Assembly (NCBI RefSeq): GCF_000340375.1
Contig: NZ_KB446647.1
Coordinates: forward strand, 103,601 to 167,600
Direction: 5' to 3'
DNA: 64,000 nucleotides
Source: Eggerthia catenaformis OT 569 = DSM 20559
GTDB taxonomy: Bacteria; Bacillota_I; Bacilli_A; Erysipelotrichales; Coprobacillaceae
In this document: positions 1 through 64,000 of the stretch, piece by piece
Numbering within the stretch: the stretch's first letter is position 1
Layout of the letters: each line of letters starts with the position of its first letter
The notes under the pieces: model-generated
What the model saw: the letters and a program-made list of their open reading frames with translations, nothing else
Told to the model about the DNA's origin: nothing
Databases searched by the model: none
Made by a program: the position numbers and the translations under genes

Positions 1-156
1 GGTTTTGGTGGAACTAATGATCCAATGCAGAATGGTCAGGGAAGCTTTAATGGATCAGCTAATGATTTCACACAGAATACGCAGGCTGGTTTTAGTGGAA
101 CTAATGATCCAATGCAGAATGGTCAAAGAAGCTTTAATGGATCATCTAATGATTTT
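1..156 (+). repeat. 87-bp tandem repeat inside the membrane protein gene
   Basis: A second copy starts at base 88, exactly 87 bases (29 codons) after base 1, and stays close to the first until about base 156. Both copies encode GF(G/S)GTNDPMQNGQ followed by SFNGS(A/S)NDF. The period is a multiple of three, so copy number can change without breaking the frame. More copies may lie upstream of the window. Confidence 0.8.
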
Positions 157-1017
157 AATGCACAAGGTGGCTTTAATGCCGGAGAACAAGGTGGTTTTAA
201 TGCTTACAATCAGCAATACAATAGTAATATGAATAATGGCAGTAAAAGAGGAAAACTCATTATTACTGTTATTGTAGCAATTGCAGTATTGTTTGGTGCT
301 TATAAAGGATATGACTATTTCTTTGGCGGTAATAAAATTGATTTAGCTAATAATATTGTGATTAAAGTTGCTGGAGAGCATGGTAATGGCTATATTACAG
401 GTGTAACTAACAATGTAAATTATGATAAATCAAATACCGAAATATCAACTTTTGTTAGTTCGTTACGTTATACTTATAGTAAGAGCGCTGCTTTATCTAA
501 TGGCGACAAGGTTACTGTAACTGTTATTTATGATCAGACTAGAGCTAAAGCACTTAAGTTGAAAGTTACAGGAGTCTCTAAGACTATTGTGATTAAGAGT
601 TTGCCACAGAGATTCGCTTCAGTAAATGAAGTGCCAAAAGATTTAGCTGGTTTATACAAACCTTATGCTGATCAAAAGATAAGAACAATGTTTATAAATT
701 CATCTTCTATTACTTATCAATATGATTATGATTCTGTATGGTTTCAGAAGAGTAAGTTGAATAATTCTACTACATATACGGATAGAGTTATATTTGCTTA
801 TAAAATAACAGCAAAAAATACATCAGGACAGACTGCTTCTGCTTATTATGGAGTTCAGTTCAGCAATATTAATTCAAGATATAAGACTGCTGTTAAGACT
901 TCTTCAGCAGCCGGAAGGCTTTATTTCACTTCAGGAACAAGAACAGCTGTTACTGATTCTTCACAGATACAGCAAGCATTCACAAATAGTACTTATGATG
1001 CTTCAAAAATCGAATAA
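1..1017 (+). CDS. Low-complexity linker, single-pass membrane protein (5' end outside window)
   Basis: The reading frame is open from base 1, so the N-terminus is missing. The visible part starts with about 80 residues rich in Gly, Asn, Gln, Phe and Ser, including two copies of a 29-residue repeat with the core TNDPMQNGQ. One hydrophobic helix follows (about residues 85-108 of the visible frame, LIITVIVAIAVLFGAY), then an extracellular domain of about 230 residues rich in Ser, Thr and Tyr. Firmicute proteins of this layout often carry an N-terminal zinc ribbon, but that part cannot be seen here. I do not recognise the C-terminal domain. The gene ends just before a strong terminator. The function is unknown; a cell-envelope role is inferred from topology only. 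Confidence 0.75.
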   Translation, partial: GFGGTNDPMQNGQGSFNGSANDFTQNTQAGFSGTNDPMQNGQRSFNGSSNDFNAQGGFNAGEQGGFNAYNQQYNSNMNNGSKRGKLIITVIVAIAVLFGAYKGYDYFFGGNKIDLANNIVIKVAGEHGNGYITGVTNNVNYDKSNTEISTFVSSLRYTYSKSAALSNGDKVTVTVIYDQTRAKALKLKVTGVSKTIVIKSLPQRFASVNEVPKDLAGLYKPYADQKIRTMFINSSSITYQYDYDSVWFQKSKLNNSTTYTDRVIFAYKITAKNTSGQTASAYYGVQFSNINSRYKTAVKTSSAAGRLYFTSGTRTAVTDSSQIQQAFTNSTYDASKIE

Positions 1018-1022
1018 GAAGG

Positions 1023-1047
1023 ACACGATTAAAAATCGTGTTTTTTT
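1023..1047 (+). terminator. Intrinsic terminator after the membrane protein gene
   Basis: ACACGATT (1023-1030) pairs with AATCGTGT (1034-1041) around a 3-base loop, followed directly by a run of seven T. Confidence 0.85.
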
Positions 1048-1074
1048 ATATGAGCAGTTACAAATAATGTTGCA

Positions 1075-1325
1075 ACACTTTCTAGGTCTATTATTAAGAT
1101 CCATTAGATCATTCACTAAGATTTTAGCCGAATTTGTTTTCTTTGGTTAGTATTCCTTTAATAATCCTTTTGAGTTTTTATTGCCTCAAGCATTGAATCT
1201 CTTGTCCTGTCTTTCATGGGTAGTGTACATAAAATCTTGATTTCATTTCAACAAATGTGGTCAGATATCCTTTACTTTTCTTGATTTACTTTTTCTTCTT
1301 AGTCTAGTTATATCAAAGTCTCTAT
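1075..1325 (-). pseudogene. Decayed IS30-family transposase
   Basis: Minus-strand fragments resemble an IS30-type transposase in the correct order. They are FDITRLRRKSKSRK (about 1275-1325), GYLTTFVEMKSRFYVHYP (about 1218-1270), a frame change to MKDRTRDSMLEAIKTQKDY (1161-1217), then LVNDLMDLNNRPRKC (about 1075-1122). The last is like the DLNNRPRKCLG tail of the family. The middle of the catalytic domain between the third and fourth fragments is deleted, and stops and frameshifts break the rest. I found no terminal inverted repeats. This accounts for most of the 465-base gap between the flanking genes. Confidence 0.75.
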
Positions 1326-1419
1326 GAATGGAATAAAAATGTGATGCTGATCTAGATAATGATTAGAGCAGTTTTCTCTTTTAAATAGATGGACTGATAA
1401 TTCTTTTTAGGATTTCGTA

Positions 1420-1447
1420 TTGTGATATTAGAAAAAAAGGGTATACT
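1420..1447 (+). promoter_or_regulatory. Promoter of the CorC/HlyC gene
   Basis: TTGTGA (1420-1425), a 16-base spacer, then TATACT (1442-1447). It lies 36 bases before the TTG start of the next gene. Confidence 0.6.
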
Positions 1448-1482
1448 AATACTGAATAAGAAATAAAGGAGAGATTTTACAA

Positions 1483-2778
1483 TTGGACTCGAGACAAATA
1501 TCCATGATATTTATTTTTATAGCATTACTTATATTGTCAGCATTTTATTCTATGTCAGAAACTGCTTTTACTTCTGTATCACGTATTCGTATTAAAACGA
1601 TTGCTGATGATGAAGATGATAAAAACAGTAAGAAGGCAAAGATCGTTGATAGCTTATTATCTGATACTGATCATTTAATCAGTACTATTCTTATTGGTAA
1701 TAATCTTGTTAATATTGCTGCTTCATCACTAACAACATCGTTTGTAATCAGTATACTTGGAAATGAAGGTATCGGTGTTGCTGTTGCAACTGGGATAGTC
1801 ACTTTATTAATACTAATATTTGGTGAGATTACTCCTAAGACACTTGCAAATAATTCAGCAGAAAGTATCTGTTTACGAACATGTAAGATTGTCAGATTTA
1901 ATAAGATTCTGTTTACTCCTTTTGTAGTAGTTTTAACGTCAATCAGCCATATTATAATTAAGATGTTGGGAGGCAGTTTTGAAAATGGTCCTACTGTGAC
2001 TCAGGATGATCTAAAGACTATTGTTAATGTATCACATGAAGAAGGCGTTCTAGAAGATGAGGAAAAGGAAATGCTTCATAATGTTTTTGAATTTGGTGAT
2101 ACTGAAATAAAGGAAATCATGACTCCTCGTATTCATGTTATTGCGGTAGAGGATGATGTAACATATGATGAATTAATGAATGTTTTAAGAGATTCTCAGT
2201 TTTCTCGTATACCTGTTTATTCTGATGATAAGGATGAAGTTGTAGGTGTCTTGAATATTAAGGATTTAATGATGGCTTATGGTGTTGATCAGGAAAATTT
2301 TAAAATTAAGACTTATATGAGACAGCCTTATTTTGTTTATGAGTTTAATCAGATTAATGATGTTTTCAGTGCTATGAGACAGAATCATGTTTCACTTGCA
2401 ATTGTATTGGATGAATATGGTGTTATGAGCGGAATTGTATCAATGGAAGATATTGTTGAAGAAATTGTTGGTGAAATTGATGATGAATTTGATGAAGACC
2501 ATACAAAGACAATCCATGAGATAGATAAAAATGAATATATATTAGATGGCAGCGTAGATATTGATGAAGTTAATGAAGTTTGTCATACAAAATTTGAAAC
2601 AGAAGATTTTGAGTCTATTGGCGGATTAGTTTTAGGACAGTTAAATGGTATGCCTATAAAGCATCAGCAGATTACTTATGATAATGTTTTATTTACGATT
2701 GAGAAAGTTAATAAGTATCGTATTACAACATTAAGAATGAAAATAATAGAAAAAGAAGATATTTCTGACGATGATTAG
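1483..2778 (+). CDS. CNNM/CorC (HlyC) family membrane protein
   Basis: The protein of 431 residues starts at a TTG preceded by AAAGGAGAG nine bases upstream. An N-terminal DUF21/CNNM membrane domain covers about residues 5-150 and includes the family motif FGEITPKTLA. A CBS pair follows (about 205-330, with IMTPR at the entry and LDEYGVMSGIVSMEDIVEEI in the second CBS). A CorC_HlyC domain fills the C-terminus. Family members are linked to divalent cation (Mg2+/Co2+) transport. The older name hemolysin is misleading. It has its own promoter and a terminator follows it, so it is probably a single-gene unit. Confidence 0.9.
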   Translation: MDSRQISMIFIFIALLILSAFYSMSETAFTSVSRIRIKTIADDEDDKNSKKAKIVDSLLSDTDHLISTILIGNNLVNIAASSLTTSFVISILGNEGIGVAVATGIVTLLILIFGEITPKTLANNSAESICLRTCKIVRFNKILFTPFVVVLTSISHIIIKMLGGSFENGPTVTQDDLKTIVNVSHEEGVLEDEEKEMLHNVFEFGDTEIKEIMTPRIHVIAVEDDVTYDELMNVLRDSQFSRIPVYSDDKDEVVGVLNIKDLMMAYGVDQENFKIKTYMRQPYFVYEFNQINDVFSAMRQNHVSLAIVLDEYGVMSGIVSMEDIVEEIVGEIDDEFDEDHTKTIHEIDKNEYILDGSVDIDEVNEVCHTKFETEDFESIGGLVLGQLNGMPIKHQQITYDNVLFTIEKVNKYRITTLRMKIIEKEDISDDD

Positions 2779-2781
2779 TTT

Positions 2782-2810
2782 AAAGACAGCTTTTGCTGTC
2801 TTTAATATTT
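2782..2810 (+). terminator. Intrinsic terminator after the CorC/HlyC gene
   Basis: AAAGACAGC (2782-2790) pairs perfectly with GCTGTCTTT (2795-2803) around TTTT. The tail is T-rich but broken by AA. Confidence 0.65.
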
Positions 2811-2812
2811 AT

Positions 2813-2843
2813 TTGTAGTAATACTGATGATATATGTTATACT
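2813..2843 (+). promoter_or_regulatory. Promoter of the TrmA-like gene
   Basis: TATACT (2838-2843) has an extended -10 TG at 2835-2836. The -35 match (TTGTAG, 2813-2818) is weak and its spacer is long, so the extended -10 carries the call. Confidence 0.5.
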
Positions 2844-2870
2844 ATAAAAGGTTGTGTAAGGAGAGAAAAT

Positions 2871-4178
2871 ATGCAAAAAGAAACATTGACGATAAAAAGA
2901 TTGGGTATTAATGGAGAAGGGATAGGATATATTCATAAGAAAATCTGCTTTATTCCTAAAGCTTTACCGGGAGAAGAAGCAGATGTAGAAATAGATGTTA
3001 ATGAGAGAAGATATATGATAGGACATATTACACATCTTAGAAAGATATCTCCTGCCCGGGTAGAAAGTCCATGCAGACAGTCTAAGAATTGTCAAGGATG
3101 TGCTTTTATGCATATGAATTATCCTGATCAGCTTTTGTTTAAAAGAGACCTTATTGAGGAAACTTTAAAGAAATATACAAATCTTTCTTTAAGACAGATA
3201 AAGATATTACCGGTTATAGAAGCAAATCAGCCGCTTCATTATCGTTCATCAATAGCTTTTGCAATCAGTGAGTTTAGTAAAGAATTAAGAATAGGACTTT
3301 ATCAAAGAGGAACTAAATTCTTTTCTTTAATGGATGAATGTCTGCTTCACGATAAAGAGATTAATAGAGTTTTAGTTAATATTGAATATTTATTAAATAA
3401 GCATCATATGAAAGCATATAATGATAAAACTAAAAAAGGATTAAGATTTCTTATTGTAAAATGTGTTGAAGAGAAACTGCAGGTGGTTTTTGTAACTGGA
3501 GAAGATGGATTATCTAAGAAAGTAAGTCACGAGCTATCTTTAGATAAACAGATATCAGGTATCTTTTATACTGTAAATACTGCTAGATATCAGGATTTTA
3601 ATATGGCAGGATATAAAAAGATTTATGGTGATAGCTATTTAAAATATCATATAAATAATCATGTCTATGCATTAAGTATTAAATCAGATTTATGGATGCA
3701 TAAAGAGATGGAAGAGAAGAAACTGGAAATACTTAAAAATCTTATTAGTGAAGATGATGTTGTTTTATCGTTGTATGCCGGTAATGGTATTATTGAATCT
3801 GAACTTCCTTCTTTTGTGACTGCTTTAGAAGAAGAAAAATGGCATGTTGAAGATGCCGGCAGAAATGTTAAGGATAATAAAATTATTGGTAAGGTATTTA
3901 TTAAGGCTGATATTAATGAGGAAGTAAGCAGACAGACAAAGAAACATAAATTTGATTGTATGCTTATTCATCTAAGAAAAGATTTGTTGGATGAAGACAT
4001 TCTTGATTCGATTATTAAGTCAAAGATGAAAGTAGTTATTTTTACAAGTGAGAATATCAGTGCACTTTCAAAAGGCATCAGTCAGCTTGAAAATAATTAT
4101 AAAGTGATTTATTTTCAAAGTTTTGATGAGCCTTATACAGCAAGATTTCAAACAATAGTTAAAATGGTCAGAAAGTAA
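2871..4178 (+). CDS. TrmA/RumA-like RNA uridine methyltransferase homologue, catalytic residues missing
   Basis: I start this 435-residue protein at the ATG with AAGGAGAG six bases upstream, not at the longer upstream frame that begins inside the terminator. It has an N-terminal TRAM domain (about 1-60) and the four cysteines that hold an Fe-S cluster in RumA-type enzymes (C68, C74, C77, C157). The methyltransferase domain is degraded. The SAM loop reads SLYAGNGIIES (about 300-310) instead of DLYCGIGTIG. HLRKDL (367-372) replaces DPPRKGL. FTSENISAL (391-399) replaces VSCNPATL, so the nucleophilic Cys is Ser393. The catalytic Glu of the HVE motif is also missing (YTARFQ). This looks like a protein that kept RNA-binding parts and lost m5U chemistry. 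Confidence 0.85.
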   Translation: MQKETLTIKRLGINGEGIGYIHKKICFIPKALPGEEADVEIDVNERRYMIGHITHLRKISPARVESPCRQSKNCQGCAFMHMNYPDQLLFKRDLIEETLKKYTNLSLRQIKILPVIEANQPLHYRSSIAFAISEFSKELRIGLYQRGTKFFSLMDECLLHDKEINRVLVNIEYLLNKHHMKAYNDKTKKGLRFLIVKCVEEKLQVVFVTGEDGLSKKVSHELSLDKQISGIFYTVNTARYQDFNMAGYKKIYGDSYLKYHINNHVYALSIKSDLWMHKEMEEKKLEILKNLISEDDVVLSLYAGNGIIESELPSFVTALEEEKWHVEDAGRNVKDNKIIGKVFIKADINEEVSRQTKKHKFDCMLIHLRKDLLDEDILDSIIKSKMKVVIFTSENISALSKGISQLENNYKVIYFQSFDEPYTARFQTIVKMVRK

Positions 4179-4203
4179 TTCTGATCATTTTTTGGAGGAA
4201 CTT

Positions 4204-5133
4204 ATGGAAATAATAATTATTATATTGAGTATTGTTATTATTGTTTTATTAGTTATTTTAATTACTAGAGGCAGTGATAGAAAACTGGAACGTATAGAAC
4301 AGGGAGTCATTCAAAGTGAGCAGTCATTATTAGAGAATAAGACTTATCAGGATGCCTTGAATAAGAGTTTTAATCTTATATTAGATGAAACATATAAAAC
4401 AAGAGAATATCTAGGTATGAGTGAAGCAAAAATCAATAGGCTTAATGAAAACATGGATGCTATTCATAATATTATGGTTAATACAAAACAAAGAGGAAAT
4501 TTTGGCGAATATCAGCTATATCATTTATTATCTGTTTATTTTGGTAATAGCCGGCATATTTATGCTGTTCAGTATCATTTAAAGAATGGAAAAATAGCAG
4601 ATGCAGCCTTATTTCTTCCGGGAGATCAGAGAGTCTTGATTATAGATTCAAAATTTCCCCAGGAAAACTATATAAGAATATTAAAAGATAATTCTTATAA
4701 GACAGAATTTAAAAGAAATATTAAGAAACATATTGATGATATAGCTTCTAAATATATTAATGAAGAAACATTGAATGAAGCTGTTATGTTTATACCTTCA
4801 GAAGCTATTTATTTATATCTTTGTAATCATGAACCGGAATTAGTTGAATATGGACATCACAAACATGTCCTAATGACTTCTCCTTCTACTTTATTAGGTG
4901 TTGTATTTACATTAATCAATCTTACAAAAGACTTTCAGAGATCACAAAGTCTTGAAAGGATTGAAAAAGAGATTATAACATTAAAAAAAGATACTGATCG
5001 TTTATATGAGCGTTATGAAAAAGCTGAAAAAACATTAAAAACACTTAATAATCAGTTTCAGGAATTATATCATTCTGTTGTAAAAATAGATCATCGTGTT
5101 ACAAAAGCATATGATGGAGATATTAAGAAATAA
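4204..5133 (+). CDS. rmuC: RmuC-family DNA recombination protein
   Basis: The ATG at 4204 has GGAGG five bases upstream and gives 309 residues. A TTG twelve bases earlier overlaps that site and is less likely. The protein begins with a membrane anchor (EIIIIILSIVIIVLLVILI, about 2-20), then a coiled segment and the RmuC nuclease-like core. The core includes RGNFGEYQL, DAALFLPG and the IDSKFPQENY motif that carries the conserved Asp and Lys of the restriction-endonuclease-like fold. It is shorter than the roughly 450-residue E. coli RmuC, mainly because the N-terminal coiled coil is short. RmuC limits DNA inversions at repeats. It starts 25 bases after the TrmA-like gene and is probably co-transcribed with it. 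Confidence 0.85.
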   Translation: MEIIIIILSIVIIVLLVILITRGSDRKLERIEQGVIQSEQSLLENKTYQDALNKSFNLILDETYKTREYLGMSEAKINRLNENMDAIHNIMVNTKQRGNFGEYQLYHLLSVYFGNSRHIYAVQYHLKNGKIADAALFLPGDQRVLIIDSKFPQENYIRILKDNSYKTEFKRNIKKHIDDIASKYINEETLNEAVMFIPSEAIYLYLCNHEPELVEYGHHKHVLMTSPSTLLGVVFTLINLTKDFQRSQSLERIEKEIITLKKDTDRLYERYEKAEKTLKTLNNQFQELYHSVVKIDHRVTKAYDGDIKK

Positions 5134-5147
5134 AATAAGTTATAAAA

Positions 5148-5226
5148 AAAGAGATCGGAATATGAAGTACACCTCCAAAAGTTAGTTTTGTGTCTAACCT
5201 TTGGGGTGCACTTCAATGATCTCTTT
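5148..5226. terminator. Bidirectional terminator between rmuC and the NlpC/P60 gene
   Basis: AAAGAGATC (5148-5156) and GATCTCTTT (5218-5226) form an outer stem with an A-run on the left and a T-run on the right, so it can stop both converging genes. Its loop is a second, 53-base palindrome, listed separately. Confidence 0.75.
5163..5215. repeat. 53-base palindrome resembling two joined IS3-type ends
   Basis: The left arm TGAAGTACACCTCCAAAAG with TTAG and the right arm CTAAC with CTTTGGGGTGCACTTCA are near-perfect inverted repeats around TTTTGTGT. Read on the minus strand the start is TGAAGTGCACCCCAAAGG with TTAGACA, similar to terminal repeats of IS3-family (IS150-group) elements. No transposase is present. 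No second copy was noticed in the window. Confidence 0.55.
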
Positions 5227-6530
5227 TAATATAGTCTTCTTGCGTTATAATATTCTCTTATCCAATAAGGAGTAGTAATTCTTGAAACAATAACGCCATG
5301 ATCTTCATCAGCAGCATGAACCATCATATTATCACCAATATAGATACCAACATGATGAACACCACTGTGTTTACCATTACTTGAGAAAAGAATAATATCT
5401 CCCGGCTGTAAATCTCCTTTAGAAACATAACGTCCACGATTCGCCAGAACCTTTGTAGTTGTTCTGCTTCCGGAAACACCGTTTTGCTTACAAGCCCAAT
5501 AAACAAGACCTGAACAATCAAATGTAGTAGGACCTTGATGTCCCCAGATATAACGGGATCCTTTCTTTTTTAAAGCGGTCTGAGCAATTTTATAGCCAAT
5601 ATTTCCAGTATCAGGAACTTCTTCAGTAACTTCCTCAGAAGTAACTTTAGATTTATCAACACCATTTTGAGAAACATTAGAATTATTTGCAGATGATGAA
5701 GGTTTCGTTTTTGTTACTTTCTTTTTAGGTACCTTAACAGTAACCTTGGCAGTTACTTTAGACTCTTCACTGGCTTTCTTTAAAGCAGCAAGATTCTTAG
5801 TAATATCATCAATGTTATCGTTGTTTCTGTCTAATTCTTTATTAGAAGAAGATAAATCACTATTCTGCTGAGCAAGCTTAGCATTAAGTGTTTTCCTTAA
5901 AGAAACAGATTCATCTTTTTTTGCTACAAGGATAGCCTGCGTATCGCTTAAAGTTTTCTTTTGATTTGTAAGATCATTCTGCTTCTCTTTAATCTCATTC
6001 ATTAATTCATTCTCATAAGCGGTAATATCACCAAGAGTAGCTGCTCTTGAGAAGAAATCTGTAAAACTTTTTGCTGAGAATAAATAATCAAAAGCAATTG
6101 TTGAATTTAATTCACTTTGCATTGAATAAATACGTTCTTTTAACTGTTTTTGCTTATCGGCAATCTGAGATTTTGTCACTTCAATGGCTGATTTAATATA
6201 ATTAATTTTTATCTGAGCTGAGTCAATATCATTTTCAAGACTGATAATTTTATTACCTATATCACTAATAGAAGATTTCGTATCAGAGATATCGCTTTTT
6301 GTTTTTGAAATATCAGATTTAATATCCTTGCTTTTTTGCTGAAGGTAAGCATTAAATTTTTTACATTCTTTCTGACCTGAAGCACTCAGCTTCTTAGAAG
6401 AACATAATTTATAATACTTGTTTTCCTGTCCTTCATATTTAGAAGCTTTTGAAGTATTCAAGCTTCCGGAAAGAATAGGAACCTGTAAAGCAAAAGCTAG
6501 GGTTAGAGCAATTAATTTTCTTTTATTCAT
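5226..6530 (-). CDS. Secreted PcsB-like NlpC/P60 peptidoglycan hydrolase
   Basis: The protein has 434 residues. A signal peptide covers about 1-29 (basic MNKRK, then a hydrophobic core and small residues before KYEGQ). A long coiled coil (about 45-250) resembles PcsB/CwlO N-termini that dock on FtsEX. A Lys/Ser/Thr-rich linker of about 60 residues follows, then an NlpC/P60 cysteine peptidase domain from about residue 310. The catalytic residues are visible: Cys339 in FDCSGLVYWA, His393 in GVHHVGIYIG, and His405 in MMVHA as the likely third residue. Enzymes of this class cut stem-peptide bonds in peptidoglycan during division or elongation. The gene has its own promoter and shares the bidirectional terminator with rmuC. 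Confidence 0.92.
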   Translation of the reverse strand: MNKRKLIALTLAFALQVPILSGSLNTSKASKYEGQENKYYKLCSSKKLSASGQKECKKFNAYLQQKSKDIKSDISKTKSDISDTKSSISDIGNKIISLENDIDSAQIKINYIKSAIEVTKSQIADKQKQLKERIYSMQSELNSTIAFDYLFSAKSFTDFFSRAATLGDITAYENELMNEIKEKQNDLTNQKKTLSDTQAILVAKKDESVSLRKTLNAKLAQQNSDLSSSNKELDRNNDNIDDITKNLAALKKASEESKVTAKVTVKVPKKKVTKTKPSSSANNSNVSQNGVDKSKVTSEEVTEEVPDTGNIGYKIAQTALKKKGSRYIWGHQGPTTFDCSGLVYWACKQNGVSGSRTTTKVLANRGRYVSKGDLQPGDIILFSSNGKHSGVHHVGIYIGDNMMVHAADEDHGVIVSRITTPYWIREYYNARRLY

Positions 6531-6554
6531 AGATTCACCCCTTTACACTTTTTC

Positions 6555-6584
6555 AGTATAACACATCATTCGATTTATTGTAAA
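6555..6584 (-). promoter_or_regulatory. Promoter of the NlpC/P60 gene
   Basis: On the minus strand: TTTACA (6584-6579), an 18-base spacer, TATACT (6560-6555) with an extended TG. The ribosome site AAAGGGGTG follows before the ATG. Confidence 0.7.
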
Positions 6585-6599
6585 GGGAAGTTATGGTTT

Positions 6600-7910
6600 T
6601 TACATATTTCTTCTTAATCCTTTTGGGAAAAGATTTTTAATCTGAATGCTTTCTTTATAAAAAGAAAGAGGATAATGATCAATAAGAATACCTCCATATC
6701 CTTTATTTCCTTTACTTTCAAGCGTATCTCCATGAATATAAGTTTGTATTTCCGGATCATCATGATTAAAATTATAAGAGTATTTAAAATCTTCTTCTTT
6801 TAGAGAAAGAGCTAGGGAATAGCTGGGAGTAAAATAACTTTTACGTACTTCTCCTAAATAAAGACCTCTTCTTAAGATTCTTATTTTTTTTAAATCAGGA
6901 AAATGTTTTTGAATCTGATAAATATGTCCATTGTTTTCTGTTAATGATGGAGATAAAGGAATATTTAAATATTTTTTGTAAAAATCCTTTATTACTTTTA
7001 GATAATTAGCATCTATATGAGGTTTAATAGTTTTTACTTTCTGTTTAGAAGAAGAGCCATTTTTTAATAAAAGAGCCATAAATTGTCCTTCACCATTAAA
7101 TAAATGAGGATAACATCTAATTGCTTCTGGCATATCAAGACCTTCTGCCAATCCTTTCTCATGAGATAATGGAACAAGTTTAAAGTTATAATGATTAAGA
7201 GCATATCTAATAATATCTTCATTTTCATATTGATTATAAGTACAGGTAGAATACATTAGTAATCCACCGGGTTTTAATAATTGAAAAGCTATATCAATAA
7301 GTTCTTTTTGAATAGTTACACATTCTTTGATTTTTTCTTCACTATATGTTTCTATTGCCTGTTTTTTGCTTCTAAACATACCTTCTCCGGAACAGGGAGC
7401 ATCAAGAATAATTTTGTCAAAGTAATTATCTAAAATTCCTATCAGATTTTTAGGATTTGTAGAAGTTACAATTGTATTGGATAACCCAAATCTTTCTATA
7501 TTTTCACTTAATATTTTTGCCCGTGAAATAGAAATATCATTTGTAATAAGTAAACCTTCATTGCTTAAATTCATACCTATCGCACAGCTTTTACCACCCG
7601 GAGCACCGCACATATCTAAAACATAATCATTAGATTCAAGAGGCAGTTTAGCTGCTGTAATCATTGCACTAGGTTCCTGTATATAATAAAGTCCGGTCAA
7701 AAAATAGGGAGACTTCCCGGCTTTAAAGGTATCTTCATTATAATAATATCCTCCTCTAACAATCGGATGAGGTGTTAATGAAGGCAGTGAAGTAAACTGT
7801 TTCTTCTTATTGAAATAGAGAGACTTAACAGGATTTTTTGTTAGTGCTTCTTTAAAATTATCATAATCATCTTTTAAATAATCTTTCATTCTTTTATTAA
7901 ACTGATCCAT
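6600..7910 (-). CDS. rsmF: RsmF/NOL1-Nop2-Sun family rRNA m5C methyltransferase
   Basis: I place the start at 7910 (MDQFNKRM, after AAAGGTGA), not at the longer frame, which gives 436 residues. SAM-binding motif I is DMCGAPGGKS (99-108). The motif IV cysteine is Cys173 in DAPCSGEGMF, and the catalytic motif VI cysteine is Cys223 in YSTCTYN. Both cysteines of the m5C mechanism are therefore present. The C-terminal 130 residues match the extra RNA-binding domain of RsmF/YebU-type proteins. The likely product is 5-methylcytosine in rRNA; which position cannot be told from the sequence. The gene is divergent from tag and has a good promoter. Confidence 0.88.
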   Translation of the reverse strand: MDQFNKRMKDYLKDDYDNFKEALTKNPVKSLYFNKKKQFTSLPSLTPHPIVRGGYYYNEDTFKAGKSPYFLTGLYYIQEPSAMITAAKLPLESNDYVLDMCGAPGGKSCAIGMNLSNEGLLITNDISISRAKILSENIERFGLSNTIVTSTNPKNLIGILDNYFDKIILDAPCSGEGMFRSKKQAIETYSEEKIKECVTIQKELIDIAFQLLKPGGLLMYSTCTYNQYENEDIIRYALNHYNFKLVPLSHEKGLAEGLDMPEAIRCYPHLFNGEGQFMALLLKNGSSSKQKVKTIKPHIDANYLKVIKDFYKKYLNIPLSPSLTENNGHIYQIQKHFPDLKKIRILRRGLYLGEVRKSYFTPSYSLALSLKEEDFKYSYNFNHDDPEIQTYIHGDTLESKGNKGYGGILIDHYPLSFYKESIQIKNLFPKGLRRNM

Positions 7911-7926
7911 TTTTATCACCTTTACT

Positions 7927-7955
7927 ATTATAATCGAACTGGACAATAAAGGCAA
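7927..7955 (-). promoter_or_regulatory. Promoter of rsmF
   Basis: Minus strand: TTGCCT (7955-7950), a 17-base spacer, TATAAT (7932-7927). Confidence 0.7.
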
Positions 7956-7986
7956 AAATAAGCATAATAAAATGGAGGTGATGGTA

Positions 7987-8526
7987 ATGAGATGTGAATG
8001 GGCAAATGATGATCTTATGATAAAATATCATGATCAAGTTTGGGGAAAAGAAACACATGATGAAATTAAACTTTTTAAAATGCTGGTATTAGAAGGTATG
8101 CAGGCAGGATTATCATGGCTAACTATATTAAAGAAGGAACAGGCTTATAGTGATGCCTTTGATCAATTTGATTATCATAAGATTGCTTCATATAATACAG
8201 AAAAGATTGTTAGTCTGTATGATTATCCGGGTATTATTCATAATAAGAATAAAATTCATTCTATTATTACGAATGCTCAGTGCTTTATAAAAATACAAAA
8301 AGAATATGGCAGCTTTGATGCTTTTATCTGGCAGTTTACTCATCATCCACTAAGACACGCGGTTAAATGTTTTAAAGATCTTCCGGCTAAAGATGAGTTA
8401 TCAGAGAAAATTGCCAAGATATTAAAGTCATATGGCTTTAAATATGTTGGTCCGGTCATTATTTATTCTTATTTACAGGCAATTGGTGTTTATAATGATC
8501 ATATTATAGGATGTGAATATGAATAA
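7987..8526 (+). CDS. tag: DNA-3-methyladenine glycosylase I
   Basis: The protein has 179 residues if started at the ATG at 7987, six bases after GGAGGTG. Earlier ATGs at 7972 and 7981 overlap the ribosome site. The family hallmark N-terminus is present (MRCEWANDDL then YHDQVWG). So is the zinc clasp: Cys3 and His15 at the N-terminus, and His and Cys in the C-terminal NDHIIGCEYE. The segment KMLVLEGMQAGLSWLTIL is the typical HhH-superfamily base-binding region. It removes 3-methyladenine from alkylated DNA at the start of base-excision repair. Confidence 0.93.
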   Translation: MRCEWANDDLMIKYHDQVWGKETHDEIKLFKMLVLEGMQAGLSWLTILKKEQAYSDAFDQFDYHKIASYNTEKIVSLYDYPGIIHNKNKIHSIITNAQCFIKIQKEYGSFDAFIWQFTHHPLRHAVKCFKDLPAKDELSEKIAKILKSYGFKYVGPVIIYSYLQAIGVYNDHIIGCEYE

Positions 8527-8568
8527 TATATTTTTATTGTATAAGTAAAGAAGTATAAGATCATTCTC

Positions 8569-8597
8569 TTGACTTTACACTTCTTTAGATGTTTAAT
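8569..8597 (+). promoter_or_regulatory. Promoter and leader hairpin before the V-ATPase-I-like gene
   Basis: TTGACT (8569-8574), a 17-base spacer, TTTAAT (8592-8597). The short leader then holds a perfect inverted repeat ATAAAGAT/ATCTTTAT (8607-8626) directly before the GGGGGA ribosome site, which it could mask. The promoter overlaps the right arm of an imperfect hairpin (AAAGAAGT/ACTTCTTT, about 8546-8586) that may end tag transcription. Confidence 0.65.
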
Positions 8598-8637
8598 TGT
8601 TGCGTTATAAAGATAGATATCTTTATGGGGGAACACT

Positions 8638-9948
8638 ATGGCAATTGAAGCAATGAAAATAATGAATATAAGATTTTCTAGAAATAATCTTATTGATATA
8701 CTTATAAGAATTGACGAACTTAAAGATTTTTATCCTATCTTATCAGAAAAAATTGCTAATGATGTAAAAAATGTTCATCAGATGAAAATCTCTCATCAGT
8801 ATCAGGATATTATGGCACATATTCATAATATTATCCATAATCTGGATTATCAGATAGAAACATCTCTTATTCCCGATCATCGTATGAATACATTAGAAGT
8901 TAATGCCTATCTTGATAAATTGGATATAAGGATAGAAGAGATTCATAAGATTAGACAAAATATTATTGATGATAAAAAAGAAAATGAAGAAGTCATTGAA
9001 TTTCTTAACAAGTTTATAAGTAAAGATATTAATGTAGAAGCATTGATGGATTGTCAGTATGTTACTGTTCGATTTGGATATTTAGATAATAGCCGGATGG
9101 ACAATCTTCAGTATTATTTGGAAAAGCCTTTTATTTTCGATACTGTTTTAAAGGGGGCTAAGGTTACATGGTGCTATTATGCTGTTACAAATGGAATGAG
9201 AGGAGAAATAGATAATCTTTTTAAAGCTCTTGATTTTCATGAAGTATCTATTCCTCATATTGTTCATGGTACTAATACTGATGCTTTAAGAGAATTAAAT
9301 GAAGAAGTACAGGCTATGGATGATTATATTTTTCATATGGATCAGAAGTTAAATATATTAAAAGAAGAGGAAAAACAGACTTTAACTAAATATTACAGTA
9401 CATCATCATTCTTAAATCATTTAGAAGAGATGAAAAAGTATGTTACCGATTATCAGTCTGTTCTTTCTATATCAGGATATATTAAAGAAAAAAGATATAA
9501 AGATATTGAGAAGCATTTTTTGGGCATAGAAGATGTTGAATTTTCTATTCTTCCTCCAGAGATTGTTAAAGACTTTAAAGAAGTGCCTGTATTTACTGAT
9601 AATCCACCTTATATCTCATGCTTTGAAGGTATTTCCAGACCATCGTATTCAAATCAGAGAGATTTAACGGTTTATTATATGCTTCTTTATTTGATTGTCT
9701 TTATGTTTGGTTTCGGTGATTTTGCTTTAGCTGCTCTGCTTCTTATTTACGGTATTGCAAGTAAAAGGCTGCTAATAAAAGAATTAGGATTGGCAGCTTT
9801 ATTAGGCGGCTTATTATATGGAACCTGCAGTTATTTTTATTCATTATATTATGTAGTAGATATGCCTTTATTTTTCCGCTTGGCAGGAGGTGTTATTATA
9901 CTTGTGCTGGGACATTTTGTTTTAAAGCTTATTCAAGGGAAAGAATAA
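8638..9948 (+). CDS. Shortened V-type ATPase subunit I (a-subunit) homologue, orphan
   Basis: The protein has 436 residues. The start MAIEAMKIMNIRF matches the opening of prokaryotic V-ATPase subunit I. The first 330 residues have its layout of two alpha/beta lobes joined by long helices. The membrane entry segment reads PVFTDNPPYISCFEGISRPSY and is followed by FGFGD, recalling the P..LKN..FEP...YG.P.Y and FG...GD signatures. Only about four membrane helices follow (about 350-430), against seven or eight in full-length subunits of about 650 residues. The conserved arginine half-channel region is therefore absent or cannot be recognised. No other V-ATPase subunit lies nearby and it has its own promoter and terminator. 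A proton channel role is doubtful. Confidence 0.7.
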   Translation: MAIEAMKIMNIRFSRNNLIDILIRIDELKDFYPILSEKIANDVKNVHQMKISHQYQDIMAHIHNIIHNLDYQIETSLIPDHRMNTLEVNAYLDKLDIRIEEIHKIRQNIIDDKKENEEVIEFLNKFISKDINVEALMDCQYVTVRFGYLDNSRMDNLQYYLEKPFIFDTVLKGAKVTWCYYAVTNGMRGEIDNLFKALDFHEVSIPHIVHGTNTDALRELNEEVQAMDDYIFHMDQKLNILKEEEKQTLTKYYSTSSFLNHLEEMKKYVTDYQSVLSISGYIKEKRYKDIEKHFLGIEDVEFSILPPEIVKDFKEVPVFTDNPPYISCFEGISRPSYSNQRDLTVYYMLLYLIVFMFGFGDFALAALLLIYGIASKRLLIKELGLAALLGGLLYGTCSYFYSLYYVVDMPLFFRLAGGVIILVLGHFVLKLIQGKE

Positions 9949-9960
9949 TCTATCTATATA

Positions 9961-9996
9961 AAAAGCAGAAGAATCATATGATTTTCTTCTGCTTTT
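9961..9996. terminator. Bidirectional terminator between the V-ATPase-I-like gene and tRNA-Leu
   Basis: AAAAGCAGAAGAA (9961-9973) pairs exactly with TTCTTCTGCTTTT (9984-9996). The A-run and T-run on either side suit both converging transcripts. Confidence 0.85.
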
Positions 9997-10007
9997 AGTT
10001 TAATAAA

Positions 10008-10094
10008 TGGTGCCCCGGGCCGGACTCGAACCGGCATGGTTTTAAGGCCGGCAGATTTTGAGTCTGCTGCGTCTACCAATTTCGCCACCGGGGC
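10008..10094 (-). tRNA. tRNA-Leu (anticodon CAA, reads UUG)
   Basis: The minus strand folds as a class II tRNA. The acceptor arms are GCCCCGG/CCGGGGC, and the D-arm TGGCGAAATTGGTAGACGC is typical of Leu. The anticodon stem-loop is GCAGA-CTCAAAA-TCTGC, giving CAA. A variable arm follows (CGGCCTTAAAACCATG), then the T-arm CCGGTTCGAGTCCGG. A73 and CCA are encoded (10011-10008). Confidence 0.96.
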
Positions 10095-10107
10095 TTAGTG
10101 CTTAATC

Positions 10108-10136
10108 ATAATACTATAATTTATGAATAAATGCAA
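10108..10136 (-). promoter_or_regulatory. Promoter of tRNA-Leu
   Basis: Minus strand: TTGCAT (10136-10131), a 17-base spacer, TATTAT (10113-10108), ending 14 bases before the mature 5' end. Confidence 0.65.
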
Positions 10137-10258
10137 TCTTAATAAATTAAGAAACAAATATTTGTAATTTAATAAAGACGATTAGTTATTTTTGTGTTAA
10201 ACTGTCCATGTGGGAAATATCTTTTTTGGGGAAATAACCAATTAATGCGAGGTAACAA

Positions 10259-11830
10259 ATGAAAACATTTATTAAAATGCTATTTTCTAGAAGAGTTTTA
10301 TTTGGAATTCAAATGGCTATTAGCTTAATTCTCTTACTTGTTTTAGGGATTAATAAGTTTTTGCCATTAAAATATTATATTATTGTTGTTATTATACTAT
10401 TAGTTCTACCATTTTTATTTTATCGTCTGGAAAGAGGAAAAAGACGTTATGAGGATGGAAAAAGTCATCATAAGGATACGCCGGCAACTATAACTGCTAA
10501 GTTTTTTCATGTGCTTTTATGTGCTGTACTTGTTTTTGCAAATTACTATGTAATTATCACAAATGGCTTTATTAATTCCATTTCTAATAAGACATCTGCT
10601 AATGTTAAATATAGTGTTATTACTTTAAAAGAAGATGAAGCAGTTTCTATTAATGATACAAGCGGGTATACATTTGGCTATCTGACAAGTTCTAATACAA
10701 CAGAAACTAATAGGCTTAATCAGATTGTTACTAAAGTTAATAATGATTTGAATACAACTGTTGAAACTTCTGCAAAGGATTCTTATAAGAATATTTTAAG
10801 TGCTCTATATGAGGGAGATGTTGGAGCAATTATTATTAATGAGACAGATCGTGATAATTATATAAAAGTTAAACCTAAATTTAATAAAGAAACCAAGGTT
10901 ATAAAAAACTATTATATTAAGATTGCAACCAGCAAAGCAAAAAGAACTGAAGTAACAACTAAGCCTTTTCATATACTGATTTCCGGGATAGATACTTATG
11001 GAAAGATAGATGAAGTTTCGTTATCAGATGTAAATATACTGGCTACCGTTAATCCGGAGACAAAACAGGTTCTTTTAACATCTATACCTAGAGATTATTA
11101 TGTAGATATTTATGAAAATGCAAAGAGTCGGACGATTGGGAAAGATAAGCTGACTCATTCTGCCAAAAATGGCATTTCATCAACACAGGCAACTATTGAA
11201 AAACTGCTTGGTCTTGATATTAATTATTATTTGAAGATGAATTACACATCATTCTTAAAAGTTATTGATGCGATAGGCGGAATTGATATTTATAATCCTT
11301 ATGGAGAATTTACTACAAGAGTAAACTTTTATAAGATTAAAGCAGGATGGAATCATTTTGATTCTAAACATGCTTTAGCATTTGTTAGAGAAAGGCATTC
11401 ATTCGGGAATGGTGATCGTATCAGAATGCAGAATCAGCAGATGATGATTAAGGCTATTGTTAAGAAGATGACAAGTGCTGCCGGTCTTACAAATCTAAAT
11501 AATGTTTTTAATGCTGTTGCTGATAGTATGGAAACAAATATGTCAGGTAATGAAATCAAATCACTGATTAATTTTGAAATTGATACAGCAGCGGTGTGGG
11601 ATATTCAATCTTATCATTTAGATGGAACAAATCAGCGTCAGAAAGTATTCGCTATGGTTAAATCATTTAATCCAAATGGTCTTTATGTAATGATGCCTTC
11701 CCAGCAGACAATTACAACTGCTAAAGGATATATCAACCAGATGATGCGTAATGAGAGAGTAAAAGTAAGTATCAAAGATGAAAAAGCGGTAGCTGATCCT
11801 AAAGCTAATGATAAATATCGAAAAAAATAA
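10259..11830 (+). CDS. LytR-CpsA-Psr (LCP) family cell-wall polymer ligase
   Basis: The protein has 523 residues. Three N-terminal membrane helices lie at about 14-30, 38-56 and 81-100. An accessory extracellular region (about 110-225) comes next, then the LCP domain (about 235-400). LCP marks are FHILISGIDTYG, LSDVNILATVNP, LTSIPRDYYVDI with the conserved Arg, DKLTHSAKNG, INYYLKMNYTSFLKVIDAIGGI, and the Arg-rich ALAFVRERHSFGNGDRIRMQ. LCP enzymes attach teichoic acids or capsule chains from undecaprenyl-phosphate carriers to peptidoglycan outside the membrane. The gene stands alone, closed by a terminator. Confidence 0.93.
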   Translation: MKTFIKMLFSRRVLFGIQMAISLILLLVLGINKFLPLKYYIIVVIILLVLPFLFYRLERGKRRYEDGKSHHKDTPATITAKFFHVLLCAVLVFANYYVIITNGFINSISNKTSANVKYSVITLKEDEAVSINDTSGYTFGYLTSSNTTETNRLNQIVTKVNNDLNTTVETSAKDSYKNILSALYEGDVGAIIINETDRDNYIKVKPKFNKETKVIKNYYIKIATSKAKRTEVTTKPFHILISGIDTYGKIDEVSLSDVNILATVNPETKQVLLTSIPRDYYVDIYENAKSRTIGKDKLTHSAKNGISSTQATIEKLLGLDINYYLKMNYTSFLKVIDAIGGIDIYNPYGEFTTRVNFYKIKAGWNHFDSKHALAFVRERHSFGNGDRIRMQNQQMMIKAIVKKMTSAAGLTNLNNVFNAVADSMETNMSGNEIKSLINFEIDTAAVWDIQSYHLDGTNQRQKVFAMVKSFNPNGLYVMMPSQQTITTAKGYINQMMRNERVKVSIKDEKAVADPKANDKYRKK

Positions 11831-11856
11831 GAAGTCACTATGTGACTTCTCTTTTT
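11830..11856 (+). terminator. Intrinsic terminator after the LCP gene
   Basis: AGAAGTCAC (11830-11838), loop TAT, GTGACTTCT (11842-11850), then CTTTTT. It separates the LCP gene from the aro operon that starts 20 bases later. Confidence 0.8.
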
Positions 11857-11876
11857 CAAATAGGAAGGATAGTAAT

Positions 11877-12932
11877 ATGGAAATAAAAGTTGCATTAGAG
11901 AAAGACAGTTATTCAATTATTATTGAACAAGGATTAATAAATAATTTAAAAGCATATGTTTCTGATGTTTTTAAAGGGCAGAAAATCATGATTATTTCTG
12001 ATGATCATGTTTTTCCGCTATATGGAAAAAAGGTTAAAGAACAATTAAAAGATTATCAGGTTAATGAAATAGTTATTCCACATGGAGAAACCTCTAAAAG
12101 ATTTGATATTCTGCCATCTTTATATACACAGCTTCTCGATTATCATATAACTCGTACTGATCTTATTATTGCATTAGGAGGAGGAGTTATTGGAGATTTA
12201 GCCGGCTTTACAGCGGCTACTTATTTAAGAGGAGTGGCTCTGATACAAATTCCTACTTCTCTTCTTGCTCAGGTTGATTCCAGTGTAGGAGGAAAAACTG
12301 GCGTTGATCTTGCACAAGGCAAGAATCTTGTTGGCGCTTTTAAGCATCCGATGCTTGTTCTGATTGATCCATTAACCTTAAAAACATTGGATCCTCATTT
12401 TATTAAAGATGGAATGGGAGAAGTTATTAAGTACGGATGTATTAAAGATAAGCATTTATTTCATCAGCTTTTAAGCTATAGCTCGTTTGATGATTTATAT
12501 CAGGATATTGATAGTATTATTTATCAGTGTATTAATATCAAAAGAGAAGCAGTAGAGAAAGATCTTTTTGATTTTGGTGATCGTTTAATGCTTAATTTTG
12601 GACATACTATCGGTCATGCGATTGAGCAGTATTATCATTATGAAAAGTATTCACATGGTGAAGCTGTATCTATAGGTATGTGTGCAATGACTGCTATTTC
12701 TGAAGAGATGAATCTTACTAAGAAAGGAACATTAGAAAAGATAAAAGCTTGTTTGAATCTTTATGGTTTGCCTGTAACTGCTCATTTATCTCCAAATGAT
12801 TTAATCAAGGCGATTTCTTTAGATAAAAAGAATATTCATAATACTTTTTCATTTGTTTTGTTAAAAGAAATAGGTGAATCATTTATCTATAAGCATAACT
12901 ATAATCTTATTCTTTCATTAGAGGAGGTTTAA
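11877..12932 (+). CDS. aroB: 3-dehydroquinate synthase
   Basis: The protein has 351 residues from the ATG after AGGAAGGAT. A longer in-frame start would run through the terminator. NAD-binding glycines are in LGGGVIGDLAGFTAATYLRG, and the substrate loop is SSVGGKTGVDL. The zinc ligands sit in GEVIKYG, NFGHTIGHAIEQ and YSHGEAVSIGM. It makes 3-dehydroquinate from DAHP, step 2 of the shikimate pathway. It is the first gene of a tight operon with aroA, aroC, pheA, aroK, thyA, dfrA and plsC. DAHP synthase, aroD and aroE are not in the window. Confidence 0.95.
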   Translation: MEIKVALEKDSYSIIIEQGLINNLKAYVSDVFKGQKIMIISDDHVFPLYGKKVKEQLKDYQVNEIVIPHGETSKRFDILPSLYTQLLDYHITRTDLIIALGGGVIGDLAGFTAATYLRGVALIQIPTSLLAQVDSSVGGKTGVDLAQGKNLVGAFKHPMLVLIDPLTLKTLDPHFIKDGMGEVIKYGCIKDKHLFHQLLSYSSFDDLYQDIDSIIYQCINIKREAVEKDLFDFGDRLMLNFGHTIGHAIEQYYHYEKYSHGEAVSIGMCAMTAISEEMNLTKKGTLEKIKACLNLYGLPVTAHLSPNDLIKAISLDKKNIHNTFSFVLLKEIGESFIYKHNYNLILSLEEV

Positions 12933-12933
12933 T

Positions 12934-14190
12934 ATGTCTTCTATTACTTTAAATCGTACTTTATTAAAGGGAGTTATTCAGGTGCCTACAAGCAAGTCAC
13001 TTGCACATCGAGCTATTATTATTGCAGGATTATGTGAGGAAGAATCATTAATCAGAAATGTTTCTTTTTCTAAAGATATTGAAGCAACACTTAGCGGTAT
13101 GCAGTCTTTAGGTGCTAATATATTTATTGATGAAAATGGCATTCATATTCAACAAGGGAATCAGTCAAGTGGATCAGCTGTAATAGATGCTTATGAATCA
13201 GGATCAACCTTAAGATTTCTTATTCCATATAGTCTTATTCATAAGAATAAGGTTCATTTTATTGGTCACGGAAAACTAGGAATACGTCCTTTAGAAGTTT
13301 ATTATGATCTTTTCAGAAAGCAGAATATAAAGTATCGGACAAAAAAGGATAAGCTTGATTTAATGATTGAAGGACAGTTAAAAGCAGATAGATTTCAAAT
13401 TCCCGGCAATATTTCATCACAGTTTATTACCGGATTAATGATTGCCTGTTCGCAGCTTGATCAGGATAGTTTAATTGAAGTGACATCACCTTTAGAATCA
13501 GAGGCTTATGTTCAGCTGACAATGGATGTACTAAAAGAGTTTGGCATAGTTGTTACTAAAAATGAGACATCTTATTCTGTTTTAGGAAATCAGAAAGGAA
13601 AAGCTTGTGAATATGAAGTAGAAGGTGATTTTTCACAGGCTGCTTTTTTCTTGGTAGCTGATGTACTGGGAGCTGATATTACAATTAATAATTTAAACTT
13701 AAAAAGTCATCAGGCTGACAGATCTGTCATTGATATATTAGAAAGAATGGGTGCAGAATTAATAAAAGATAAAAATGGATATAGAATGAAAGCAGAACAT
13801 CTTCATTCTATTGATATTGATGCTTCTTCCTGTCCTGATATTATACCGGTTATTTCCTTGACTTGTTTAAAAGCGGAAGGAACTTCACATATTTATAATG
13901 CGAAAAGATTACGTTATAAAGAGTGTGATCGTTTGAGAGCAATCTGTGAAGTTATTGGACAATCGGGAGGAATAGTAACTGAAAAAGAAGATGAAATTAT
14001 GATTACCGGTGGCGGAGCTCTTAAAGGCGGTATTTATTCTGATTATAATGATCACCGTATGGTTATGATGGAAGCTGTTTTAGCAATGATGACGGAAACA
14101 CCGGTTACTATTAAAAATTGGGAATGTGTCAGTAAAAGCTATCCGGATTTTTTTGAAGATTATAAAAAACTGGGAGGATGTATAATATGA
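12934..14190 (+). CDS. aroA: 3-phosphoshikimate 1-carboxyvinyltransferase (EPSP synthase)
   Basis: The protein has 418 residues. The catalytic Lys is in PTSKSLAHRAII and the first substrate loop is ESGSTLRFL. The family signature RYKECDRLRAI, the DYNDHRMVMMEAVLA motif and the final KSYPDFFEDYK are all present. It joins PEP to shikimate-3-phosphate. It starts one base after the aroB stop, with GAGGAGG upstream, and overlaps aroC by ATGA, so the genes are translationally coupled. Confidence 0.95.
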   Translation: MSSITLNRTLLKGVIQVPTSKSLAHRAIIIAGLCEEESLIRNVSFSKDIEATLSGMQSLGANIFIDENGIHIQQGNQSSGSAVIDAYESGSTLRFLIPYSLIHKNKVHFIGHGKLGIRPLEVYYDLFRKQNIKYRTKKDKLDLMIEGQLKADRFQIPGNISSQFITGLMIACSQLDQDSLIEVTSPLESEAYVQLTMDVLKEFGIVVTKNETSYSVLGNQKGKACEYEVEGDFSQAAFFLVADVLGADITINNLNLKSHQADRSVIDILERMGAELIKDKNGYRMKAEHLHSIDIDASSCPDIIPVISLTCLKAEGTSHIYNAKRLRYKECDRLRAICEVIGQSGGIVTEKEDEIMITGGGALKGGIYSDYNDHRMVMMEAVLAMMTETPVTIKNWECVSKSYPDFFEDYKKLGGCII

Positions 14191-15260
14191 GTGCAAACTG
14201 GGGAGTACATATTGAATTATCTATATTCGGAGAAAGCCATGGCAAAGTTGTTGGCGTTAATATAGGTCATCTGCCGGCAGGCATTAAATTAGACTGGGAT
14301 TTTATAAATCGTGAGATGTCTAGAAGGACCCCCGGTAAGAATAATTTATCTACTTCACGCAAAGAAACTGATCAAGTTGAAATAATAAGTGGTGTTATTG
14401 ATGATATAACTACAGGTGCACCGTTATGTGCTATTATTTATAATACATCTGCTCATTCTAAAGATTATGAAGAATTAAAAACAAAGATGAGACCGGGACA
14501 TTCTGATTACCCTGCTTATGTGAAATATCAGGGTTTTAATGATATCAGAGGAGGAGGTCATTTCTCTGCTCGAGTAACTGCACCTCTTGTTTTTGCAGGA
14601 GCTTTATGTAAGTTGATTTTAAAAACAAAAGGAATAGAAGTCTATTCTCATATTCTTTCTATTAAAGATATTAAAGATGATCATTTTCCTTTGTTTTTAA
14701 CATCACAAATGATTGATAATTTAATGCAGAAAGAATATCCTGTTATTAATGATGATATTTATAAGCAAATGAAAGAACGAATTTTTGAAGCAAGAAAAAA
14801 TCAAGACAGCGTAGGAGGAAAAATAGAGTGTATGGTAACAGGATTACCGGCCGGCATTGGGAACCCTTTCTTTGATTCTGTAGAATCTCATTTGTCATCA
14901 CTGCTTTTTTCTATTCCGGCAGTTAAAGCTATTAGTTTTGGTGATTTAGATGATATTACTCGGTATTCGGGCAGCTTTACTAATGATGCTTATTATTATG
15001 AAGAGAATAAGGTTCTATGCAAGACAAATCATAATGGAGGAATAATCGGCGGTATTACAAATGGAATGCCTTTATTATTTACTCTTGGTATTAAGCCTAC
15101 ACCTTCTATTTCTCGTTTACAGGATACAGTAGATATTAGTAGTCATACCAATACCTCATTAAAGATTATAGGAAGGCATGATCCATGTGTTGTCTTACGA
15201 GCAAGTGTTATTGTTGAGGCAATGACTGCCATTGGGCTTTTGGATCTATTGAATATATGA
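14187..15260 (+). CDS. aroC: Chorismate synthase
   Basis: The protein has 357 residues from the ATG that overlaps the aroA stop (ATGA), ten bases after GGGAGG. The in-frame ATG at 14178 touches the ribosome site. Signatures are IFGESHGKVVGV, SRRTPGKNNLSTSRKETD, the RGGGHFSARVTAPLVFAG segment, GGIIGGITNGMPL and the C-terminal RHDPCVVLRASVIVEAM. It removes phosphate from EPSP to make chorismate, using reduced FMN. No flavin reductase is next to it. Confidence 0.95.
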   Translation: MSANWGVHIELSIFGESHGKVVGVNIGHLPAGIKLDWDFINREMSRRTPGKNNLSTSRKETDQVEIISGVIDDITTGAPLCAIIYNTSAHSKDYEELKTKMRPGHSDYPAYVKYQGFNDIRGGGHFSARVTAPLVFAGALCKLILKTKGIEVYSHILSIKDIKDDHFPLFLTSQMIDNLMQKEYPVINDDIYKQMKERIFEARKNQDSVGGKIECMVTGLPAGIGNPFFDSVESHLSSLLFSIPAVKAISFGDLDDITRYSGSFTNDAYYYEENKVLCKTNHNGGIIGGITNGMPLLFTLGIKPTPSISRLQDTVDISSHTNTSLKIIGRHDPCVVLRASVIVEAMTAIGLLDLLNI

Positions 15261-16366
15261 AGTTAGATAAAATTAGAAAAGAGATAGATGAGATTGATTC
15301 AGTTATGCTTAATCTTTTTGAAAAAAGAATGCATCTGAGTAAAGAAGTTGCTGATTATAAGATTAAGAATCATATGGAGATTTTTCAAAAAGATAGAGAA
15401 CAGGAAGTATTAGAAAAGAATCTTAATAAACTGGATGATAAGAATCTTTATAATTATGCCAGAAACTTTATTTTACAGAATATGAATCTTTCTAAAAGAT
15501 ATCAGGCAACATTCTTAAAACAGGAAGAACTTCCTTTTGATTCAGTAAAAAAAGATCATTTAGTTATAGGATATCAGGGGATTCCGGGATCATTTAGTCA
15601 TCAGGCTGTGAATACATATTTTAAAGAAGGAAAGCAGAAACACTATGATAGTTTTGAAGATGTCTTTAAGGCTTTGGGGAATCATGAGATAGATTATGGT
15701 GTATTGCCATTAGAGAATTCTACAACGGGTGCTATTAATGATAATTATGATCTTATTACAGAATATGGATTTTATATTGTTGGAGAACAATCATTATCTG
15801 TTGGTCAGCATCTTCTTGGAGTCAAAGGAAGCCATTTAAAAGACATTAAAAAAGTATATTCACATCCACAGGGAATTTTACAGTCTTCACGTTTTTTGCA
15901 TAGTCATCATATAAGTTCTGAAGCTTATCCTAATACTGCAATGGCTGCTAAAATGATTGCCTGTCTGCAAAATAAGCAACTGGGGGCTATTGCTTCTTTA
16001 GAAGCAGCTAAACTTTATGGATTAGATATAATAGCTACTCATATAGAAGATGATGATACAAATCATACACGTTTTATTATTATTGGCAGGCATTTGGAAT
16101 CTCATCAGGAGGCTTCAAGAATATCTACTGTTTTTACTTTAAGACATGCTGTTGGGGCATTATATGAAGTGATGAAGATTGTTAAGGATCATCAGATGAA
16201 TATGGCACGTATTGAATCCAGACCTATCCCTCATACGCCATGGGAATATTATTTCTATATGGATATTGACGGTAATCTTCATGATCCGGATACTTTATCA
16301 TGCATAGAAGAAATTAAAGCCTGTACATCCAGTTTTAGACTGTTAGGAAATTATCAGAGGAAATAG
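15257..16366 (+). CDS. pheA: Bifunctional chorismate mutase / prephenate dehydratase
   Basis: The protein has 369 residues. An AroQ chorismate mutase domain (1-90: LDKIRKEIDEIDSVMLNLFEKRM) comes first. A prephenate dehydratase domain follows (about 105-285: GYQGIPGSFSHQAV, PLENSTTGAIND, HTRFIIIGR), and then an ACT domain (about 290-369) with ESRPIPHTPWEYYFYMD, the phenylalanine-binding motif. It turns chorismate into phenylpyruvate and is probably feedback-inhibited by Phe. It overlaps aroC by four bases (ATGA). No tyrA-type dehydrogenase is in the operon. Confidence 0.95.
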   Translation: MKLDKIRKEIDEIDSVMLNLFEKRMHLSKEVADYKIKNHMEIFQKDREQEVLEKNLNKLDDKNLYNYARNFILQNMNLSKRYQATFLKQEELPFDSVKKDHLVIGYQGIPGSFSHQAVNTYFKEGKQKHYDSFEDVFKALGNHEIDYGVLPLENSTTGAINDNYDLITEYGFYIVGEQSLSVGQHLLGVKGSHLKDIKKVYSHPQGILQSSRFLHSHHISSEAYPNTAMAAKMIACLQNKQLGAIASLEAAKLYGLDIIATHIEDDDTNHTRFIIIGRHLESHQEASRISTVFTLRHAVGALYEVMKIVKDHQMNMARIESRPIPHTPWEYYFYMDIDGNLHDPDTLSCIEEIKACTSSFRLLGNYQRK

Positions 16367-16367
16367 T

Positions 16368-16889
16368 ATGAAAAATATTATACTTATAGGCATGATGGGA
16401 TGTGGGAAAAGCACTATTGGCAGAATGCTTGCAGAAAGAATATCATATCAGTATATTGATATGGATACTTATTTGGAAAATAAATATCATAGCACCATTC
16501 CTGAATTATTTTCTGTCTCAGAATTATATTTCAGAGATAAAGAAACTGAATGTTGTAAAGATATGGGTCATACCGATAATAAGATTATTTCTACCGGTGG
16601 AGGAGTTATTCTTAGGGAAGAAAATATGCTCTATTTAAAGAATAATGGTCTTGTTTTCTTTATCGATAGACCTGTGGAGATGATTATTAATGAACTTAAT
16701 ACTGATCATCGACCATTATTGAAAGATGGAGTTTTTAAGTTATATGATTTAGAAAAAGAAAGAAGATCTTTATATGAAAAATATGCTGATTTTATAATTA
16801 GAAATGATCAGCTATTAATTGATGTTAGAGATAAAATTATTTCTCTTTATGGGAAAAGTGAAGGAGCGAATCATGAGTCAGGCAGATAG
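16368..16889 (+). CDS. aroK: Shikimate kinase
   Basis: The protein has 173 residues. It has Walker A GMMGCGKST (residues 7-15), the shikimate-binding DMDTYLEN, STGGGVILR, and the lid with DHRPLL. It phosphorylates shikimate at O3. It begins one base after pheA and its tail overlaps the thyA start by 17 bases. Confidence 0.93.
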   Translation: MKNIILIGMMGCGKSTIGRMLAERISYQYIDMDTYLENKYHSTIPELFSVSELYFRDKETECCKDMGHTDNKIISTGGGVILREENMLYLKNNGLVFFIDRPVEMIINELNTDHRPLLKDGVFKLYDLEKERRSLYEKYADFIIRNDQLLIDVRDKIISLYGKSEGANHESGR

Positions 16890-17721
16890 ATTATTTAAAC
16901 AAATGTGTCATGATATTTTAGAGCATGGCACAGATACAAAGGAAGAGCTTGTGCGTCCGGTATGGGAAGATACAGGAGAAAAAGCTTATACTATTAAAAG
17001 ATTTGGTGTGGTGAACAGATATGATTTAAGAAAAGAGTTTCCGGCATTGACTTTAAGAAGAACTGCATTAAAAAGTGCAATGGATGAAATAATATGGATT
17101 TATAGTAAGAAGTCTAATAATATTTATGATCTTCATAGTCATATATGGGATCAGTGGGCTGATGAGACCGGATCTATTGGAACGTGTTATGGATATGTAA
17201 TAGGACAGAAGGATTTACGTAAAGGGGAAATGATAGATCAAATGGATTTTGTCTTAAAAGAATTAAAAGGGAATCCATTTTCAAGAAGAATTATCACAAA
17301 TATGTATATTCCTCAATACTTGGATAAAGGCGCTTTAGAGCCTTGCTGTTTCTTATGTATGTATAATGTAACAAAAGATAAAGAGGGACAATTAGTGTTA
17401 AATATGTCTGTTGTTCAGAGATCACAGGATGTTTTAGCAGCTAATAACTGGAATGTCTGTCAGTATGCAATTTTGTTAATGATGGTTGCCCAATGTATGG
17501 GTATGATAGCCGGTGAAATGATTCATTATATTAATGATGCACATATCTATGATCGTCATATTCCAATGATTAAGGAACTTATTGAAAGAGAGGAATATCC
17601 TGCTCCAAAAGTATCTTTAAGAAGTGATGTTAAAGATTTCTATGCATTCACGACAGATGATTTAATTGTAGAAGATTATCAGCATGGGGCTCAAATAAAA
17701 AATATTCCTATTGCTGTATAG
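16873..17721 (+). CDS. thyA: Thymidylate synthase (ThyA, phi3T/B. subtilis ThyA type)
   Basis: The start at 16873 (MSQADRLFKQMC) follows GTGAAGGAGCG and gives 282 residues. A longer frame starts inside aroK. The catalytic cysteine region reads LEPCCFLCMYNV, where E. coli-like enzymes have PPCHTLFQFYV. Together with QRSQDVLAANNWNVCQYA this is typical of the phi3T/B. subtilis ThyA branch. The dUMP-binding arginines are in FSRRIITNMY and the terminal motif is MIHYINDAHIYDRH. It methylates dUMP with methylene-THF and yields DHF, which the next gene recycles. Confidence 0.93.
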   Translation: MSQADRLFKQMCHDILEHGTDTKEELVRPVWEDTGEKAYTIKRFGVVNRYDLRKEFPALTLRRTALKSAMDEIIWIYSKKSNNIYDLHSHIWDQWADETGSIGTCYGYVIGQKDLRKGEMIDQMDFVLKELKGNPFSRRIITNMYIPQYLDKGALEPCCFLCMYNVTKDKEGQLVLNMSVVQRSQDVLAANNWNVCQYAILLMMVAQCMGMIAGEMIHYINDAHIYDRHIPMIKELIEREEYPAPKVSLRSDVKDFYAFTTDDLIVEDYQHGAQIKNIPIAV

Positions 17722-17729
17722 GAGGATAT

Positions 17730-18200
17730 ATGATAACTATTATTGTAGCATGTGATAATGAGAATCTGATTGGACAAAAAGGAACATCTAATGGTATGCC
17801 ATGGAATAATAAAGAAGATTTAAAGCATTATAAAGAGACAACTATTCATCATACTATTGTCATGGGCAGAAAAACTTATGAAGCTATTGGCAGACCGCTG
17901 CCGAAAAGACATGTAATTGTCTGCAGCAGAAAATCATTTAATGATGATCGTATTGAGGTAAGAGATAATCTTGAAGATGTAATTAAGGAATACAGAGAGA
18001 AAAATGAGGACCTTTATATTTGTGGTGGTGCTAATATCTATAAGCAGGCATTGCCTTTAAGTGATTGTATTTTATTATCGCGTATTCCGGGTATTCATCA
18101 AGGTGAGACTTATTTTCCTGATTTTAAAGACTATGGTTATCTTTTAAAGGAAATAAAGCCTTTTGAAACATTTAATTTAGAGATATATCAGAGGGGCTAG
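17730..18200 (+). CDS. dfrA: Dihydrofolate reductase
   Basis: The protein has 156 residues. The DHFR hallmarks are IIVACDNENLIG, GMPWNNKEDLKHYKETT, HTIVMGRKTYEAIGRPLPKR and LYICGGANIYKQALP. It regenerates tetrahydrofolate after the ThyA reaction, which explains the thyA-dfrA pairing. GGAGGA precedes the ATG. Confidence 0.95.
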   Translation: MITIIVACDNENLIGQKGTSNGMPWNNKEDLKHYKETTIHHTIVMGRKTYEAIGRPLPKRHVIVCSRKSFNDDRIEVRDNLEDVIKEYREKNEDLYICGGANIYKQALPLSDCILLSRIPGIHQGETYFPDFKDYGYLLKEIKPFETFNLEIYQRG

Positions 18201-18201
18201 T

Positions 18202-18915
18202 ATGTTAAGAATCATTTATTTAATTTTTCGTATCTTGCTTAGGATACCATTTACAATCTTTCAAATAAAAAGAAGGAAAAAGCATCCTGAAAAATATACC
18301 GAGGAAGAAAATATCTTATGGCTAAGAGATTTTCTTCGTTATATTACTAAAAGAGCCAGAGTAGATTTAACTATCAATGGTATAGAGAATCTTCCTAAAG
18401 AGGCTTTTGTGATTACGCCTAATCATCAGGGAATGTTTGATATTCCGGTTTTATTTGATGCAATTGATAGACCATTTAAAATAGTTTTTAAAAAAGAATT
18501 AAGCAATGTTATTTTTTTAAGAGATGTTGTATCATTCTGTAATTTTCCGGCTATTGATCGTAGGAATTTAAGACAGTCTATGAAAGTTATTCATCAGATG
18601 ACAGCAGAGATAAAAAAAGGTATGAGTTATGCTATTTTTGCAGAAGGAACAAGAAGCCGCAAAAAGAATGAATTACTGGATTTTAAGGGCGGAAGTTTTA
18701 AAAGTGCTATGGATGCTAAGGCACCTATTGTACCTTCGGCTATGATAGACTGTTATAAAGTACTGGATCAGAATTCTATTAGAAAAGTGAAATGTCAGTT
18801 TCATATTTTAAAGCCGATTTATTATGATGAATATAAGAATATGACAAGTACTGAGCTTGCTTCGGTAGTACATGATCGTATTGCCCGATGCATCAGGCAG
18901 AATACAAATAAATGA
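18202..18915 (+). CDS. plsC: 1-acyl-sn-glycerol-3-phosphate acyltransferase
   Basis: The protein has 237 residues. One N-terminal hydrophobic segment is followed by the acyltransferase motifs NHQGMFD (HX4D catalytic pair), FPAIDRRNLR and FAEGTRSRKKNE, and then a proline-centred block near IVPSAM. It acylates lysophosphatidate to phosphatidate at the membrane. It is the last gene of the aro-thyA operon. Its stop codon lies in the stem of the operon terminator. Confidence 0.9.
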   Translation: MLRIIYLIFRILLRIPFTIFQIKRRKKHPEKYTEEENILWLRDFLRYITKRARVDLTINGIENLPKEAFVITPNHQGMFDIPVLFDAIDRPFKIVFKKELSNVIFLRDVVSFCNFPAIDRRNLRQSMKVIHQMTAEIKKGMSYAIFAEGTRSRKKNELLDFKGGSFKSAMDAKAPIVPSAMIDCYKVLDQNSIRKVKCQFHILKPIYYDEYKNMTSTELASVVHDRIARCIRQNTNK

Positions 18916-18951
18916 AAGAATGGATAGCAATGTGTCCATTCTTTCATTTTT
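18912..18951 (+). terminator. Terminator of the aro-thyA-plsC operon
   Basis: ATGAAAGAATGGA (18912-18924) pairs with TCCATTCTTTCAT (18935-18947), followed by TTTTT. Confidence 0.85.
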
Positions 18952-18977
18952 ATGGTAAAATAAAAGTGGAGGTTTTT

Positions 18978-19760
18978 ATGATTCTAAAAGAAGAAATTTA
19001 TTATTCACCTTGTCATAAGATACGGGGACTACATATTTATTTACCTGATGATTATGAGTCATCAGAGGATTATTATCCGGTTATGTATTATTTTGATGGT
19101 CATAATCTTTTTTTTGATCAGGATGCTACATATGGTAAAAGCTGGGGATTAAAGGATTTTCTTGATGGCTATGATAAAAAGTTTATTGTTGTAGGTATTG
19201 AATGCGGGCATGAGGGAAATGAACGTTTAGATGAATATTGTCCTTATCCTTATTCCGGATTGTTTTGGGGAAATCTGAAAGGAACAGGAAAGAAAACGTT
19301 GGAATGGATTGTTTCAGAAGTCAAGCCGATGATTGATAGTCGTTTTCGGGTTTATAAAGAACGTGAGTGTACAGGCATTGCAGGAAGTTCTATGGGTGGT
19401 CTTATGAGTTTATATGGTATCATCGCTCATAATGATGTCTTTTCTAAAGCCGCTTGTCTGTCATCAAGTATTGGGCCGGGTATGAAGTATATTAGAGAAG
19501 ATATTGAATTTCATCATTTAAATGAGGATACAAAGATTTATTTATCATGGGGAACTCAGGAAGCTTCAAGACGTCCTGTCAAAAATCCTATGCATACTAA
19601 AATGGCTAAGGATCATATGATTATAAAAGATCTGTTAAAAGAAAAACAGACAGATATTGTTCTTTATGTTCAGTCCGGAGGACGTCATTGTGAAGCTGAC
19701 TGGGAAAAGCAGAATCAACTTTATTATGATTATTTATGGAAAAACCAAATCAATTTTTAA
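18978..19760 (+). CDS. Alpha/beta-hydrolase, putative esterase (Fes/EstD-like)
   Basis: The start at 18978 (MILKEEIYY) has GGAGG six bases upstream. A longer frame would run through the terminator. At 260 residues it fits the putative esterase family. The catalytic Ser is in GIAGSSMGGLMSLYG, and the His is in SGGRHCEADW. The likely Asp or Glu lies between them, in the stretch after YLSWGTQE. The N-terminal half has the jelly-roll-free layout of short-chain esterases (LHIYLPDDY, YPVMYYFDGHNLF). The substrate is unknown; S-formylglutathione, siderophore esters or acyl esters are all possible. It is a single gene between two operons. Confidence 0.8.
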   Translation: MILKEEIYYSPCHKIRGLHIYLPDDYESSEDYYPVMYYFDGHNLFFDQDATYGKSWGLKDFLDGYDKKFIVVGIECGHEGNERLDEYCPYPYSGLFWGNLKGTGKKTLEWIVSEVKPMIDSRFRVYKERECTGIAGSSMGGLMSLYGIIAHNDVFSKAACLSSSIGPGMKYIREDIEFHHLNEDTKIYLSWGTQEASRRPVKNPMHTKMAKDHMIIKDLLKEKQTDIVLYVQSGGRHCEADWEKQNQLYYDYLWKNQINF

Positions 19761-19782
19761 AAAGATTATGTTTTGATATAAT
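19754..19782 (+). promoter_or_regulatory. Promoter of the dnaE-polA operon
   Basis: TATAAT at 19777-19782 with an extended TG (19774-19775). The -35 region (TTTTTA, 19754-19759) is poor. Transcription would start about 12 bases before the ribosome site AAGGAGGG. Confidence 0.6.
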
Positions 19783-19800
19783 AGAGAAGGAGGGATTATT

Positions 19801-22800
19801 ATGTTTGGACAGCTGCAAATTAAAAGTGCTTATTCTTTTGGCAAAAGTACTATTTTAATTAATGAGTTAATTAAAGAAGCTAAGACTAAACATATTGATG
19901 CCCTGGGATTATGTGATGAAAATAATATGTATGGAATCTTTGAATTCTATACAGCCTGCAAAAAGAATAATATCAGACCTATTATGGGGGTTGAAGCATC
20001 AGTAGAGATAGAAGGAGAAATATATCCTTTTATTTTAATTGCTAGAGATGATGTAGGGTATAAGGATCTTGTCCGGATTGTATCTGATATTAATTTAAAT
20101 CCTGATCGCTGTATATTATTAAAATCATTATCTATTTATAAAGAGCATCTTTATATTATCAGCGGTAGTGATGAAGGTATCATTGAGAGGCTATTATTAA
20201 AGGATATGGAACAGGAAGCAGCTATGTATATGAAGCTGTTTAAAAAGCTGTTTAAAGATGGTTATTATGTGATGATCCAGAATCATGGAGAACAGTATCA
20301 GAAGCGTTTAAATGAGCGTTTAATAGCATTAAGTCAGTATGCACAGGTAAAAGTTGTTTGTTCTAATGATATACGCTATTTAAGACCTGAAGAAGCGATG
20401 AGTGCAGATTTATTGGAAGCAAGCAAAATGGGAAGAGTATTGGATATTCATTATCGTCCTTCCAATAATCAGCGTTATTTAAAATCGGAGCAGGAAATGC
20501 AAAGTCTTTTTTCACAGGAGATTATCTTAAATACAGCACAAATGATGGAGAGTATTAAAGCCTCTATACCATCCGGTGAAATGAATTTGCCTAATTATCC
20601 TGCACCGCATAACGCCCCTAAAGATCTGTATCTTAAACAGTTATGTATTGTAGGATTAAAAAAGCGTTTTAAAGGAAAAATTATACCGGATCAGTATCGT
20701 GAAAGACTTAAATATGAATTAAAAATTATTCATTCTATGGGATATGATGATTATTTTCTAATTGTTTATGATTATGTTCATTATGCAAAAACACATCATA
20801 TTTTAGTCGGTCCGGGAAGAGGAAGTGCAGCCGGAAGTCTAGTAGCCTATGTTTTAGGTATTACAAATATTGATCCATTAGTTTATGATCTTTTCTTTGA
20901 AAGATTTTTGAATCCGGAAAGAATATCGATGCCTGATATTGATATAGATTTTCAGGATAATAGAAGAGATGAAGTTGTCAGTTATGTAATAGAAAAATAT
21001 GGTCAGGAGCATGTGGCCAGTATTGTGACTTTCAGTACTTATGGGCCTCGTGTTGCAATTAAAGATATTGGCAAGGTAATGAATGTTCCTTTACCAAAGC
21101 TTGAGAGAATTGCCAAAATGATTCCTACCGGACCTAAAAACAAAAAATCAATTGCTTCTATGTATCATGAGTCTTCATCATTTATGAATGCAATAAATAA
21201 GGATCCTGCTTTAAGAGAGTTAATAGGTCCAATGAGTATCATTGAATATCTTCCTAGGAATATTTCTATGCATGCAGCCGGCATCGTTTTATCAACACGT
21301 CCATTAAGAGAAGTTGTTCCATTAGTAATAGGTCCAAGTCAGATGATTATGACTCAATATTCTAAAGATTATATTGAGGATGCAGGCTTATTAAAAATGG
21401 ACTTTCTGGGATTAAAGAATCTGACGATGATTGATTATATATTAAAAGATATTTATCAAGAAACAGGAGAAACTTTGCACCTGAATCATCTTCCTTTAGA
21501 TGATCAAAAGACTTATGACTTATTATCCAGAGCAGATACTTATGGAGTTTTTCAGCTGGAATCATCAGGTATGAGAAATCTGTTAAGGCAGATGAGACCA
21601 AGGACATTTCTTGATATTGTTGATGCGATTGCTTTATATCGCCCCGGTCCAATGGAAAATATCCCGGCTTATCTAGAAAATAAAGAAAATAAGAAGAATA
21701 TCAGATATCTGACATCAGAATTAGAGCCTATCTTAAAATCAACATATGGAATTATGATTTACCAGGAGCAGATCATGCAGATTGCCCGAAATATTGCCGG
21801 TTTTTCATTGGGAAAGGCTGATGGTATTAGAAAAGCTGTTTCTTATAAGAATAAAGAAACAATGCTTTCACTTAAGCAGGATTTCATTGATGGAGCTATA
21901 AATAAGGGATTTAGTAAAAAGACAGCTTCTGATATATTTAGTTTGATTGAAAGATTTGCGAATTATGGGTTCAATAAAAGTCATTCGGTTGCTTATGGCT
22001 ATGTGGCTTATCAGTTAGCTTATCTAAAAGCTAATTATCCGCTTTATTTCTTTGCTTCTATTTTATCTAATGAAGCATCTTCTTTAAATACAAAGCTTCA
22101 TGTGATTGATGAAGCTAAAAAATATGATGTTAAGATATTAAAGCCTTCTATTAATCATTCATCAAGTCGCTTTATTGTTGAAAATGGGGGTATCCGCTTT
22201 TCATTAACAGCAGTTAAAAATGTTGGCTATGCAGCTTATAAGCTAATTGAAGAGGAAAGAAGTAAAGGATTGTTTGAAAGCTTTTCTGATTTTCTTTCTC
22301 GTATTGAAAATAAGCGGATATCTCAGTTGACTATTGATTCATTAATTGATGCCGGAGCATTTGATGAATTTGAAAGCAATAGAGCTTATCTTAAAAAGAA
22401 TATGGAGACTTTAATGGAATTTGCTCATTTAAAGGCATCATTAGGTGTCAGTGAAGAACCTATTCTTCATCCAATTAAAGAATCAGTCGGTCAGAGATTG
22501 GAAAAAGAAAAAGAGGTATTAGGCTTTTACTTATCGGCACATCCTTTGACTCATATAAAGAAAACATTAGAAAAGAAGAATCATCTGACTATTATAGACA
22601 TTAAAGATATTGAAGAATATATAAATCAGGAAATATTATTGCTGGGAATCATTAGCCGAATAAAAGTAATTACAGATAAAAAAGGTAATGAAATGGCTTT
22701 TTTAAGTATCAGTGATGATACTGGAGAAACAGAAAGTGTCTGTTTCTCATCATCATATATGAGATTTTCAGAAGATCCTGCACGTCCATTAGAAAAAGGT

Positions 22801-22881
22801 CATACAGTACTAATGAAAGTCAGAATATCTGTAAAAGATCGCTTATCAGTGATTCTTAATGATATAAAGAAAGTGAGATAA
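19801..22881 (+). CDS. dnaE: DNA polymerase III alpha subunit, DnaE type
   Basis: The protein has 1026 residues. An N-terminal PHP domain comes first, then the C-family polymerase core, a helix-hairpin-helix region and a C-terminal OB domain (about 940-1026). The polymerase signature is MPDIDIDFQDNRRDEV, and GPGRGSAAGSLVAYVLGIT and GIMIYQEQIMQIA are conserved. The PHP metal site is lost: FGQLQIKSAYS replaces the H.H.H.YS pattern, so no exonuclease activity is expected there. In low-GC Firmicutes DnaE works beside PolC and extends RNA primers. The gene leads an operon with polA and mutM. Confidence 0.93.
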   Translation: MFGQLQIKSAYSFGKSTILINELIKEAKTKHIDALGLCDENNMYGIFEFYTACKKNNIRPIMGVEASVEIEGEIYPFILIARDDVGYKDLVRIVSDINLNPDRCILLKSLSIYKEHLYIISGSDEGIIERLLLKDMEQEAAMYMKLFKKLFKDGYYVMIQNHGEQYQKRLNERLIALSQYAQVKVVCSNDIRYLRPEEAMSADLLEASKMGRVLDIHYRPSNNQRYLKSEQEMQSLFSQEIILNTAQMMESIKASIPSGEMNLPNYPAPHNAPKDLYLKQLCIVGLKKRFKGKIIPDQYRERLKYELKIIHSMGYDDYFLIVYDYVHYAKTHHILVGPGRGSAAGSLVAYVLGITNIDPLVYDLFFERFLNPERISMPDIDIDFQDNRRDEVVSYVIEKYGQEHVASIVTFSTYGPRVAIKDIGKVMNVPLPKLERIAKMIPTGPKNKKSIASMYHESSSFMNAINKDPALRELIGPMSIIEYLPRNISMHAAGIVLSTRPLREVVPLVIGPSQMIMTQYSKDYIEDAGLLKMDFLGLKNLTMIDYILKDIYQETGETLHLNHLPLDDQKTYDLLSRADTYGVFQLESSGMRNLLRQMRPRTFLDIVDAIALYRPGPMENIPAYLENKENKKNIRYLTSELEPILKSTYGIMIYQEQIMQIARNIAGFSLGKADGIRKAVSYKNKETMLSLKQDFIDGAINKGFSKKTASDIFSLIERFANYGFNKSHSVAYGYVAYQLAYLKANYPLYFFASILSNEASSLNTKLHVIDEAKKYDVKILKPSINHSSSRFIVENGGIRFSLTAVKNVGYAAYKLIEEERSKGLFESFSDFLSRIENKRISQLTIDSLIDAGAFDEFESNRAYLKKNMETLMEFAHLKASLGVSEEPILHPIKESVGQRLEKEKEVLGFYLSAHPLTHIKKTLEKKNHLTIIDIKDIEEYINQEILLLGIISRIKVITDKKGNEMAFLSISDDTGETESVCFSSSYMRFSEDPARPLEKGHTVLMKVRISVKDRLSVILNDIKKVR

Positions 22882-22883
22882 AA

Positions 22884-25493
22884 ATGAAAGAATTAATATT
22901 AATAGATGGTAATTCACTGCTTTTTAAAGCATTCTATGCAACTGCTTATACAGGTAACTTTATGATCAGCAGAGATGGAATACCAACAAATGGAGTCTAT
23001 GGATTTGCCAGAATGATAGAAAAAATCTTAGAAGATAGAAAGGCTGAATATATTCTGACTGCTTTTGATTATGGAAAACATACATTTAGAAACGAACTAT
23101 TTGAAGATTATAAGGCAACCAGAAAAGGAGTACCTGAGGAGCTGATACCACAGTTTGATATAGCGAGAGAGTATCTTAAAGCACATAATATTCCTTATTA
23201 TGAATTAGAAGGCTATGAAGGCGATGATTTGATCGGAACATTAGTTTCCTTTGGTGAGAAGAATGATTTTCGTGTTTCTGTTTATACAGGTGATAAAGAT
23301 GCTTTTCAGCTTATTTCTGATAAGACTGCTGTTTATCGTACAGTTAAAGGTGTTACTGAATTAGATGTTTATAATAAGGAGACATTATCAGAAAAATATG
23401 ATTTAAGCCCTGACCAGATTAGAGACTTTTTAGGTCTGATGGGAGATACTGCTGACAATATTCCCGGTATTAAGGGGGTTGGCGAGAAAACAGCACTTAA
23501 ATTATTACATCAGTATGGAACAATTGAAGGTATTGATGAACATAAAGAAGAAATTAAGGGGAAGCTTGGTGAAAAGATCAGAGAAGGCATCGGTGCTGCT
23601 TTCATGAGTAAAAAAATAGCGACTATCTTAAGAGATATTCCTTTGGATATTGATTTAAGTATAGCTCATTATGATGGGTTTGATTTTGAAACATTAAAAG
23701 AATTTTATTTAAAGTATGATATGAATTCATTGATTAAGTCAATGACATTAAAACAGGATAAAACAGAAGTTTCTTTTACCGGTGAAACAGTATCGAGAAT
23801 GCCTGTCATAAATAATAATTCAGCATTATATGTCTGTCTTTATGATGAAAATTATCATCACAGTGATATTTTAGGCTTTGCGATATATAATTTGAATCAG
23901 GCTTATTTTATTAGCTATGAAGATGCTTTGAAAGATAAGGATTTTCTTGAGTATTTAAAAGATGAGAGTAAAAAGAAGTATATGTTTAATCTTAAGGCAG
24001 GGTTGCTTGCCGCAAGATGGCATCATATTGAAATTAAGGGGATAATATATGACTTATCACTAGCTACTTATGTATTATCACCGGGAGTCAAAGAGAATAT
24101 TAAGAATGTTGCTGATTATTATGACTATAGTGATGTTTTCTATGAAGAAGAAATCTTTGGTAAAGGAGTCAAAAAGCATATTCCTGATAAAGATAAGCTT
24201 TCTTTATATTGTCTGAAAAATGCGAAAGCAATCTATAATCTTAAAAAAGTGTCTATAGAAAAACTTAAAGATAAACAGCAGTATGATCTTTATGAAAATA
24301 TAGAAATGCCGGTTAGCTTTATTTTAGCTGATATGGAGTATGAAGGGGCTAAGGTTGATTCAAAGGTATTGAAGGAGATGGATTATTCTTTTGATCTGCT
24401 TATAGAAAATCTTTCTCAGGAGATTTTTACTCTTGCCGGTGAAGAATTTAATATCTCTTCACCAAAACAACTTGGGGATATTCTCTTTGTAAAAATGGGC
24501 TTAAAATCAGGTAAGAAAACAAAGACAGGATATTCTACGAGTCAGGATGTTTTAGAAAAAATAGAAGATCAACACCCTATTATAAGTAAAATACTTCAAT
24601 ATCGTATGTATACAAAGCTATCTTCCACTTATCTAAAAGGATTAGAGCAGCAGATTTTTTCTGATGGAAAAATTCATACGATTTATAAGCAGACATTGAC
24701 TCAGACAGGACGATTATCTTCTGTAGATCCTAACCTTCAGAATATTCCTGTTCGCAGTGAAGAAGGAAAAATGATCAGAAAAGCTTTTGTATCGGATCAT
24801 GGTTATCTTGTATCATATGATTATTCTCAAATTGAATTAAGAATATTAGCTCATCTTGCTAATGTTGATCGTCTGATTAATGCTTTTAAGCAGGATAAGG
24901 ATATTCATGCTCATACAGCTGCCTTGATTTTTGGTGTTGATGATCAGGATGTTACACCATTGATGAGAAGACAGGCCAAAACCATTAATTTCGGGATTAT
25001 TTATGGCATGAGTGAATTCAGATTATCAAAACAGGCTGATATGAGTATTATAGAAGCTAAAGAGTTTATTAAGAAGTACTTTGAAACCTATCCTCAGATT
25101 AAAATTTATATGGATCAGATTATTAAAGATTGTCAAAAAAAAGGTTATGTATCAACAGTTCTTAATAGAAAAAGATATATTCCTACTATTAATGATAAGA
25201 ATTTTATGGTGAGGGAGCAGGCTAAACGATTTGCAATGAATGCTCCTATTCAAGGAAGCGGAGCAGATATTATGAAACTGGCAATGATTGCTGCCAATAA
25301 GACAATTAAAGAACATCATTTTAAATCAAAAATTATTCTTCAGGTACATGATGAGCTTATTTTTGATGTTTATGAAGATGAATGTAAAGATTTTATGAAA
25401 GCAGTTAAAGAAGCTATGGAAAACTGTTTTGAACTATTAGTGCCATTAAAGGCAGAAGGAGCATGTGCCAGAGACTGGTGCAGTTTGAAATAA
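22884..25493 (+). CDS. polA: DNA polymerase I
   Basis: The protein has 869 residues. The N-terminal 5'-3' exonuclease/FEN domain (about 1-290) keeps the acidic residues in LIDGNSLLFKAFYA, EGYEGDDLIGTL and GLMGDTADNIPGIKGVG. The middle 3'-5' exonuclease-like domain lacks the DxE metal site, as in Bacillus Pol I. The polymerase domain has motif A DYSQIELRILAHL, motif B RRQAKTINFGIIYGMS and motif C QVHDELIFDV. It fills gaps and removes RNA primers. It starts two bases after dnaE and is followed at once by mutM, the order also seen in B. subtilis (polA-mutM). Confidence 0.96.
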   Translation: MKELILIDGNSLLFKAFYATAYTGNFMISRDGIPTNGVYGFARMIEKILEDRKAEYILTAFDYGKHTFRNELFEDYKATRKGVPEELIPQFDIAREYLKAHNIPYYELEGYEGDDLIGTLVSFGEKNDFRVSVYTGDKDAFQLISDKTAVYRTVKGVTELDVYNKETLSEKYDLSPDQIRDFLGLMGDTADNIPGIKGVGEKTALKLLHQYGTIEGIDEHKEEIKGKLGEKIREGIGAAFMSKKIATILRDIPLDIDLSIAHYDGFDFETLKEFYLKYDMNSLIKSMTLKQDKTEVSFTGETVSRMPVINNNSALYVCLYDENYHHSDILGFAIYNLNQAYFISYEDALKDKDFLEYLKDESKKKYMFNLKAGLLAARWHHIEIKGIIYDLSLATYVLSPGVKENIKNVADYYDYSDVFYEEEIFGKGVKKHIPDKDKLSLYCLKNAKAIYNLKKVSIEKLKDKQQYDLYENIEMPVSFILADMEYEGAKVDSKVLKEMDYSFDLLIENLSQEIFTLAGEEFNISSPKQLGDILFVKMGLKSGKKTKTGYSTSQDVLEKIEDQHPIISKILQYRMYTKLSSTYLKGLEQQIFSDGKIHTIYKQTLTQTGRLSSVDPNLQNIPVRSEEGKMIRKAFVSDHGYLVSYDYSQIELRILAHLANVDRLINAFKQDKDIHAHTAALIFGVDDQDVTPLMRRQAKTINFGIIYGMSEFRLSKQADMSIIEAKEFIKKYFETYPQIKIYMDQIIKDCQKKGYVSTVLNRKRYIPTINDKNFMVREQAKRFAMNAPIQGSGADIMKLAMIAANKTIKEHHFKSKIILQVHDELIFDVYEDECKDFMKAVKEAMENCFELLVPLKAEGACARDWCSLK

Positions 25494-25494
25494 T

Positions 25495-26307
25495 ATGCCG
25501 GAATTACCAGAGGTTGAAACTGTTAGACAGACATTAAAACATTTTGTTTTAAATAAGAAGATTATTTCTGCTGATTTACGTTATCCTAAAATAATAGAGG
25601 ATGAACCGGAAATATTCAAACAGGCTGTTTCTAATAAGAAGATTCTTGATATTGATCGAATGGGTAAGTATCTTATTTTTCTTTTAGAAGAACAGACAGT
25701 TTTTATTGCTCACTTAAGAATGGAAGGCAAGTTTAATATTAAAAGTACAGATACATTTTATCAAAAACATGATCATATTATTTTTCATTTTGATGATGGT
25801 ACAGATATGCGTTATAACGATACAAGAAAGTTTGGTCGCATGAAGCTTGTCGGTATGAATTATGTTGATGAGCCTCCTTTATCTCAATTAGGTAAAGAGC
25901 CTTTTGATATAACTGAAGAAGAGCTTTATAGGAAGATTCATCATTCTTCTTTAGCTGTTAAGACTGTTTTGCTCGATCAGCATATTATGAGTGGGATTGG
26001 TAATATTTATGCTAATGAGATATGTTTTCATATGAAAATAGATCCACGGACAAAAGCTTCCCGATTATCAAAAAAACGTACTCGGGAGCTTATAGAAATA
26101 TCAGTTTCTGTTTTAAAAGAAGCAATTAAACAAGGCGGTACGACTATCCATTCGTTTGATGCAAATGGTATTCATGGACTCTTTCAGGTGAAATTATCCG
26201 TTCATGGACAAAAAAATTGTACAGTATGTAAGAATTCTATAAAGAAGATTATGCTTAATGGCAGAGGAACTTATTTTTGTCCGTTCTGTCAAAAGAAGAG
26301 ATATTAG
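25495..26307 (+). CDS. mutM: Formamidopyrimidine-DNA glycosylase
   Basis: The protein has 270 residues. The catalytic N-terminus PELPEVETVRQTL carries the Pro2 nucleophile (after Met removal) and Glu3. Conserved RMGKYLIF, HLRMEGKF, NDTRKFGRM and SGIGNIYANEICF follow. The C-terminal zinc finger is CTVC...CPFC. It removes 8-oxoguanine and FaPy lesions and nicks the strand. It starts one base after polA ends. Confidence 0.96.
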   Translation: MPELPEVETVRQTLKHFVLNKKIISADLRYPKIIEDEPEIFKQAVSNKKILDIDRMGKYLIFLLEEQTVFIAHLRMEGKFNIKSTDTFYQKHDHIIFHFDDGTDMRYNDTRKFGRMKLVGMNYVDEPPLSQLGKEPFDITEEELYRKIHHSSLAVKTVLLDQHIMSGIGNIYANEICFHMKIDPRTKASRLSKKRTRELIEISVSVLKEAIKQGGTTIHSFDANGIHGLFQVKLSVHGQKNCTVCKNSIKKIMLNGRGTYFCPFCQKKRY

Positions 26308-26317
26308 GAGAAGATAT

Positions 26318-27268
26318 ATGTTACATTTTGGAATTATCGGACTTGGTAATATTGCTCATCGCTTTGCTGATAGTTTGAGCCATTTTGAAGAAGCTGATTT
26401 TTATGCAGGAGCAAGCTATACGGAAAGCAAGAGAGAAGAATTTAAAAAGAAATATCAACCATATATTATTTATGATAATTATGAAGATTTATTAAATGAT
26501 CAGGAAGTAGATGTTGTTTATATTTGTGTACCCCATAGTTTGCATTACAAATGGTGTAAAGAAGCTTTGCTTCATGATAAATGTGTATTAGTAGAAAAAC
26601 CTGCTGTTTTAAAGGTTAATGAATTTGATGAGCTGACAGCATTATCTAGAGAACGTCATTTGTTTTTTATGGAGGCTATGAAGACCAGATTTCTGCCTTT
26701 GCTTAAGATTGTTCATAAGGAAATTAATAAAGGTTTAATAGGGGATATTATCTCTATTTCTAATCATTTCTGTTTTTATTTAGAGAATCATAGAAAAGAT
26801 CATTATTTATTTGATAAAGAGCAGGGAGGCTGCTTATATGATACCGGATGTTATGGGCTTGCCAGTGTATGTGATTTTATTAAAGATGATGTAATCAGTA
26901 TTAAAAATGATGCTACTTATTGTGATGGCGTAGATGTTCATGATCGTATTACTTTGACTTTTAGAAATGGTCAAAAGGCTTTTATAGAATGTGCAATGGA
27001 TAGTGCTGATAATCGTAAGATGATTATTAAAGGAACAAAAGGTGATATTATTATGGATCCTTATTATCGTCCTATGGAAGCTGTTTTTAATTTGAAAGAT
27101 GGTGAATCACAGACATGTACAGTAGAATATGACTATGATGATTTTCATAGCGAAATAGAAGCAGTGCTTCAGAGTATTGCGTATTTGAGAATAGAACATG
27201 AAAATTATACTCATCAGGATAATAGACGTGTTATTGAACTGATGGAAAGAATCAAGGAGTCTTTATGA
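26318..27268 (+). CDS. Gfo/Idh/MocA-family oxidoreductase
   Basis: The start at 26318 (MLHFGIIGLGNIAHRFADSL) follows AGGAGAAG and gives 316 residues. A longer frame runs into mutM. A Rossmann fold (about 1-120) has GLGNIAHR for NAD(P) binding and the family motif CVLVEKPAVLKVNEF with the conserved EKP. The C-terminal domain has EQGGCLYDTGCYG, matching the GGG.L.D.G.Y motif of dimeric dihydrodiol dehydrogenase-like members. The substrate is probably a sugar or polyol but cannot be told. It overlaps coaE by four bases (ATGA) and sits between repair genes without a clear link. Confidence 0.88.
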   Translation: MLHFGIIGLGNIAHRFADSLSHFEEADFYAGASYTESKREEFKKKYQPYIIYDNYEDLLNDQEVDVVYICVPHSLHYKWCKEALLHDKCVLVEKPAVLKVNEFDELTALSRERHLFFMEAMKTRFLPLLKIVHKEINKGLIGDIISISNHFCFYLENHRKDHYLFDKEQGGCLYDTGCYGLASVCDFIKDDVISIKNDATYCDGVDVHDRITLTFRNGQKAFIECAMDSADNRKMIIKGTKGDIIMDPYYRPMEAVFNLKDGESQTCTVEYDYDDFHSEIEAVLQSIAYLRIEHENYTHQDNRRVIELMERIKESL

Positions 27269-27831
27269 TTATTGGAATTACCGGCGGGATAGCCTGCGGC
27301 AAAAGCCTGATTACGAACTATCTTTTAAGTCAGGGTTATTATGTTTTAGATGCTGATAAAATATCTCATGAGGCTTTAGAAAAAGGCAGTCCTGTTTTTA
27401 AAGAAATACTATCTCATTTTCATTTTAAGGAAGAAATAGATCATAAACAATTATCTAAAGTTATTTTTCATAATTCTAAAGAGCGTAAGTATTTAGAAAG
27501 TATTATTCATCCTTATGTTAAAGAAAAAATACTTGCTCATCTTGAACCTCTTACTTTTATTGATGTTCCTTTATTATTTGAAACAGATTTTTATCTTTTA
27601 TGTGATAAAATAATAACTGTTAAAGCTGATAGGAATATTCAGATTAAAAGATTGATGGAAAGAGATCATATGAGTTATCAGGAGGCTGTTCATCGTATTT
27701 CATTACAAATGCCAATAACTGAAAAAGAAAGACGTAGTGATTATGTTATTGATAATTCTGGTACAATAGAGCATACTTATCAGCAGTTAAATACAATACT
27801 GGGGGAAATTAAACATGCTATATCGCAGTGA
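27265..27831 (+). CDS. coaE: Dephospho-CoA kinase
   Basis: The protein has 188 residues. Walker A is GITGGIACGKS (3-13), followed by VLDADKISHEAL, HPYVKEKI, IDVPLLFETDFY and the lid KRLMERDHMSYQEAVHRI. It does the last step of CoA synthesis by phosphorylating the 3' hydroxyl of dephospho-CoA. polA-mutM-coaE is conserved across Firmicutes. Its end overlaps dnaB by 17 bases. Confidence 0.95.
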   Translation: MIIGITGGIACGKSLITNYLLSQGYYVLDADKISHEALEKGSPVFKEILSHFHFKEEIDHKQLSKVIFHNSKERKYLESIIHPYVKEKILAHLEPLTFIDVPLLFETDFYLLCDKIITVKADRNIQIKRLMERDHMSYQEAVHRISLQMPITEKERRSDYVIDNSGTIEHTYQQLNTILGEIKHAISQ

Positions 27832-29044
27832 TACATATTATACTGAATATTCTTATCCATTAGATAATGTTCAGTCAGATGTTCTTATTCTCTTATATCA
27901 GCCGTTAATAGGTCAGAATGCTTATGGTCTTTATATGACATTATTAGCAGAAGCTAAAAGAATGGATCGTTTTCATCGGGCCTGTCTGTTATCAAGATTG
28001 CTAACTATTATGCATATGTCTTTAGAAGAGCTTGAAGAGAATTTAAAAAAACTGGAAGCTATTGGATTACTAAAAAGTTATGTTAAGCAGCAAGAGGGCT
28101 TATCTGCTTACCTTTATCGTTTGATATCACCTCTTACATTACCTACTTTCTTTAGGAATCAAATTTTAGTGACTTTACTTAAGCAGACACTGGGGAATGA
28201 AGAATTTGAAAAAACAAAGAATTATTTTCGCCTTGCCGGTGAAAATAAGAGAGAATATGAGGAGGTTACTGCAAAATTTTCTGATGTATTTACTTTTAAT
28301 TTGGAGCAATCTGTTCCATTAGAATTAAAATCAAATTTCTTAAATTATAAGGAAGCATCTTTTGAAACAGAATATGATTTAAGCTTATTTGAAGAAGCGA
28401 TGAAAGATTATCAGATATCTCATCGTGTTATAAGTCCTCATATTACTTATATAAAACAGCTTGCTGTTTTATATAATGTTGATAATCTAACTTTAGCTTC
28501 ATTAGTAAGAGAGAGTATTGAAGATAATAAGTTTGATCGTAAAGTATTTAAAGAAAAGTGTCTCTCTTTTTATAATATGAATAGTACTGATAAAATGACT
28601 GCAGTTTATTTAAAACAGGCTGAAAAAGATAAAGAAGTTTATGGTAATGATTCTTTATCTTTACATCTTCAGTATTTAGAAAAAATAAGTCCTTATGAGC
28701 TTTTAAAACATAAGCAGGGAGGTGGAGAGCCTTCTGTTCATGATCTTTCTATTGCTGAGACATTAATGACTCAGTTAGGGCTTAATCCGGGTGTTGTTAA
28801 TTTATTAATTGAATATGTTTTAGGAAAGAATAATGATATTCTAAGTCGTTCTTATTGTGAAACAATAGGAGCATCCTGGGCAAGAAAGCATATTAAGACA
28901 GTAAAAGAGGCTTATGAAGCAACGCTGATTCATAAGAAACCAAGTGAGATAACTGTTCAAAAGAAAAAGAGGGTACAGGAGCCTGCTGATGATCAGGATC
29001 TTTCTGATATTCTTAATCGTTTAAAAGGTGATAGATATGATTAA
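27815..29044 (+). CDS. dnaB: Replication initiation and membrane attachment protein DnaB (Bacillus type)
   Basis: The protein has 409 residues, with the DnaB/DnaD layout. An N-terminal winged-helix part (LSYPLDNVQSDVLILLYQPLIG-like start, about 1-120) is followed by two DDBH2-type helical regions. The second includes LNPGVVNLLIEYVLGK and the YCETIGASWARKHIKTVKEAYEA stretch with the typical W near its end. It is not the replicative helicase of the same name. It helps load that helicase with DnaI at the origin or restart forks. It starts inside coaE and its last bases overlap dnaI. Confidence 0.9.
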   Translation: MLYRSDTYYTEYSYPLDNVQSDVLILLYQPLIGQNAYGLYMTLLAEAKRMDRFHRACLLSRLLTIMHMSLEELEENLKKLEAIGLLKSYVKQQEGLSAYLYRLISPLTLPTFFRNQILVTLLKQTLGNEEFEKTKNYFRLAGENKREYEEVTAKFSDVFTFNLEQSVPLELKSNFLNYKEASFETEYDLSLFEEAMKDYQISHRVISPHITYIKQLAVLYNVDNLTLASLVRESIEDNKFDRKVFKEKCLSFYNMNSTDKMTAVYLKQAEKDKEVYGNDSLSLHLQYLEKISPYELLKHKQGGGEPSVHDLSIAETLMTQLGLNPGVVNLLIEYVLGKNNDILSRSYCETIGASWARKHIKTVKEAYEATLIHKKPSEITVQKKKRVQEPADDQDLSDILNRLKGDRYD

Positions 29045-29939
29045 AGTTAAAGATAAAATAAAAATAAATGTAGATTTGGAGAAAATCAAAAAAGAAAGTT
29101 TATATGAACTTTCTAAAGATCCGGATATTAAAAATTTCTTACAGATTAATCATATTGATTATCAAACAATGAGCAGATACTGGAGTGTGTTCCTTAATTA
29201 TTATGAAGATAAGAAACTTTGTAGTCATTGCCAGGGACTAGACTATTGTCCTAAGATTTCTAAAGGATTATGTGAAACGCTACATTATGATGGGACAGTG
29301 ACAACAACGCTTTCTTTTTGTCGTTATGGTAAAATAAGAGAGAAAGATCATACTATTTTAACAAAATTTGTTTTTAATAATTTATCTGATAAGATTGCTC
29401 TTACAAAACTTGAAGAAACAGTTTTATGGAAAAAAGGCTTACAAGAAGATAAAGATTCTTTAATTAAGCTAAAAAAAATATTAGGCTATTTAGATCATCC
29501 TGTAACTCATGGCTTTTATTTTTATGATGAGGATTCCAGTCGTGCTACTTTAACAGGAGCTTCATTAATGAATGCTCTTGCAAGTAAAGGGTATAAAACA
29601 GGAATATGTAATTTTCCGACCTTGTTATATGACATGAAGGCAAGTTTTAGTCAGACAAGTGCTGAATCTTATTTAAAGCAGATATTAGATATTCCTTATC
29701 TATTAATAGACGGATTAGGAGATGAAAATGTTGGCGGATGGTCAAGAGATGAAATATTATTAACTTTATTGACTTATCGTGCAATTAATGAATTACCTAC
29801 TTTTTTTACTTCATCATTTTCAATTGATGAATTACAGAATGTTTATACAATCCGTTTAAGAGATAAAACAGATCAAATGAGAGCTAGGAAAATAGCCGGT
29901 AAGGTAATCGGTATGTCTGATGAAATCATCTTGGATTAA
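29037..29939 (+). CDS. dnaI: DnaI-type helicase loader with a degenerate Walker A
   Basis: The ATG at 29037 overlaps the dnaB stop and gives 300 residues. A GTG at 29028 is also possible. The N-terminal helicase-binding domain has a Cys-rich zinc site (C62, C65, C71, C79). The AAA+ part follows. The P-loop is not intact: GFYFYDEDSSRATLTG (159-174) stands where loaders have YGxxGxGKTYL, so the glycines and the Lys are gone. Walker B reads LLIDGLGDE (222-230) and WSRDEILLTLLTYR is conserved. ATP binding is therefore doubtful, although gene order makes the loader role very likely. Confidence 0.88.
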   Translation: MIKVKDKIKINVDLEKIKKESLYELSKDPDIKNFLQINHIDYQTMSRYWSVFLNYYEDKKLCSHCQGLDYCPKISKGLCETLHYDGTVTTTLSFCRYGKIREKDHTILTKFVFNNLSDKIALTKLEETVLWKKGLQEDKDSLIKLKKILGYLDHPVTHGFYFYDEDSSRATLTGASLMNALASKGYKTGICNFPTLLYDMKASFSQTSAESYLKQILDIPYLLIDGLGDENVGGWSRDEILLTLLTYRAINELPTFFTSSFSIDELQNVYTIRLRDKTDQMRARKIAGKVIGMSDEIILD

Positions 29940-30055
29940 AAATTAAATTATTACATTATTAAGTTTTACTTGATAAATATAAAATAACGGTATTTAATAC
30001 TTTATGTTAAAAAAATATAATTTTTTGATTTTATTTATAACTTTTTTATGAATTC

Positions 30056-30084
30056 TAGAAATGACATGGAATTTATGATAAAAT
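30056..30084 (+). promoter_or_regulatory. Promoter of pfkA-pyk
   Basis: TAAAAT (30079-30084) with an extended TG (30076-30077). The -35 match is poor (TAGAAA, 30056-30061). The 178-base gap before pfkA is very AT-rich and shows nothing else clear. Confidence 0.45.
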
Positions 30085-30117
30085 ATTGTCAGAGATTAAG
30101 ATCAAGAGGTGAATAAT

Positions 30118-31077
30118 ATGGTTAAAAGTATAGGTGTTCTAACATCCGGGGGAGATGCACCGGGCATGAATGCTGCCGTTCGATCTGTTGCAAGAACTTG
30201 TTTAAACAAAGGGATTGATATCTATGGTGTCATGCTTGGCTATAAAGGTCTTCATGATGGGCAGTTTTATAAGTTCAATAGGCATTCAACACGTAATATC
30301 ATTAATGTTGGTGGAACAATTTTAAAATCAGCACGTTTCCCTGAATTTAAAGATCCATCTATCAGAGCTGAAGCGATTGAGCAGATGAAAGCGGTAGGAA
30401 TTGAAGCTTTAGTTGTGATTGGCGGAGATGGAAGCTATCATGGGGCAGTGGAACTGACAAAAATGGGAGTTAACTGTATTGGTATTCCGGGTACTATTGA
30501 TAATGATATTCCATTAACTGATTATACGGTAGGATTTGATACATGTCTTAATACTATTGTAGAAGCATTGGATCGTTTGCGGGATACTTCGGGATCACAT
30601 CAGAGATGTACAATTCTTGAGGTTATGGGCAGAACCTGCGGTGATTTAGCTGTTAATGCCGGTCTTGCTTGTGGAGCTGAAATTGTGATTACCAGTGAGA
30701 CCGGATTTGATGAGCAGAAAGTGATTGAAACATTAAGGTTATCTAAAGCCAGTGATAAAAAGCATGCAATTGTAGTTATAACAGAACATGTTACAAATGT
30801 TGATGAACTAGCTAAGAGAATTGAATCGGCAACCGGATTTGAAACACGTGCTAATGTTCTCGGACATTTACAGCGTGGCGGGCGTCCAAGTGCCAGAGAT
30901 CGTGTACTTGCTTCACGAATGGGTATTAAGGCGGTTGAACTTTTAGAAGAAGGCAAGGGAGCATTAGCTATTGCTGAACAAAAGGGTGAGATCGTGGCTG
31001 TTCCTATGCTGGAAATATTTGAAAACAAGAGAGCGGTTAATCAGGGTATTTATAACGATGTGTTAAAACTTCGTTAA
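30118..31077 (+). CDS. pfkA: ATP-dependent 6-phosphofructokinase
   Basis: The protein has 319 residues from the ATG after AGAGGTGA, the same length as the Bacillus enzyme. The ATP loop is LTSGGDAPGMNAAVR, the catalytic segment is PGTIDNDIPLTDYTVGFDT with the base Asp, and VMGRTCGD and GHLQRGGRPSARDR are present. The Gly in GGDGSYHGA points to ATP, not pyrophosphate, as donor. It makes fructose-1,6-bisphosphate and is paired with pyk as in Bacillus. Confidence 0.97.
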   Translation: MVKSIGVLTSGGDAPGMNAAVRSVARTCLNKGIDIYGVMLGYKGLHDGQFYKFNRHSTRNIINVGGTILKSARFPEFKDPSIRAEAIEQMKAVGIEALVVIGGDGSYHGAVELTKMGVNCIGIPGTIDNDIPLTDYTVGFDTCLNTIVEALDRLRDTSGSHQRCTILEVMGRTCGDLAVNAGLACGAEIVITSETGFDEQKVIETLRLSKASDKKHAIVVITEHVTNVDELAKRIESATGFETRANVLGHLQRGGRPSARDRVLASRMGIKAVELLEEGKGALAIAEQKGEIVAVPMLEIFENKRAVNQGIYNDVLKLR

Positions 31078-31098
31078 GAAACAGAGGGGGATTTTAAA

Positions 31099-32526
31099 TT
31101 GTTAAAAGAAAAGAAAAAGAAAACAAAAATTGTTTGTACTATTGGACCTGCCAGCGATAATGAAGAGATGCTGAGAAAACTCATTAAAGCCGGTATGAAT
31201 GTTATGAGATGTAATTTTTCTCATGGTAATTATGAAGAACATGCTGCAAAAATGGAGAAAATCAGAAGAATTAATAAAGAATTAAGAACTAATGTTGCGG
31301 TTATGCTTGATACAAAAGGACCGGAGGTTAGAACCGGTGAATTTGAGAATGGGGTAGCTGAATTTAAAAAAGGTCAGCTATGTATTATTACAACTGAAGA
31401 TATTATAGGAACTTCTGATCGCTTTACAATTTCTTATAAAGAATTATATCGTGATGTTAAACCGGGCGGATTTATTTTAGTTAATGATGGTCAGGTGGCT
31501 TTACAGATTGATCATGTAGAAAATAAAGAAATCTATTGTATTGCAGCTAATGATGGTAAAGTAAAAAATACTCGCGGTATTAATGTTCCGGGAGCTATTC
31601 TTGCTTTTGAATTCTTATCTGAAAAGGATATTAATGATATCAAGTTTGGCTGTGAAATGGATGTTGATTTTATTGCCGCATCTTTTGTCAGAAGACCACA
31701 AGATGTACTGGATATTAAAAAACTGCTTGTTGAATGCGGTAAGCCGAATATTCAGGTATTATCAAAGATCGAATCAGTAGAGGCTGTAGGCAATATGGAT
31801 GCAATTATTGAAGTATCCGATGGTATTATGGTTGCTCGCGGTGATTTAGGTGTTGAAGTACCTGCTGAAGATGTTCCCGGTATTCAAAAAGAAATCATTA
31901 AAAAATGTAATGCTGCCGGTAAGATTGTTATTACAGCAACACAAATGCTTGAATCTATGCAGGAAAATCCTAGGCCTACACGAGCTGAGGTATCAGACGT
32001 TGCTAATGCTATTTTTGATGGAACAGATGCTATTATGCTTTCCGGTGAGTCGGCACAGGGTAAGTATCCTGAAGAAGCTGTTATGACTATGACTAAGATT
32101 GCTAAAAAGACAGAAGAACAGCTTGATTACAGTAATTTGTTAAGATTTGCTATTAAAACATCTGATGACAATACAAGCGAGGCTATCTGTATGTCTGTTG
32201 CTGAAATTGCTAATAATTTTAAAGTAGCTGCAATTATTGCATTTACTGAAACAGGCGGTACTGCTAAACGTATGTCACGTTATAAGCCTGAATGTCCGAT
32301 CATTGCAGCAACTCCATTTGAAAAGACAGTTAAACTTCTTGCTTTGTCTTGGGGTGTTCATCCGGTTCTTGCTAAGGAAATGAAATCTAAAGAAGGACTT
32401 GTTAATTTAGCTAATGTATTAGCGAGAGAAAGCGGTATTCTTATTGGTGAGAAAGTTCTGGTTACCGGCGGTACACCGGGTGTTGTTGGACAGACCAATT
32501 ATTTAGAATTAATTACAGTAAAATAA
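31099..32526 (+). CDS. pyk: Pyruvate kinase
   Basis: The protein of 475 residues starts at a TTG with GAGGGGGA upstream. The marks are TKIVCTIGPASDN, MRCNFSHGNY, LDTKGPEVRTGEF, the catalytic SKIESVEAVGNMD (the signature Lys and Glu), MVARGDLGVE and TATQMLESM. The C-terminal allosteric domain ends with GTPGVVGQTNYLELITVK. It lacks the extra PEP-utilizer-like domain found in Bacillus Pyk. It makes pyruvate and ATP from PEP. Confidence 0.97.
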   Translation: MLKEKKKKTKIVCTIGPASDNEEMLRKLIKAGMNVMRCNFSHGNYEEHAAKMEKIRRINKELRTNVAVMLDTKGPEVRTGEFENGVAEFKKGQLCIITTEDIIGTSDRFTISYKELYRDVKPGGFILVNDGQVALQIDHVENKEIYCIAANDGKVKNTRGINVPGAILAFEFLSEKDINDIKFGCEMDVDFIAASFVRRPQDVLDIKKLLVECGKPNIQVLSKIESVEAVGNMDAIIEVSDGIMVARGDLGVEVPAEDVPGIQKEIIKKCNAAGKIVITATQMLESMQENPRPTRAEVSDVANAIFDGTDAIMLSGESAQGKYPEEAVMTMTKIAKKTEEQLDYSNLLRFAIKTSDDNTSEAICMSVAEIANNFKVAAIIAFTETGGTAKRMSRYKPECPIIAATPFEKTVKLLALSWGVHPVLAKEMKSKEGLVNLANVLARESGILIGEKVLVTGGTPGVVGQTNYLELITVK

Positions 32527-32549
32527 AAAGAGGATTCAATCCTCTTTTT
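32525..32549 (+). terminator. Terminator of pfkA-pyk
   Basis: AAAAAGAGGA (32525-32534) pairs with TCCTCTTTTT (32540-32549) around TTCAA. It is symmetric enough to work from both sides. Confidence 0.85.
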
Positions 32550-32595
32550 ATTTTACTGTATTATATAATTGAATAATATACATATTATTTATAAT

Positions 32596-33087
32596 TTAAC
32601 GAATATTCTTGATTTTATTAACTGCTTTATTTAAAAAATAGGAAGCTAGAGATTGAGGCTTAATAACTTTGAGAGCTTCATCAATAGGATACCATTGAGC
32701 GTCATCTACTTCATTGGTAAGTCTGATATTTGTATTTTTACTAATTACAATAAAATTAGTAATCAGAGTATTGGAAGGGGCATAGTATTGGTTATCATTA
32801 TAAAGGTAATTCTTTATTTCCAGATTAACTTCTTCTTTAATTTCTCTTTTTAAGGTTGTTTCAAGATTTTCTCCTTTAGTGACATAACCGGCAACAAGGA
32901 TATTATCTTTTCTTCCATATTGCTTAATTAACAATATTTTTTTTAAATCCGGTGATAGAATTACTGTGCTAATAGCACTATTAAATGGGGGATATTGAAA
33001 TTTATGACAATGAGGACAGTAAGGAACTTGACCATCGATACCGTCTGTTTTTGTGATTAATTGAGTGCCACAGTTTATACAATACAT
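32596..33087 (-). CDS. NUDIX hydrolase with zinc ribbon (NudC-like)
   Basis: The start at 33087 (MYCINCGTQL) has GGAG six bases upstream; the ATG at 33099 has none. This gives 163 residues. An N-terminal zinc ribbon is formed by CINC and CPHC. The NUDIX box GYVTKGENLETTLKREIKEEVNL matches GX5EX7REUXEEXGU except for the final Gly. The layout resembles NADH pyrophosphatase NudC, but the SQPWPFP motif that marks true NudC is absent, so the substrate is open. It has its own promoter. Confidence 0.85.
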   Translation of the reverse strand: MYCINCGTQLITKTDGIDGQVPYCPHCHKFQYPPFNSAISTVILSPDLKKILLIKQYGRKDNILVAGYVTKGENLETTLKREIKEEVNLEIKNYLYNDNQYYAPSNTLITNFIVISKNTNIRLTNEVDDAQWYPIDEALKVIKPQSLASYFLNKAVNKIKNIR

Positions 33088-33105
33088 ATTTTTCTCCATG
33101 ATTGT

Positions 33106-33133
33106 ATTATAGTCATTTTTGATAATCAGGCAA
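33106..33133 (-). promoter_or_regulatory. Promoter of the NUDIX gene
   Basis: Minus strand: TTGCCT (33133-33128), a 16-base spacer, TATAAT (33111-33106). Confidence 0.6.
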
Positions 33134-33136
33134 GTG

Positions 33137-33166
33137 AAAAAGAATTGAAATAAATCAATTCTTTTT
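33137..33166 (-). terminator. Terminator of the 5-oxoproline operon
   Basis: AAAAAGAATTGA (33137-33148) and TCAATTCTTTTT (33155-33166) form a 12-bp stem. On the minus strand the stem itself ends in TTTTT. The stop codon of the last gene lies in the stem. Confidence 0.65.
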
Positions 33167-33568
33167 GTTTAAATAATCAATATAATCACCGGAAGGAATG
33201 ATGTCTTTTAATCTCTGTTTATGTATCGGATTAGAAATATTGAATGTATAAACAGGCAATCTATCAATAACCTTTCCACCAATATCATAAATAGGTAAAA
33301 TTGTTTTATTATATTCATTATTAATATTTCCTTTTGAAATATATCCTTCCATGGTATCTGCCCGGCTGGAAGTAGTGGCTTCCAGTTCATATATTTCACC
33401 TAGTACAAGAGTGTTACCTTCTTCAATAAAAGCAGGATATATCGCATCTTTTAAGCTATATAATGTGCCTTTAATATAACCATAGCTAATAAATTGAGAC
33501 TTATCTTTATAGTAGGTGTTGTAGTTATACTGATTTTTTCTTAGAGTACCATAGACAAAAACTCTCAT
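33155..33568 (-). CDS. Gamma-glutamylcyclotransferase (AIG2/GGCT-like)
   Basis: The protein has 137 residues. The start RVFVYGTLRKNQYN is the YGTLR signature of the GGCT-like fold. The likely catalytic acid is in PAFIEEGNTLVLGEIYEL (conserved Glu), and MEGYISKG follows the D-x-x-E-x-Y pattern. Family members release 5-oxoproline from gamma-glutamyl compounds. Its ATG overlaps the pcp stop (TAATG), so it is coupled to a second 5-oxoproline-releasing enzyme. Confidence 0.85.
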   Translation of the reverse strand: MRVFVYGTLRKNQYNYNTYYKDKSQFISYGYIKGTLYSLKDAIYPAFIEEGNTLVLGEIYELEATTSSRADTMEGYISKGNINNEYNKTILPIYDIGGKVIDRLPVYTFNISNPIHKQRLKDIIPSGDYIDYLNKKN

Positions 33569-34209
33569 TAATGAGTTGCACCGCCAGTTACTTTAATATC
33601 ATCCTTATATTCTACAATTGCTTTGATAGCTACAGTAAGAGCTTTCACAATTGTATCTAAAGACATGCTAGGCATATTTTTTTTATTAATAACCTGTTCA
33701 GGAAGGAACGGAATATGAATAAATCCGCTTCTTTTACCAGAAAATTCAGTCTCACAGATGTGACGTACACCATATAAAACATGATTACATACAAATGTTC
33801 CGGCTGTATTTGAGACAGATGCAGGAATATTTTTTTTCTGTATTTCTGCTACTATCGCCTTTATTGGCAGTGCTGAAAAGTAAGCGGCCGGACCATCAGG
33901 GAAAATAGGTTCATCAATAATCTGCTGACCATCATTATCAGGAATCCGGCAATCATCAATATTAATACCTATTCTTTCAACAGTAATATCAGGACGTCCG
34001 CCTGCCTGTCCAATAGATAGAATAATATCCGGATTGTATTTAGTAATTGCTTCTTTAATGACACGCAGTGATTTATGACATACAGTTGGAATTTCCAGTT
34101 TTATGATTTCTGCACCGGCTATCGTATCAGGAAGTCTTTTCACTGACTCAATAGCCGGATTGATTGATTCGCCATTAAAGGGATCAAAACCGGTAACTAA
34201 TATCTTCAT
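33568..34209 (-). CDS. pcp: Pyrrolidone-carboxylate peptidase (pyroglutamyl peptidase I)
   Basis: The protein has 213 residues. The family start is [15 protein letters not shown]. The catalytic Glu segment is [19 protein letters not shown], the catalytic Cys is in [14 protein letters not shown], and the His is in [12 protein letters not shown]. This cytoplasmic C15 peptidase cuts N-terminal pyroglutamate from peptides. It lies 11 bases after the DUF979 membrane gene in one operon. Confidence 0.95.
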
Positions 34210-34220
34210 TATTATACCTC

Positions 34221-35189
34221 CTAATTAAATCCAATAGTCAGCATTAAGATAATGTGAGCTACTATTAACAATAATGAAATAGGCCACTGCGTCTTAATCA
34301 TTCCCCATTTCTGATCTTTAGTTTCTAAGATTGCACAAGGAACAATATTGAAGTTGGCAGCCATTGGTGTTAATAATGTACCACAATATCCGGCTGTCAT
34401 ACCTAATGCACCGATAATAGCAGGATTACCTCCTTTTGCAATAACAAATGGAGCACCAATACCAATAGTAATAACAGTAAAAGCAGAAAATGCATTTCCC
34501 ATGATAATAGTAAAGATGACCATACCTAATACATAAATGATAACACCTACAGTGATACTTGGATTAGGGATAATGTGAAGGATGGTTTTTGAAATGACTT
34601 CTCCAACACCGGCTTTTTGCAGTACTGTACCTAATGCTGCAAGAAGCTGTGGTAATAGACAGGAAGCACCAACCTGCATTAACAAACGAGAAGTATTTTC
34701 TCTTGTCTCATTTACTTTTGGACGACAGATGATAATCGCAAGTCCTAAAGCAATTAATGAAGCACCGCCAACTAAAACAGCACCATTTAAGGAAAGGTTT
34801 GTAATCTTTTTAGCAGCAGCTGAGTAGCCTTTATATTTAATGAGTGATAATAAGAAAGCAAATAATCCAATCGCAACAGCGGGAATAAAGATTTTATTTC
34901 CAACACGTTTACTTTGTGCTACTTTCTCTTCTTGACTGACATCAGCAAATACACCCATTTTTACTTGTTTTGTGAGTGTAAGAATACCCATAACCACAAT
35001 AATAATACCAACAATTAAAGGGGGAATGATTTTACCGAACATAAAGATTATGCCCAGAAGACCCCAAAAGACAGTTGTTCCATATTTTGCTTCTTCATTT
35101 TTAAGACCACGATAAGCAGTATTAAAACATACCAATCCACAAAGAGCATATGCAATTTCCGGTAATATATTTGTTAAGAAATTATCCAT
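34221..35189 (-). CDS. DUF979 membrane protein, putative 5-oxoproline transporter subunit
   Basis: The protein has 322 residues and about nine hydrophobic helices. DUF979 proteins are nearly always encoded with DUF969 and pcp. Recent database names call the pair a 5-oxoproline transporter, and the operon here supports that. Conserved-looking blocks are [24 protein letters not shown] (in two parts) and [15 protein letters not shown]. The gene start overlaps the DUF969 stop (TAATG), which suggests that the two proteins are made together. Confidence 0.85.
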
Positions 35190-35869
35190 TATTTTTTAGC
35201 TCCTTTCTTAAGTTTACGATCAATCAAAGCAATTTGACCGATAGTGAGAATTAAAGCAACAAAGAAGATTGCAAAACTTGAAGCTGCAATGCTTTGCAAT
35301 GTAACTTTAGTGTAACCAAGGCTGACAAGTGTTCCTTGAATTAATACAACACCTGAAGCAGCCGGAAAACAGTTTTGTCCATAGAAATTAGCATAGTTTT
35401 CAATCGCACCGTTAATTCCTTTAAGCTGTTCTAATTCCTCTTCATTTAATTTATCACCTTTTTTATTTTCACTGGCAGCCAAAGACATAGGCAGAATTAA
35501 AGGACGAATAAACTGAATATGTCCACCTAATCTGACATTGAAAGCTGACGCAATAAAACGGATCACTGTATAAAGTGTAAGAACGACACCGGCAGATGCA
35601 TTTTTCAGCTTGCCGATTAAATAAGCAGCTCTTTCTTTAAGTCCATATCTTTCCAAAATCGCAATAACAGGAAACATGATCAGAAAAATAGACATCAGTC
35701 TCTGTGAAACGAAGGCTTGACCTAAAGTTGTCAAAATTGTAGCAATATCCATGCCTGATATTAGTCCGGTAACAACTGCCGCACAAATAACAACTGCAAG
35801 TACATCCAGCTTTAAGGCAAACCCTAAAACAATAATAAGAATACCAATTAATTTAATGTACTCTCCCAT
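35189..35869 (-). CDS. DUF969 membrane protein, putative 5-oxoproline transporter subunit
   Basis: The start at 35869 (MGEYIKLIGILIIVLG) has GGAG upstream and gives 226 residues; a longer frame adds an unlikely 21-residue leader. It has about six hydrophobic helices. FVSQRLMSIFLIMFPVIAIL and RLGGHIQFIRPLILPM are characteristic DUF969-like stretches. As first gene of the operon it lies directly behind the promoter. Together with DUF979 it would move 5-oxoproline across the membrane. The direction of transport is not known from sequence. Confidence 0.85.
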   Translation of the reverse strand: MGEYIKLIGILIIVLGFALKLDVLAVVICAAVVTGLISGMDIATILTTLGQAFVSQRLMSIFLIMFPVIAILERYGLKERAAYLIGKLKNASAGVVLTLYTVIRFIASAFNVRLGGHIQFIRPLILPMSLAASENKKGDKLNEEELEQLKGINGAIENYANFYGQNCFPAASGVVLIQGTLVSLGYTKVTLQSIAASSFAIFFVALILTIGQIALIDRKLKKGAKK

Positions 35870-35903
35870 AAAAACACTCCTTTCATATACTAAATATATT
35901 TTT

Positions 35904-35932
35904 ATGATACTAAATAATATCAATAAAATCAA
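35904..35932 (-). promoter_or_regulatory. Promoter of the 5-oxoproline operon
   Basis: Minus strand: TTGATT (35932-35927), a 17-base spacer, TATCAT (35909-35904). The -35 sits in a short tandem repeat (ATTGATTTT units, about 35918-35942), and TTTAGTAT occurs twice downstream. Either repeat could be a regulator site. Confidence 0.5.
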
Positions 35933-36000
35933 TAAAATCAGTGTTATTATGAAATCATTTTAGTGAAAACATAACTATCTGTTAATTATTTTGTATTTGC

Positions 36001-36028
36001 TTGACAAAAAAGCGGTTAAGTGTAAAAA
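36001..36028 (+). promoter_or_regulatory. Promoter of the thrS leader
   Basis: A perfect -35 TTGACA (36001-36006), a 16-base spacer, and TAAAAA (36023-36028) as the -10. Confidence 0.55.
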
Positions 36029-36039
36029 TGAATACATAA

Positions 36040-36249
36040 ATAAAAGCGATGATTCAGGATATGTCTTTGATGAAATATCTTTAGAGAAGAAGTGGTTGGT
36101 GAAAACTTCTGATAGGAAACAAAAGATACTCCCTGTTAGCTGAGCTCGAAAGAGATCTCCGGATACTCACGTTACGAGATATGAGGTTACATAGTAACAA
36201 ATAAAGGTGGTACCACGAGTCCTTTCGTCCTTTGGCGGAGGACTCTTTT
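36040..36249 (+). promoter_or_regulatory. T-box riboswitch controlling thrS
   Basis: The conserved T-box AAAGGTGGTACCACG lies at 36203-36217. The terminator hairpin GAGTCCT (36217-36223) / AGGACTC (36239-36245) with TTTT follows. The leader also has Stem I features: GCGATGATTCAGGA near the base and the GGTTGGTG distal loop. ACT at 36128-36130 is a plausible Thr specifier but was placed by eye. Uncharged tRNA-Thr would favour the antiterminator and allow thrS to be transcribed. Confidence 0.93.
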
Positions 36250-36264
36250 AATATAGGAGGGAAT

Positions 36265-38019
36265 ATGAGAGATTTTTTAAATGAGAAAGAATTAAATACA
36301 TTGAATCATTCCTGTGCACATGTAATGGCACAGGCAGTGAAGCATTTATATCCACAGGCAAAGTTCTGGGTAGGACCGGTTGTAGAAGAAGGATTTTATT
36401 ATGATATTGATTTAGGTGATAAGACAATTTCTGAAGAAGATCTTCCTAAGATAGAAAAAGAAATGAAAAAGATATGTAAAGACGGGAAGCGTATCATTAG
36501 ATCAGAAATCACTAAAGAAGAAGCCTTAGAAAAATTTAAAGATGATGAATATAAGATAGATCTTATTAATCATTTTGAGGAGGGGACAGTGATTTCTGTT
36601 TATTCTCAGGGTGATTTTACTGATCTTTGCAGAGGTCCTCATGTTGAAACAGTTAAGTTATGTAAGAATTTTAAATTAATTAAACATTCCGGTGCTTACT
36701 GGAAAGGCGATAAAAATAATAAAGTCTTACAGAGAATTTATGGAGTATGTTTCCCAACAAAAGAAGAATTAGAAGAACATTTAAATTTTCTGGAAGAAGC
36801 TAAGCAAAGAGATCATCGTAAGCTGGGAAAAGAGATGGGAATTTTTATGTTTGCTGATCTTGTAGGAAGAGGACTTCCTATGTGGCTGCCTAATGGGTTT
36901 ACTGTTAGACGTTTATTATCCGACTATATTACTGATAAAGAAGTAGCATTAGGATACCGGCATGTTATGACACCATCACTTGGTAATGTTAAATTATATA
37001 AAACATCCGGACATTGGGATCATTATAAAGAAGATATGTTTCCGCCAATGGAAGTGGATGAGGAAGCTTTTGTATTAAGACCTATGAATTGTCCTCATCA
37101 TATGGTGATTTATAAGAACTCTCTTCATTCATATCGTGATCTGCCGATAAGACTGGCAGAGGTTGCGAATGACTTTAGATTTGAAGCATCAGGAGCTTTA
37201 ACAGGTATTGAAAGGACACGAGCTTTTACTCAGAATGATTCCCATATTTTCTGTCGTCCTGACCAGATTGCTTCTGAATTTAAGGCTGTTGCCGCATTGA
37301 TTTTAGATGTGTATAAGGATTTTGGCTTTAAAGATTATGAATTTAGATTATCTTTAAGAGATTCGGAAGATAAAGAAAAATATTTTGGCAATGATGATCT
37401 CTGGGAAAAGAGTGAGGCTGAATTAAGACATGTTTTAGAAGAAATGGGAGTTAATTATTATGAAGCAAAGGGAGAAGCTGCTTTTTATGGACCTAAGCTT
37501 GATGTACAGGTTAAGAGTGCTATTGGACATGATGTTACTTTATCTACTATTCAGCTTGATTATCAGCTTCCTGAGCGCTTTGAATTAACTTATGTAGATG
37601 AGAATGGTGAAAAGGTTAGACCTGTTGTTATTCATAGGGCTATCTTAGGATCATTAGATCGTTTTATTGCATTTCTTTTAGAGGAAACAAAAGGGAATCT
37701 TCCTTTATGGCTCTCTCCAAAACAGATTATCGTATTGCCGGTTAATAATAAATATCATCAGGAATATGCTCGGAAAGTTTTAGATGATTTAAGAAAAGAA
37801 GGCTTCAGAGTGGAATTGGATAATCGTGATGAAAAGCTTGGCTATCGTATCAGAGAAGCTCAGATGAGAAAGATTCCTTATGAACTTGTCTTAGGTAATA
37901 GTGAAAGAGATGAAGGAACAGTAACATATAGACAGTATGGACAACAAAAACAGACGACTGTTTCTTATGATGAATTTGTTTCTTTAATAAAAGATGAAAT
38001 CAAGCATAAAAGCATTTAA
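36265..38019 (+). CDS. thrS: Threonyl-tRNA synthetase without TGS domain
   Basis: The start at 36265 follows AGGAGGG; the open frame upstream is part of the riboswitch. The protein has 584 residues against about 640 in most bacteria, because the N-terminal TGS domain is missing and the sequence opens just before the editing domain. Editing motifs are HSCAHVMAQAVKHLYP and DLCRGPHVE. The catalytic core has the zinc-binding Cys in RPMNCPHHMVIY, and class II motif 2 in RLAEVANDFRFEASGALTG. Motif 3 is in RAILGSLDRFIAFLLEE. The anticodon-binding domain (about 485-584) is complete. Confidence 0.96.
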   Translation: MRDFLNEKELNTLNHSCAHVMAQAVKHLYPQAKFWVGPVVEEGFYYDIDLGDKTISEEDLPKIEKEMKKICKDGKRIIRSEITKEEALEKFKDDEYKIDLINHFEEGTVISVYSQGDFTDLCRGPHVETVKLCKNFKLIKHSGAYWKGDKNNKVLQRIYGVCFPTKEELEEHLNFLEEAKQRDHRKLGKEMGIFMFADLVGRGLPMWLPNGFTVRRLLSDYITDKEVALGYRHVMTPSLGNVKLYKTSGHWDHYKEDMFPPMEVDEEAFVLRPMNCPHHMVIYKNSLHSYRDLPIRLAEVANDFRFEASGALTGIERTRAFTQNDSHIFCRPDQIASEFKAVAALILDVYKDFGFKDYEFRLSLRDSEDKEKYFGNDDLWEKSEAELRHVLEEMGVNYYEAKGEAAFYGPKLDVQVKSAIGHDVTLSTIQLDYQLPERFELTYVDENGEKVRPVVIHRAILGSLDRFIAFLLEETKGNLPLWLSPKQIIVLPVNNKYHQEYARKVLDDLRKEGFRVELDNRDEKLGYRIREAQMRKIPYELVLGNSERDEGTVTYRQYGQQKQTTVSYDEFVSLIKDEIKHKSI

Positions 38020-38042
38020 GAAGTCTAAGGACTTCTTTTTTA
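38018..38042 (+). terminator. Terminator of thrS
   Basis: AAGAAGTC (38018-38025), loop TAAG, GACTTCTT (38030-38037) and a T-run. Confidence 0.8.
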
Positions 38043-38043
38043 A

Positions 38044-38072
38044 TAGACATTAAAGAATTAAATCTTTATAAT
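38044..38072 (+). promoter_or_regulatory. Promoter of proB-proA
   Basis: TAGACA (38044-38049), a 17-base spacer, TATAAT (38067-38072). Confidence 0.75.
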
Positions 38073-38093
38073 GGTAAAAAGCAGGTGAAAGTT

Positions 38094-39209
38094 ATGAGAA
38101 ATATCAAAGATATTAAGAGAATAGTGGTTAAAGCCGGGTCTACATCATTATGTGATGATAATGGGCAAATTAATAAAGAAAAGATATTACAGCTTGTTTT
38201 GCAGATTTCTAAATTAAAAAGGCAGGGATATACTGTTGTATTGGTTTCATCAGGGGCTATTGCTGCCGGAATGGGAGAACTTGGACTTGATAAAAAGCCA
38301 AAAACTTTACCTGAAAAGCAGGCTTTAGCTGCGATTGGACAGGCTCATCTGATGCAGATCTATGAAGAAGTCTTTCAGATTTTTAATATGAGATGTGCAC
38401 AGGTTCTATTAAATCATGATGATTTTGATGATCGTCAAAGACTTAAGAATCTTTCTTATACTTTACATGCTTTACTTGATTATGATGTTGTTCCTATTAT
38501 CAATGAAAATGATGCTTTAGCTGTTGAAGAAATTAAATTTGGTGATAATGATACCTTAAGTGCTCTTATTGTTCCGGCGGCAGATGCACAGCTTTTAATT
38601 CTTGTTAGTGATATAGATGGGCTTTATACCGCAAATCCTCATACTCATCAGAATGCTTTGTTTTTAGATTATGTAGAGTTTGTAGATGAAAAGATTATTA
38701 GTTATGCCGATGAAGGTACAAGTCATATTGGTACAGGAGGCATGGCAACTAAAATAAAAGCGGCCAAAATGGTTAATGATTATGGATGTCATATGTGTAT
38801 AGTTAACAGTCATAAAGAAGATAGTATTTTAAATGCATTAGATCATGAAGGAACATGGTTTAATGCCAGTCAGCGTTTGAATGCTAAAATGCATTGGCTG
38901 GCTTATCGTACAAAGGCTAAAGGATCTATTATTGTTGATGAAGGATGTAAAGAGGCTTTATTAAAACATACAAGCCTGCTTCCTAAAGGGATTATTGATG
39001 TTTCCGGTCGGTTTTTTAATGGTCAGGCAGTTAATATTATAGATAGTGATAATCATCTAATCGCTAAAGGTCTTGTTAATTATTCAAGTGATGAGATTAA
39101 GCTTATTAAGGGATTAAAGACAAGTGAGATAGAAAATGTATTAAATTATAAAGATTATGATGAAGTGATACATGCTAATAATATGTATATTAATAGAGGT
39201 AATAAATGA
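38094..39209 (+). CDS. proB: Glutamate 5-kinase
   Basis: The start at 38094 after AGGTGA gives 371 residues. An amino-acid kinase domain (about 1-255) has VVKAGSTSLC, VLVSSGAIAAGMGELGL, NENDALAVEEIKFGDNDTLSA and the GTGGMATKIKAAKM segment. A PUA domain follows (about 270-371). It phosphorylates glutamate as the first step of proline synthesis. It overlaps proA by ATGA, which fits the need to channel the unstable glutamyl phosphate. Confidence 0.95.
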   Translation: MRNIKDIKRIVVKAGSTSLCDDNGQINKEKILQLVLQISKLKRQGYTVVLVSSGAIAAGMGELGLDKKPKTLPEKQALAAIGQAHLMQIYEEVFQIFNMRCAQVLLNHDDFDDRQRLKNLSYTLHALLDYDVVPIINENDALAVEEIKFGDNDTLSALIVPAADAQLLILVSDIDGLYTANPHTHQNALFLDYVEFVDEKIISYADEGTSHIGTGGMATKIKAAKMVNDYGCHMCIVNSHKEDSILNALDHEGTWFNASQRLNAKMHWLAYRTKAKGSIIVDEGCKEALLKHTSLLPKGIIDVSGRFFNGQAVNIIDSDNHLIAKGLVNYSSDEIKLIKGLKTSEIENVLNYKDYDEVIHANNMYINRGNK

Positions 39210-40474
39210 AGATAAAAGAACAGGTAAAAAGAATTAAAGAAGTATCATCAATGATTAATGATACAAGTGAAAAGACTAGAAATACGATATTAGCTAATAT
39301 TATTGAGAAATTAGAAACCAGTAAGGATAGAATATTTAAGGAGAATCAGAAAGATTTAGATCAAGCTTCCGGTCTTTCGTCAGCTATTATAAAAAGATTA
39401 AAATTTGATATAGATAAATTAGAGAGTACTGTTGCGGGTATAAGACAGCTGATTGAATTAGAAGATCCATTAAATAAAACTCTTTTAAAAAGAGAACTGG
39501 ATAAAGATTTTGTTTTAGAAAAAATAAGTGTTCCTATTGGTGTAATAGGCGTTATTTTTGAAGCAAGACCGGATGCTTTAATACAGATTTCTTCATTATG
39601 TATAAAAAGCGGGAATGCAGCAATCTTAAAGGGTGGAAAGGAGACGGCACATACCAATAAAATCTTATTTGATTTATTGTATCAAAGTGCTATTGAAGGA
39701 GGATTTCCGGAAGGAAGTATGATGCAAGTTACTGAACATAGTGAGATAGATGAATTATTAGAGTGTGATAAGGATGTGGATTTACTTATTCCTAGAGGTT
39801 CTAATCAGTTTGTCCAATATATTATGAATCATACAAGGATACCGGTCATGGGACATGCTGATGGAGTATGCCATATCTATATTGATAAAGATTATAATAA
39901 TGACCTTCTTATGCCAATTCTTATTGATGCTAAAACTCAGTATTCTGCAGCTTGTAATTCTGTAGAGACAATACTTATTAATCGCAGTAAAGCAACTACT
40001 GTTTTACCGATGATTAAAAAAGAGTTTGATAAATTAGGAATTAAGCTTTTTGGTGATAAAGAGGTTAATACAATTATTCCGATAGAATTAGTAGAAGATT
40101 ATCATAAGGAATATTTAGATTTGATGGTTTCTTTAAAGATTGTTGAAAATGTCAGAGAAGCTGTTATACATATAAATAACTATGGCTCTCATCATACTGA
40201 TTCTATTATTACAGAAAATAAGGAAACAGCGGATTATTTTATTAAGCATGTAGATTCCGCAGGTGTTTATTTAAATGCTTCGACAAGGTTTGCTGACGGT
40301 TTTAGATATGGATTTGGAGCCGAGGTAGGTATTTCTACCGGCAAGCTTCATGCCAGAGGTCCTGTTGGTCTGGATGGACTAGTAACTTACAAGTATTGTT
40401 TAAGAGGTCATGGGGAGACTGTAAGCGATTATGTGAGTGGAAAAAAGGTTTTTCATTATAAAAATATTTTGTAA
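39206..40474 (+). CDS. proA: Glutamate-5-semialdehyde dehydrogenase
   Basis: The protein has 422 residues in the ALDH fold. It has PIGVIGVIFEARPDA, the nucleotide region SGNAAILKGGKE, LIPRGSNQFVQYI, the catalytic Cys in YSAACNSVETIL, and the C-terminal GFGAEVGISTGKLHARGPVGL. It reduces gamma-glutamyl phosphate with NADPH. No clear terminator follows. No proC is in the window. Confidence 0.96.
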   Translation: MKIKEQVKRIKEVSSMINDTSEKTRNTILANIIEKLETSKDRIFKENQKDLDQASGLSSAIIKRLKFDIDKLESTVAGIRQLIELEDPLNKTLLKRELDKDFVLEKISVPIGVIGVIFEARPDALIQISSLCIKSGNAAILKGGKETAHTNKILFDLLYQSAIEGGFPEGSMMQVTEHSEIDELLECDKDVDLLIPRGSNQFVQYIMNHTRIPVMGHADGVCHIYIDKDYNNDLLMPILIDAKTQYSAACNSVETILINRSKATTVLPMIKKEFDKLGIKLFGDKEVNTIIPIELVEDYHKEYLDLMVSLKIVENVREAVIHINNYGSHHTDSIITENKETADYFIKHVDSAGVYLNASTRFADGFRYGFGAEVGISTGKLHARGPVGLDGLVTYKYCLRGHGETVSDYVSGKKVFHYKNIL

Positions 40475-40489
40475 AAAAGGTTAAATATA

Positions 40490-40517
40490 TTGACTTATTT
40501 CAATTTATGAATATAAT
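40490..40517 (+). promoter_or_regulatory. Promoter of the MarR gene
   Basis: TTGACT (40490-40495), a 16-base spacer, TATAAT (40512-40517). This is one of the best promoter matches in the window. Confidence 0.75.
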
Positions 40518-40550
40518 TTTTAGTATATTTAGAAAAGTGGGGATAATAAT

Positions 40551-40994
40551 ATGGATAAGGTACAAGAAGCTATTAACACAATTGCATTCGCAAAAAAACA
40601 GATGTCTGGGATTATTAAAGAGAAACTTAAGGATTTTCCAATTTCTCGTGAACAAAGCCAGCTTTTATATACTTTAACAGAAGAGAAGAGTTGCACACAG
40701 AAAAGACTGGCTGATTTATTGTTTGTTTCTGAAGCAACACTTTCAGTCAGAATTAAGCGTTTAGAAACAATTGGCTATGTTAAACGTACAACTGACAAGA
40801 AAGATAGAAGAAAATTTAGACTATCAGTAACTGCTAAAGGAAAGAAAGAACTTCTTAAAGCTTTAGATATTGTTGATGCTACGACACATGAAATGCTGGA
40901 AGGATTTACAGATAAAGAGTTAGATTTTATTATTTCTATAGGTAAAAGAATTGAAATAAATATTGAAAAAATCATGGAAGAATCAAATTTATAA
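40551..40994 (+). CDS. MarR-family transcriptional regulator
   Basis: The protein has 147 residues. A winged HTH lies in the centre (SREQSQLLYTLTEEKSCTQKRLADLLFVSEATLSVRIKRLETIGYVKRTTDKKDRRKF in pieces). The typical DKKDRR wing is followed by the LSVTAKGKKEL segment. N- and C-terminal helices form the dimer interface. Its targets are unknown; the gene has its own promoter and a terminator, and only cinA follows. Repression of its own promoter is common in the family but no clear palindrome was confirmed. Confidence 0.9.
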   Translation: MDKVQEAINTIAFAKKQMSGIIKEKLKDFPISREQSQLLYTLTEEKSCTQKRLADLLFVSEATLSVRIKRLETIGYVKRTTDKKDRRKFRLSVTAKGKKELLKALDIVDATTHEMLEGFTDKELDFIISIGKRIEINIEKIMEESNL

Positions 40995-41012
40995 TTTGAT
41001 TCTTTCTTTTTT
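40979..41012 (+). terminator. Terminator of the MarR gene
   Basis: AGAATCAAATT (40979-40989) pairs with AATTTGATTCT (40993-41003) around TAT, then a T-rich tail. The marR stop codon is in the stem. Confidence 0.75.
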
Positions 41013-41039
41013 AGATGCATTTCAGGAAGGGAGAATAGG

Positions 41040-42077
41040 ATGACAGTAGAAATAATGAATGTAGGAACAGAGTTGCTATTAGGAGAAATAGTCAATACAA
41101 ATGCTGTATATTTATTAAAGTTATGTAAAGAATTAGGCTTAGATGTATTTTATACAACTGTTGTAGGGGACAATCCTTTAAGGATTAAAAATAGTCTGAC
41201 ATTAGCTTTTGAAAGAGGTGCTGATTGTGTTATCACAACAGGAGGATTAGGTCCTACTCAGGATGATTTGACTAAAGAATTAAGTGCCGGGTATCTTGGT
41301 TTAGAAATGGATTATATAAAGGAAGAGGCTACTAAGATAAGAGAGAAAGTAATGTTTGTTTCTCAGAGGAATGTCTTAACTGATAATAATTTTAAACAGG
41401 CTTATTTTCCAAAAGATGCCTATATTTTAGAGAATCCGCTAGGAACTGCTAATGGATGTGTGATGAGTAAAGATAATAAAATGATTATTAACCTTCCCGG
41501 ACCTCCAAAAGAACTTAAATATGTTGCTGATCATGCTTTGAAAGATTTTTTAAAGAAATATTGTCAATACCGGCTTTATACTTATGATTTTTTAGAAATG
41601 GGACTTGGAGAAAGCATTGTTGATGATAAGCTTTCTGATTTGCAAAATAGTCAGAAAGATGTAACACTTGCAATGTATGCCGGTGAAGGGCAGGTGCGTA
41701 TTAGAATAGCTGTTAAGGCTAAAAGCAGAATAGAAGCTGATCATAAAATGGCTTATTATAAAAAGGAGATATCTTGCCGTCTTAAAGGATATCTGCTTGA
41801 CTCTTGCAGTATACAGCAAGCACTTTTTGAGATTATGCCTAAAATATATATTTCTGGAGAAATAGTTCCTAATCTTTTTAAGCCATATTTAGATAAGAAA
41901 GCTCATCTTTTTGTAGAAAGCAAAGTAGAGCATCAAAGATTAGGTGATTGTATATCTTTTATGATTAATAGAGAAAAAGAGTTTACAGTCCACACTTTAG
42001 GAGACTATAAACTCTCTATGATATCGGTTACTAATCGTTTGATGTTAGAACTTTATAAATATTTAAAAAATAGTTAG
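41040..42077 (+). CDS. cinA: CinA-like protein without an intact PncC domain
   Basis: The protein has 345 residues, against about 410-420 for full CinA. The N-terminal molybdopterin-binding-like (COG1058) domain is good: EIMNVGTELLLGEIVNTNA, VITTGGLGPTQDDLTKE, NLPGPPKELKY. A KH-like middle domain (about 175-255: TLAMYAGEGQVRIRIAVKA) follows. The last 90 residues are a shortened remnant with no ESCTGG motif, so nicotinamide-mononucleotide deamidase activity is not expected. The N-terminal domain can hydrolyse ADP-ribose in related proteins. CinA has been tied to competence regulons in streptococci. Confidence 0.88.
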   Translation: MTVEIMNVGTELLLGEIVNTNAVYLLKLCKELGLDVFYTTVVGDNPLRIKNSLTLAFERGADCVITTGGLGPTQDDLTKELSAGYLGLEMDYIKEEATKIREKVMFVSQRNVLTDNNFKQAYFPKDAYILENPLGTANGCVMSKDNKMIINLPGPPKELKYVADHALKDFLKKYCQYRLYTYDFLEMGLGESIVDDKLSDLQNSQKDVTLAMYAGEGQVRIRIAVKAKSRIEADHKMAYYKKEISCRLKGYLLDSCSIQQALFEIMPKIYISGEIVPNLFKPYLDKKAHLFVESKVEHQRLGDCISFMINREKEFTVHTLGDYKLSMISVTNRLMLELYKYLKNS

Positions 42078-42121
42078 TTTCAGATTTCTTCTGCGATTTC
42101 TTTAAGCAGCTGAATTTTTTT

Positions 42122-42496
42122 CTATTGCTGCGGCTTTGTTAGTTTGTTGCCTATTTTACAGCTAGCAAAGCCGCATTGAGGAGATAATGATGAATACACT
42201 GACTGCTTCTTTAATCCGTTTAATGATCGTTTCTTTTTTTCTAGAAAAGCATGTTTAATGATTATATGATCTAAAACAACTTCCTTATTTTCTGAAACAT
42301 ATTTTAAAGGTTCAAATCCTCCTGATCTTTCATCATCAAATTCCAAGTAATATTTACTTACATTTTCTTTTTTTATTAAATCATTAATACATTTGTTTTC
42401 AATATCAGTGCATTCCTCTTTTGTTAGTTTATGATTCTTATATTTTAATCTTGCTTCTTTTAAAATTTTAGGTTTTAAAAATCTTCCGACAATATC
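42122..42496 (-). pseudogene. Broken cobalamin-independent methionine synthase (MetE/YxjG-like)
   Basis: Minus-strand fragments match YxjG/MetE-type proteins in order. They are DIVGRFLKPKILKEARLKY (start of the barrel), then YYLEFDDERSGGFEPLKYV, then a frame change, then LSPQCGFAS with GNKLT. The last is the zinc-ligand Cys motif near the C-terminus of the family. A stop codon lies just before DIVGRF. The central part of about 200 residues is deleted between ENV and SKYYLEF. The gene is dead. It accounts for most of the 457-base gap between cinA and the LysR gene. Confidence 0.82.
42129..42175. repeat. 14-bp inverted repeat at the end of the methionine synthase remnant
   Basis: TGCGGCTTTGTTAG (42129-42142) faces CTAGCAAAGCCGCA (42162-42175) with one mismatch and a 19-base loop. 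There is no T-run. It could end cinA transcription weakly or be a scar of the deletion. Confidence 0.5.
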
Positions 42497-42528
42497 TTAT
42501 CTCTTGTAATAATGATAGACTATAATAA

Positions 42529-42553
42529 AAAATCTCATTGTTCATGAGATTTT
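42529..42553 (-). terminator. Terminator of the LysR gene
   Basis: AAAATCTCAT (42529-42538) and ATGAGATTTT (42544-42553) form a stem. On the minus strand it is followed by TTTTTTATT. Confidence 0.75.
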
Positions 42554-43440
42554 AATTTAAGCATATCAATATATTCATCAGCAAGCTTTGAAAGAATAGT
42601 TTGATTATGTGTTAAATAGCCAATTTCCATATAATCATCAACATCTAAGGGAACTGCAATAATATTAGGACCATTCAGTTCCTGATTAATTACACCACTA
42701 CAAAAAGTATAGCCATTAAGTCCTATCAGAAGATTAAAAAGAGTTGCCCTGTCTGAAACTACAATATTCTTTTTACTCTCTAATGTAGAAAGTATTTCTT
42801 CAGAAAAATAAAAGCTATTACGTTCTCCCTGTTCATAAGATAAGCGAGGGTAGTCTTTTAAATCATTAAGTGTGATAAAGGACTTATCGGCAAGAGGTGA
42901 TGTTTTAGATAAAAAAACATGAGGTTTAGCTTTAAAGAGTGAGTGGAATGTCAGATTATTCTCTTTTAATGTACGATTGATGACAGTCTGGTTAAAAGTA
43001 TTAAGATATAAAATCCCTATCTCACTTCTTAACTTAGCCACATCTTCTATTAAAGTATAGGTCTGTGTTTCCCTAATACGAAAATCATATTCACTTTCAC
43101 CATATCTGTTTAATAATTCTACAAAAGCTTCTACTGCAAATGAATAATGCTGTGTTGAAACCGCAAATGTTTTCTTTCCTTTTATCTTACTAATATATTT
43201 TTCTTCAATCAATTCTGCCTGTTCTAAGACTGCTCTGGCATAGCCAAGAAATTCTTCTCCCTGAGGTGTTAGGAGAACACCTCTATTTGTACGTCTAAAA
43301 ATGCTGATGCCCAGTTCTTTCTCTAATTCTCTAATTGCTCCGGTCAGTGAAGGTTGAGACATATATAAATATTTGGCAGCTTCACTGAGAGTTCCTTTGG
43401 CTGCAATTGTTACGACATATTTTAGTTGTTGTAGAGTCAT
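42535..43440 (-). CDS. LysR-family regulator next to the methionine synthase remnant
   Basis: The start at 43440 (MTLQQLKYVVTIA) has GGTGA upstream and gives 301 residues. The N-terminal winged HTH has GTLSEAAKYLYMSQPSLTGAIRELEKELGISIFRRTNRGVLLTPQG. A periplasmic-binding-like sensor domain fills the rest. The style (SQPSLTGAIRELE, TNRGVLLT) is close to CysB/MtaR-like regulators of sulphur amino acid genes. Together with the dead MetE-like gene behind it this suggests a former methionine regulator. Its present target may be elsewhere, or the divergent IIB-ROK gene 100 bases away. Confidence 0.88.
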   Translation of the reverse strand: MTLQQLKYVVTIAAKGTLSEAAKYLYMSQPSLTGAIRELEKELGISIFRRTNRGVLLTPQGEEFLGYARAVLEQAELIEEKYISKIKGKKTFAVSTQHYSFAVEAFVELLNRYGESEYDFRIRETQTYTLIEDVAKLRSEIGILYLNTFNQTVINRTLKENNLTFHSLFKAKPHVFLSKTSPLADKSFITLNDLKDYPRLSYEQGERNSFYFSEEILSTLESKKNIVVSDRATLFNLLIGLNGYTFCSGVINQELNGPNIIAVPLDVDDYMEIGYLTHNQTILSKLADEYIDMLKLKSHEQ

Positions 43441-43540
43441 ATTAATCACCAAAGATATTATATAAGAAATTCATGATATTTTAAAGATGTGTAGAAATAA
43501 TATCTATCAAATGATAAAATAGTTTTATATGGGAGACAGA

Positions 43541-44947
43541 ATGATGGATGATTTTTTAAGAGATATTCATACTTTGATTTTTAAGCAATGGATTTTGTGT
43601 CAGTCTATTAAAGGATGCAAGATGTCTTTAAAAACATCTGGTGATGAGGAAGAGATCTATTTAGAAACAGAACGTTCTTTTGGAAAGGCTGCTTTTCATA
43701 AAAATAATGTTATTGAATTGGTATTAGAAAATAGACAAACCGGATCAGTAGATTTTTATTTGCATTTTCAAATGCAGACTTTAAAGCATGCTGCCGGATT
43801 ATTTCATGAACTTGTTAATACAATGATTCATGCTCAAGAACGTAAGAAATTAAGAATTCTATTAAGCTGTACAAGCGGGCTGACAACATCGTTTTTTGCT
43901 GAATCATTAAATGATGCTGCAAGGACTATCATGTTGGATTATGAGTTTTCAGCTGTTTCTTTTAATGAGCTTGCTGATCAGGGAAATGATTATGATGTTA
44001 TCTTGCTTGCTCCTCAGATTGCTTATCAGCAGGCTTATATTCAATCAGTTTTACATCGTGTCCCTGTAGAAGCTATCGCTCCGCACGTTTTTGCTCAATA
44101 TGACTGTGGTGCTATATTTAAACAAATTGAGCTTGCTTTAAAAAAAGATATTCCTGAAGTGCCTCTTTTACAGCTGAAAGTGAATATTAATTATCCGGAG
44201 AAAATTCTTTCTATCGGTGTTTTAAAATCCAGAATTCATGCTCATATTGTCTATCGTGTTTATCAGCAGGAAGAGATTCTTACAAATGGTGAAATGATTA
44301 AGCCTAATATTGATATTCATGATTATAATGATATTGTTAATTTATGTCTGTTAGAGCATCCTGATTTAAAGATAGTAGGAATTGCGATGCCGGGTATTAT
44401 TCAAGGAGGACATTTGACTATGTTAGGTGAAGGCTTTGATCATTGTGATGTTGTTGGATATTTAAGGAATAAACATCCAAATATTTCCTTTTCTTTAGAT
44501 AATGATGTGAATGCGATTGTTTCAGGAATATATGCTGTTAATACCGGTTATGATACGATGTCTTTCTATTTTTTACCTAAAGGCAATAAAATTGGCGGAG
44601 TGGGAAATATTTTTAAAGGTCAGATAGTAAAAGGACGACAGAATATTGCCGGTGAAGTACAGTATCTGCCACTCAATTATAGTAAAAGTACTGAGGAGCT
44701 TGCAAAGACAATTGAAGGATCCACGGAAATAGTTGCTAAGACTCTGGTTTCTATTATTTCAATACTAGGGCCTGATCTAATTGCTTATTATTGTTCCAAT
44801 GTCCCCAGTATTGATGATTTAAAAGAGGAAATGAGCCGTTATATACCTGACGAATACATACCGGTTATTAAAAAAATTGATAATATGCAGGAATATATTT
44901 TATTTGGGGAAATGATTATGTGTATTATGAGAATGGAAAATGCTTAG
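43541..44947 (+). CDS. PTS EIIB-like domain fused to a ROK-type domain
   Basis: The protein has 468 residues from the ATG after GGGAGA; 43529 and 43544 are other possible starts. Residues 1-100 are of unknown fold with no clear HTH. Residues 104-200 match a lactose/cellobiose-type PTS EIIB. They include LRILLSCTSGLTTSFFAESL with the phosphorylatable Cys110, and DYDVILLAPQIAYQ. Residues 220-465 resemble ROK proteins: VGIAMPGII, FSLDNDVNAIVSG with the would-be catalytic Asp, and GGVGNIFKGQ with AGEVQYLPL. The ROK ATP loop DxGxT and the Cys-rich zinc site are missing. A sensor that reads PTS phosphorylation is inferred. TAAAAT with an extended TG (43512-43520) is the likely promoter. Confidence 0.75.
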   Translation: MMDDFLRDIHTLIFKQWILCQSIKGCKMSLKTSGDEEEIYLETERSFGKAAFHKNNVIELVLENRQTGSVDFYLHFQMQTLKHAAGLFHELVNTMIHAQERKKLRILLSCTSGLTTSFFAESLNDAARTIMLDYEFSAVSFNELADQGNDYDVILLAPQIAYQQAYIQSVLHRVPVEAIAPHVFAQYDCGAIFKQIELALKKDIPEVPLLQLKVNINYPEKILSIGVLKSRIHAHIVYRVYQQEEILTNGEMIKPNIDIHDYNDIVNLCLLEHPDLKIVGIAMPGIIQGGHLTMLGEGFDHCDVVGYLRNKHPNISFSLDNDVNAIVSGIYAVNTGYDTMSFYFLPKGNKIGGVGNIFKGQIVKGRQNIAGEVQYLPLNYSKSTEELAKTIEGSTEIVAKTLVSIISILGPDLIAYYCSNVPSIDDLKEEMSRYIPDEYIPVIKKIDNMQEYILFGEMIMCIMRMENA

Positions 44948-45003
44948 GCTTCTCAAGTAAAATAAAATTTGATATGATATAGTTGGAAATGGAGGAATCA
45001 CTA

Positions 45004-46245
45004 ATGAAGTATGCTTTTATCAATGGAATAATTCTTGATGGCACAAGAAATATGAAACCGCGCTATCATCAGGCTATTTTAACATATGATGATCGTATTG
45101 AGTCTATTACTGATGAAAACAGTTCTTCATTTCAGGATTACGAGGTTATCAATCTGCATGGAAATTATATTATGCCGGGATTGATTAATATGTCTTCTTC
45201 GTTTGGTTTCGATGGCAAATCAAGAACTTCCAGATTATTGTCTTTACCGGAGTTTATGAAAGTTAATAAAATTAAAAAAATATATAAGAAAGAACTTCTT
45301 AAACAGCTTTATAGTGGCGTAACCACAGTTTTAAGTATGGGAAGCTATCAGAATATGGATAGTGTGATGAATAGCTATATAGATAAAGAACTGATGGATG
45401 GACCGAGAGTTATTGCTGCAAATCAGCCTATCGGCTTTAAAGAAAGCTATTTATCTGATCTATGTATGATGGTCAGTAATGATGAAGAAGCCGGTGATGC
45501 AGTCAGTCAGGCATATATCAATAAGAATGATGTTGTTTCTATTATGGCAACAGATGATATATTTCATCATCATCAGATGCCAGGCAGCTTGTTATCATCT
45601 ATTATTAGTGAAGCACATCGATTATCATTAAAAACAGCAGTTTATGCATCAAATCAGGAAATGATGAAAACAGCTCTTAAATGTCATGCTGATTATCTTT
45701 ATATGGGTATTTCTCCGGATGTTGAAACAATAGACTTATTTAAGCAATCCAATACAGTTCTTATTTCAGGATTATCTCCATTAATTAATGATTACTTATT
45801 AGATGCTGATAAAACCAGGCTTAATAAAGAGGATAGGCATAAAGCAAAAACAATTCTCCAAGGAGCTATCAGTTGTTTAGAAGCTTGTATGCTTGAAGAG
45901 ATTCCTGTAGGAATAGGTAGCGGAATAGGTTTTTATGTCACTCATTATGATTTCTGGAGAGAACTTATTCATTTTAAAAATTTTTGTCATATTTCCAATA
46001 AGTTTGCTTTATATTGTGCAACTTATAATAATGCCAAGCTGTTGGGTCTGGGCAGTGTAACCGGCAGTCTTTCTAGCGGAAAATATGCTGATATGATTGT
46101 CACTAGGGAGAATCCTTTAGATCGTTTGGAGGCTCTTAAAGACCCGGTTATGACTATTTCTAAAGGAAGAGTTTATAAAGATATAACAATAAATAAGAAT
46201 ATACAAATAGAAAAAGCATTAGATCGTATTATTGATAAATTATGA
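45004..46245 (+). CDS. Amidohydrolase-like protein lacking metal ligands
   Basis: The protein has 413 residues, and GGAGG lies eight bases before the ATG. The fold is that of imidazolonepropionase/prolidase-type amidohydrolases. A beta-sandwich entry FINGIILDGT leads to PGLINMSSSFGFDG and LYSGVTTVLSMG, and the family tail is LGLGSVTGSLSSGKYADMIV. The metal site is gone: the HxH after PGLID is now S64 and S66. The later His positions read AVYAS and DYLYMG, and the catalytic Asp in the GTD position is Gly in GIGSGIG. Hydrolysis is unlikely. It follows the IIB-ROK gene by 56 bases and is closed by a terminator, so the two may form one unit. Confidence 0.8.
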   Translation: MKYAFINGIILDGTRNMKPRYHQAILTYDDRIESITDENSSSFQDYEVINLHGNYIMPGLINMSSSFGFDGKSRTSRLLSLPEFMKVNKIKKIYKKELLKQLYSGVTTVLSMGSYQNMDSVMNSYIDKELMDGPRVIAANQPIGFKESYLSDLCMMVSNDEEAGDAVSQAYINKNDVVSIMATDDIFHHHQMPGSLLSSIISEAHRLSLKTAVYASNQEMMKTALKCHADYLYMGISPDVETIDLFKQSNTVLISGLSPLINDYLLDADKTRLNKEDRHKAKTILQGAISCLEACMLEEIPVGIGSGIGFYVTHYDFWRELIHFKNFCHISNKFALYCATYNNAKLLGLGSVTGSLSSGKYADMIVTRENPLDRLEALKDPVMTISKGRVYKDITINKNIQIEKALDRIIDKL

Positions 46246-46268
46246 TGAGATAAATCTCATCTTTTTTT
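46244..46268 (+). terminator. Terminator after the amidohydrolase-like gene
   Basis: GATGAGA (46244-46250), loop TAAA, TCTCATC (46255-46261), then seven T. Confidence 0.8.
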
Positions 46269-46278
46269 ATAATATGAG

Positions 46279-46334
46279 TTGATTTCCTGTTATTCATATG
46301 ATAATATATTCATATGAATAGATAAACATATGAA
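46279..46334 (+). promoter_or_regulatory. Metal-efflux promoter with three ArsR-type operator sites
   Basis: TTGATT (46279-46284), a 17-base spacer, TAATAT (46302-46307). CATATG-centred sites occur three times: TTCATATGA at 46293-46301, a perfect TTCATATGAA palindrome at 46309-46318, and ACATATGAAA at 46325-46334. They overlap the -10 and the start region. Such ATA-palindromes are typical operators of ArsR/SmtB repressors, here most likely the first gene of the operon. Confidence 0.75.
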
Positions 46335-46347
46335 AGGAGGCTGAACA

Positions 46348-46644
46348 TTGGAAGAGATTAAATATGAAGAGGAAATCACTGATTTGGCTGATTTATTTAA
46401 GATTTTTGGTGATTCTACAAGACTAAAGATTCTATATGTCTTAATGAAAAAAGAAAAGAATGTGACTGAAATTACTGACGATTTAAATATGACTCAGTCA
46501 GCTGTTTCTCATAGTTTAAGAATATTAAAAACTAATAAGCTTGTCAGTGCGAGAAGAGAAGGGAAAGCTGTTTATTATTCTTTAGCGGATGATCATGTAA
46601 AAACAATTATCGCGATGGGTAAAGAACATATTGAGGAGGATTAG
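46348..46644 (+). CDS. ArsR/SmtB-family metal-sensing repressor (CzrA-like)
   Basis: The protein of 98 residues starts at a TTG seven bases after AAAGGAGG. Its winged HTH is IFGDSTRLKILYVLM...VTEITDDLNMTQSAVSHSLRILKTNKLVSARREGKAVYYSL in order. The last helix has D-x-H and H-x-x-E (LADDHVKTIIAMGKEHIEE), the alpha-5 Zn-type site of CzrA/SmtB. No Cys alpha-3 site is present. It should release its operator when Zn or a similar ion binds, so that the two downstream genes are expressed. Confidence 0.9.
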   Translation: MEEIKYEEEITDLADLFKIFGDSTRLKILYVLMKKEKNVTEITDDLNMTQSAVSHSLRILKTNKLVSARREGKAVYYSLADDHVKTIIAMGKEHIEED

Positions 46645-46648
46645 TTCT

Positions 46649-46864
46649 ATGAAAAAGAAGTTTAAGATTTATGTAGACTGTGCAGCATGTGCACAGAAGA
46701 TGGAAGATGCTGCTAAAAAAGTGGCTGGGGTTAAAGAAGCAAAGATTACTTTTATGACTCAGAAGATGACTGTTGAAGCTGATGATGATATGTTTGATGA
46801 TGTATTAGATAATGTTATAAAAGCATGTAAAAAAGTAGAACCTGACTGTGAATTCTATATTTAA
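46649..46864 (+). CDS. Small heavy-metal-associated (HMA) protein
   Basis: The start at 46649 after GAGGAGG gives 71 residues; an upstream in-frame start lies inside the repressor gene. The ferredoxin-like HMA fold has the metal motif DCAACAQKMEDA (CxxC) near the N-terminus. It is probably a metal chaperone, or a detached N-terminal domain for the ATPase encoded next. That ATPase lacks an HMA domain of its own. Confidence 0.88.
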   Translation: MKKKFKIYVDCAACAQKMEDAAKKVAGVKEAKITFMTQKMTVEADDDMFDDVLDNVIKACKKVEPDCEFYI

Positions 46865-46865
46865 T

Positions 46866-48734
46866 ATGAAAAACTTAAATAAAAGACAAATAAAGAATTT
46901 AAGAGATATTATCGTATCATTATGTTTCTTTATTGTTTTAGAGATTATTGAACATTTTAATATCTTTTCTATTTTAGATCACAAGATGCTTTTATTTATA
47001 TTATATCTTATTCCTTATTTTATAGCCGGTCATCATGTTATTAGAAAGTCATTATTATCAATAAAAAACAGACAGCCTTTTAATGAATCATTTCTTATGA
47101 CACTGGCAACTATTGGAGCTTTTATTACGGGAGAGTTTGGGGAAGCTGCTGCTGTTATGCTATTTTATATGACTGGTGAGTGGTTTCAGGATTATGCTGT
47201 TAATAAATCGAGGAATTCTATTACAGAATTGATGGATATTGCACCGGAATATGCGAATGTTGAAATGGATGGAAAGATAATTGTAGAGGATCCGGAAGAT
47301 GTTCCATTAGGCAGTGTTATTGTGATTAAGCCGGGAGAAAAAGTGCCGCTTGATGGAATTATTATTGAAGGAGATTCTATGATCAATACAAGTGCTTTAA
47401 CCGGTGAATCAGTTCCTCGGCATATGACATATGGTGAAGAAATTATTTCCGGATGTATTAATGGTGATGGATTATTAAAGGCTAAAACAACGAGACTCTA
47501 TAATGATTCAACGGTTGCTAAGATATTAGAACTGGTTGAGAATGCAGCTGATAAAAAGTCAAAGACAGAAGCCTTTATTACAAAATTTGCCAGATATTAT
47601 ACTCCGGCAGTTGTTATAGGGGCATTGCTTCTGGCAATTATTCCATCATTAATCACAAGAGATTTTATGACATGGATGTATCGTGCTTGTACTTTCCTTG
47701 TTATTTCATGTCCATGTGCTTTGGTTATTTCTATACCTTTAGCTTTTTTTGGCGGAATAGGAGCTGCCGGTAGAAATGGAATTTTAGTAAAAGGTAGTAA
47801 TTATTTAGAAATTATCAATGATACAGATATGATTATCAGTGATAAGACTGGAACTCTTACTAAAGGTGTTTTTAAAGTAATAGATGTTATAAGTGATAAA
47901 GATAAAAATGAAGTGCTTAAATTAGCTGCTCTGGCTGAAAACATGTCTACTCACCCTATAGCTCAAAGTATTAAGAAAGCTTATCATCAGGATCTTGACT
48001 TATCTTTAGTAAGTCATATTGAAAATATCTCAGGAAAAGGTATTTCAGGGATTATAGATGGTCAGGTAATACATATAGGCAATGCTTCCTTTATGAAAGA
48101 TAATCATATTGCTTTTAGTGAAATTAATAAACCGGGAGCATCTGTGGTTTATCTGTCCTCAGATAATAATTATTTAGGGGCTATTATTATTTCTGATGAA
48201 GTTAAGGATGAAGCAAAACAATCTCTTGATAGTCTTAAGCAGGAAGGTATTAAAAGATTTGTTATGCTGACAGGTGATCAGTATACATCAGCTGAAGCTG
48301 TTGCTAAGAAGCTGGGAATTGATGAGTATTATAGTGAACTGATGCCTCAGGATAAAGTAGAGAAAATAGAAGAGCTTTTTTATAATCAGACTCATAAGAC
48401 TGCTTTTATTGGTGACGGTATTAACGATGCACCGGTGCTTACTAGATGTGATGTAGGTATTGCAATGGGATCAATGGGCAGTGATGCGGCTATTGAAGCT
48501 GCTGATATTGTGATTATGGATGATGATCTTAGAAAACTTCCTTTACTTAAACGGATCGCCAAAAAAACAATTCATATTTCATCAGTTAATATTATCTTTG
48601 CTTTAGCTGTTAAAGTTTTGACATTATTATTTGGTGCTTTAGGTATTGCTGATATGTGGTGGGCAGTTTTTGCTGATGTTGGAGTTGCCTTTATCTGTAT
48701 CTTAAACTCTATGCGTACATTACGTGTTCAGTAA
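46866..48734 (+). CDS. cadA: P1B-type metal-transporting ATPase (Zn/Cd/Pb, CadA-like)
   Basis: The protein has 622 residues from the ATG one base after the HMA gene; a GTG 18 bases earlier is possible. Neither start has a good ribosome site, which suggests coupling. The P-ATPase marks are TGES in the actuator, the membrane CPC in SCPCALVISIP, DKTGTLTKG with the phosphorylated Asp, STHPIAQSI, and GDGINDAPVL. The last helix carries DVGVAFICILNSMR with the conserved Asp of the P1B-2 (Zn2+/Cd2+/Pb2+) group. It has no N-terminal HMA domain. It exports toxic divalent ions. Confidence 0.93.
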   Translation: MKNLNKRQIKNLRDIIVSLCFFIVLEIIEHFNIFSILDHKMLLFILYLIPYFIAGHHVIRKSLLSIKNRQPFNESFLMTLATIGAFITGEFGEAAAVMLFYMTGEWFQDYAVNKSRNSITELMDIAPEYANVEMDGKIIVEDPEDVPLGSVIVIKPGEKVPLDGIIIEGDSMINTSALTGESVPRHMTYGEEIISGCINGDGLLKAKTTRLYNDSTVAKILELVENAADKKSKTEAFITKFARYYTPAVVIGALLLAIIPSLITRDFMTWMYRACTFLVISCPCALVISIPLAFFGGIGAAGRNGILVKGSNYLEIINDTDMIISDKTGTLTKGVFKVIDVISDKDKNEVLKLAALAENMSTHPIAQSIKKAYHQDLDLSLVSHIENISGKGISGIIDGQVIHIGNASFMKDNHIAFSEINKPGASVVYLSSDNNYLGAIIISDEVKDEAKQSLDSLKQEGIKRFVMLTGDQYTSAEAVAKKLGIDEYYSELMPQDKVEKIEELFYNQTHKTAFIGDGINDAPVLTRCDVGIAMGSMGSDAAIEAADIVIMDDDLRKLPLLKRIAKKTIHISSVNIIFALAVKVLTLLFGALGIADMWWAVFADVGVAFICILNSMRTLRVQ

Positions 48735-48791
48735 ATAATTATTCTTAACTATTTCCTTTTAAGTTGTGATAAAATAAGAATGGTGATAGAA

Positions 48792-49289
48792 ATGTTTAAT
48801 TATAATAAAGGAATTAAAAATATGAATGATCTAAGTGAAGGCTATATGATTAAAGAAGATCATCTCTATGCAATTGTAGATATTTTGAAGATTAAACAGT
48901 TTATTTGTGATTTTCTTGAATTGAATCATAATAAAGAGTTTACGCTAAATTTATCATATGGCTTAAAAACTTATCAGTTAACCGGTCTAAATAAGGCCAT
49001 GCTGGATGCTTTCTTTTCTATGAATAGGGATATTTTAATTCATGATGGAACTGTCAGCTTTTCTCTAAGTACAAATCAGGATCATTTTAAGATCAGTAAT
49101 AATGAATTATATTTCTATTCAGGATATTATGTGAAGAAATATCGCAAATTACTAGAAAAATATCATATTAGAAAAGTAAATCAGTTAAATTACAAGCCAC
49201 AGTATATCAGTTCATATTGTTCTAAAGATGGGAACAGTATAATAGATATTATTGAGACATTGAAAATGATAGGAATGAAAGAAATATGA
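48792..49289 (+). CDS. Hypothetical protein
   Basis: The protein has 165 residues if started at 48792 (after GGTGAT); an ATG at 48780 is also open. I do not recognise it. There is no signal peptide and no membrane helix. It is rich in Tyr, Lys, Asn and Ile and looks like a soluble mixed alpha/beta protein. YSGYYVKKYRKLLEKYHI is strongly basic and helical. It follows the ATPase gene by 57 bases and precedes nitroreductase. Codon use matches its neighbours, so it seems a native gene. Confidence 0.7.
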   Translation: MFNYNKGIKNMNDLSEGYMIKEDHLYAIVDILKIKQFICDFLELNHNKEFTLNLSYGLKTYQLTGLNKAMLDAFFSMNRDILIHDGTVSFSLSTNQDHFKISNNELYFYSGYYVKKYRKLLEKYHIRKVNQLNYKPQYISSYCSKDGNSIIDIIETLKMIGMKEI

Positions 49290-49310
49290 TTTTAGCATAG
49301 GAGGATAAAA

Positions 49311-49826
49311 ATGAACACATTAGAATCAATAAAAACAAGAAGAAGCATTAGAAGCTTTAAAGAAGATGCAGTTCCTGATGAATTCATAGAAAAGATTGTA
49401 GAGGCAGGTAGCTATGCTGCCAGTGGTAAGGGCAGACAATCACCAATTATTATAGTAGTAGAAAATAAAGATGTGATTAAAAAGTTTTCGAAGATGAATG
49501 CGTCCATTATGGGGGTGAATATTGATCCGTTTTATCAGGCTCCTTTACTGATGATTGTTCTTGCTGATAAAACGATTCCTACTCATATCTATGATGGTTC
49601 ATTAGTAATCGGAAATATGATGTTGGCATGTCATGAGCTTGGCTTAGGATCATGCTGGATTCATCGAGCTAAAGAAGAATTTGAAACGGCTGAGGGAAAA
49701 GAATTCTTAAAAGAAATAGGTATTACCGGAGATTATGAGGGTATTGGACATTTAATTGTCGGTTTTACTGATAAGCATCCAAATCCTGCTAAACGTAAAG
49801 AGAATTATATTTATTATGTTAAATAA
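49311..49826 (+). CDS. Nitroreductase-family FMN protein
   Basis: The protein has 171 residues, with GGAGG upstream. The entry motif is IKTRRSIRSFKEDAVPDEFIEKIVEAG, whose RRSIR residues bind FMN phosphate. ASGKGRQSP and HELGLGSCWIHRAKEEF are also typical of the family. It is a small NAD(P)H-dependent reductase with unknown substrate. It overlaps the next gene by 11 bases. Confidence 0.9.
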   Translation: MNTLESIKTRRSIRSFKEDAVPDEFIEKIVEAGSYAASGKGRQSPIIIVVENKDVIKKFSKMNASIMGVNIDPFYQAPLLMIVLADKTIPTHIYDGSLVIGNMMLACHELGLGSCWIHRAKEEFETAEGKEFLKEIGITGDYEGIGHLIVGFTDKHPNPAKRKENYIYYVK

Positions 49827-50667
49827 GATCGGTTTTATTGGCACCGGCATTATGGGTACGCCAATAGTAAGAAATCTTTTGCAGAAAGGCTTTAATGTGA
49901 CTGTTTATAATCGTTCTCAGCAAAAAGCCCATCTTTTAGAAAAAGATGGAGCTATATTTGCTGATAGTATTAAAGCCTGTGTTAAAGATAAAGATGTCGT
50001 AATGACTATGGTAGGCTATCCTCAGGATGTTAAAGAAGTCTATGATAAAGTCTTAAAATATGTTGATCATACACTTCTTATTGATATGACAACTTCATCA
50101 CCGGATCTTGCTAAAGCTTTATATGATAAAGCAAAAGAGAAAAACTGTCAGATGCTGGATGCACCGGTAACAGGTGGTGATATAGGAGCGCAGAAAGGAA
50201 TGCTGACTATATTATGTGGCGGAGATCAGGATGCCTTTAATAAAGCATATCCTCTTTTTGAAGCAATAGGGTCTAATATTTATTATTTAGGACCTTGCGG
50301 TAATGGACAGCATTGTAAGATGTGTAATCAGATTGCGATTGCCGGAGCATTATCAGGAGCTGTTGAGGCTATTAGCTATGCAGATAGGATGGGCTTGGAT
50401 AAAAATCAAGTTATGGAAGCAATATCTGCCGGTGCAGCAGGAAGTTTTCAGTTATCTAATGTTGCAGTAAAGGCAATATCCGGAGATTTTCAACCTGGCT
50501 TTATGATGAAGCATTTTGTCAAAGATATGGGTATTGCTGATGAGGTTGCTTTATCACAAGATTTAAGATTAGAAATACTGGAGCATGTTAAGAAAATGTG
50601 CATTTCTTTAGATGATCAGGATTTAGGCACACAGTCTCTTCTTAAATATTATGAATCAGTTCGATGA
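49816..50667 (+). CDS. Beta-hydroxyacid dehydrogenase family (HIBADH / tartronate semialdehyde reductase-like)
   Basis: The start at 49816 (MLNKIGFIGTGIMGTPI) gives 283 residues; a longer frame lies inside the nitroreductase gene. The NAD(P) loop is GFIGTGIMGTPIVRNL. The substrate-binding signature DAPVTGGDIGAQKGMLTILCGG and the catalytic Lys in GNGQHCKMCNQIAIAG are intact. The precise substrate (3-hydroxyisobutyrate, glycerate/tartronate or succinic semialdehyde) is open. Its 3' end overlaps the convergent LysR gene by 26 bases. Confidence 0.88.
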   Translation: MLNKIGFIGTGIMGTPIVRNLLQKGFNVTVYNRSQQKAHLLEKDGAIFADSIKACVKDKDVVMTMVGYPQDVKEVYDKVLKYVDHTLLIDMTTSSPDLAKALYDKAKEKNCQMLDAPVTGGDIGAQKGMLTILCGGDQDAFNKAYPLFEAIGSNIYYLGPCGNGQHCKMCNQIAIAGALSGAVEAISYADRMGLDKNQVMEAISAGAAGSFQLSNVAVKAISGDFQPGFMMKHFVKDMGIADEVALSQDLRLEILEHVKKMCISLDDQDLGTQSLLKYYESVR

Positions 50668-51511
50668 ATTTATTGGCAGCAAGAGGAAGGCTTAAAGAAG
50701 ATAAATAGGCATAGCCTATCCGTCTGGATGGGATCGGGGGATTGATTTTTAATTCAAAGATACTTTTATTCAGGCAATCTTCACTAAATTCTTTTATAAC
50801 ACAGGAAATGCCCATTTGATAAGAAGCAAATACTTTTAATAATTCATGAGCACCAAGCTCCATTTCAGGAAGAAGGCTAATGCCTTCTTTTTTAAAGCAT
50901 TCATCAACATATTTTCTTGAATTAGATAATGATTCCAGCATGATCAGTTTTTTTTGAGACAATTCTTGATAGCTATAGAGATGATTATCTTTTGTACCGG
51001 ATACAAAGATATCGTGTACTTTAAAACAGGGAATTGAAATGATTTGTTCATCATCAATAGGCATATTTATAAAAGCCAGATCGATAGATCTGTTTTTTAA
51101 TAGAGAAATAGTTTCAAAGCTTGTTCCATTGACTACTTTAATATGAACATGAGGATAGAGTTTCTGAAATTTTACCAGATACTTCATCAGATAGTTCTGA
51201 CACAAGGTATCTCCGGTTCCAATCACCAGTTCTCCGCTTTTTAATTCTTTCATATTTGTGAGTTCATTTTCAGCACTGCTGATAAGATCTAAGGCACTTT
51301 TTATCTTTTCATGCATCATTAAGCCTTCTTTAGTAAGTGATACTCCTTTAGCATGTCTGATAAAAAGAACAGTATCCAACTGTTTTTCCAACTGTGTAAC
51401 AGCCTGAGAAACAGCGGACTGAGTGATATAGAGATGATTGGCAGCTTTTGAAAAAGAGAGAGATGAGGCTGCTTCATTAAATATTTTATAATGGTCAATT
51501 TTAATATTCAT
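50642..51511 (-). CDS. LysR-family regulator
   Basis: The protein has 289 residues. The N-terminal HTH is FNEAASSLSFSKAANHLYITQSAVSQAVTQLEKQL, followed by a LysR substrate domain (about 90-289: GELVIGTGDTLCQNYLMKYL). It has its own TTGATA/TATAAT promoter that overlaps the purA promoter. It may control the convergent dehydrogenase or purA; the sequence does not decide. Confidence 0.9.
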   Translation of the reverse strand: MNIKIDHYKIFNEAASSLSFSKAANHLYITQSAVSQAVTQLEKQLDTVLFIRHAKGVSLTKEGLMMHEKIKSALDLISSAENELTNMKELKSGELVIGTGDTLCQNYLMKYLVKFQKLYPHVHIKVVNGTSFETISLLKNRSIDLAFINMPIDDEQIISIPCFKVHDIFVSGTKDNHLYSYQELSQKKLIMLESLSNSRKYVDECFKKEGISLLPEMELGAHELLKVFASYQMGISCVIKEFSEDCLNKSIFELKINPPIPSRRIGYAYLSSLSLPLAANKFIELIHNI

Positions 51512-51533
51512 ATTAGTACCTCTTATATTATAT

Positions 51534-51562
51534 ATTATATTAATTAATTTTACTTATATCAA
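51534..51562 (-). promoter_or_regulatory. Promoter of the second LysR gene
   Basis: Minus strand: TTGATA (51562-51557), a 17-base spacer, TATAAT (51539-51534). Confidence 0.75.
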
Positions 51563-51577
51563 TCACAGTTTTATAAT
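51549..51577 (+). promoter_or_regulatory. Promoter of purA
   Basis: TTTACT (51549-51554), a 17-base spacer, TATAAT (51572-51577). It shares bases with the -35 side of the divergent LysR promoter, so the two cannot easily be occupied at once. Confidence 0.75.
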
Positions 51578-51596
51578 AATAGTGAAATAAAGATAG

Positions 51597-52877
<1,281 letters not shown>

Positions 52878-52881
52878 AACG

Positions 52882-52910
52882 TTGAATTCAGTGTGCTGAT
52901 AGTGTAAGAT
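52882..52910 (+). promoter_or_regulatory. Promoter of guaA
   Basis: TTGAAT (52882-52887), a 17-base spacer, TAAGAT (52905-52910). No guanine or PRPP riboswitch fold was seen in the 59-base gap. Confidence 0.55.
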
Positions 52911-52936
52911 TTCAAATAGAGAGAAAAGGAGGCACT

Positions 52937-54481
52937 ATGAACAAAGAATTAATAATTGTGATTGACTTTGGCGGACAATATAATCAGCTTGTAGCGAGAC
53001 GAGTAAGAGAGTGTCAGGTTTATTGTGAAATATATTCATACAAAATGAGTGTTGATAAAATCAAAGCGATGAATCCTAAAGGAATCATATTAACAGGAGG
53101 ACCGGATAGCTGTTATGAGGAAGGAGCTGCCACATATTCAAAAAAGTTATTTGAATTAGGTATACCTGTACTTGGATTGTGTTATGGAGCACAGCTTATG
53201 CAACATCTTTTAGGCGGAGAAGTCAAACGTGCTGATTTTAGGGAATATGGAAAAACAGAAGTAGAGTTTGATACATCTTCACCTTTATTAAAAAGATGTT
53301 CCGCTCATTCTACTGTATGGATGAGTCATTTTGATTATATTTCAAGACTTGGAGAGGGTTTTAAATCAGTAGCTCATTCTTCTCATTGTCCGGTTGCTGT
53401 TTTTGAATCTGAGAATAAGCCATTATATGGTATACAGTTTCATCCGGAGGTCCTTCATACACAAGAAGGAACAAAAATGATTAAGAATTTTGTGTTAGAT
53501 ATATGTGGCTGTTCCGGAGATTGGATTATGTCTAACTTTGCTCAGGAGCAGATTAAGCAGATTAGAGAAATAGTTGGAGATGGCAAGGTTTTATGTGCTC
53601 TTTCCGGTGGTGTTGATTCATCAGTAGCGGCGGTATTATTATCTAAAGCTATTGGGAAACAGCTGACTTGTGTTTTTGTTGATCATGGTTTATTAAGAAA
53701 AAATGAAGGTGATGAAGTAGAAGCTGTTTTTGGGGATAAAGGATCTTATGATCTTAATTTTATTAGAGTTAATGCTCAGGAACGCTATTATAATAAATTA
53801 AAAGGTGTGACTGAACCCGAGCGGAAAAGAAAGATTATTGGTGAAGAATTTATTAGGGTTTTTGAAGAAGAAGCTAAGAAAATAGGAAAGGTAGATTTCT
53901 TAGTACAAGGCACTATTTATCCTGATGTTGTTGAATCAGGATTGGGTGGTGAATCAGCAGTTATTAAATCACATCATAATGTAGGAGGATTACCTGATTA
54001 TGTTGATTTTAAAGAGATTATTGAACCTTTAAGAGATCTTTTTAAAGATGAAGTTAGAAAAGTAGGATTAGAATTAGGTATTCCGGAGTATCTGGTATTC
54101 AGACAGCCTTTCCCTGGACCCGGATTGGGGATTAGGATTATTGGTGAAGTTACTGCTGAAAAAGTAAAGATTGTACAGGATGCTGATGCTATTTATAGAG
54201 AAGAAATAGCTAATGCCGGCTTAGATAAGTCTATTGGACAGTATTTTGCCGCTCTTACGAATATGCAGTCTGTAGGTGTTATGGGTGATGAGAGAACTTA
54301 TGATTATGCGATTGCATTGAGAGCCGTTAATACTATTGATTTTATGACGGCAGAGGCTGCTGATATACCTTTTGAAGTATTGAATACTGTCATGTCTAGG
54401 ATTATTAATGAGGTTAGAGGTGTCAATAGAGTTATGTATGATATTACTTCTAAACCGCCTGGAACTATCGAGTTTGAATAG
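52937..54481 (+). CDS. guaA: GMP synthase (glutamine-hydrolysing)
   Basis: The protein has 514 residues. The class I glutamine amidotransferase domain (1-190) has its nucleophile in [10 protein letters not shown] and [11 protein letters not shown] with the catalytic His and Glu. The ATP pyrophosphatase domain has the P-loop [14 protein letters not shown], then the dimer domain ([15 protein letters not shown]). The C-terminus is normal ([10 protein letters not shown]), so the coding end is preserved although a mobile element begins right here. guaA 3' ends are known integration sites for islands in many bacteria. Confidence 0.97.
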
Positions 54482-54560
54482 CAGAAGCAAATATGTTACT
54501 GCTACAAAACAGTTGGAAATAATGAGTTTCAGCGATTTTGATGTAGCAAATTTCTCTAAA

Positions 54561-54579
54561 TGATACTATTTTGATACTA
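54561..54579 (+). repeat. Two direct repeats near the element's left end (candidate integrase arm sites)
   Basis: TGATACTA occurs at 54561-54568 and 54572-54579, spaced 11 bases (about one helical turn), some 80 bases inside the element from guaA. The rest of 54482-54741 holds no gene that I can support. Confidence 0.4.
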
Positions 54580-54741
54580 AAAAGCTGAAATAGTAGGTTC
54601 AAAAGGGAGTTGTTGAATTTAGGTGAATTCTTTAAAGCATTCCATCATTTTGTGTGGTGGGAGGCTTTTGTGGAAAATAGTGGGTGACAAACTGATGTTT
54701 GTGAGTAGTATAAGAGTATTTATTGAACAGGAGATTATATA

Positions 54742-55449
54742 GTGGCTAAAATCATGCTAAATGAAAAACAGAAAGAACTTGATATAGACCTTTGGATTAT
54801 TACGATTGTTTCATTCGTAAGTTTAGGGATATTTATGATATTTCAAAAATAAATTTATGGAATTGTAAAAAATGAAGAATTGCCAATATTATCTCGTGTT
54901 TTGTTAGTTGCAATATTTCAGTATGGACTTGCGGGATTTGGAATTACAATTGTTTCTATTTTTAGAAAAGAACATTTTTTGTCATATGGTTTAAAGACTG
55001 AGGGAATGTTTTTGTCTATCTTGCTTTGTGTTCTGTGCTTTATCCCCAATATAATATTTTCTTATACTCTAGGTCAGAGCAATAGCTATCTACCGTTTCA
55101 GACCGTTTTAACAACAAAAGAAGTTCTGGCAAGTGATTTCCCTATAAATGTAATCGGCATGCTCATTACAGCGACTGCTTGGGGATTTTTTGAGGGCTTT
55201 AATTATATAGTAATAAGCGAAAAGATAAACAGGCGATACCCCACAAATTCAAAATGGCTTAATTGGGGTGCGATTTTTTGTGCTATTATGTGCATTTTAA
55301 TTCATGGAGCCATCGGAGTAACATTTGAAGGAATAATTGAAATGATTACCGTCTTGATTATTATATATGGGATGCTTATGGTAAAAGAATTTACAGGTAA
55401 TGCATGGGGGTGTGTATTTATTTTCATATTTTTATGGAATGCTTTTTAA
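54742..55449 (+). pseudogene. Membrane protein (CPBP-like) split by an in-frame stop
   Basis: A GTG start at 54742 behind CAGGAG opens a frame (MAKIMLNEKQKELDIDLW) that meets TAA at 54850-54852. It then continues in the same frame to 55449. Without that stop it would be one protein of about 235 residues with around seven hydrophobic helices. The part after the stop is open as 189 residues from a TTG at 54880. WGFFEGFNYIV, FCAIMCILIHG and FIFLWNAF recall the three CPBP-family blocks, but the double Glu is not kept, so the family call is weak. A single nonsense mutation in an element cargo gene is the simplest reading. Confidence 0.65.
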
Positions 55450-55521
55450 AAAAAACAAAATGAATATACATATCGTATTTTAAATTCCCAGTTTGCCTAA
55501 ATCATCGAATAGTGTAAAAAC

Positions 55522-55571
55522 AAAGCACATGACTTTAAGATTGTAAAATCTTTCAGCTATGTGCTTTTTCT
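55522..55571. terminator. Terminator between the membrane protein and XRE genes
   Basis: AAAGCACAT (55522-55530) pairs with ATGTGCTTT (55559-55567) around a 28-base loop, with TTTT after it. It lies between converging genes and may serve both. Confidence 0.65.
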
Positions 55572-55664
55572 ATGCTTACTTTATAATATCCGGTGGAACC
55601 TTAGCGGTTATACCTTTTCTGTAAAATTTTACATTGCTTTCTTCAAAAGGAACATAATCTTTTT

Positions 55665-56114
55665 TCAGACTGTCAGGTAGTTAGCTTTCCAATCTTGCAA
55701 GGCTTCTTTTGTAATTTCGCTATTTTCATATTTTTCTTTCATTTCCTGCCACTGCTCAAGCATATTACGGATTCTAAGAATAGCTTCACTGCCAAAATAG
55801 ATACCTGTGGTAGTATATTCAGGATCTTCATCATTTAGAATAACGGGGCGTATTTTAACTTCAATACTGTCATCCAGCTTAAATAAAAATCGCATTAAGT
55901 CATGTTCCGTATAGGGATAATCAGGTTCTTTCAAATACTCTTTGTTTACATGCAGTGCAGTGGAAATATTTTCCAAGACATCGTCTTTAGGAGTACGAAT
56001 ATCAAGTTCGTACTGTCTTATTCTTACATCATCTAAATGGGTTCTGTCTCCTAATGCCTTTTGAGTAATTCTCCTTAGTTCACGGAATTTCTTTATCAAT
56101 TTACCCAAACTCAA
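55665..56114 (-). CDS. XRE-family regulator of the element, C-terminus frameshifted
   Basis: The TTG start at 56114 is set by AAGGAGGTG, which overlaps the GTG of the longer frame. This gives 149 residues. An XRE/Cro-CI HTH lies at the N-terminus (LGKLIKKFRELRRITQKALGDRTHLDDVRIRQYELDIRTP in pieces). A C-terminal domain includes the YPYTEHDLMRFLFKLDD segment typical of ICE/IME regulators. The frame ends at ANYLTV. One base out of phase, the DNA continues as DSLKKDYVPFEESNVKFYRK and ends VPPDIIK at 55576. That looks like the true tail, lost by a one-base deletion near 55675. It is divergent from xis. Confidence 0.85.
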   Translation of the reverse strand: MSLGKLIKKFRELRRITQKALGDRTHLDDVRIRQYELDIRTPKDDVLENISTALHVNKEYLKEPDYPYTEHDLMRFLFKLDDSIEVKIRPVILNDEDPEYTTTGIYFGSEAILRIRNMLEQWQEMKEKYENSEITKEALQDWKANYLTV

Positions 56115-56129
56115 TTTAAACACCTCCTT

Positions 56130-56147
56130 AGAAGCAAATATGTTTCT
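56130..56147. promoter_or_regulatory. Candidate operator between the XRE and xis genes
   Basis: AGAAGCA (56130-56136), AATA, TGTTTCT (56141-56147) is a nearly perfect palindrome in the 55-base gap between the divergent genes, next to both ribosome sites. Confidence 0.35.
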
Positions 56148-56169
56148 TAAAAGAAAGGAGGAAAGTACG

Positions 56170-56355
56170 ATGGAGAAATTATTTCTTACTTCAAATGAAG
56201 TTGCCGATTTACTAAATATATCGCAGCAACAAGCTTATAAAATCATCAGAGATATGAATAAGCAGCTTGCTGAACACGGCTTTCTTATCCTTAGGGGAAG
56301 AATCAACAGGAAATATTTTATGGAACAAATCTACAAAGCGAAGGAGGGAGAATAA
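56170..56355 (+). CDS. xis: Excisionase / HTH DNA-binding protein
   Basis: The start at 56170 behind AAAGGAGG gives 61 residues. MEKLFLTSNEVADLLNISQQQAYKIIRDMN is a MerR/excisionase-type HTH, and the tail is basic. Small proteins of this kind sit directly before tyrosine integrases and steer excision. The stop overlaps the integrase ATG by one base (TAATG). Confidence 0.82.
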   Translation: MEKLFLTSNEVADLLNISQQQAYKIIRDMNKQLAEHGFLILRGRINRKYFMEQIYKAKEGE

Positions 56356-57458
56356 TGCCTGCATATAAGGACGAAAAAAGCGGAAAATGGTTCGCTTCAT
56401 TCTATTATAAGGATTGGGACGTACAGAGCAGAAAAAAGTTGAAAAGAGGTTTTGAAACGAAGAAGGAGGCAATTACTTATGAGAGAAATTTCACGGTAAA
56501 GATGTCCAGTTCACTCAATATGCTCTTTGAAGATTATTTTGAACTCTATAAGGCTGATGTTATAGGAACAATAAGGTTAAATACTTGGATGACTAAAGAA
56601 CACATGATAAGAACAAAGATTTTGCCGTTTTTCAGCGGTATGAAAATGAGTGAAATTAAGCCGGTTGTAGTAAAAAAGTGGCATAACGTACTCTTAAACA
56701 TTGAAAATGCCGAAGGGGAATCCTATAAGCCGACGTATCTTAAATCCATTCACGCCCAGCTTAGCTGCATGTTCAATCATGCAGTTAAATATTACGGATT
56801 AAGGCAAAATCCGTGTAAGGTAACAGGACGAATAGGAAAGCAAAGAAGTGATGAGGAAGTGGAGTTTTGGACGAAAGAGGAATACCTACAGTTTATAGAA
56901 GCTGTTAAGGATAAGGATATTTCATTTTATGCTTTTGAAATTCTATATTGGACAGGTATTCGATTGGGAGAATTGAGAGCATTAACAAAAGCTGATTTCG
57001 ACTTTGATAAAAAGACTATGCGAATCAGTAAATCAGCACAGAGAATTAACGGAGAAGAAGTTATTACAGATCCGAAAACATCGAAAAGTAAAAGAACAAT
57101 TATGCTTCCGGATTTTTTAATCAGAGAACTTAAAGACCATTTTCTGAAGATTGAATACTTTTTAGAAGATGAGCAAATTTTTCCTAAATGCAAAACCTAT
57201 TTCAATAAGGAAATGGAGCGAGGAATAAAAAAGTCGAAAGTTAAGAAAATCAAGCTTCACGCATTGAGACACAGCCATATATCGCTGCTCATAGAAATGG
57301 GCTTTACACCTGTTGATATTGCAGCAAGAACAGGACATGAGAGCATAAAGGTGTTGATGGATTACAGCCATATGTTCCCAAATAAACAGATGGATATGGC
57401 TGATAAATTGGACAAGGAGGGTGAATACAGTGAAAGCACCGAAATTTCCAAGTTATGA
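56355..57458 (+). CDS. int: Tyrosine-type site-specific integrase
   Basis: The protein has 367 residues. A small N-terminal AP2-like arm-binding domain (YKDEKSGKWFASFYYKDWD) comes first. A SAM-like core-binding domain (about 55-150) and the catalytic domain follow. Catalytic residues: Arg in YWTGIRLGELRALTK, His-x-x-Arg in HALRHSHISLL, His in RTGHESIKVLMDYSHMF, with the Tyr nucleophile in MDYSHMF. All are present, so the enzyme should work. Its position beside guaA suggests it targets the guaA 3' end. Its last 29 bases overlap the next gene. Confidence 0.95.
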   Translation: MPAYKDEKSGKWFASFYYKDWDVQSRKKLKRGFETKKEAITYERNFTVKMSSSLNMLFEDYFELYKADVIGTIRLNTWMTKEHMIRTKILPFFSGMKMSEIKPVVVKKWHNVLLNIENAEGESYKPTYLKSIHAQLSCMFNHAVKYYGLRQNPCKVTGRIGKQRSDEEVEFWTKEEYLQFIEAVKDKDISFYAFEILYWTGIRLGELRALTKADFDFDKKTMRISKSAQRINGEEVITDPKTSKSKRTIMLPDFLIRELKDHFLKIEYFLEDEQIFPKCKTYFNKEMERGIKKSKVKKIKLHALRHSHISLLIEMGFTPVDIAARTGHESIKVLMDYSHMFPNKQMDMADKLDKEGEYSESTEISKL

Positions 57459-57879
57459 TGAGGTGGTTAATCGTAAAAAGAAAAAGTGCCAAAATTTGAT
57501 GAGTAAAGAAGAATGGCAAACTTTGGAAGAGGAAAGAAAACAAAAGGAACGAGACAAAGGTAAGCGATTTGCTAATCGCAGGAAAAAGGATGTAACCATA
57601 GCATTCAGAACAAATCAAAAAGATAGAGAGCTAATTTTCAAAAAGATTTCTATGTCCGGACTTAGTAGGCAAGAATATATGACTAATGCAATCCTTAATG
57701 CTCCTGTAAAAGTATTCGCAACAAGAAATGTTATTGATAATTGTAAAAATGAGCTAAAGGAAATTCTATCGGAACTTAAACGAGTGAAGCAGTACGGAGA
57801 ATTGGATGCAAGTTATAGGTATGAATTGAAAATGATTACTGAAATAATAGAAGCGGCAATACAAGAAAAAAGCCTTTAG
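57430..57879 (+). CDS. RHH-type mobilization accessory protein
   Basis: A GTG at 57430 nine bases after AAGGAGG gives 149 residues; the GTG at 57421 overlaps the ribosome site. The first 60 residues are very rich in Lys, Arg and Glu. Then DVTIAFRTNQKDRELIFKKI with GLSRQEYMTNAIL resembles the ribbon-helix-helix region of MobC-like relaxosome proteins. A C-terminal helix ends the protein. It overlaps int and is separate from the second MobC-like gene next to the relaxase. Confidence 0.65.
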   Translation: MKAPKFPSYDEVVNRKKKKCQNLMSKEEWQTLEEERKQKERDKGKRFANRRKKDVTIAFRTNQKDRELIFKKISMSGLSRQEYMTNAILNAPVKVFATRNVIDNCKNELKEILSELKRVKQYGELDASYRYELKMITEIIEAAIQEKSL

Positions 57880-57902
57880 CCAAAAGACCAAAGGCAAGAT
57901 GA

Positions 57903-57955
57903 AAGTACAACTTGGTATTTCATCTCTGACAAGATTATTTTATCAGGTTGTACTT
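57903..57955. repeat. Inverted repeat before the primase gene
   Basis: AAGTACAAC (57903-57911) faces GTTGTACTT (57947-57955) with a 35-base loop. A second, shorter stem GCCTTT/AAAGGC (57872-57895) lies just before it. Together they fill the 106-base gap. There is no T-run at the end. Confidence 0.5.
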
Positions 57956-57985
57956 CCGTCAGCAACATAAATATTAGAGGTTACG

Positions 57986-58915
57986 ATGATTAACAAGGAA
58001 AATTACTTACGAAATATTCCGATTGAATTAAGACAGTATAAACAATGGTTATGGTTTAAGAAAATTAGAAGAGTAGACTTGAAAGGCAAGGAAAAAATAC
58101 TAAAGCTTCCTGTGAGTCCAATTACTTTAAAGTCAAGTAATTGGAATAATAAAGAAAACTGGGCAGACTTTGAAACAGCAGTTAATAATATAGAGAGTAG
58201 TGGTTGTGACGGATTGTCTTTTGTGTTAAGCAGGGATGATCCGTTTGTGTGTATCGACTTGGACAATGTTGAGGAGAACATACTCAAGATGTTTCAGACT
58301 GACTTTAGTGATACCTACAAAGAAATATCACAGTCGGGAAAAGGTATACACATTTTTGTTCGGGGACAAATTGAAAAGAACTTTAATAACCAAATTGAAA
58401 AAGTGGAGATGTATCAAGAAAACAGATGTATTGCTATGACAGGTGATACTCATAAATTTGAGAACTCAGGTGTAGGGAAAGTTATTTCAAAGCAAAGCGA
58501 ACTTGATAAATATTATAAGTTATTTGCACCAAAAGACAGTATTAGAAAAAAGATTTTGACTTATCAGAGGTCAAACAGTGTTTCGGAAACCGATAAGGTT
58601 ATAGAAACGATGTGCAGGTATAACGCAAGGGCAAGAGCATTGTTTGAAGGCTCATACACCAGCGGAGATACCAGTAAAGATGACTTTTCGTTACTTCTTT
58701 TTCTAAACAGTTTTACTCATGGAAATGCAGAAATGATGAAAGAATTATTTTTAAAATCTGCACTTAATCGCATTGGCGATCGCAGCAAAAGAAGAACGGA
58801 AAAAGGATATCTGAAATACTTGGAAGACAGTATTTCAAAAGCGATACAGGGAGGGAATAAGAGGTATTGGGATTATAACTATCACAGAAGTAAAGGAGGG
58901 TATTCGCTTGAATAA
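57986..58915 (+). CDS. Primase-polymerase (AEP / NrS-1 polymerase-like)
   Basis: The protein has 309 residues. The archaeo-eukaryotic primase motifs are visible. Motif I is VCIDLDNVEE (about 91-100), motif II is SGKGIHIFVRG, and motif III lies near CIAMTGDTHKFE. The N-terminal part (LRQYKQWLWFKK...PVSP) is typical of prim-pol proteins of satellites and mobile elements. It would prime or copy the element's DNA together with the helicase encoded next, with which it overlaps by eight bases. Confidence 0.82.
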   Translation: MINKENYLRNIPIELRQYKQWLWFKKIRRVDLKGKEKILKLPVSPITLKSSNWNNKENWADFETAVNNIESSGCDGLSFVLSRDDPFVCIDLDNVEENILKMFQTDFSDTYKEISQSGKGIHIFVRGQIEKNFNNQIEKVEMYQENRCIAMTGDTHKFENSGVGKVISKQSELDKYYKLFAPKDSIRKKILTYQRSNSVSETDKVIETMCRYNARARALFEGSYTSGDTSKDDFSLLLFLNSFTHGNAEMMKELFLKSALNRIGDRSKRRTEKGYLKYLEDSISKAIQGGNKRYWDYNYHRSKGGYSLE

Positions 58916-60299
58916 TTGGCTTAAATTTGATGATGTGGAGCTAAGCGATTATGTAGAACGAGAGCTTGAAATCACAGAAAAAGGACAAGTCAAAAGTACA
59001 GCAACCAATCTGATTACTGTGCTTATAAATCCATGCTTTTGTAAAGAACAGGATATTTTGATGGGAAATATTTTTTTTGATACATGCAGCAGAACTGTTC
59101 AATTTTACGGTAGGCTGAAAGGAGAAAAAATTTCTGAACCTGAAATAAGAAATTGGAATGACCATATGACAAATATTCTTGGAGTTGAAATCGAAAGAGA
59201 ATTTGGAATCAAATATGCTAAAAACAAAATTGAAGATGCCATTACCTTTGTTGCACATAAGAGAACCGTTAATTTACCTGCTATGTATATGAAATCATTA
59301 AGTTATGACGGAAAAGCCTATATTAAAAATCTTTTGTCTAAATATCTTGGAGCGGAAGATACAAAATTAAATGCTTGGATTATGGAACACATTTTAGTAG
59401 GCATGGTAAAGAGAGTTTTTAATCCCGGTTGTAAATTTGATGAACTTATGGTTCTTACAGGAATTCAAGGTGTGGGAAAGACCTCTTTTATAGAAAAACT
59501 TGCATTACTTCCTGAATGGTATTGCTCCTTAAATAATATCAAAGGTAAAGATGCGGTAAGCAATTTGGTGGGAAAGATTGTTGTTGAGCTTGAAGAATTT
59601 GTTGCTCTTAGAAATGCAAAAAGTGCCGATGAAGCGAAGCTGTTTATATCGGCAAGGACAAGCACAGTAAGACTTCCATATGAACGGTTTTCAACAGATG
59701 TAAAACGAACCTGCATATTAATTGCGACAACAAATGATGGAACATTTTTAGGGGATTTTTCCGGGGAAAGAAGATATTTACCTGTTGAAGTTATGAAAGA
59801 TAACATTCAGATTCCAATTATGTATGATACAGAAAAATTCTCCCAATTAGAGAAGATCAGCAGGAAAGAACATGAAAAAATGATTCATGATGATTTCAAA
59901 GGAGCAGTAGCAGAAGCTTTGTATATTTATGAAAACAATCTGCATGACTTTACCTTACCAAAAGAATTAAGGAACGATTTAAATATTGTTATTCAAATGC
60001 ACAAAAATGAAAATCGTCATGTTCAAAACTTTTATGATTTTATGGAATGGAAAACTACAAAGTCCGATAAATCGAATTTGTTGTGTTCTGCCGAGTTTAC
60101 GAGCAGGTATCCTGAAACAAATGAAAAAGTGTTTTCAGAACTAATGGCAAACGAGATGTTAGATGAATGGAGACTTGAACCATCTGTAAAAAGTAAGAAA
60201 GTAAGAATTGACGGAGTGGTTCGTGTTAGCAAGAAGTTTTATAAGAGAAATGAAAATACTGATTTTATTGAAGTTGATTCTACGGACATACCATTCTAA
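58908..60299 (+). CDS. VapE-family (virulence-associated E) SF3-like helicase
   Basis: The protein of 463 residues starts at a TTG seven bases after AAAGGAGGG. The P-loop is LTGIQGVGKTSFIEKLALLP (about 184-203). Walker B is VVELEEFVAL. Sensor-like TCILIATTNDGTFLGDFSGERR, with the conserved Arg pair, follows. This is the helicase partner of the primase in many IMEs and phage satellites, where the pair replicates the excised element from an origin close to the helicase gene. Confidence 0.9.
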   Translation: MNNWLKFDDVELSDYVERELEITEKGQVKSTATNLITVLINPCFCKEQDILMGNIFFDTCSRTVQFYGRLKGEKISEPEIRNWNDHMTNILGVEIEREFGIKYAKNKIEDAITFVAHKRTVNLPAMYMKSLSYDGKAYIKNLLSKYLGAEDTKLNAWIMEHILVGMVKRVFNPGCKFDELMVLTGIQGVGKTSFIEKLALLPEWYCSLNNIKGKDAVSNLVGKIVVELEEFVALRNAKSADEAKLFISARTSTVRLPYERFSTDVKRTCILIATTNDGTFLGDFSGERRYLPVEVMKDNIQIPIMYDTEKFSQLEKISRKEHEKMIHDDFKGAVAEALYIYENNLHDFTLPKELRNDLNIVIQMHKNENRHVQNFYDFMEWKTTKSDKSNLLCSAEFTSRYPETNEKVFSELMANEMLDEWRLEPSVKSKKVRIDGVVRVSKKFYKRNENTDFIEVDSTDIPF

Positions 60300-60308
60300 G
60301 GGTTTTGA

Positions 60309-60377
60309 AAAAGTTCACTACCGCTACTTTGCTACCCGTATGACAAGGTAGTGAGGTAGTGGTAGCGACAACTTTCA
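60309..60377. other. Candidate replication origin behind the helicase gene
   Basis: CACTACCGCTACTTTGCTACC (60316-60336, in 21 bases) is complemented by the GGTAG-rich arm at 60347-60367 in 16 of 21 positions, with most mismatches G-T type. GGTAG occurs three times in the right arm. GAAA/TTTC extends the stem outwards. Satellite origins (for example SaPI) also lie just behind the rep helicase and contain such short repeats. A terminator-like RNA hairpin is the alternative. Confidence 0.45.
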
Positions 60378-60493
60378 AACTTTCATAAAAATCAGAGGAA
60401 ATATTGAGAAGCATTTCTAAAGACTGAATCCCACTGTTTTTCTGTGATAGTTATAAGAGATTATTAGTAAAAGTATTATTTTCAGTGAGATAG

Positions 60494-60577
60494 CAAGCAT
60501 ATACTTTTTGACCACAGTCGAAAAAGTAGGCTTGTAAGCTGGCAATTCAGCTTAATCAATTTTAGGGAGAACCCTAA
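60494..60577. other. Candidate oriT with three hairpins
   Basis: Three inverted repeats follow each other directly upstream of mobC. The first is CAAGC/GCTTG around TACTTTTTGAC/GTCGAAAAAGTA (60494-60534). The second is TAAGCTG/CAGCTTA (60535-60554), and the third is TTAGGG/CCCTAA (60562-60577). The segment AACCCTAATACCCC after them is a possible nick region. Position and structure fit a MOBP origin of transfer. The 307-base gap contains no gene. Confidence 0.6.
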
Positions 60578-60606
60578 TACCCCGAAAAAGAAAGGAGTGA
60601 TGATAA

Positions 60607-60987
60607 ATGTCAAAGATCGTTAATCGTAAAAACAACTGTACCGTTCACTTTATGGTGAATGAAGAAGATATGAATGAGCTTAACCGAAGATTTGCATTGA
60701 CCAATTTCAAAAGTAAAAGAGAGTTTTATAGAGATAGTATTTTCAAGAATAGAATTATCAGCATTGATTTATCCGGTGAGTTTAGAAAAGAACTCAGAGA
60801 GCTTTCTTCTCTTGTCAGTCGTAACTCAGCGAACCTAAATCAGATAGCGAAGGTGGTAAACACCACAGGAATTATCTACAAAGATGATATTGAGAGCATC
60901 AAGAAAGCCTTGCAAGGTGAACTTCTTTTCTTGTCCGAGCTTCGAGAAAAAGTTTCGGATTATATCATCAATGAGGTAATCGGCTGA
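60607..60987 (+). CDS. mobC: MobC-like relaxosome accessory protein
   Basis: The protein has 126 residues behind AAAGGAGTGATG. An RHH-type N-terminus (NCTVHFMVNEEDMNELNRRFALTNFKSKREFYRDSIF) is followed by the MobC signature ELSSLVSRNSANLNQIAKVVN. MobC binds the origin of transfer and helps the relaxase open the DNA. Its stop overlaps the relaxase ATG by one base. Confidence 0.88.
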   Translation: MSKIVNRKNNCTVHFMVNEEDMNELNRRFALTNFKSKREFYRDSIFKNRIISIDLSGEFRKELRELSSLVSRNSANLNQIAKVVNTTGIIYKDDIESIKKALQGELLFLSELREKVSDYIINEVIG

Positions 60988-62420
60988 TGGCTGTTACGAA
61001 GATACATCCGATTAAAACAACGCTGAAAAAAGCGATAGATTATATCTGCAATGGCGATAAAACCGATGATGAAATCTATGTTACCACACATCTTTGCAGC
61101 AGAGAAAATGCTCATAAGGAATTTGAACTTACCAAGAAACAGTTTAAGTCGAGGACAAAGACTTTAGCCCATCATTTAATCCAATCCTTTGTTCCGGAAG
61201 AAGTGAGCTTTGAAGAAGCACATAAAGTGGGAATCGAACTTTGCGAAAAGATTTTAGAGGGTAAATATGAATATGTCTTAGCAACGCATATCGACAAAGA
61301 TCATATCCACAATCACATAATTTTTAACTCCATAGATGTTGATGAGGGCAAAGTTTACCATTCCTACTATGACTCATATATGAATATCCGAAATCAGAGT
61401 GACAGGTTGTGCAAGGAACATAATTTATCGGTAATAGATGTTGAAACGCAAAAGGAAATCAACGAGATTAAGCGAAGAAAGTTCGTGAATTGGTATGACT
61501 GGAATGAAGATAAAAAAGGTAAAAGTTATAAATCAAGACTTCAATTTGATATGGATAGAGTAATTCAAAAAGCAATAAATTGGGAACATTTTCTTAAAAT
61601 AATGGAACAATATGGATATGAAATTAAGTTTGGAAAGTATATTGCTTTCAAACAGAAAAATCAGCAGAGATTTACCAGAGCGAAAACCATAGGTGATAAT
61701 TACACAGAAGAAAAAATCAAAGAAAGAATCCGAAATAAAGATAAAGAAATAGGAGAATTTATTGATAAAACCAAATATGGAAATCAGGATTGGGTAGTTC
61801 ATACCAACATGCAAGTAGCATCCAAAATTCTGTTAAAAATAAGAGATAAAGGCTTTAACTCTATGGAAGCATTGGAAAAAGGAATTCAAAAAATATCATT
61901 TCAAAAAAATGAATTGAAACAAGAATTTGATAAACTTTCATGGGAACAAAAGAGGATAAAGGAAGTGGTTAAGCATATTCAAATCTGTATCAGCAAAAGA
62001 GAGCATTATCAGGGTTATCGCAAAAATCCGAATGATAAAATTTATATGATGATGAACCGAAAAGATATAGAAGCCTATCAGAAATCCTATGAGGAAATAG
62101 ATATTTTTCTTAAGCAATTTCCGCATTTGAAAGATACTGTATTAGAAGGATTGAAGAAAAAATCAGGTAAAAATCTTTTTAGGAAATTAAACGAGCATTC
62201 TAAAGAATTGCAAGCTAAACAAGAGGAGATAATCAAGAAACATAATTCATTATTAAAACAGTATGATGAATTGCAGCATCTGAAAGTTAATATGAATGAG
62301 TATCTTGGTAGGGATAAAACAGAGAAAAAGGAATCAGTTATTGGTGCAATTAGGAGACATCAGAGTGAGGAAAGAGAAAATACTAAGGGAAAGAATAAAA
62401 TATCGAAAGAAGAAAGATAA
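60987..62420 (+). CDS. mobA: MOBP-type relaxase (MobA/VirD2-like)
   Basis: The protein has 477 residues. The N-terminal relaxase domain (about 1-160) has the probable catalytic Tyr in KAIDYICNGDKT. HHLIQSFVPEE follows, then the metal-binding HIDKDHIHNHIIFNS with the three His. The C-terminal half is helical and rich in Lys and Glu, ending in a basic, disordered tail. It nicks oriT and pilots the strand during transfer by a helper conjugation system. Confidence 0.92.
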   Translation: MAVTKIHPIKTTLKKAIDYICNGDKTDDEIYVTTHLCSRENAHKEFELTKKQFKSRTKTLAHHLIQSFVPEEVSFEEAHKVGIELCEKILEGKYEYVLATHIDKDHIHNHIIFNSIDVDEGKVYHSYYDSYMNIRNQSDRLCKEHNLSVIDVETQKEINEIKRRKFVNWYDWNEDKKGKSYKSRLQFDMDRVIQKAINWEHFLKIMEQYGYEIKFGKYIAFKQKNQQRFTRAKTIGDNYTEEKIKERIRNKDKEIGEFIDKTKYGNQDWVVHTNMQVASKILLKIRDKGFNSMEALEKGIQKISFQKNELKQEFDKLSWEQKRIKEVVKHIQICISKREHYQGYRKNPNDKIYMMMNRKDIEAYQKSYEEIDIFLKQFPHLKDTVLEGLKKKSGKNLFRKLNEHSKELQAKQEEIIKKHNSLLKQYDELQHLKVNMNEYLGRDKTEKKESVIGAIRRHQSEERENTKGKNKISKEER

Positions 62421-62428
62421 TTTTATGG

Positions 62429-62458
62429 TCGGTGTGATTTTATATTACACCGATTTTT
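62429..62458 (+). terminator. Terminator of the mob operon
   Basis: TCGGTGT (62429-62435) pairs with ACACCGA (62447-62453), followed by TTTTT. Confidence 0.75.
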
Positions 62459-62480
62459 GATGGAAAAAAATATGTATTTG

Positions 62481-62489
62481 TGGTATACT
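62481..62489 (+). promoter_or_regulatory. Extended -10 promoter of the HTH-methyltransferase pair
   Basis: TGGTATACT: TATACT (62484-62489) with TG at 62481-62482. No good -35 is visible. Confidence 0.5.
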
Positions 62490-62527
62490 TTTATAAATAT
62501 TATATTTACAAAAATAAAGGTGGAAAT

Positions 62528-62758
62528 ATGGCTATTAGTTACAATAGATTATGGAAGTTACTTATCGATAAAAATATGACTAAAACAGATTTGAAAAATA
62601 TTACAGGTATGAATTCTGTAACATTAGCTAATATGGGGAAAGATAGATATGTTAGCTTGAGAATGATAGATAAGATTTGTGATGAATTAGATTGTGATGT
62701 AAATGATGTAATTGAACATATTGCAGATGAAAATTTTGAGAAAGGGAGTAAAGTATGA
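62528..62758 (+). CDS. Small Cro/CI-type HTH regulator
   Basis: The start at 62528 behind AAAGGTGG gives 76 residues; the open frame upstream lies in the promoter region. MAISYNRLWKLLIDKNMTKTDLKNITGMNSVTLANMGKDRYVSLRMIDKICDELDCDVNDVIEHI (read in pieces) is a YozG-like HTH. Such proteins often precede C5-methyltransferase genes and act as controllers of restriction-modification systems. It overlaps the methyltransferase by ATGA. Confidence 0.85.
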   Translation: MAISYNRLWKLLIDKNMTKTDLKNITGMNSVTLANMGKDRYVSLRMIDKICDELDCDVNDVIEHIADENFEKGSKV

Positions 62759-64000
62759 TACAAAATAAACCCACGTATGTTTCGTTATTTTCCTCTGCGG
62801 GAGTAGGCTGTTATGGTTTTAAGCTTGAAGGTTTTGAATGTATAGCCACGAACGAGTTGCTGGAGAAAAGGCTAAATATACAAAAAATAAATAAAAAATG
62901 TAAATTTGAAAGTGGATATATTGCAGCAGATATAAAAGAAAATGCAACTAAAAATTTAATATATGGTGAAATTAAAAAGTGGGATAAGTTAGGGAATGAT
63001 AGAGTTGATGTAGTTATAGCAACCCCACCATGCCAAGGAATGAGCGTTGCGAACCATAAGAAAAAAGATAAAGAGATTGAAAGAAATAGCTTAATAAAAG
63101 AAAGTGTGGATTTAATTAAAAATATAAATCCAAGATTTTTTGTGTTTGAAAATGTTGCTGCTTTTTGGAAAACTGGTTGTTTGGATAAAACAGGATGTGT
63201 TGTAACAATAGGTGAAATGATAACTGAAGAGTTAGGGGGATCTTATTTGATTCATAATGAAGTACTGAATTTTAAAAATTATGGCTCAAATTCTTCTAGA
63301 ACTCGTACACTCGTGATTGGTGTTGACAAGAAGTTCTCTGATGACATTTCTGCTATTGAATTAATGCCTGATTATACTGTTGAAAAAACATTGTTTGAAG
63401 TTATTGGCAATATGAAGAGTCTCAATTGGGGAGAGTATGATTCTGAGGATTTTTTTCATAGTTTCAGAACATATCCTAAGCATATGCTGCCGTGGATAGA
63501 ACATTTAGAAGAAGGACAAAGTGCATTTAATAATAAAAGTGACGAATTGAAACCTCATAGAATTGTTAATGGGGAATTAGTTATAAATAAGTCAAAGAAT
63601 GCGGATAAATATACAAGACAAATCTACAACAAGGTAGCGCCGTGTATTCATACAAGAAATGATCAGATGGCAAGTCAAAATACAGTTCATCCTATCGATA
63701 ACAGGGTTTTTTCAATTAGAGAACTAATGCGTATGATGACAATTCCAGATTCATTTAAATGGTTGGATTATGATTTAAGTTATTTAAACCAATTATCTGT
63801 AGTAGAAAAACAGAAAATATCCAAAAAAGAAGAAATGAACATTAGACAGAGTATTGGGGAGGCTGTTCCTACGGCTATTTTTCAACAGATAGCAGCTAAA
63901 ATTAAACAATTTCTTTTGTTACCAAAATTGACATATAGGGATATTAAAGAAATCATTGAAGAGAATAAACTTGATGAAAATGGTAATTTAAAAAAATATT
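62755..64000 (+). CDS. C5-cytosine DNA methyltransferase (3' end outside window)
   Basis: The first 415 codons are visible and the frame is open to the edge. The C5-methyltransferase motifs are in order. Motif I is SLFSSAGVGCYGFKLEGFE, motif IV is ATPPCQGMS with catalytic Cys93, and motif VI is VFENVAAFW. Motif VIII is NSSRTRTLVIG, motif IX is RELMRMMTIPDSFKW and motif X is IGEAVP. A C-terminal extension of at least 45 residues follows motif X. The target sequence cannot be read from the protein. A restriction enzyme gene is expected beyond the edge, but an orphan methyltransferase is possible. Confidence 0.92.
   Translation, partial: MIQNKPTYVSLFSSAGVGCYGFKLEGFECIATNELLEKRLNIQKINKKCKFESGYIAADIKENATKNLIYGEIKKWDKLGNDRVDVVIATPPCQGMSVANHKKKDKEIERNSLIKESVDLIKNINPRFFVFENVAAFWKTGCLDKTGCVVTIGEMITEELGGSYLIHNEVLNFKNYGSNSSRTRTLVIGVDKKFSDDISAIELMPDYTVEKTLFEVIGNMKSLNWGEYDSEDFFHSFRTYPKHMLPWIEHLEEGQSAFNNKSDELKPHRIVNGELVINKSKNADKYTRQIYNKVAPCIHTRNDQMASQNTVHPIDNRVFSIRELMRMMTIPDSFKWLDYDLSYLNQLSVVEKQKISKKEEMNIRQSIGEAVPTAIFQQIAAKIKQFLLLPKLTYRDIKEIIEENKLDENGNLKKY

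Follow-up and report, generated by a model that had tools for sequence, protein, structure and literature searches.

The window analysed here, 64,000 nucleotides of the Eggerthia catenaformis genome, encodes a diverged paralogue of V-ATPase subunit I that lacks the defining channel features of that subunit. This short paralogue is called I' below. What it has kept is the cytoplasmic arm, above all the distal, stalk-binding lobe; the arm is named as the kept part, rather than a shortened membrane part, because other families have versions that consist of the arm only. In most relatives the gene lies within the V-ATPase operon, next to the gene for the full-length subunit. The reading preferred here is that I' serves as a second, pore-less stator arm, an accessory collar subunit of the cell's V-ATPase that would hold an EG stalk as subunit C does in eukaryotes. 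On the present analysis we give this reading about an even chance, and prefer it to a brake, an assembly factor, a role outside the V-ATPase and a neutral remnant.

The gene, its protein and the V-ATPase of the same genome

The open reading frame at 8638-9948 is real, and its product, together with the elements around it, can be laid out as follows (window positions, all on the plus strand).

8546 to 8587, plus strand: hairpin over the -35 box (z -2.48, 4 of 200 shuffles as good)
8569 to 8597, plus strand: possible sigma-70 promoter, TTGACT-17-TTTAAT (read by eye)
8605 to 8628, plus strand: weak hairpin in the leader, ahead of the ribosome site (z -1.81, 12 of 200 shuffles as good)
8638 to 9948, plus strand: I', 436 amino acids, ATG start (open reading frame call, profile and model)
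8638 to 8787, plus strand: proximal lobe, first part, residues 1-50 (arm model)
9010 to 9273, plus strand: distal lobe, residues 125-212 (model and conservation)
9442 to 9573, plus strand: proximal lobe, second part, residues 269-312 (arm model)
9664 to 9939, plus strand: membrane part with four helices (model and hydropathy)
9961 to 9996, plus strand: terminator hairpin (z -4.56, 0 of 200 shuffles as good)

The lobes are named by analogy with those of Thermus subunit I (PMC7367684). As a single sequence the protein shows weak homology in phmmer, where the top PDB chain was 5gar_N with an E value of 0.014, and the Pfam family V_ATPase_I (PF01496) was unmatched even at E values up to 10. RNase_T and other weak Pfam matches were set aside as chance. 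The original prediction had called the protein a subunit I homologue from its cytoplasmic layout, to be given up if profile searches found no match to subunit I. Such a match exists: the NCBIfam model NF004430 finds the window protein at E 5.6e-13, and all 21 of the 21 I' members of the family Coprobacillaceae match some subunit I model of that collection. The NCBIfam equivalog cut-off is missed by I' (48 bits vs 670) and likewise by the full-length subunit I of the same genome (206 vs 777), which does pass the Pfam cut-off (75 vs 30.7). A profile built from 21 relatives retrieves Thermus subunit I from the PDB at E 4.4e-11 and Enterococcus hirae subunit I at E 4.1e-10, the latter over profile positions 77-436. 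An AlphaFold2 model of I' (pLDDT 82.9) superposes on Thermus subunit I (6r0z_N) with Z 16.7 over 420 aligned residues at an rmsd of 8.2, and on eukaryotic subunit a (9brb_a) with Z 16.9 over 410 residues at an rmsd of 6.1. Profile and fold together rule out an unrelated protein, and the original assignment stands on all three kinds of comparison.

About four membrane helices had been predicted, and four are seen both in the model (residues 344-359, 362-375, 378-394 and 411-434) and by hydropathy. Subunit I is characterised by eight, with arginines in TM7 and TM8 that point towards the c-ring. The protein stops before the part of subunit I that bears the half-channel arginines: the profile alignment with E. 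hirae subunit I ends at residue 467 of its 672, ahead of R573 and R629, for which an interaction with the glutamate of the c-ring is described (PMC10382590). The motifs around both arginines were found in 0 of 22 I' sequences vs 16 of 17 long subunits I from Coprobacillaceae, so the loss of the half-channel part, also foreseen from the shortened length, is confirmed.

The gene stands apart from any V-ATPase gene, as originally described, with none among the open reading frames of window positions 1-32000. Its neighbours encode what we take, from their sequences, to be RsmF-like, DNA glycosylase (TAG)-like, LytR-like and aroB-like proteins, and further downstream, at 11808-16889, lies what is presumably a shikimate or aromatic cluster (aroB, aroA, aroC, pheA-like, aroK). 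A promoter, a leader hairpin and a terminator of its own had also been claimed for the gene. The terminator is well supported, with no shuffled sequence doing as well. The promoter fared less clearly: a candidate is visible by eye, but a scan with the rule that -10 position 2 be A does not return it, and that scan as a whole performs at chance (15 found vs 12.9 expected). A leader hairpin is present but weak. The stronger hairpin further upstream overlaps the likely -35 box and would therefore lie outside the leader; it probably belongs to the 3' end of the preceding gene rather than to a leader. A tRNA-Leu gene (anticodon caa; 10008-10094, minus strand) faces the I' terminator, which may terminate both strands, and Rfam found only this tRNA. 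At 25-1017 the window also encodes a membrane protein with a repeated N-terminal stretch, rich in GFN/NG.

A V-ATPase encoded elsewhere had been suspected, and the genome (1.94 Mb in 8 contigs, completeness given as 100) does hold one complete operon, G-C-I-K-F-E-A-B-D, at 326121-334564 of contig C3. Eight of its nine proteins match their Pfam families; the first, of 105 amino acids and in the G position, does not match its family. The operon has its own full-length subunit I of 637 amino acids, the sole further I-like gene in the genome, and because of it the idea that the V-ATPase borrows I' as its only subunit I is excluded. The genome has one E gene, so that a further stalk could be built without adding genes. 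In the K (c-ring) subunit of 140 amino acids (locus L003, 7404-7826) the ATP-synt_C match is confined to the second half, with one recognisable ion-binding hairpin per subunit and the first one diverged. An F-type ATPase a subunit is encoded on another contig (G000:C1:95768-96376, locus L062), and the cell therefore has both rotary enzymes.

Operon-borne and arm-only copies in related bacteria

The family sample comprised 43 Coprobacillaceae genomes, with named members including Sharpea (Coprobacillaceae in NCBI), Candidatus Stoquefichus, Massilimicrobiota and Longibaculum. The membrane-bearing I' occurs in 37 of them, counting a copy in G014 that is cut by a contig end, and 34 of these 37 carriers have it directly upstream of the full-length subunit I gene on the same strand, in the operon order C-I'-I. 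In the 18 loci where it was measured, the gap between the two genes ranges from -10 to 42 nt, with an overlap in two. Every carrier in the family also has a full-length subunit I, or pieces of it. The three exceptions to the operon position are the present genome and two Sharpea genomes (G030 and G031), in which the gene has the same neighbours as here, an rsmF-like gene on one side and an aroB-like gene on the other (seen in full in G031; the G030 contig ends before aroB). In a tree that leaves out one row (L076, group f1), these three copies form one clade nested among operon-borne copies, and the orphan place is therefore derived, through a single move. The description of the gene as an orphan is thus true of this genome, but reflects a derived state of its lineage and not the nature of the protein.

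One family genome, G017, carries an arm-only version of 315 amino acids on a very long branch (L039, 1777-2724), in which either the membrane part was lost or the origin is a separate one; this copy, too, occupies the usual operon place. Neither form was found in five of the 43: four of these (G007, G009, G028 and G029; L045-L048) have intact V-ATPase operons running C-I, and the fifth, G008, is 69% complete and gave no match at all. Among the matches listed for the sister families of the order (148 genomes) the short form is absent, and all 12 sister-family operons inspected run C-I with nothing between. A sample of the class (395 genomes, 95 matched) yielded an arm-only I' before subunit I in six genomes, of which five belong to family f22 and one to f11. 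These proteins are 320-341 amino acids long, have no membrane helices, and all six are arranged C-I'-I; another 13 class operons lack I' (in one of them, L096, a contig end falls within C), and a further class locus is broken. A search labelled as phylum-level (392 genomes) had 62 with matches, all of the same class, and no additional arm-only carriers. Since I' is absent from the operons of four family genomes, 12 sister-family genomes and 13 others of the class, the pump works without it.

The seven arm-only proteins, including that of G017, all end close after the proximal lobe. A tree of the arm with 75 rows, which leaves out two divergent rows of group f2 (L074 and L075) and the broken locus (L084), recovers the membrane-bearing I', all 21 of them, as a single clade (100/100) that is sister to the family's own long subunit I (97/98). 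The arm-only proteins of f22 and f11 fall among the long subunits I of f11, f15, f17 and f22 rather than near the membrane-bearing I'. AU tests, with groups named after the tree was seen, reject the f22 arm-only proteins as one clade (p 8e-5) and a single origin of arm-only and membrane-bearing I' (p 2e-4). Two rows, L083 (G305) and L039 (G017), sit on very long branches, and their placement is unsure. Gene conversion between tandem copies could give the appearance of independent origins, and it is safer to speak of at least two origins than to give an exact number.

The likely history of the membrane-bearing form would begin within the V-ATPase operon, where the subunit I gene was duplicated in tandem, either at the root of Coprobacillaceae or early in the family. 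The duplicate would have kept the arm and lost the membrane half-channels, and later, in the branch that comprises this genome and Sharpea, it would have moved to a transcription unit of its own beside rsmF-aroB.

A possible second collar arm and the alternatives

Conservation is concentrated in the distal lobe. At a threshold of at least 80%, 23 positions are common to I' and long subunit I, and 16 of them lie between residues 141 and 216, in the distal lobe and at its edge. The same lobe holds most of the residues common to I', arm-only I' and full-length subunit I (Y141, R145, G147, Y181, D192, N193, F195, F200, P206, H210 and G211). Identity among arm-only proteins is 0.51 in the distal lobe vs 0.20-0.28 elsewhere; among membrane-bearing I' the preference is slight (0.41 vs 0.28-0.40), and over the N-terminal part of the proximal lobe, at 0.40, there is none. 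In the five f22 genomes the arm-only protein is 65-77% identical to the long subunit I of the same genome in the distal lobe, and 28-60% elsewhere. The arm of Thermus subunit I is described as carrying two EG stalks, one of them at the distal lobe or subdomain (PMC7367684; PMC5758568), and in eukaryotes EG2 is reported to rest on the head of subunit a and the foot of subunit C, and EG3 on the head of C (PMC10352029).

A protein with both arm lobes, free of the channel and encoded with subunit I in most relatives, is what would be expected of a second collar arm. If so, the distal lobe of I' would grip an EG peripheral stalk at its N-terminal end in the way that of subunit I does, and I' would take its place in the collar beside the arm of subunit I, giving a pump with a second collar arm. 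There it could support a third EG stalk in addition to the usual two, or strengthen those two, much like eukaryotic subunit C. Its helices would serve only as a membrane anchor, and are probably dispensable because other lineages have arm-only versions. A fixed stoichiometry is not enforced in the window's lineage, as the gene there is out of the operon. The original prediction proposed a regulator of a V-ATPase; an action on that enzyme is strengthened by the operon position in relatives, but a structural role in the collar and stalk is preferred.

A regulatory role survives best among the alternatives. I' could act as a brake or decoy that mimics the arm of subunit I, binds EG or subunit d of free Vo or V1, and holds these parts separate or locked at times when the pump ought to be off; the separate promoter in this lineage would allow it to be produced on its own. 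When Thermus Vo is isolated and locked, the arm of subunit a touches and locks subunit d through its distal lobe (PMC7367684), and since I' has kept this lobe, its conservation fits a brake as well. The independent transcription unit in this genome and the genomes that do without I' also agree with such a switch. A place between C and I in the operon of nearly all carriers fits a part rather than a switch, however, and we regard the brake as unlikely, at perhaps half the weight of the collar arm. Less probable again is an assembly factor that substitutes for subunit I while EG, d and V1 join, and is then replaced by the full-length protein. The gene is encoded just before that for subunit I, the two frames overlapping at two of the 18 measured loci, and a channel-free pre-complex would presumably not leak ions. 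We know of no assembly factor of this kind for V/A-ATPases, however, and I' is missing from genomes with an intact operon, so the idea seems improbable.

A present function of I' outside the V-ATPase is harder still to believe. Its orphan position here and in Sharpea, its long branch and its fast change would suit such a departure, but the residues common with subunit I are kept, relatives retain the gene in the operon, and the family carriers have subunit I as well. A neutral leftover of a partial tandem duplication, an event that by itself leaves the truncated copy ahead of the complete gene and so accounts in one step for place and truncation, is very improbable: losses do occur, with the frame broken by a stop in G001 (L049, 11577-12740; genus coded g2) and the gene gone from other genomes, but 36 of the 37 carriers have open frames (one of them cut by a contig end), the gene outlived its relocation, and NG86 dN/dS is 0.08-0.18 in five I' pairs, with 0.08 for the orphan Sharpea pair. 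The values for two pairs of long subunit I are 0.05-0.07. I' is therefore under purifying selection, and a mutated remnant is disfavoured.

Relation to known rotary ATPases

Compared with subunit I of V/A-ATPases (Thermus thermophilus; NtpI of Enterococcus hirae), from which it derives by duplication, I' has the same two-lobed arm and the first helices with their GD motif, but not the later helices or either of the conserved arginines; it is a second gene beside a normal subunit I gene, and in other lineages consists of the arm only. The second comparison is with eukaryotic subunit C (Vma5). Subunit C is a two-lobed dumbbell with a coiled neck, a shape that I' may share, and is an extra collar protein beside subunit a, a function that is proposed here for I' in similar form. 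Subunit C is soluble, whereas I' of the window has four membrane helices and most I' found here have such helices too; the seven arm-only relatives have none. A model of the arm (pLDDT 87) matches the arm of Thermus subunit I with Z 17.3 over 306 residues at an rmsd of 5.4. Against subunit C, Foldseek gives E 3.2e-7 for 1u7l with TM-scores of just 0.25-0.28, and VIA-align gives Z 8.6 for 6wm3_O over 202 aligned residues at an rmsd of 5.6. The likeness of the modelled arm to subunit C appears modest, as a Z of 8.6 is close to what common helical arrangements reach, and is far below its likeness to subunit a. Sequence searches of the PDB with two profiles (A1 and A6, E up to 1) had no subunit C chains among their matches; A6 is insensitive, since subunit I chains also escape it. 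Filed strictly, I' stands outside the subunit C family. One review states that A- and F-type ATPases lack any homologue of subunit C (PMC6131620), and a likeness between I' and C would therefore be convergent. The same source notes a b/b' pair in chloroplast and cyanobacterial F-ATPases, likewise two non-identical stator subunits in one enzyme (PMC6131620), but this is a different protein in a different enzyme type. In the open-access literature, judged by titles and the beginnings of abstracts, nothing was found on a second subunit I in bacterial V-ATPases.

The presence of I' in the pump clusters of related bacteria suggests an additional arm in some bacterial pumps, similar to the situation in eukaryotes. 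A bolder version, that several bacterial lineages have independently built a second collar arm from the arm of subunit I, holding a third EG stalk and so reinventing the job of subunit C, is possible and rather less likely than a collar role for I' as such. Rotary ATPases are sorted by the number of their stalks, with one in F-type, two in A-type and three in V-type enzymes (PMC6131620), and a third EG stalk, if true, would contradict the textbook two for A-type and bacterial enzymes. A second arm made from subunit I would, if true, illustrate a way in which collar subunits are gained, and would do so in lineages of recent enough origin to allow enzymes with and without it to be compared. In the present genome the second arm is a separate gene, and could therefore be deleted without touching the operon.

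Follow-up and report, generated by a model that had tools for sequence, protein, structure and literature searches.

The window, by which we mean the whole stretch of 64,000 nucleotides analysed, carries on its forward strand a gene for a 468-residue protein (43541..44947) in which an N-terminal domain, a PTS EIIB domain and a ROK-like domain are fused, as judged from the ORF, Pfam, a family profile and a structure model. Its start is placed at the ATG at 43541, with GGGAG at 43531-43535 and a second in-frame ATG at 43529. On the same strand, after a gap of 56 bases, follows a gene for a 413-residue amidohydrolase-like protein (45004..46245; ATG at 45004, GGAGGA at 44991-44996) and an intrinsic terminator with a 7-bp stem and a T-run (46244..46268, +), and the pair has the look of a single transcription unit. 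A divergent LysR-type regulator gene assigned by eye (42535..43452, reverse strand) is a candidate regulator of this unit; it is not found beside the orthologous fusions of related genera. Downstream of the terminator, at 46348-48734, genes for an ArsR-type regulator, a short heavy-metal-associated protein and a CadA-type P-type ATPase were likewise recognised by eye, and their order is much alike in Kandleria (L066), L061 and L077.

The fusion runs from an N-terminal domain of about 100 residues through a lactose/chitobiose-type EIIB domain to a ROK fold, and a model of the whole chain, with 55 sequences as input, has a mean pLDDT of 91.7. The EIIB domain (residues 104-201; 43850..44143, +) is recognised by Pfam PTS_IIB at residues 105-178 (E = 2.3e-8; 35 bits against a cut-off of 23.6) and by comparison of the family profile with the chitobiose EIIB 1h9c (E = 2.2e-15), and EIIB secondary structure is present in the model at residues 104-201. 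The fold is of the lactose/cellobiose type and includes the P-loop cysteine: Cys110 (43868..43870, +), the predicted phosphorylation site, does not vary in any of the 56 aligned fusions, nor do P158 and Q159 of the same domain. Sequence, fold and Cys loop are common to the fusion and to lactose/chitobiose EIIB enzymes (1h9c, TIGR00853), from which it differs in that its EIIB is joined to an N-terminal and a ROK domain and remains under the NCBIfam subfamily cut-off (51 bits against 110 for TIGR00853). A lactose-type EIIA (PF02255, E = 5.4e-34) is encoded in the window genome.

The ROK half (residues 215-467; 44183..44941, +), assigned from alignment, model and fold comparison, is sub-threshold for Pfam ROK in the single sequence (18 versus 22.9 bits) but emerges clearly with the family profile (5nck, E = 9.4e-14). 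It has the two-lobed ROK/actin-like fold, with matches to 6jdc (E = 2.9e-13) and to the ROK repressor 5f7p (E = 5.8e-13). This fold is shared with the ROK sugar kinases, including ManNAc kinase 6jdc and glucokinase (TM to target 0.72), and so are the N-D and G-E residues of the sugar site, all four of which the window protein keeps (N321, D322, G371 and E372); in contrast to the kinases, the DxGGT ATP loop is missing from every one of the 56 aligned fusions, and there is no zinc site, neither the zinc-finger cysteines nor their CxCGxxGC cluster being present. The sugar/catalytic motif N321-D322-V-N324 (44501..44512, +) is retained across the alignment (N321 in 55/56, D322 in 42/56, N324 in 53/56), D322 being replaced by N in one subfamily. 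The ROK signature G-E-x-G-H has become G371-E372-V-Q-Y (44651..44665, +): G371 is kept in all 56 and E372 in 54, GH has mostly given way to [QK][YF], and within the former ExGH the relatives mostly read E-[VI]-[QK]-[YF]. The model has no HTH before the ROK domain of the kind found in NagC/Mlc-type repressors. Since the ATP loop is gone in all while N321, G371 and E372 are retained, the pattern fits sensing and not kinase activity; by its sequence the ROK half is not a kinase, and it may still bind a sugar or phosphosugar. The earlier note had described an EIIB domain with its cysteine in one chain with a ROK-like domain devoid of ATP loop, zinc site and HTH, and these parts are borne out by Pfam, the family profile, the model and the alignment of 56 fusions; the note overlooked the N-terminal domain, the family of paralogues and a split form that bears an HTH.

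The N-terminal domain (residues 1-103; 43541..43849, +) is modelled by AF2 with a pLDDT of 94.1 as an alpha-beta5-alpha fold, a topology that rules out both an HTH and an EIIA-like fold for these residues, and it has no family of its own in the libraries searched. Its best match among solved structures is the TriTu immunity protein 7zhm_C, which has the same alpha-beta5-alpha fold (Foldseek E = 6.5e-4, prob 1.00, TM 0.59/0.67; identity 12%), the next match having an E-value of 0.012. At the level of sequence the likeness is weak: Pfam TriTu (PF24689) matches 11 of 67 members of the domain family, and those scanned singly stay below the 27-bit cut-off. PPR-repeat matches of the domain profile involve short helix stretches and were judged to be due to chance. 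TriTu itself confers immunity to a toxin that modifies EF-Tu (PMC10469887). No toxin gene was noticed near the fusion, and the function of the domain presumably differs from TriTu immunity; the fold match points to a TriTu-like protein-binding fold. In a class-wide draw of 395 genomes, each of the 16 listed from the window's family has the domain, as do two from another family of the same order and no other genome among the 395; a phylum-wide draw added no lineage.

Fusions are widespread within the family: matches were found in 36 of 36 other genomes searched, and near-full-length fusions, about 75 by hand count from the match list, in 31 of 37 genomes. The fusion family is multi-copy and almost confined to one family of gut bacteria, in which it is near-universal. 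Named records with matches in the scan of genome contigs (Kandleria vitulina, Candidatus Stoquefichus, Faecalibacillus faecis and an Erysipelotrichaceae MAG) place the fusion-bearing family among Erysipelotrichaceae-related gut bacteria. The paralogues of a genome lie in unrelated loci with varying neighbours, among which a sugar O-acetyltransferase, an RbsD-like protein (named by Pfam, the others by eye), a PHP protein, a stand-alone EIIB and RpiR regulators recur. A strong enrichment of PTS or sugar genes around fusions was rejected; measured against genes further away, in loci that are not independent of one another, it is weak at best (sugar acetyltransferase p = 0.009, RbsD-like p = 0.027, EIIB p = 0.07). 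These distributions bear on the possibility that the fusion serves the PTS as phospho-carrier or as transport subunit, in the form of a soluble EIIB with a degenerate ROK half as passenger. The retained EIIB fold and cysteine agree with such a role, as do stand-alone EIIB or EIIBC genes near a few loci (L088, L090, L119, L189), but no EIIC was recognised near most fusion loci, that of the window included, the ROK part is conserved family-wide (six of the 15 invariant columns fall there), and several paralogues per genome occupy unrelated places; we consider a carrier function very improbable.

The ancestry of the fusion can be read from its relatives. In five genomes (loci L058, from the window genome, L097, L098, L099 and L136) an N-EIIB gene, comprising the N-terminal and EIIB domains, and a ROK-like gene abut or overlap, the pair of the window genome lying at L058:8488-10067. 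The N-EIIB proteins have 203-230 residues and the ROK-like partners 309-337, the latter with a winged HTH that is above the HTH_24 cut-off in L097 and L099 and weak or degenerate in L058 and L098. The two partners tested match NagC and Mlc models across both HTH and ROK (L136: E = 8.6e-15, residues 3-236). The split paralogues thus have the make-up of NagC/XylR-type HTH-ROK repressors, and the ROK half of the fusion groups with these in the tree; it differs from them in having no HTH and in the loss of the GH of ExGH. When the ROK tree is rooted with kinases and a genuine HTH-ROK regulator as outgroups, HTH-ROK and split forms are basal and all fusions fall on one branch (86/91). The tree of N-EIIB, built from residues other than those of the ROK tree, places all fusions in one clade (100/93), including two members whose ROK part is lost or broken, with the intact split pairs outside. 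A single fusion event accompanied by loss of the HTH is supported but not settled; the fusion branch of the ROK tree has moderate support, and long branches make the order of depth provisional. The simplest history would lead from an HTH-ROK repressor to one with a neighbouring N-EIIB gene, and from there through one fusion, in which the HTH was lost, to expansion. As stand-alone, paired and fused forms coexist in living relatives, the steps from a repressor to an EIIB-carrying, HTH-less protein are readable and testable.

N-EIIB also occurs without any ROK gene, in two conserved stand-alone paralogues, and in L101/L102 the ROK gene has gone from the same locus and N-EIIB stays; N-EIIB must therefore have a role of its own, and control of ROK is not its sole role. 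The ROK half is lost or decayed beside an intact N-EIIB at L101:6498-7115, L102:6481-7095 and L189:5910-6596. The cysteine is retained in split and stand-alone forms save for one stand-alone paralogue group (L060, L191:6067-6666 and L192) and a single further protein in L194. This group is a conserved stand-alone N-EIIB that adjoins a phosphatase-like gene (L060:9498-10100, L191:6067-6666, L192:15946-16548), with the cysteine gone in three of three genomes and groEL nearby in two of the three loci; on the evidence of the missing residue it is a pseudo-EIIB.

The second gene of the window encodes a member of the amidohydrolase family (Pfam Amidohydro_1, E = 1.6e-15). Both it and its intact relatives match the Xaa-Pro dipeptidase-like amidohydrolases (NF051886) over their whole length, under the equivalog cut-off, and the window copy departs from these in the replacement of six metal ligands. 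Alignment with intact relatives locates the changes: S64-S-S66 stands in place of the HxH motif (H64S, H66S; 45193..45201, +), S179 in place of the metal-bridging Lys (K179S; 45538..45540, +), Y214 and M234 in place of metal His residues (H214Y, 45643..45645, +; H234M, 45703..45705, +) and G307 in place of the metal Asp (D307G; 45922..45924, +). None of the six ligands is left in the window copy, all six are present in nine relatives, and among related genera the gene forms a graded series from an intact to a metal-free site, with two ligands kept in Kandleria (L066), four in G016 (L061) and six in G018/G026 and G024. The window copy retains 44 of 70 other invariant positions and none of the ligands, so that the ligands were lost preferentially (p = 0.004), and its frame is open for 413 codons at the end of a long branch (1.76 changes per column), although a random sequence with the same composition should contain about 34 stops. 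Pseudogene status is unlikely on these grounds; the product looks like a pseudoenzyme, and a former metal-dependent enzyme whose catalytic site has eroded in the window's clade best explains the pattern. An amidohydrolase relative in G013 (L095:143-1451) is frame-broken, the gene decaying there too.

The earlier note had rightly recognised that all expected metal ligands are replaced, and had joined the two genes into one sensing unit, with a ROK-like receptor under the control of PTS phosphorylation and a non-catalytic barrel that binds a ligand or partner. The close spacing on one strand ahead of a terminator would suit such a unit, as would the fact that, in the orthologous clade to which the window fusion belongs, each of the six fusions is from a genome with the amidohydrolase and that the amidohydrolase frame stayed open over its long branch despite six lost ligands. 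The wider distribution speaks against it: of the 43 genomes of the window's family, 15 have the amidohydrolase, and most of those without it have fusions. The amidohydrolase lies near a fusion in four related genera only, adjoining it in the window, G018 and G026 and about 1.2 kb off in G008; inserted genes part the two in G016, they are on separate small contigs in G024, and in g6, g12, g16 and g20 the amidohydrolase is away from any fusion. The four genera have a common gene order, with marR upstream and arsR and cadA downstream (and, in the window and G008 only, lysR and purA further downstream), so that the adjacency is explained by shared ancestry and is not evidence of joint function. 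G018/G026 and G024, moreover, have the locus together with an intact metal site, so that a non-catalytic role is not the shared state. A single unit is accordingly very improbable: the genes do stand side by side in some genomes, but as a conserved pair they were rejected on distribution and shared gene order. The best explanation of the pseudo-amidohydrolase is a co-directional but dispensable neighbour, not a conserved partner of the fusion. What stands of the proposed unit is a PTS-controlled, non-kinase ROK protein, which is the best reading of the invariant cysteine, the lost ATP loop, the sugar-site residues that are in part retained and the split form, where the EIIB protein has a true HTH-ROK repressor as its neighbour.

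Control of ROK regulators by EIIB is best known from enteric bacteria and their Mlc, which meets EIIB as a separate protein; in E. coli, EIICB-Glc in its dephosphorylated form binds and sequesters this ROK repressor (PMC3901232; structure 3bp8). The likeness to the window fusion lies in the control of a ROK-fold regulator by a PTS EIIB, which for the fusion we infer, the gene fusion itself being what links EIIB to ROK. The enteric system consists of an HTH-bearing Mlc and a separate, membrane-bound EIIB of the glucose type, whereas the window fusion combines a lactose/chitobiose-type EIIB and a ROK fold in one chain with neither an HTH nor a membrane part. No description of an EIIB-ROK protein was found in literature searches.

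We lean towards the view that the fusion serves in PTS-linked signalling and has no enzymatic activity, that it descends from a ROK repressor responsive to sugar, and that it is switched at Cys110 and acts through protein contact; its phosphorylation, ligand, partner and output are what we infer from the features above. Neighbouring genes for N-domain-EIIB and an HTH-ROK repressor would have fused once, the HTH being lost and the product multiplying in the window's family; the split pair would be a soluble version of the Mlc-EIIB switch, and the fusion a contact made permanent. Cys110 would take phosphate from the PTS by way of HPr and then a lactose-type EIIA, and its phosphorylation state would report sugar uptake or the level of PEP. 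This state may alter the packing of EIIB against ROK, or the binding of a sugar or phosphosugar by ROK at the retained N-D and G-E residues. As DNA binding would have been given up in the fusion, the output would have to be protein contact, made either by the TriTu-like domain or through pairing between the ROK domains of the fusion and of an HTH-bearing relative, with no direct binding to DNA. Besides the HTH-ROK relative, a regulator of the RpiR or LysR type or some other protein that binds the N-terminal domain is a candidate partner. A regulatory role of both fusion and HTH-ROK is argued for by the RbsD-like/sugar O-acetyltransferase locus, in which fusion (L135, L196) and HTH-ROK (L181, L187) take the same slot.

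ROK regulators are known to form dimers. A specific form of the signalling reading would make the fusion an HTH-less antagonist that pairs through its ROK fold with HTH-ROK relatives, which it would compete with or modify, the pairing being set by the phosphorylation of EIIB. Fusions share one branch beside HTH-ROK proteins in the ROK tree, and by hand count about 30 of the family's 43 genomes have a full-length HTH-ROK relative, the window genome (L058) among them; several fusion-bearing genomes, e.g. G018 and G026, are without a listed relative, and we regard the antagonist as rather unlikely. The broader signalling protein, taken together with its multiplication, could represent an expansion, specific to this lineage, of PTS phospho-switches built as one chain, for which a ROK repressor swapped its HTH for a soluble EIIB and a new TriTu-like domain for docking to proteins. 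We put this forward tentatively, as a possibility of some weight; if true, one genome would have many separate loci at which protein contact reads out PTS phosphorylation.

Two further groups of fusions have recurrent neighbours. A stand-alone homologue of BrxF, a BREX-3 P-loop protein, adjoins the fusion in 12 loci (L076:11326-11760, L065, L067-L071, L073-L075, L195 and L197); the assignment was tested in L076 (NF033453, 75.4 bits against a cut-off of 50), and, by eye, none of the neighbours listed for these loci was recognised as a BREX gene. A second subgroup (L089, L092, L093, L094 and L122) is flanked by a gene for a small conserved protein and by nadA-nadB-like genes of NAD synthesis, named by eye.
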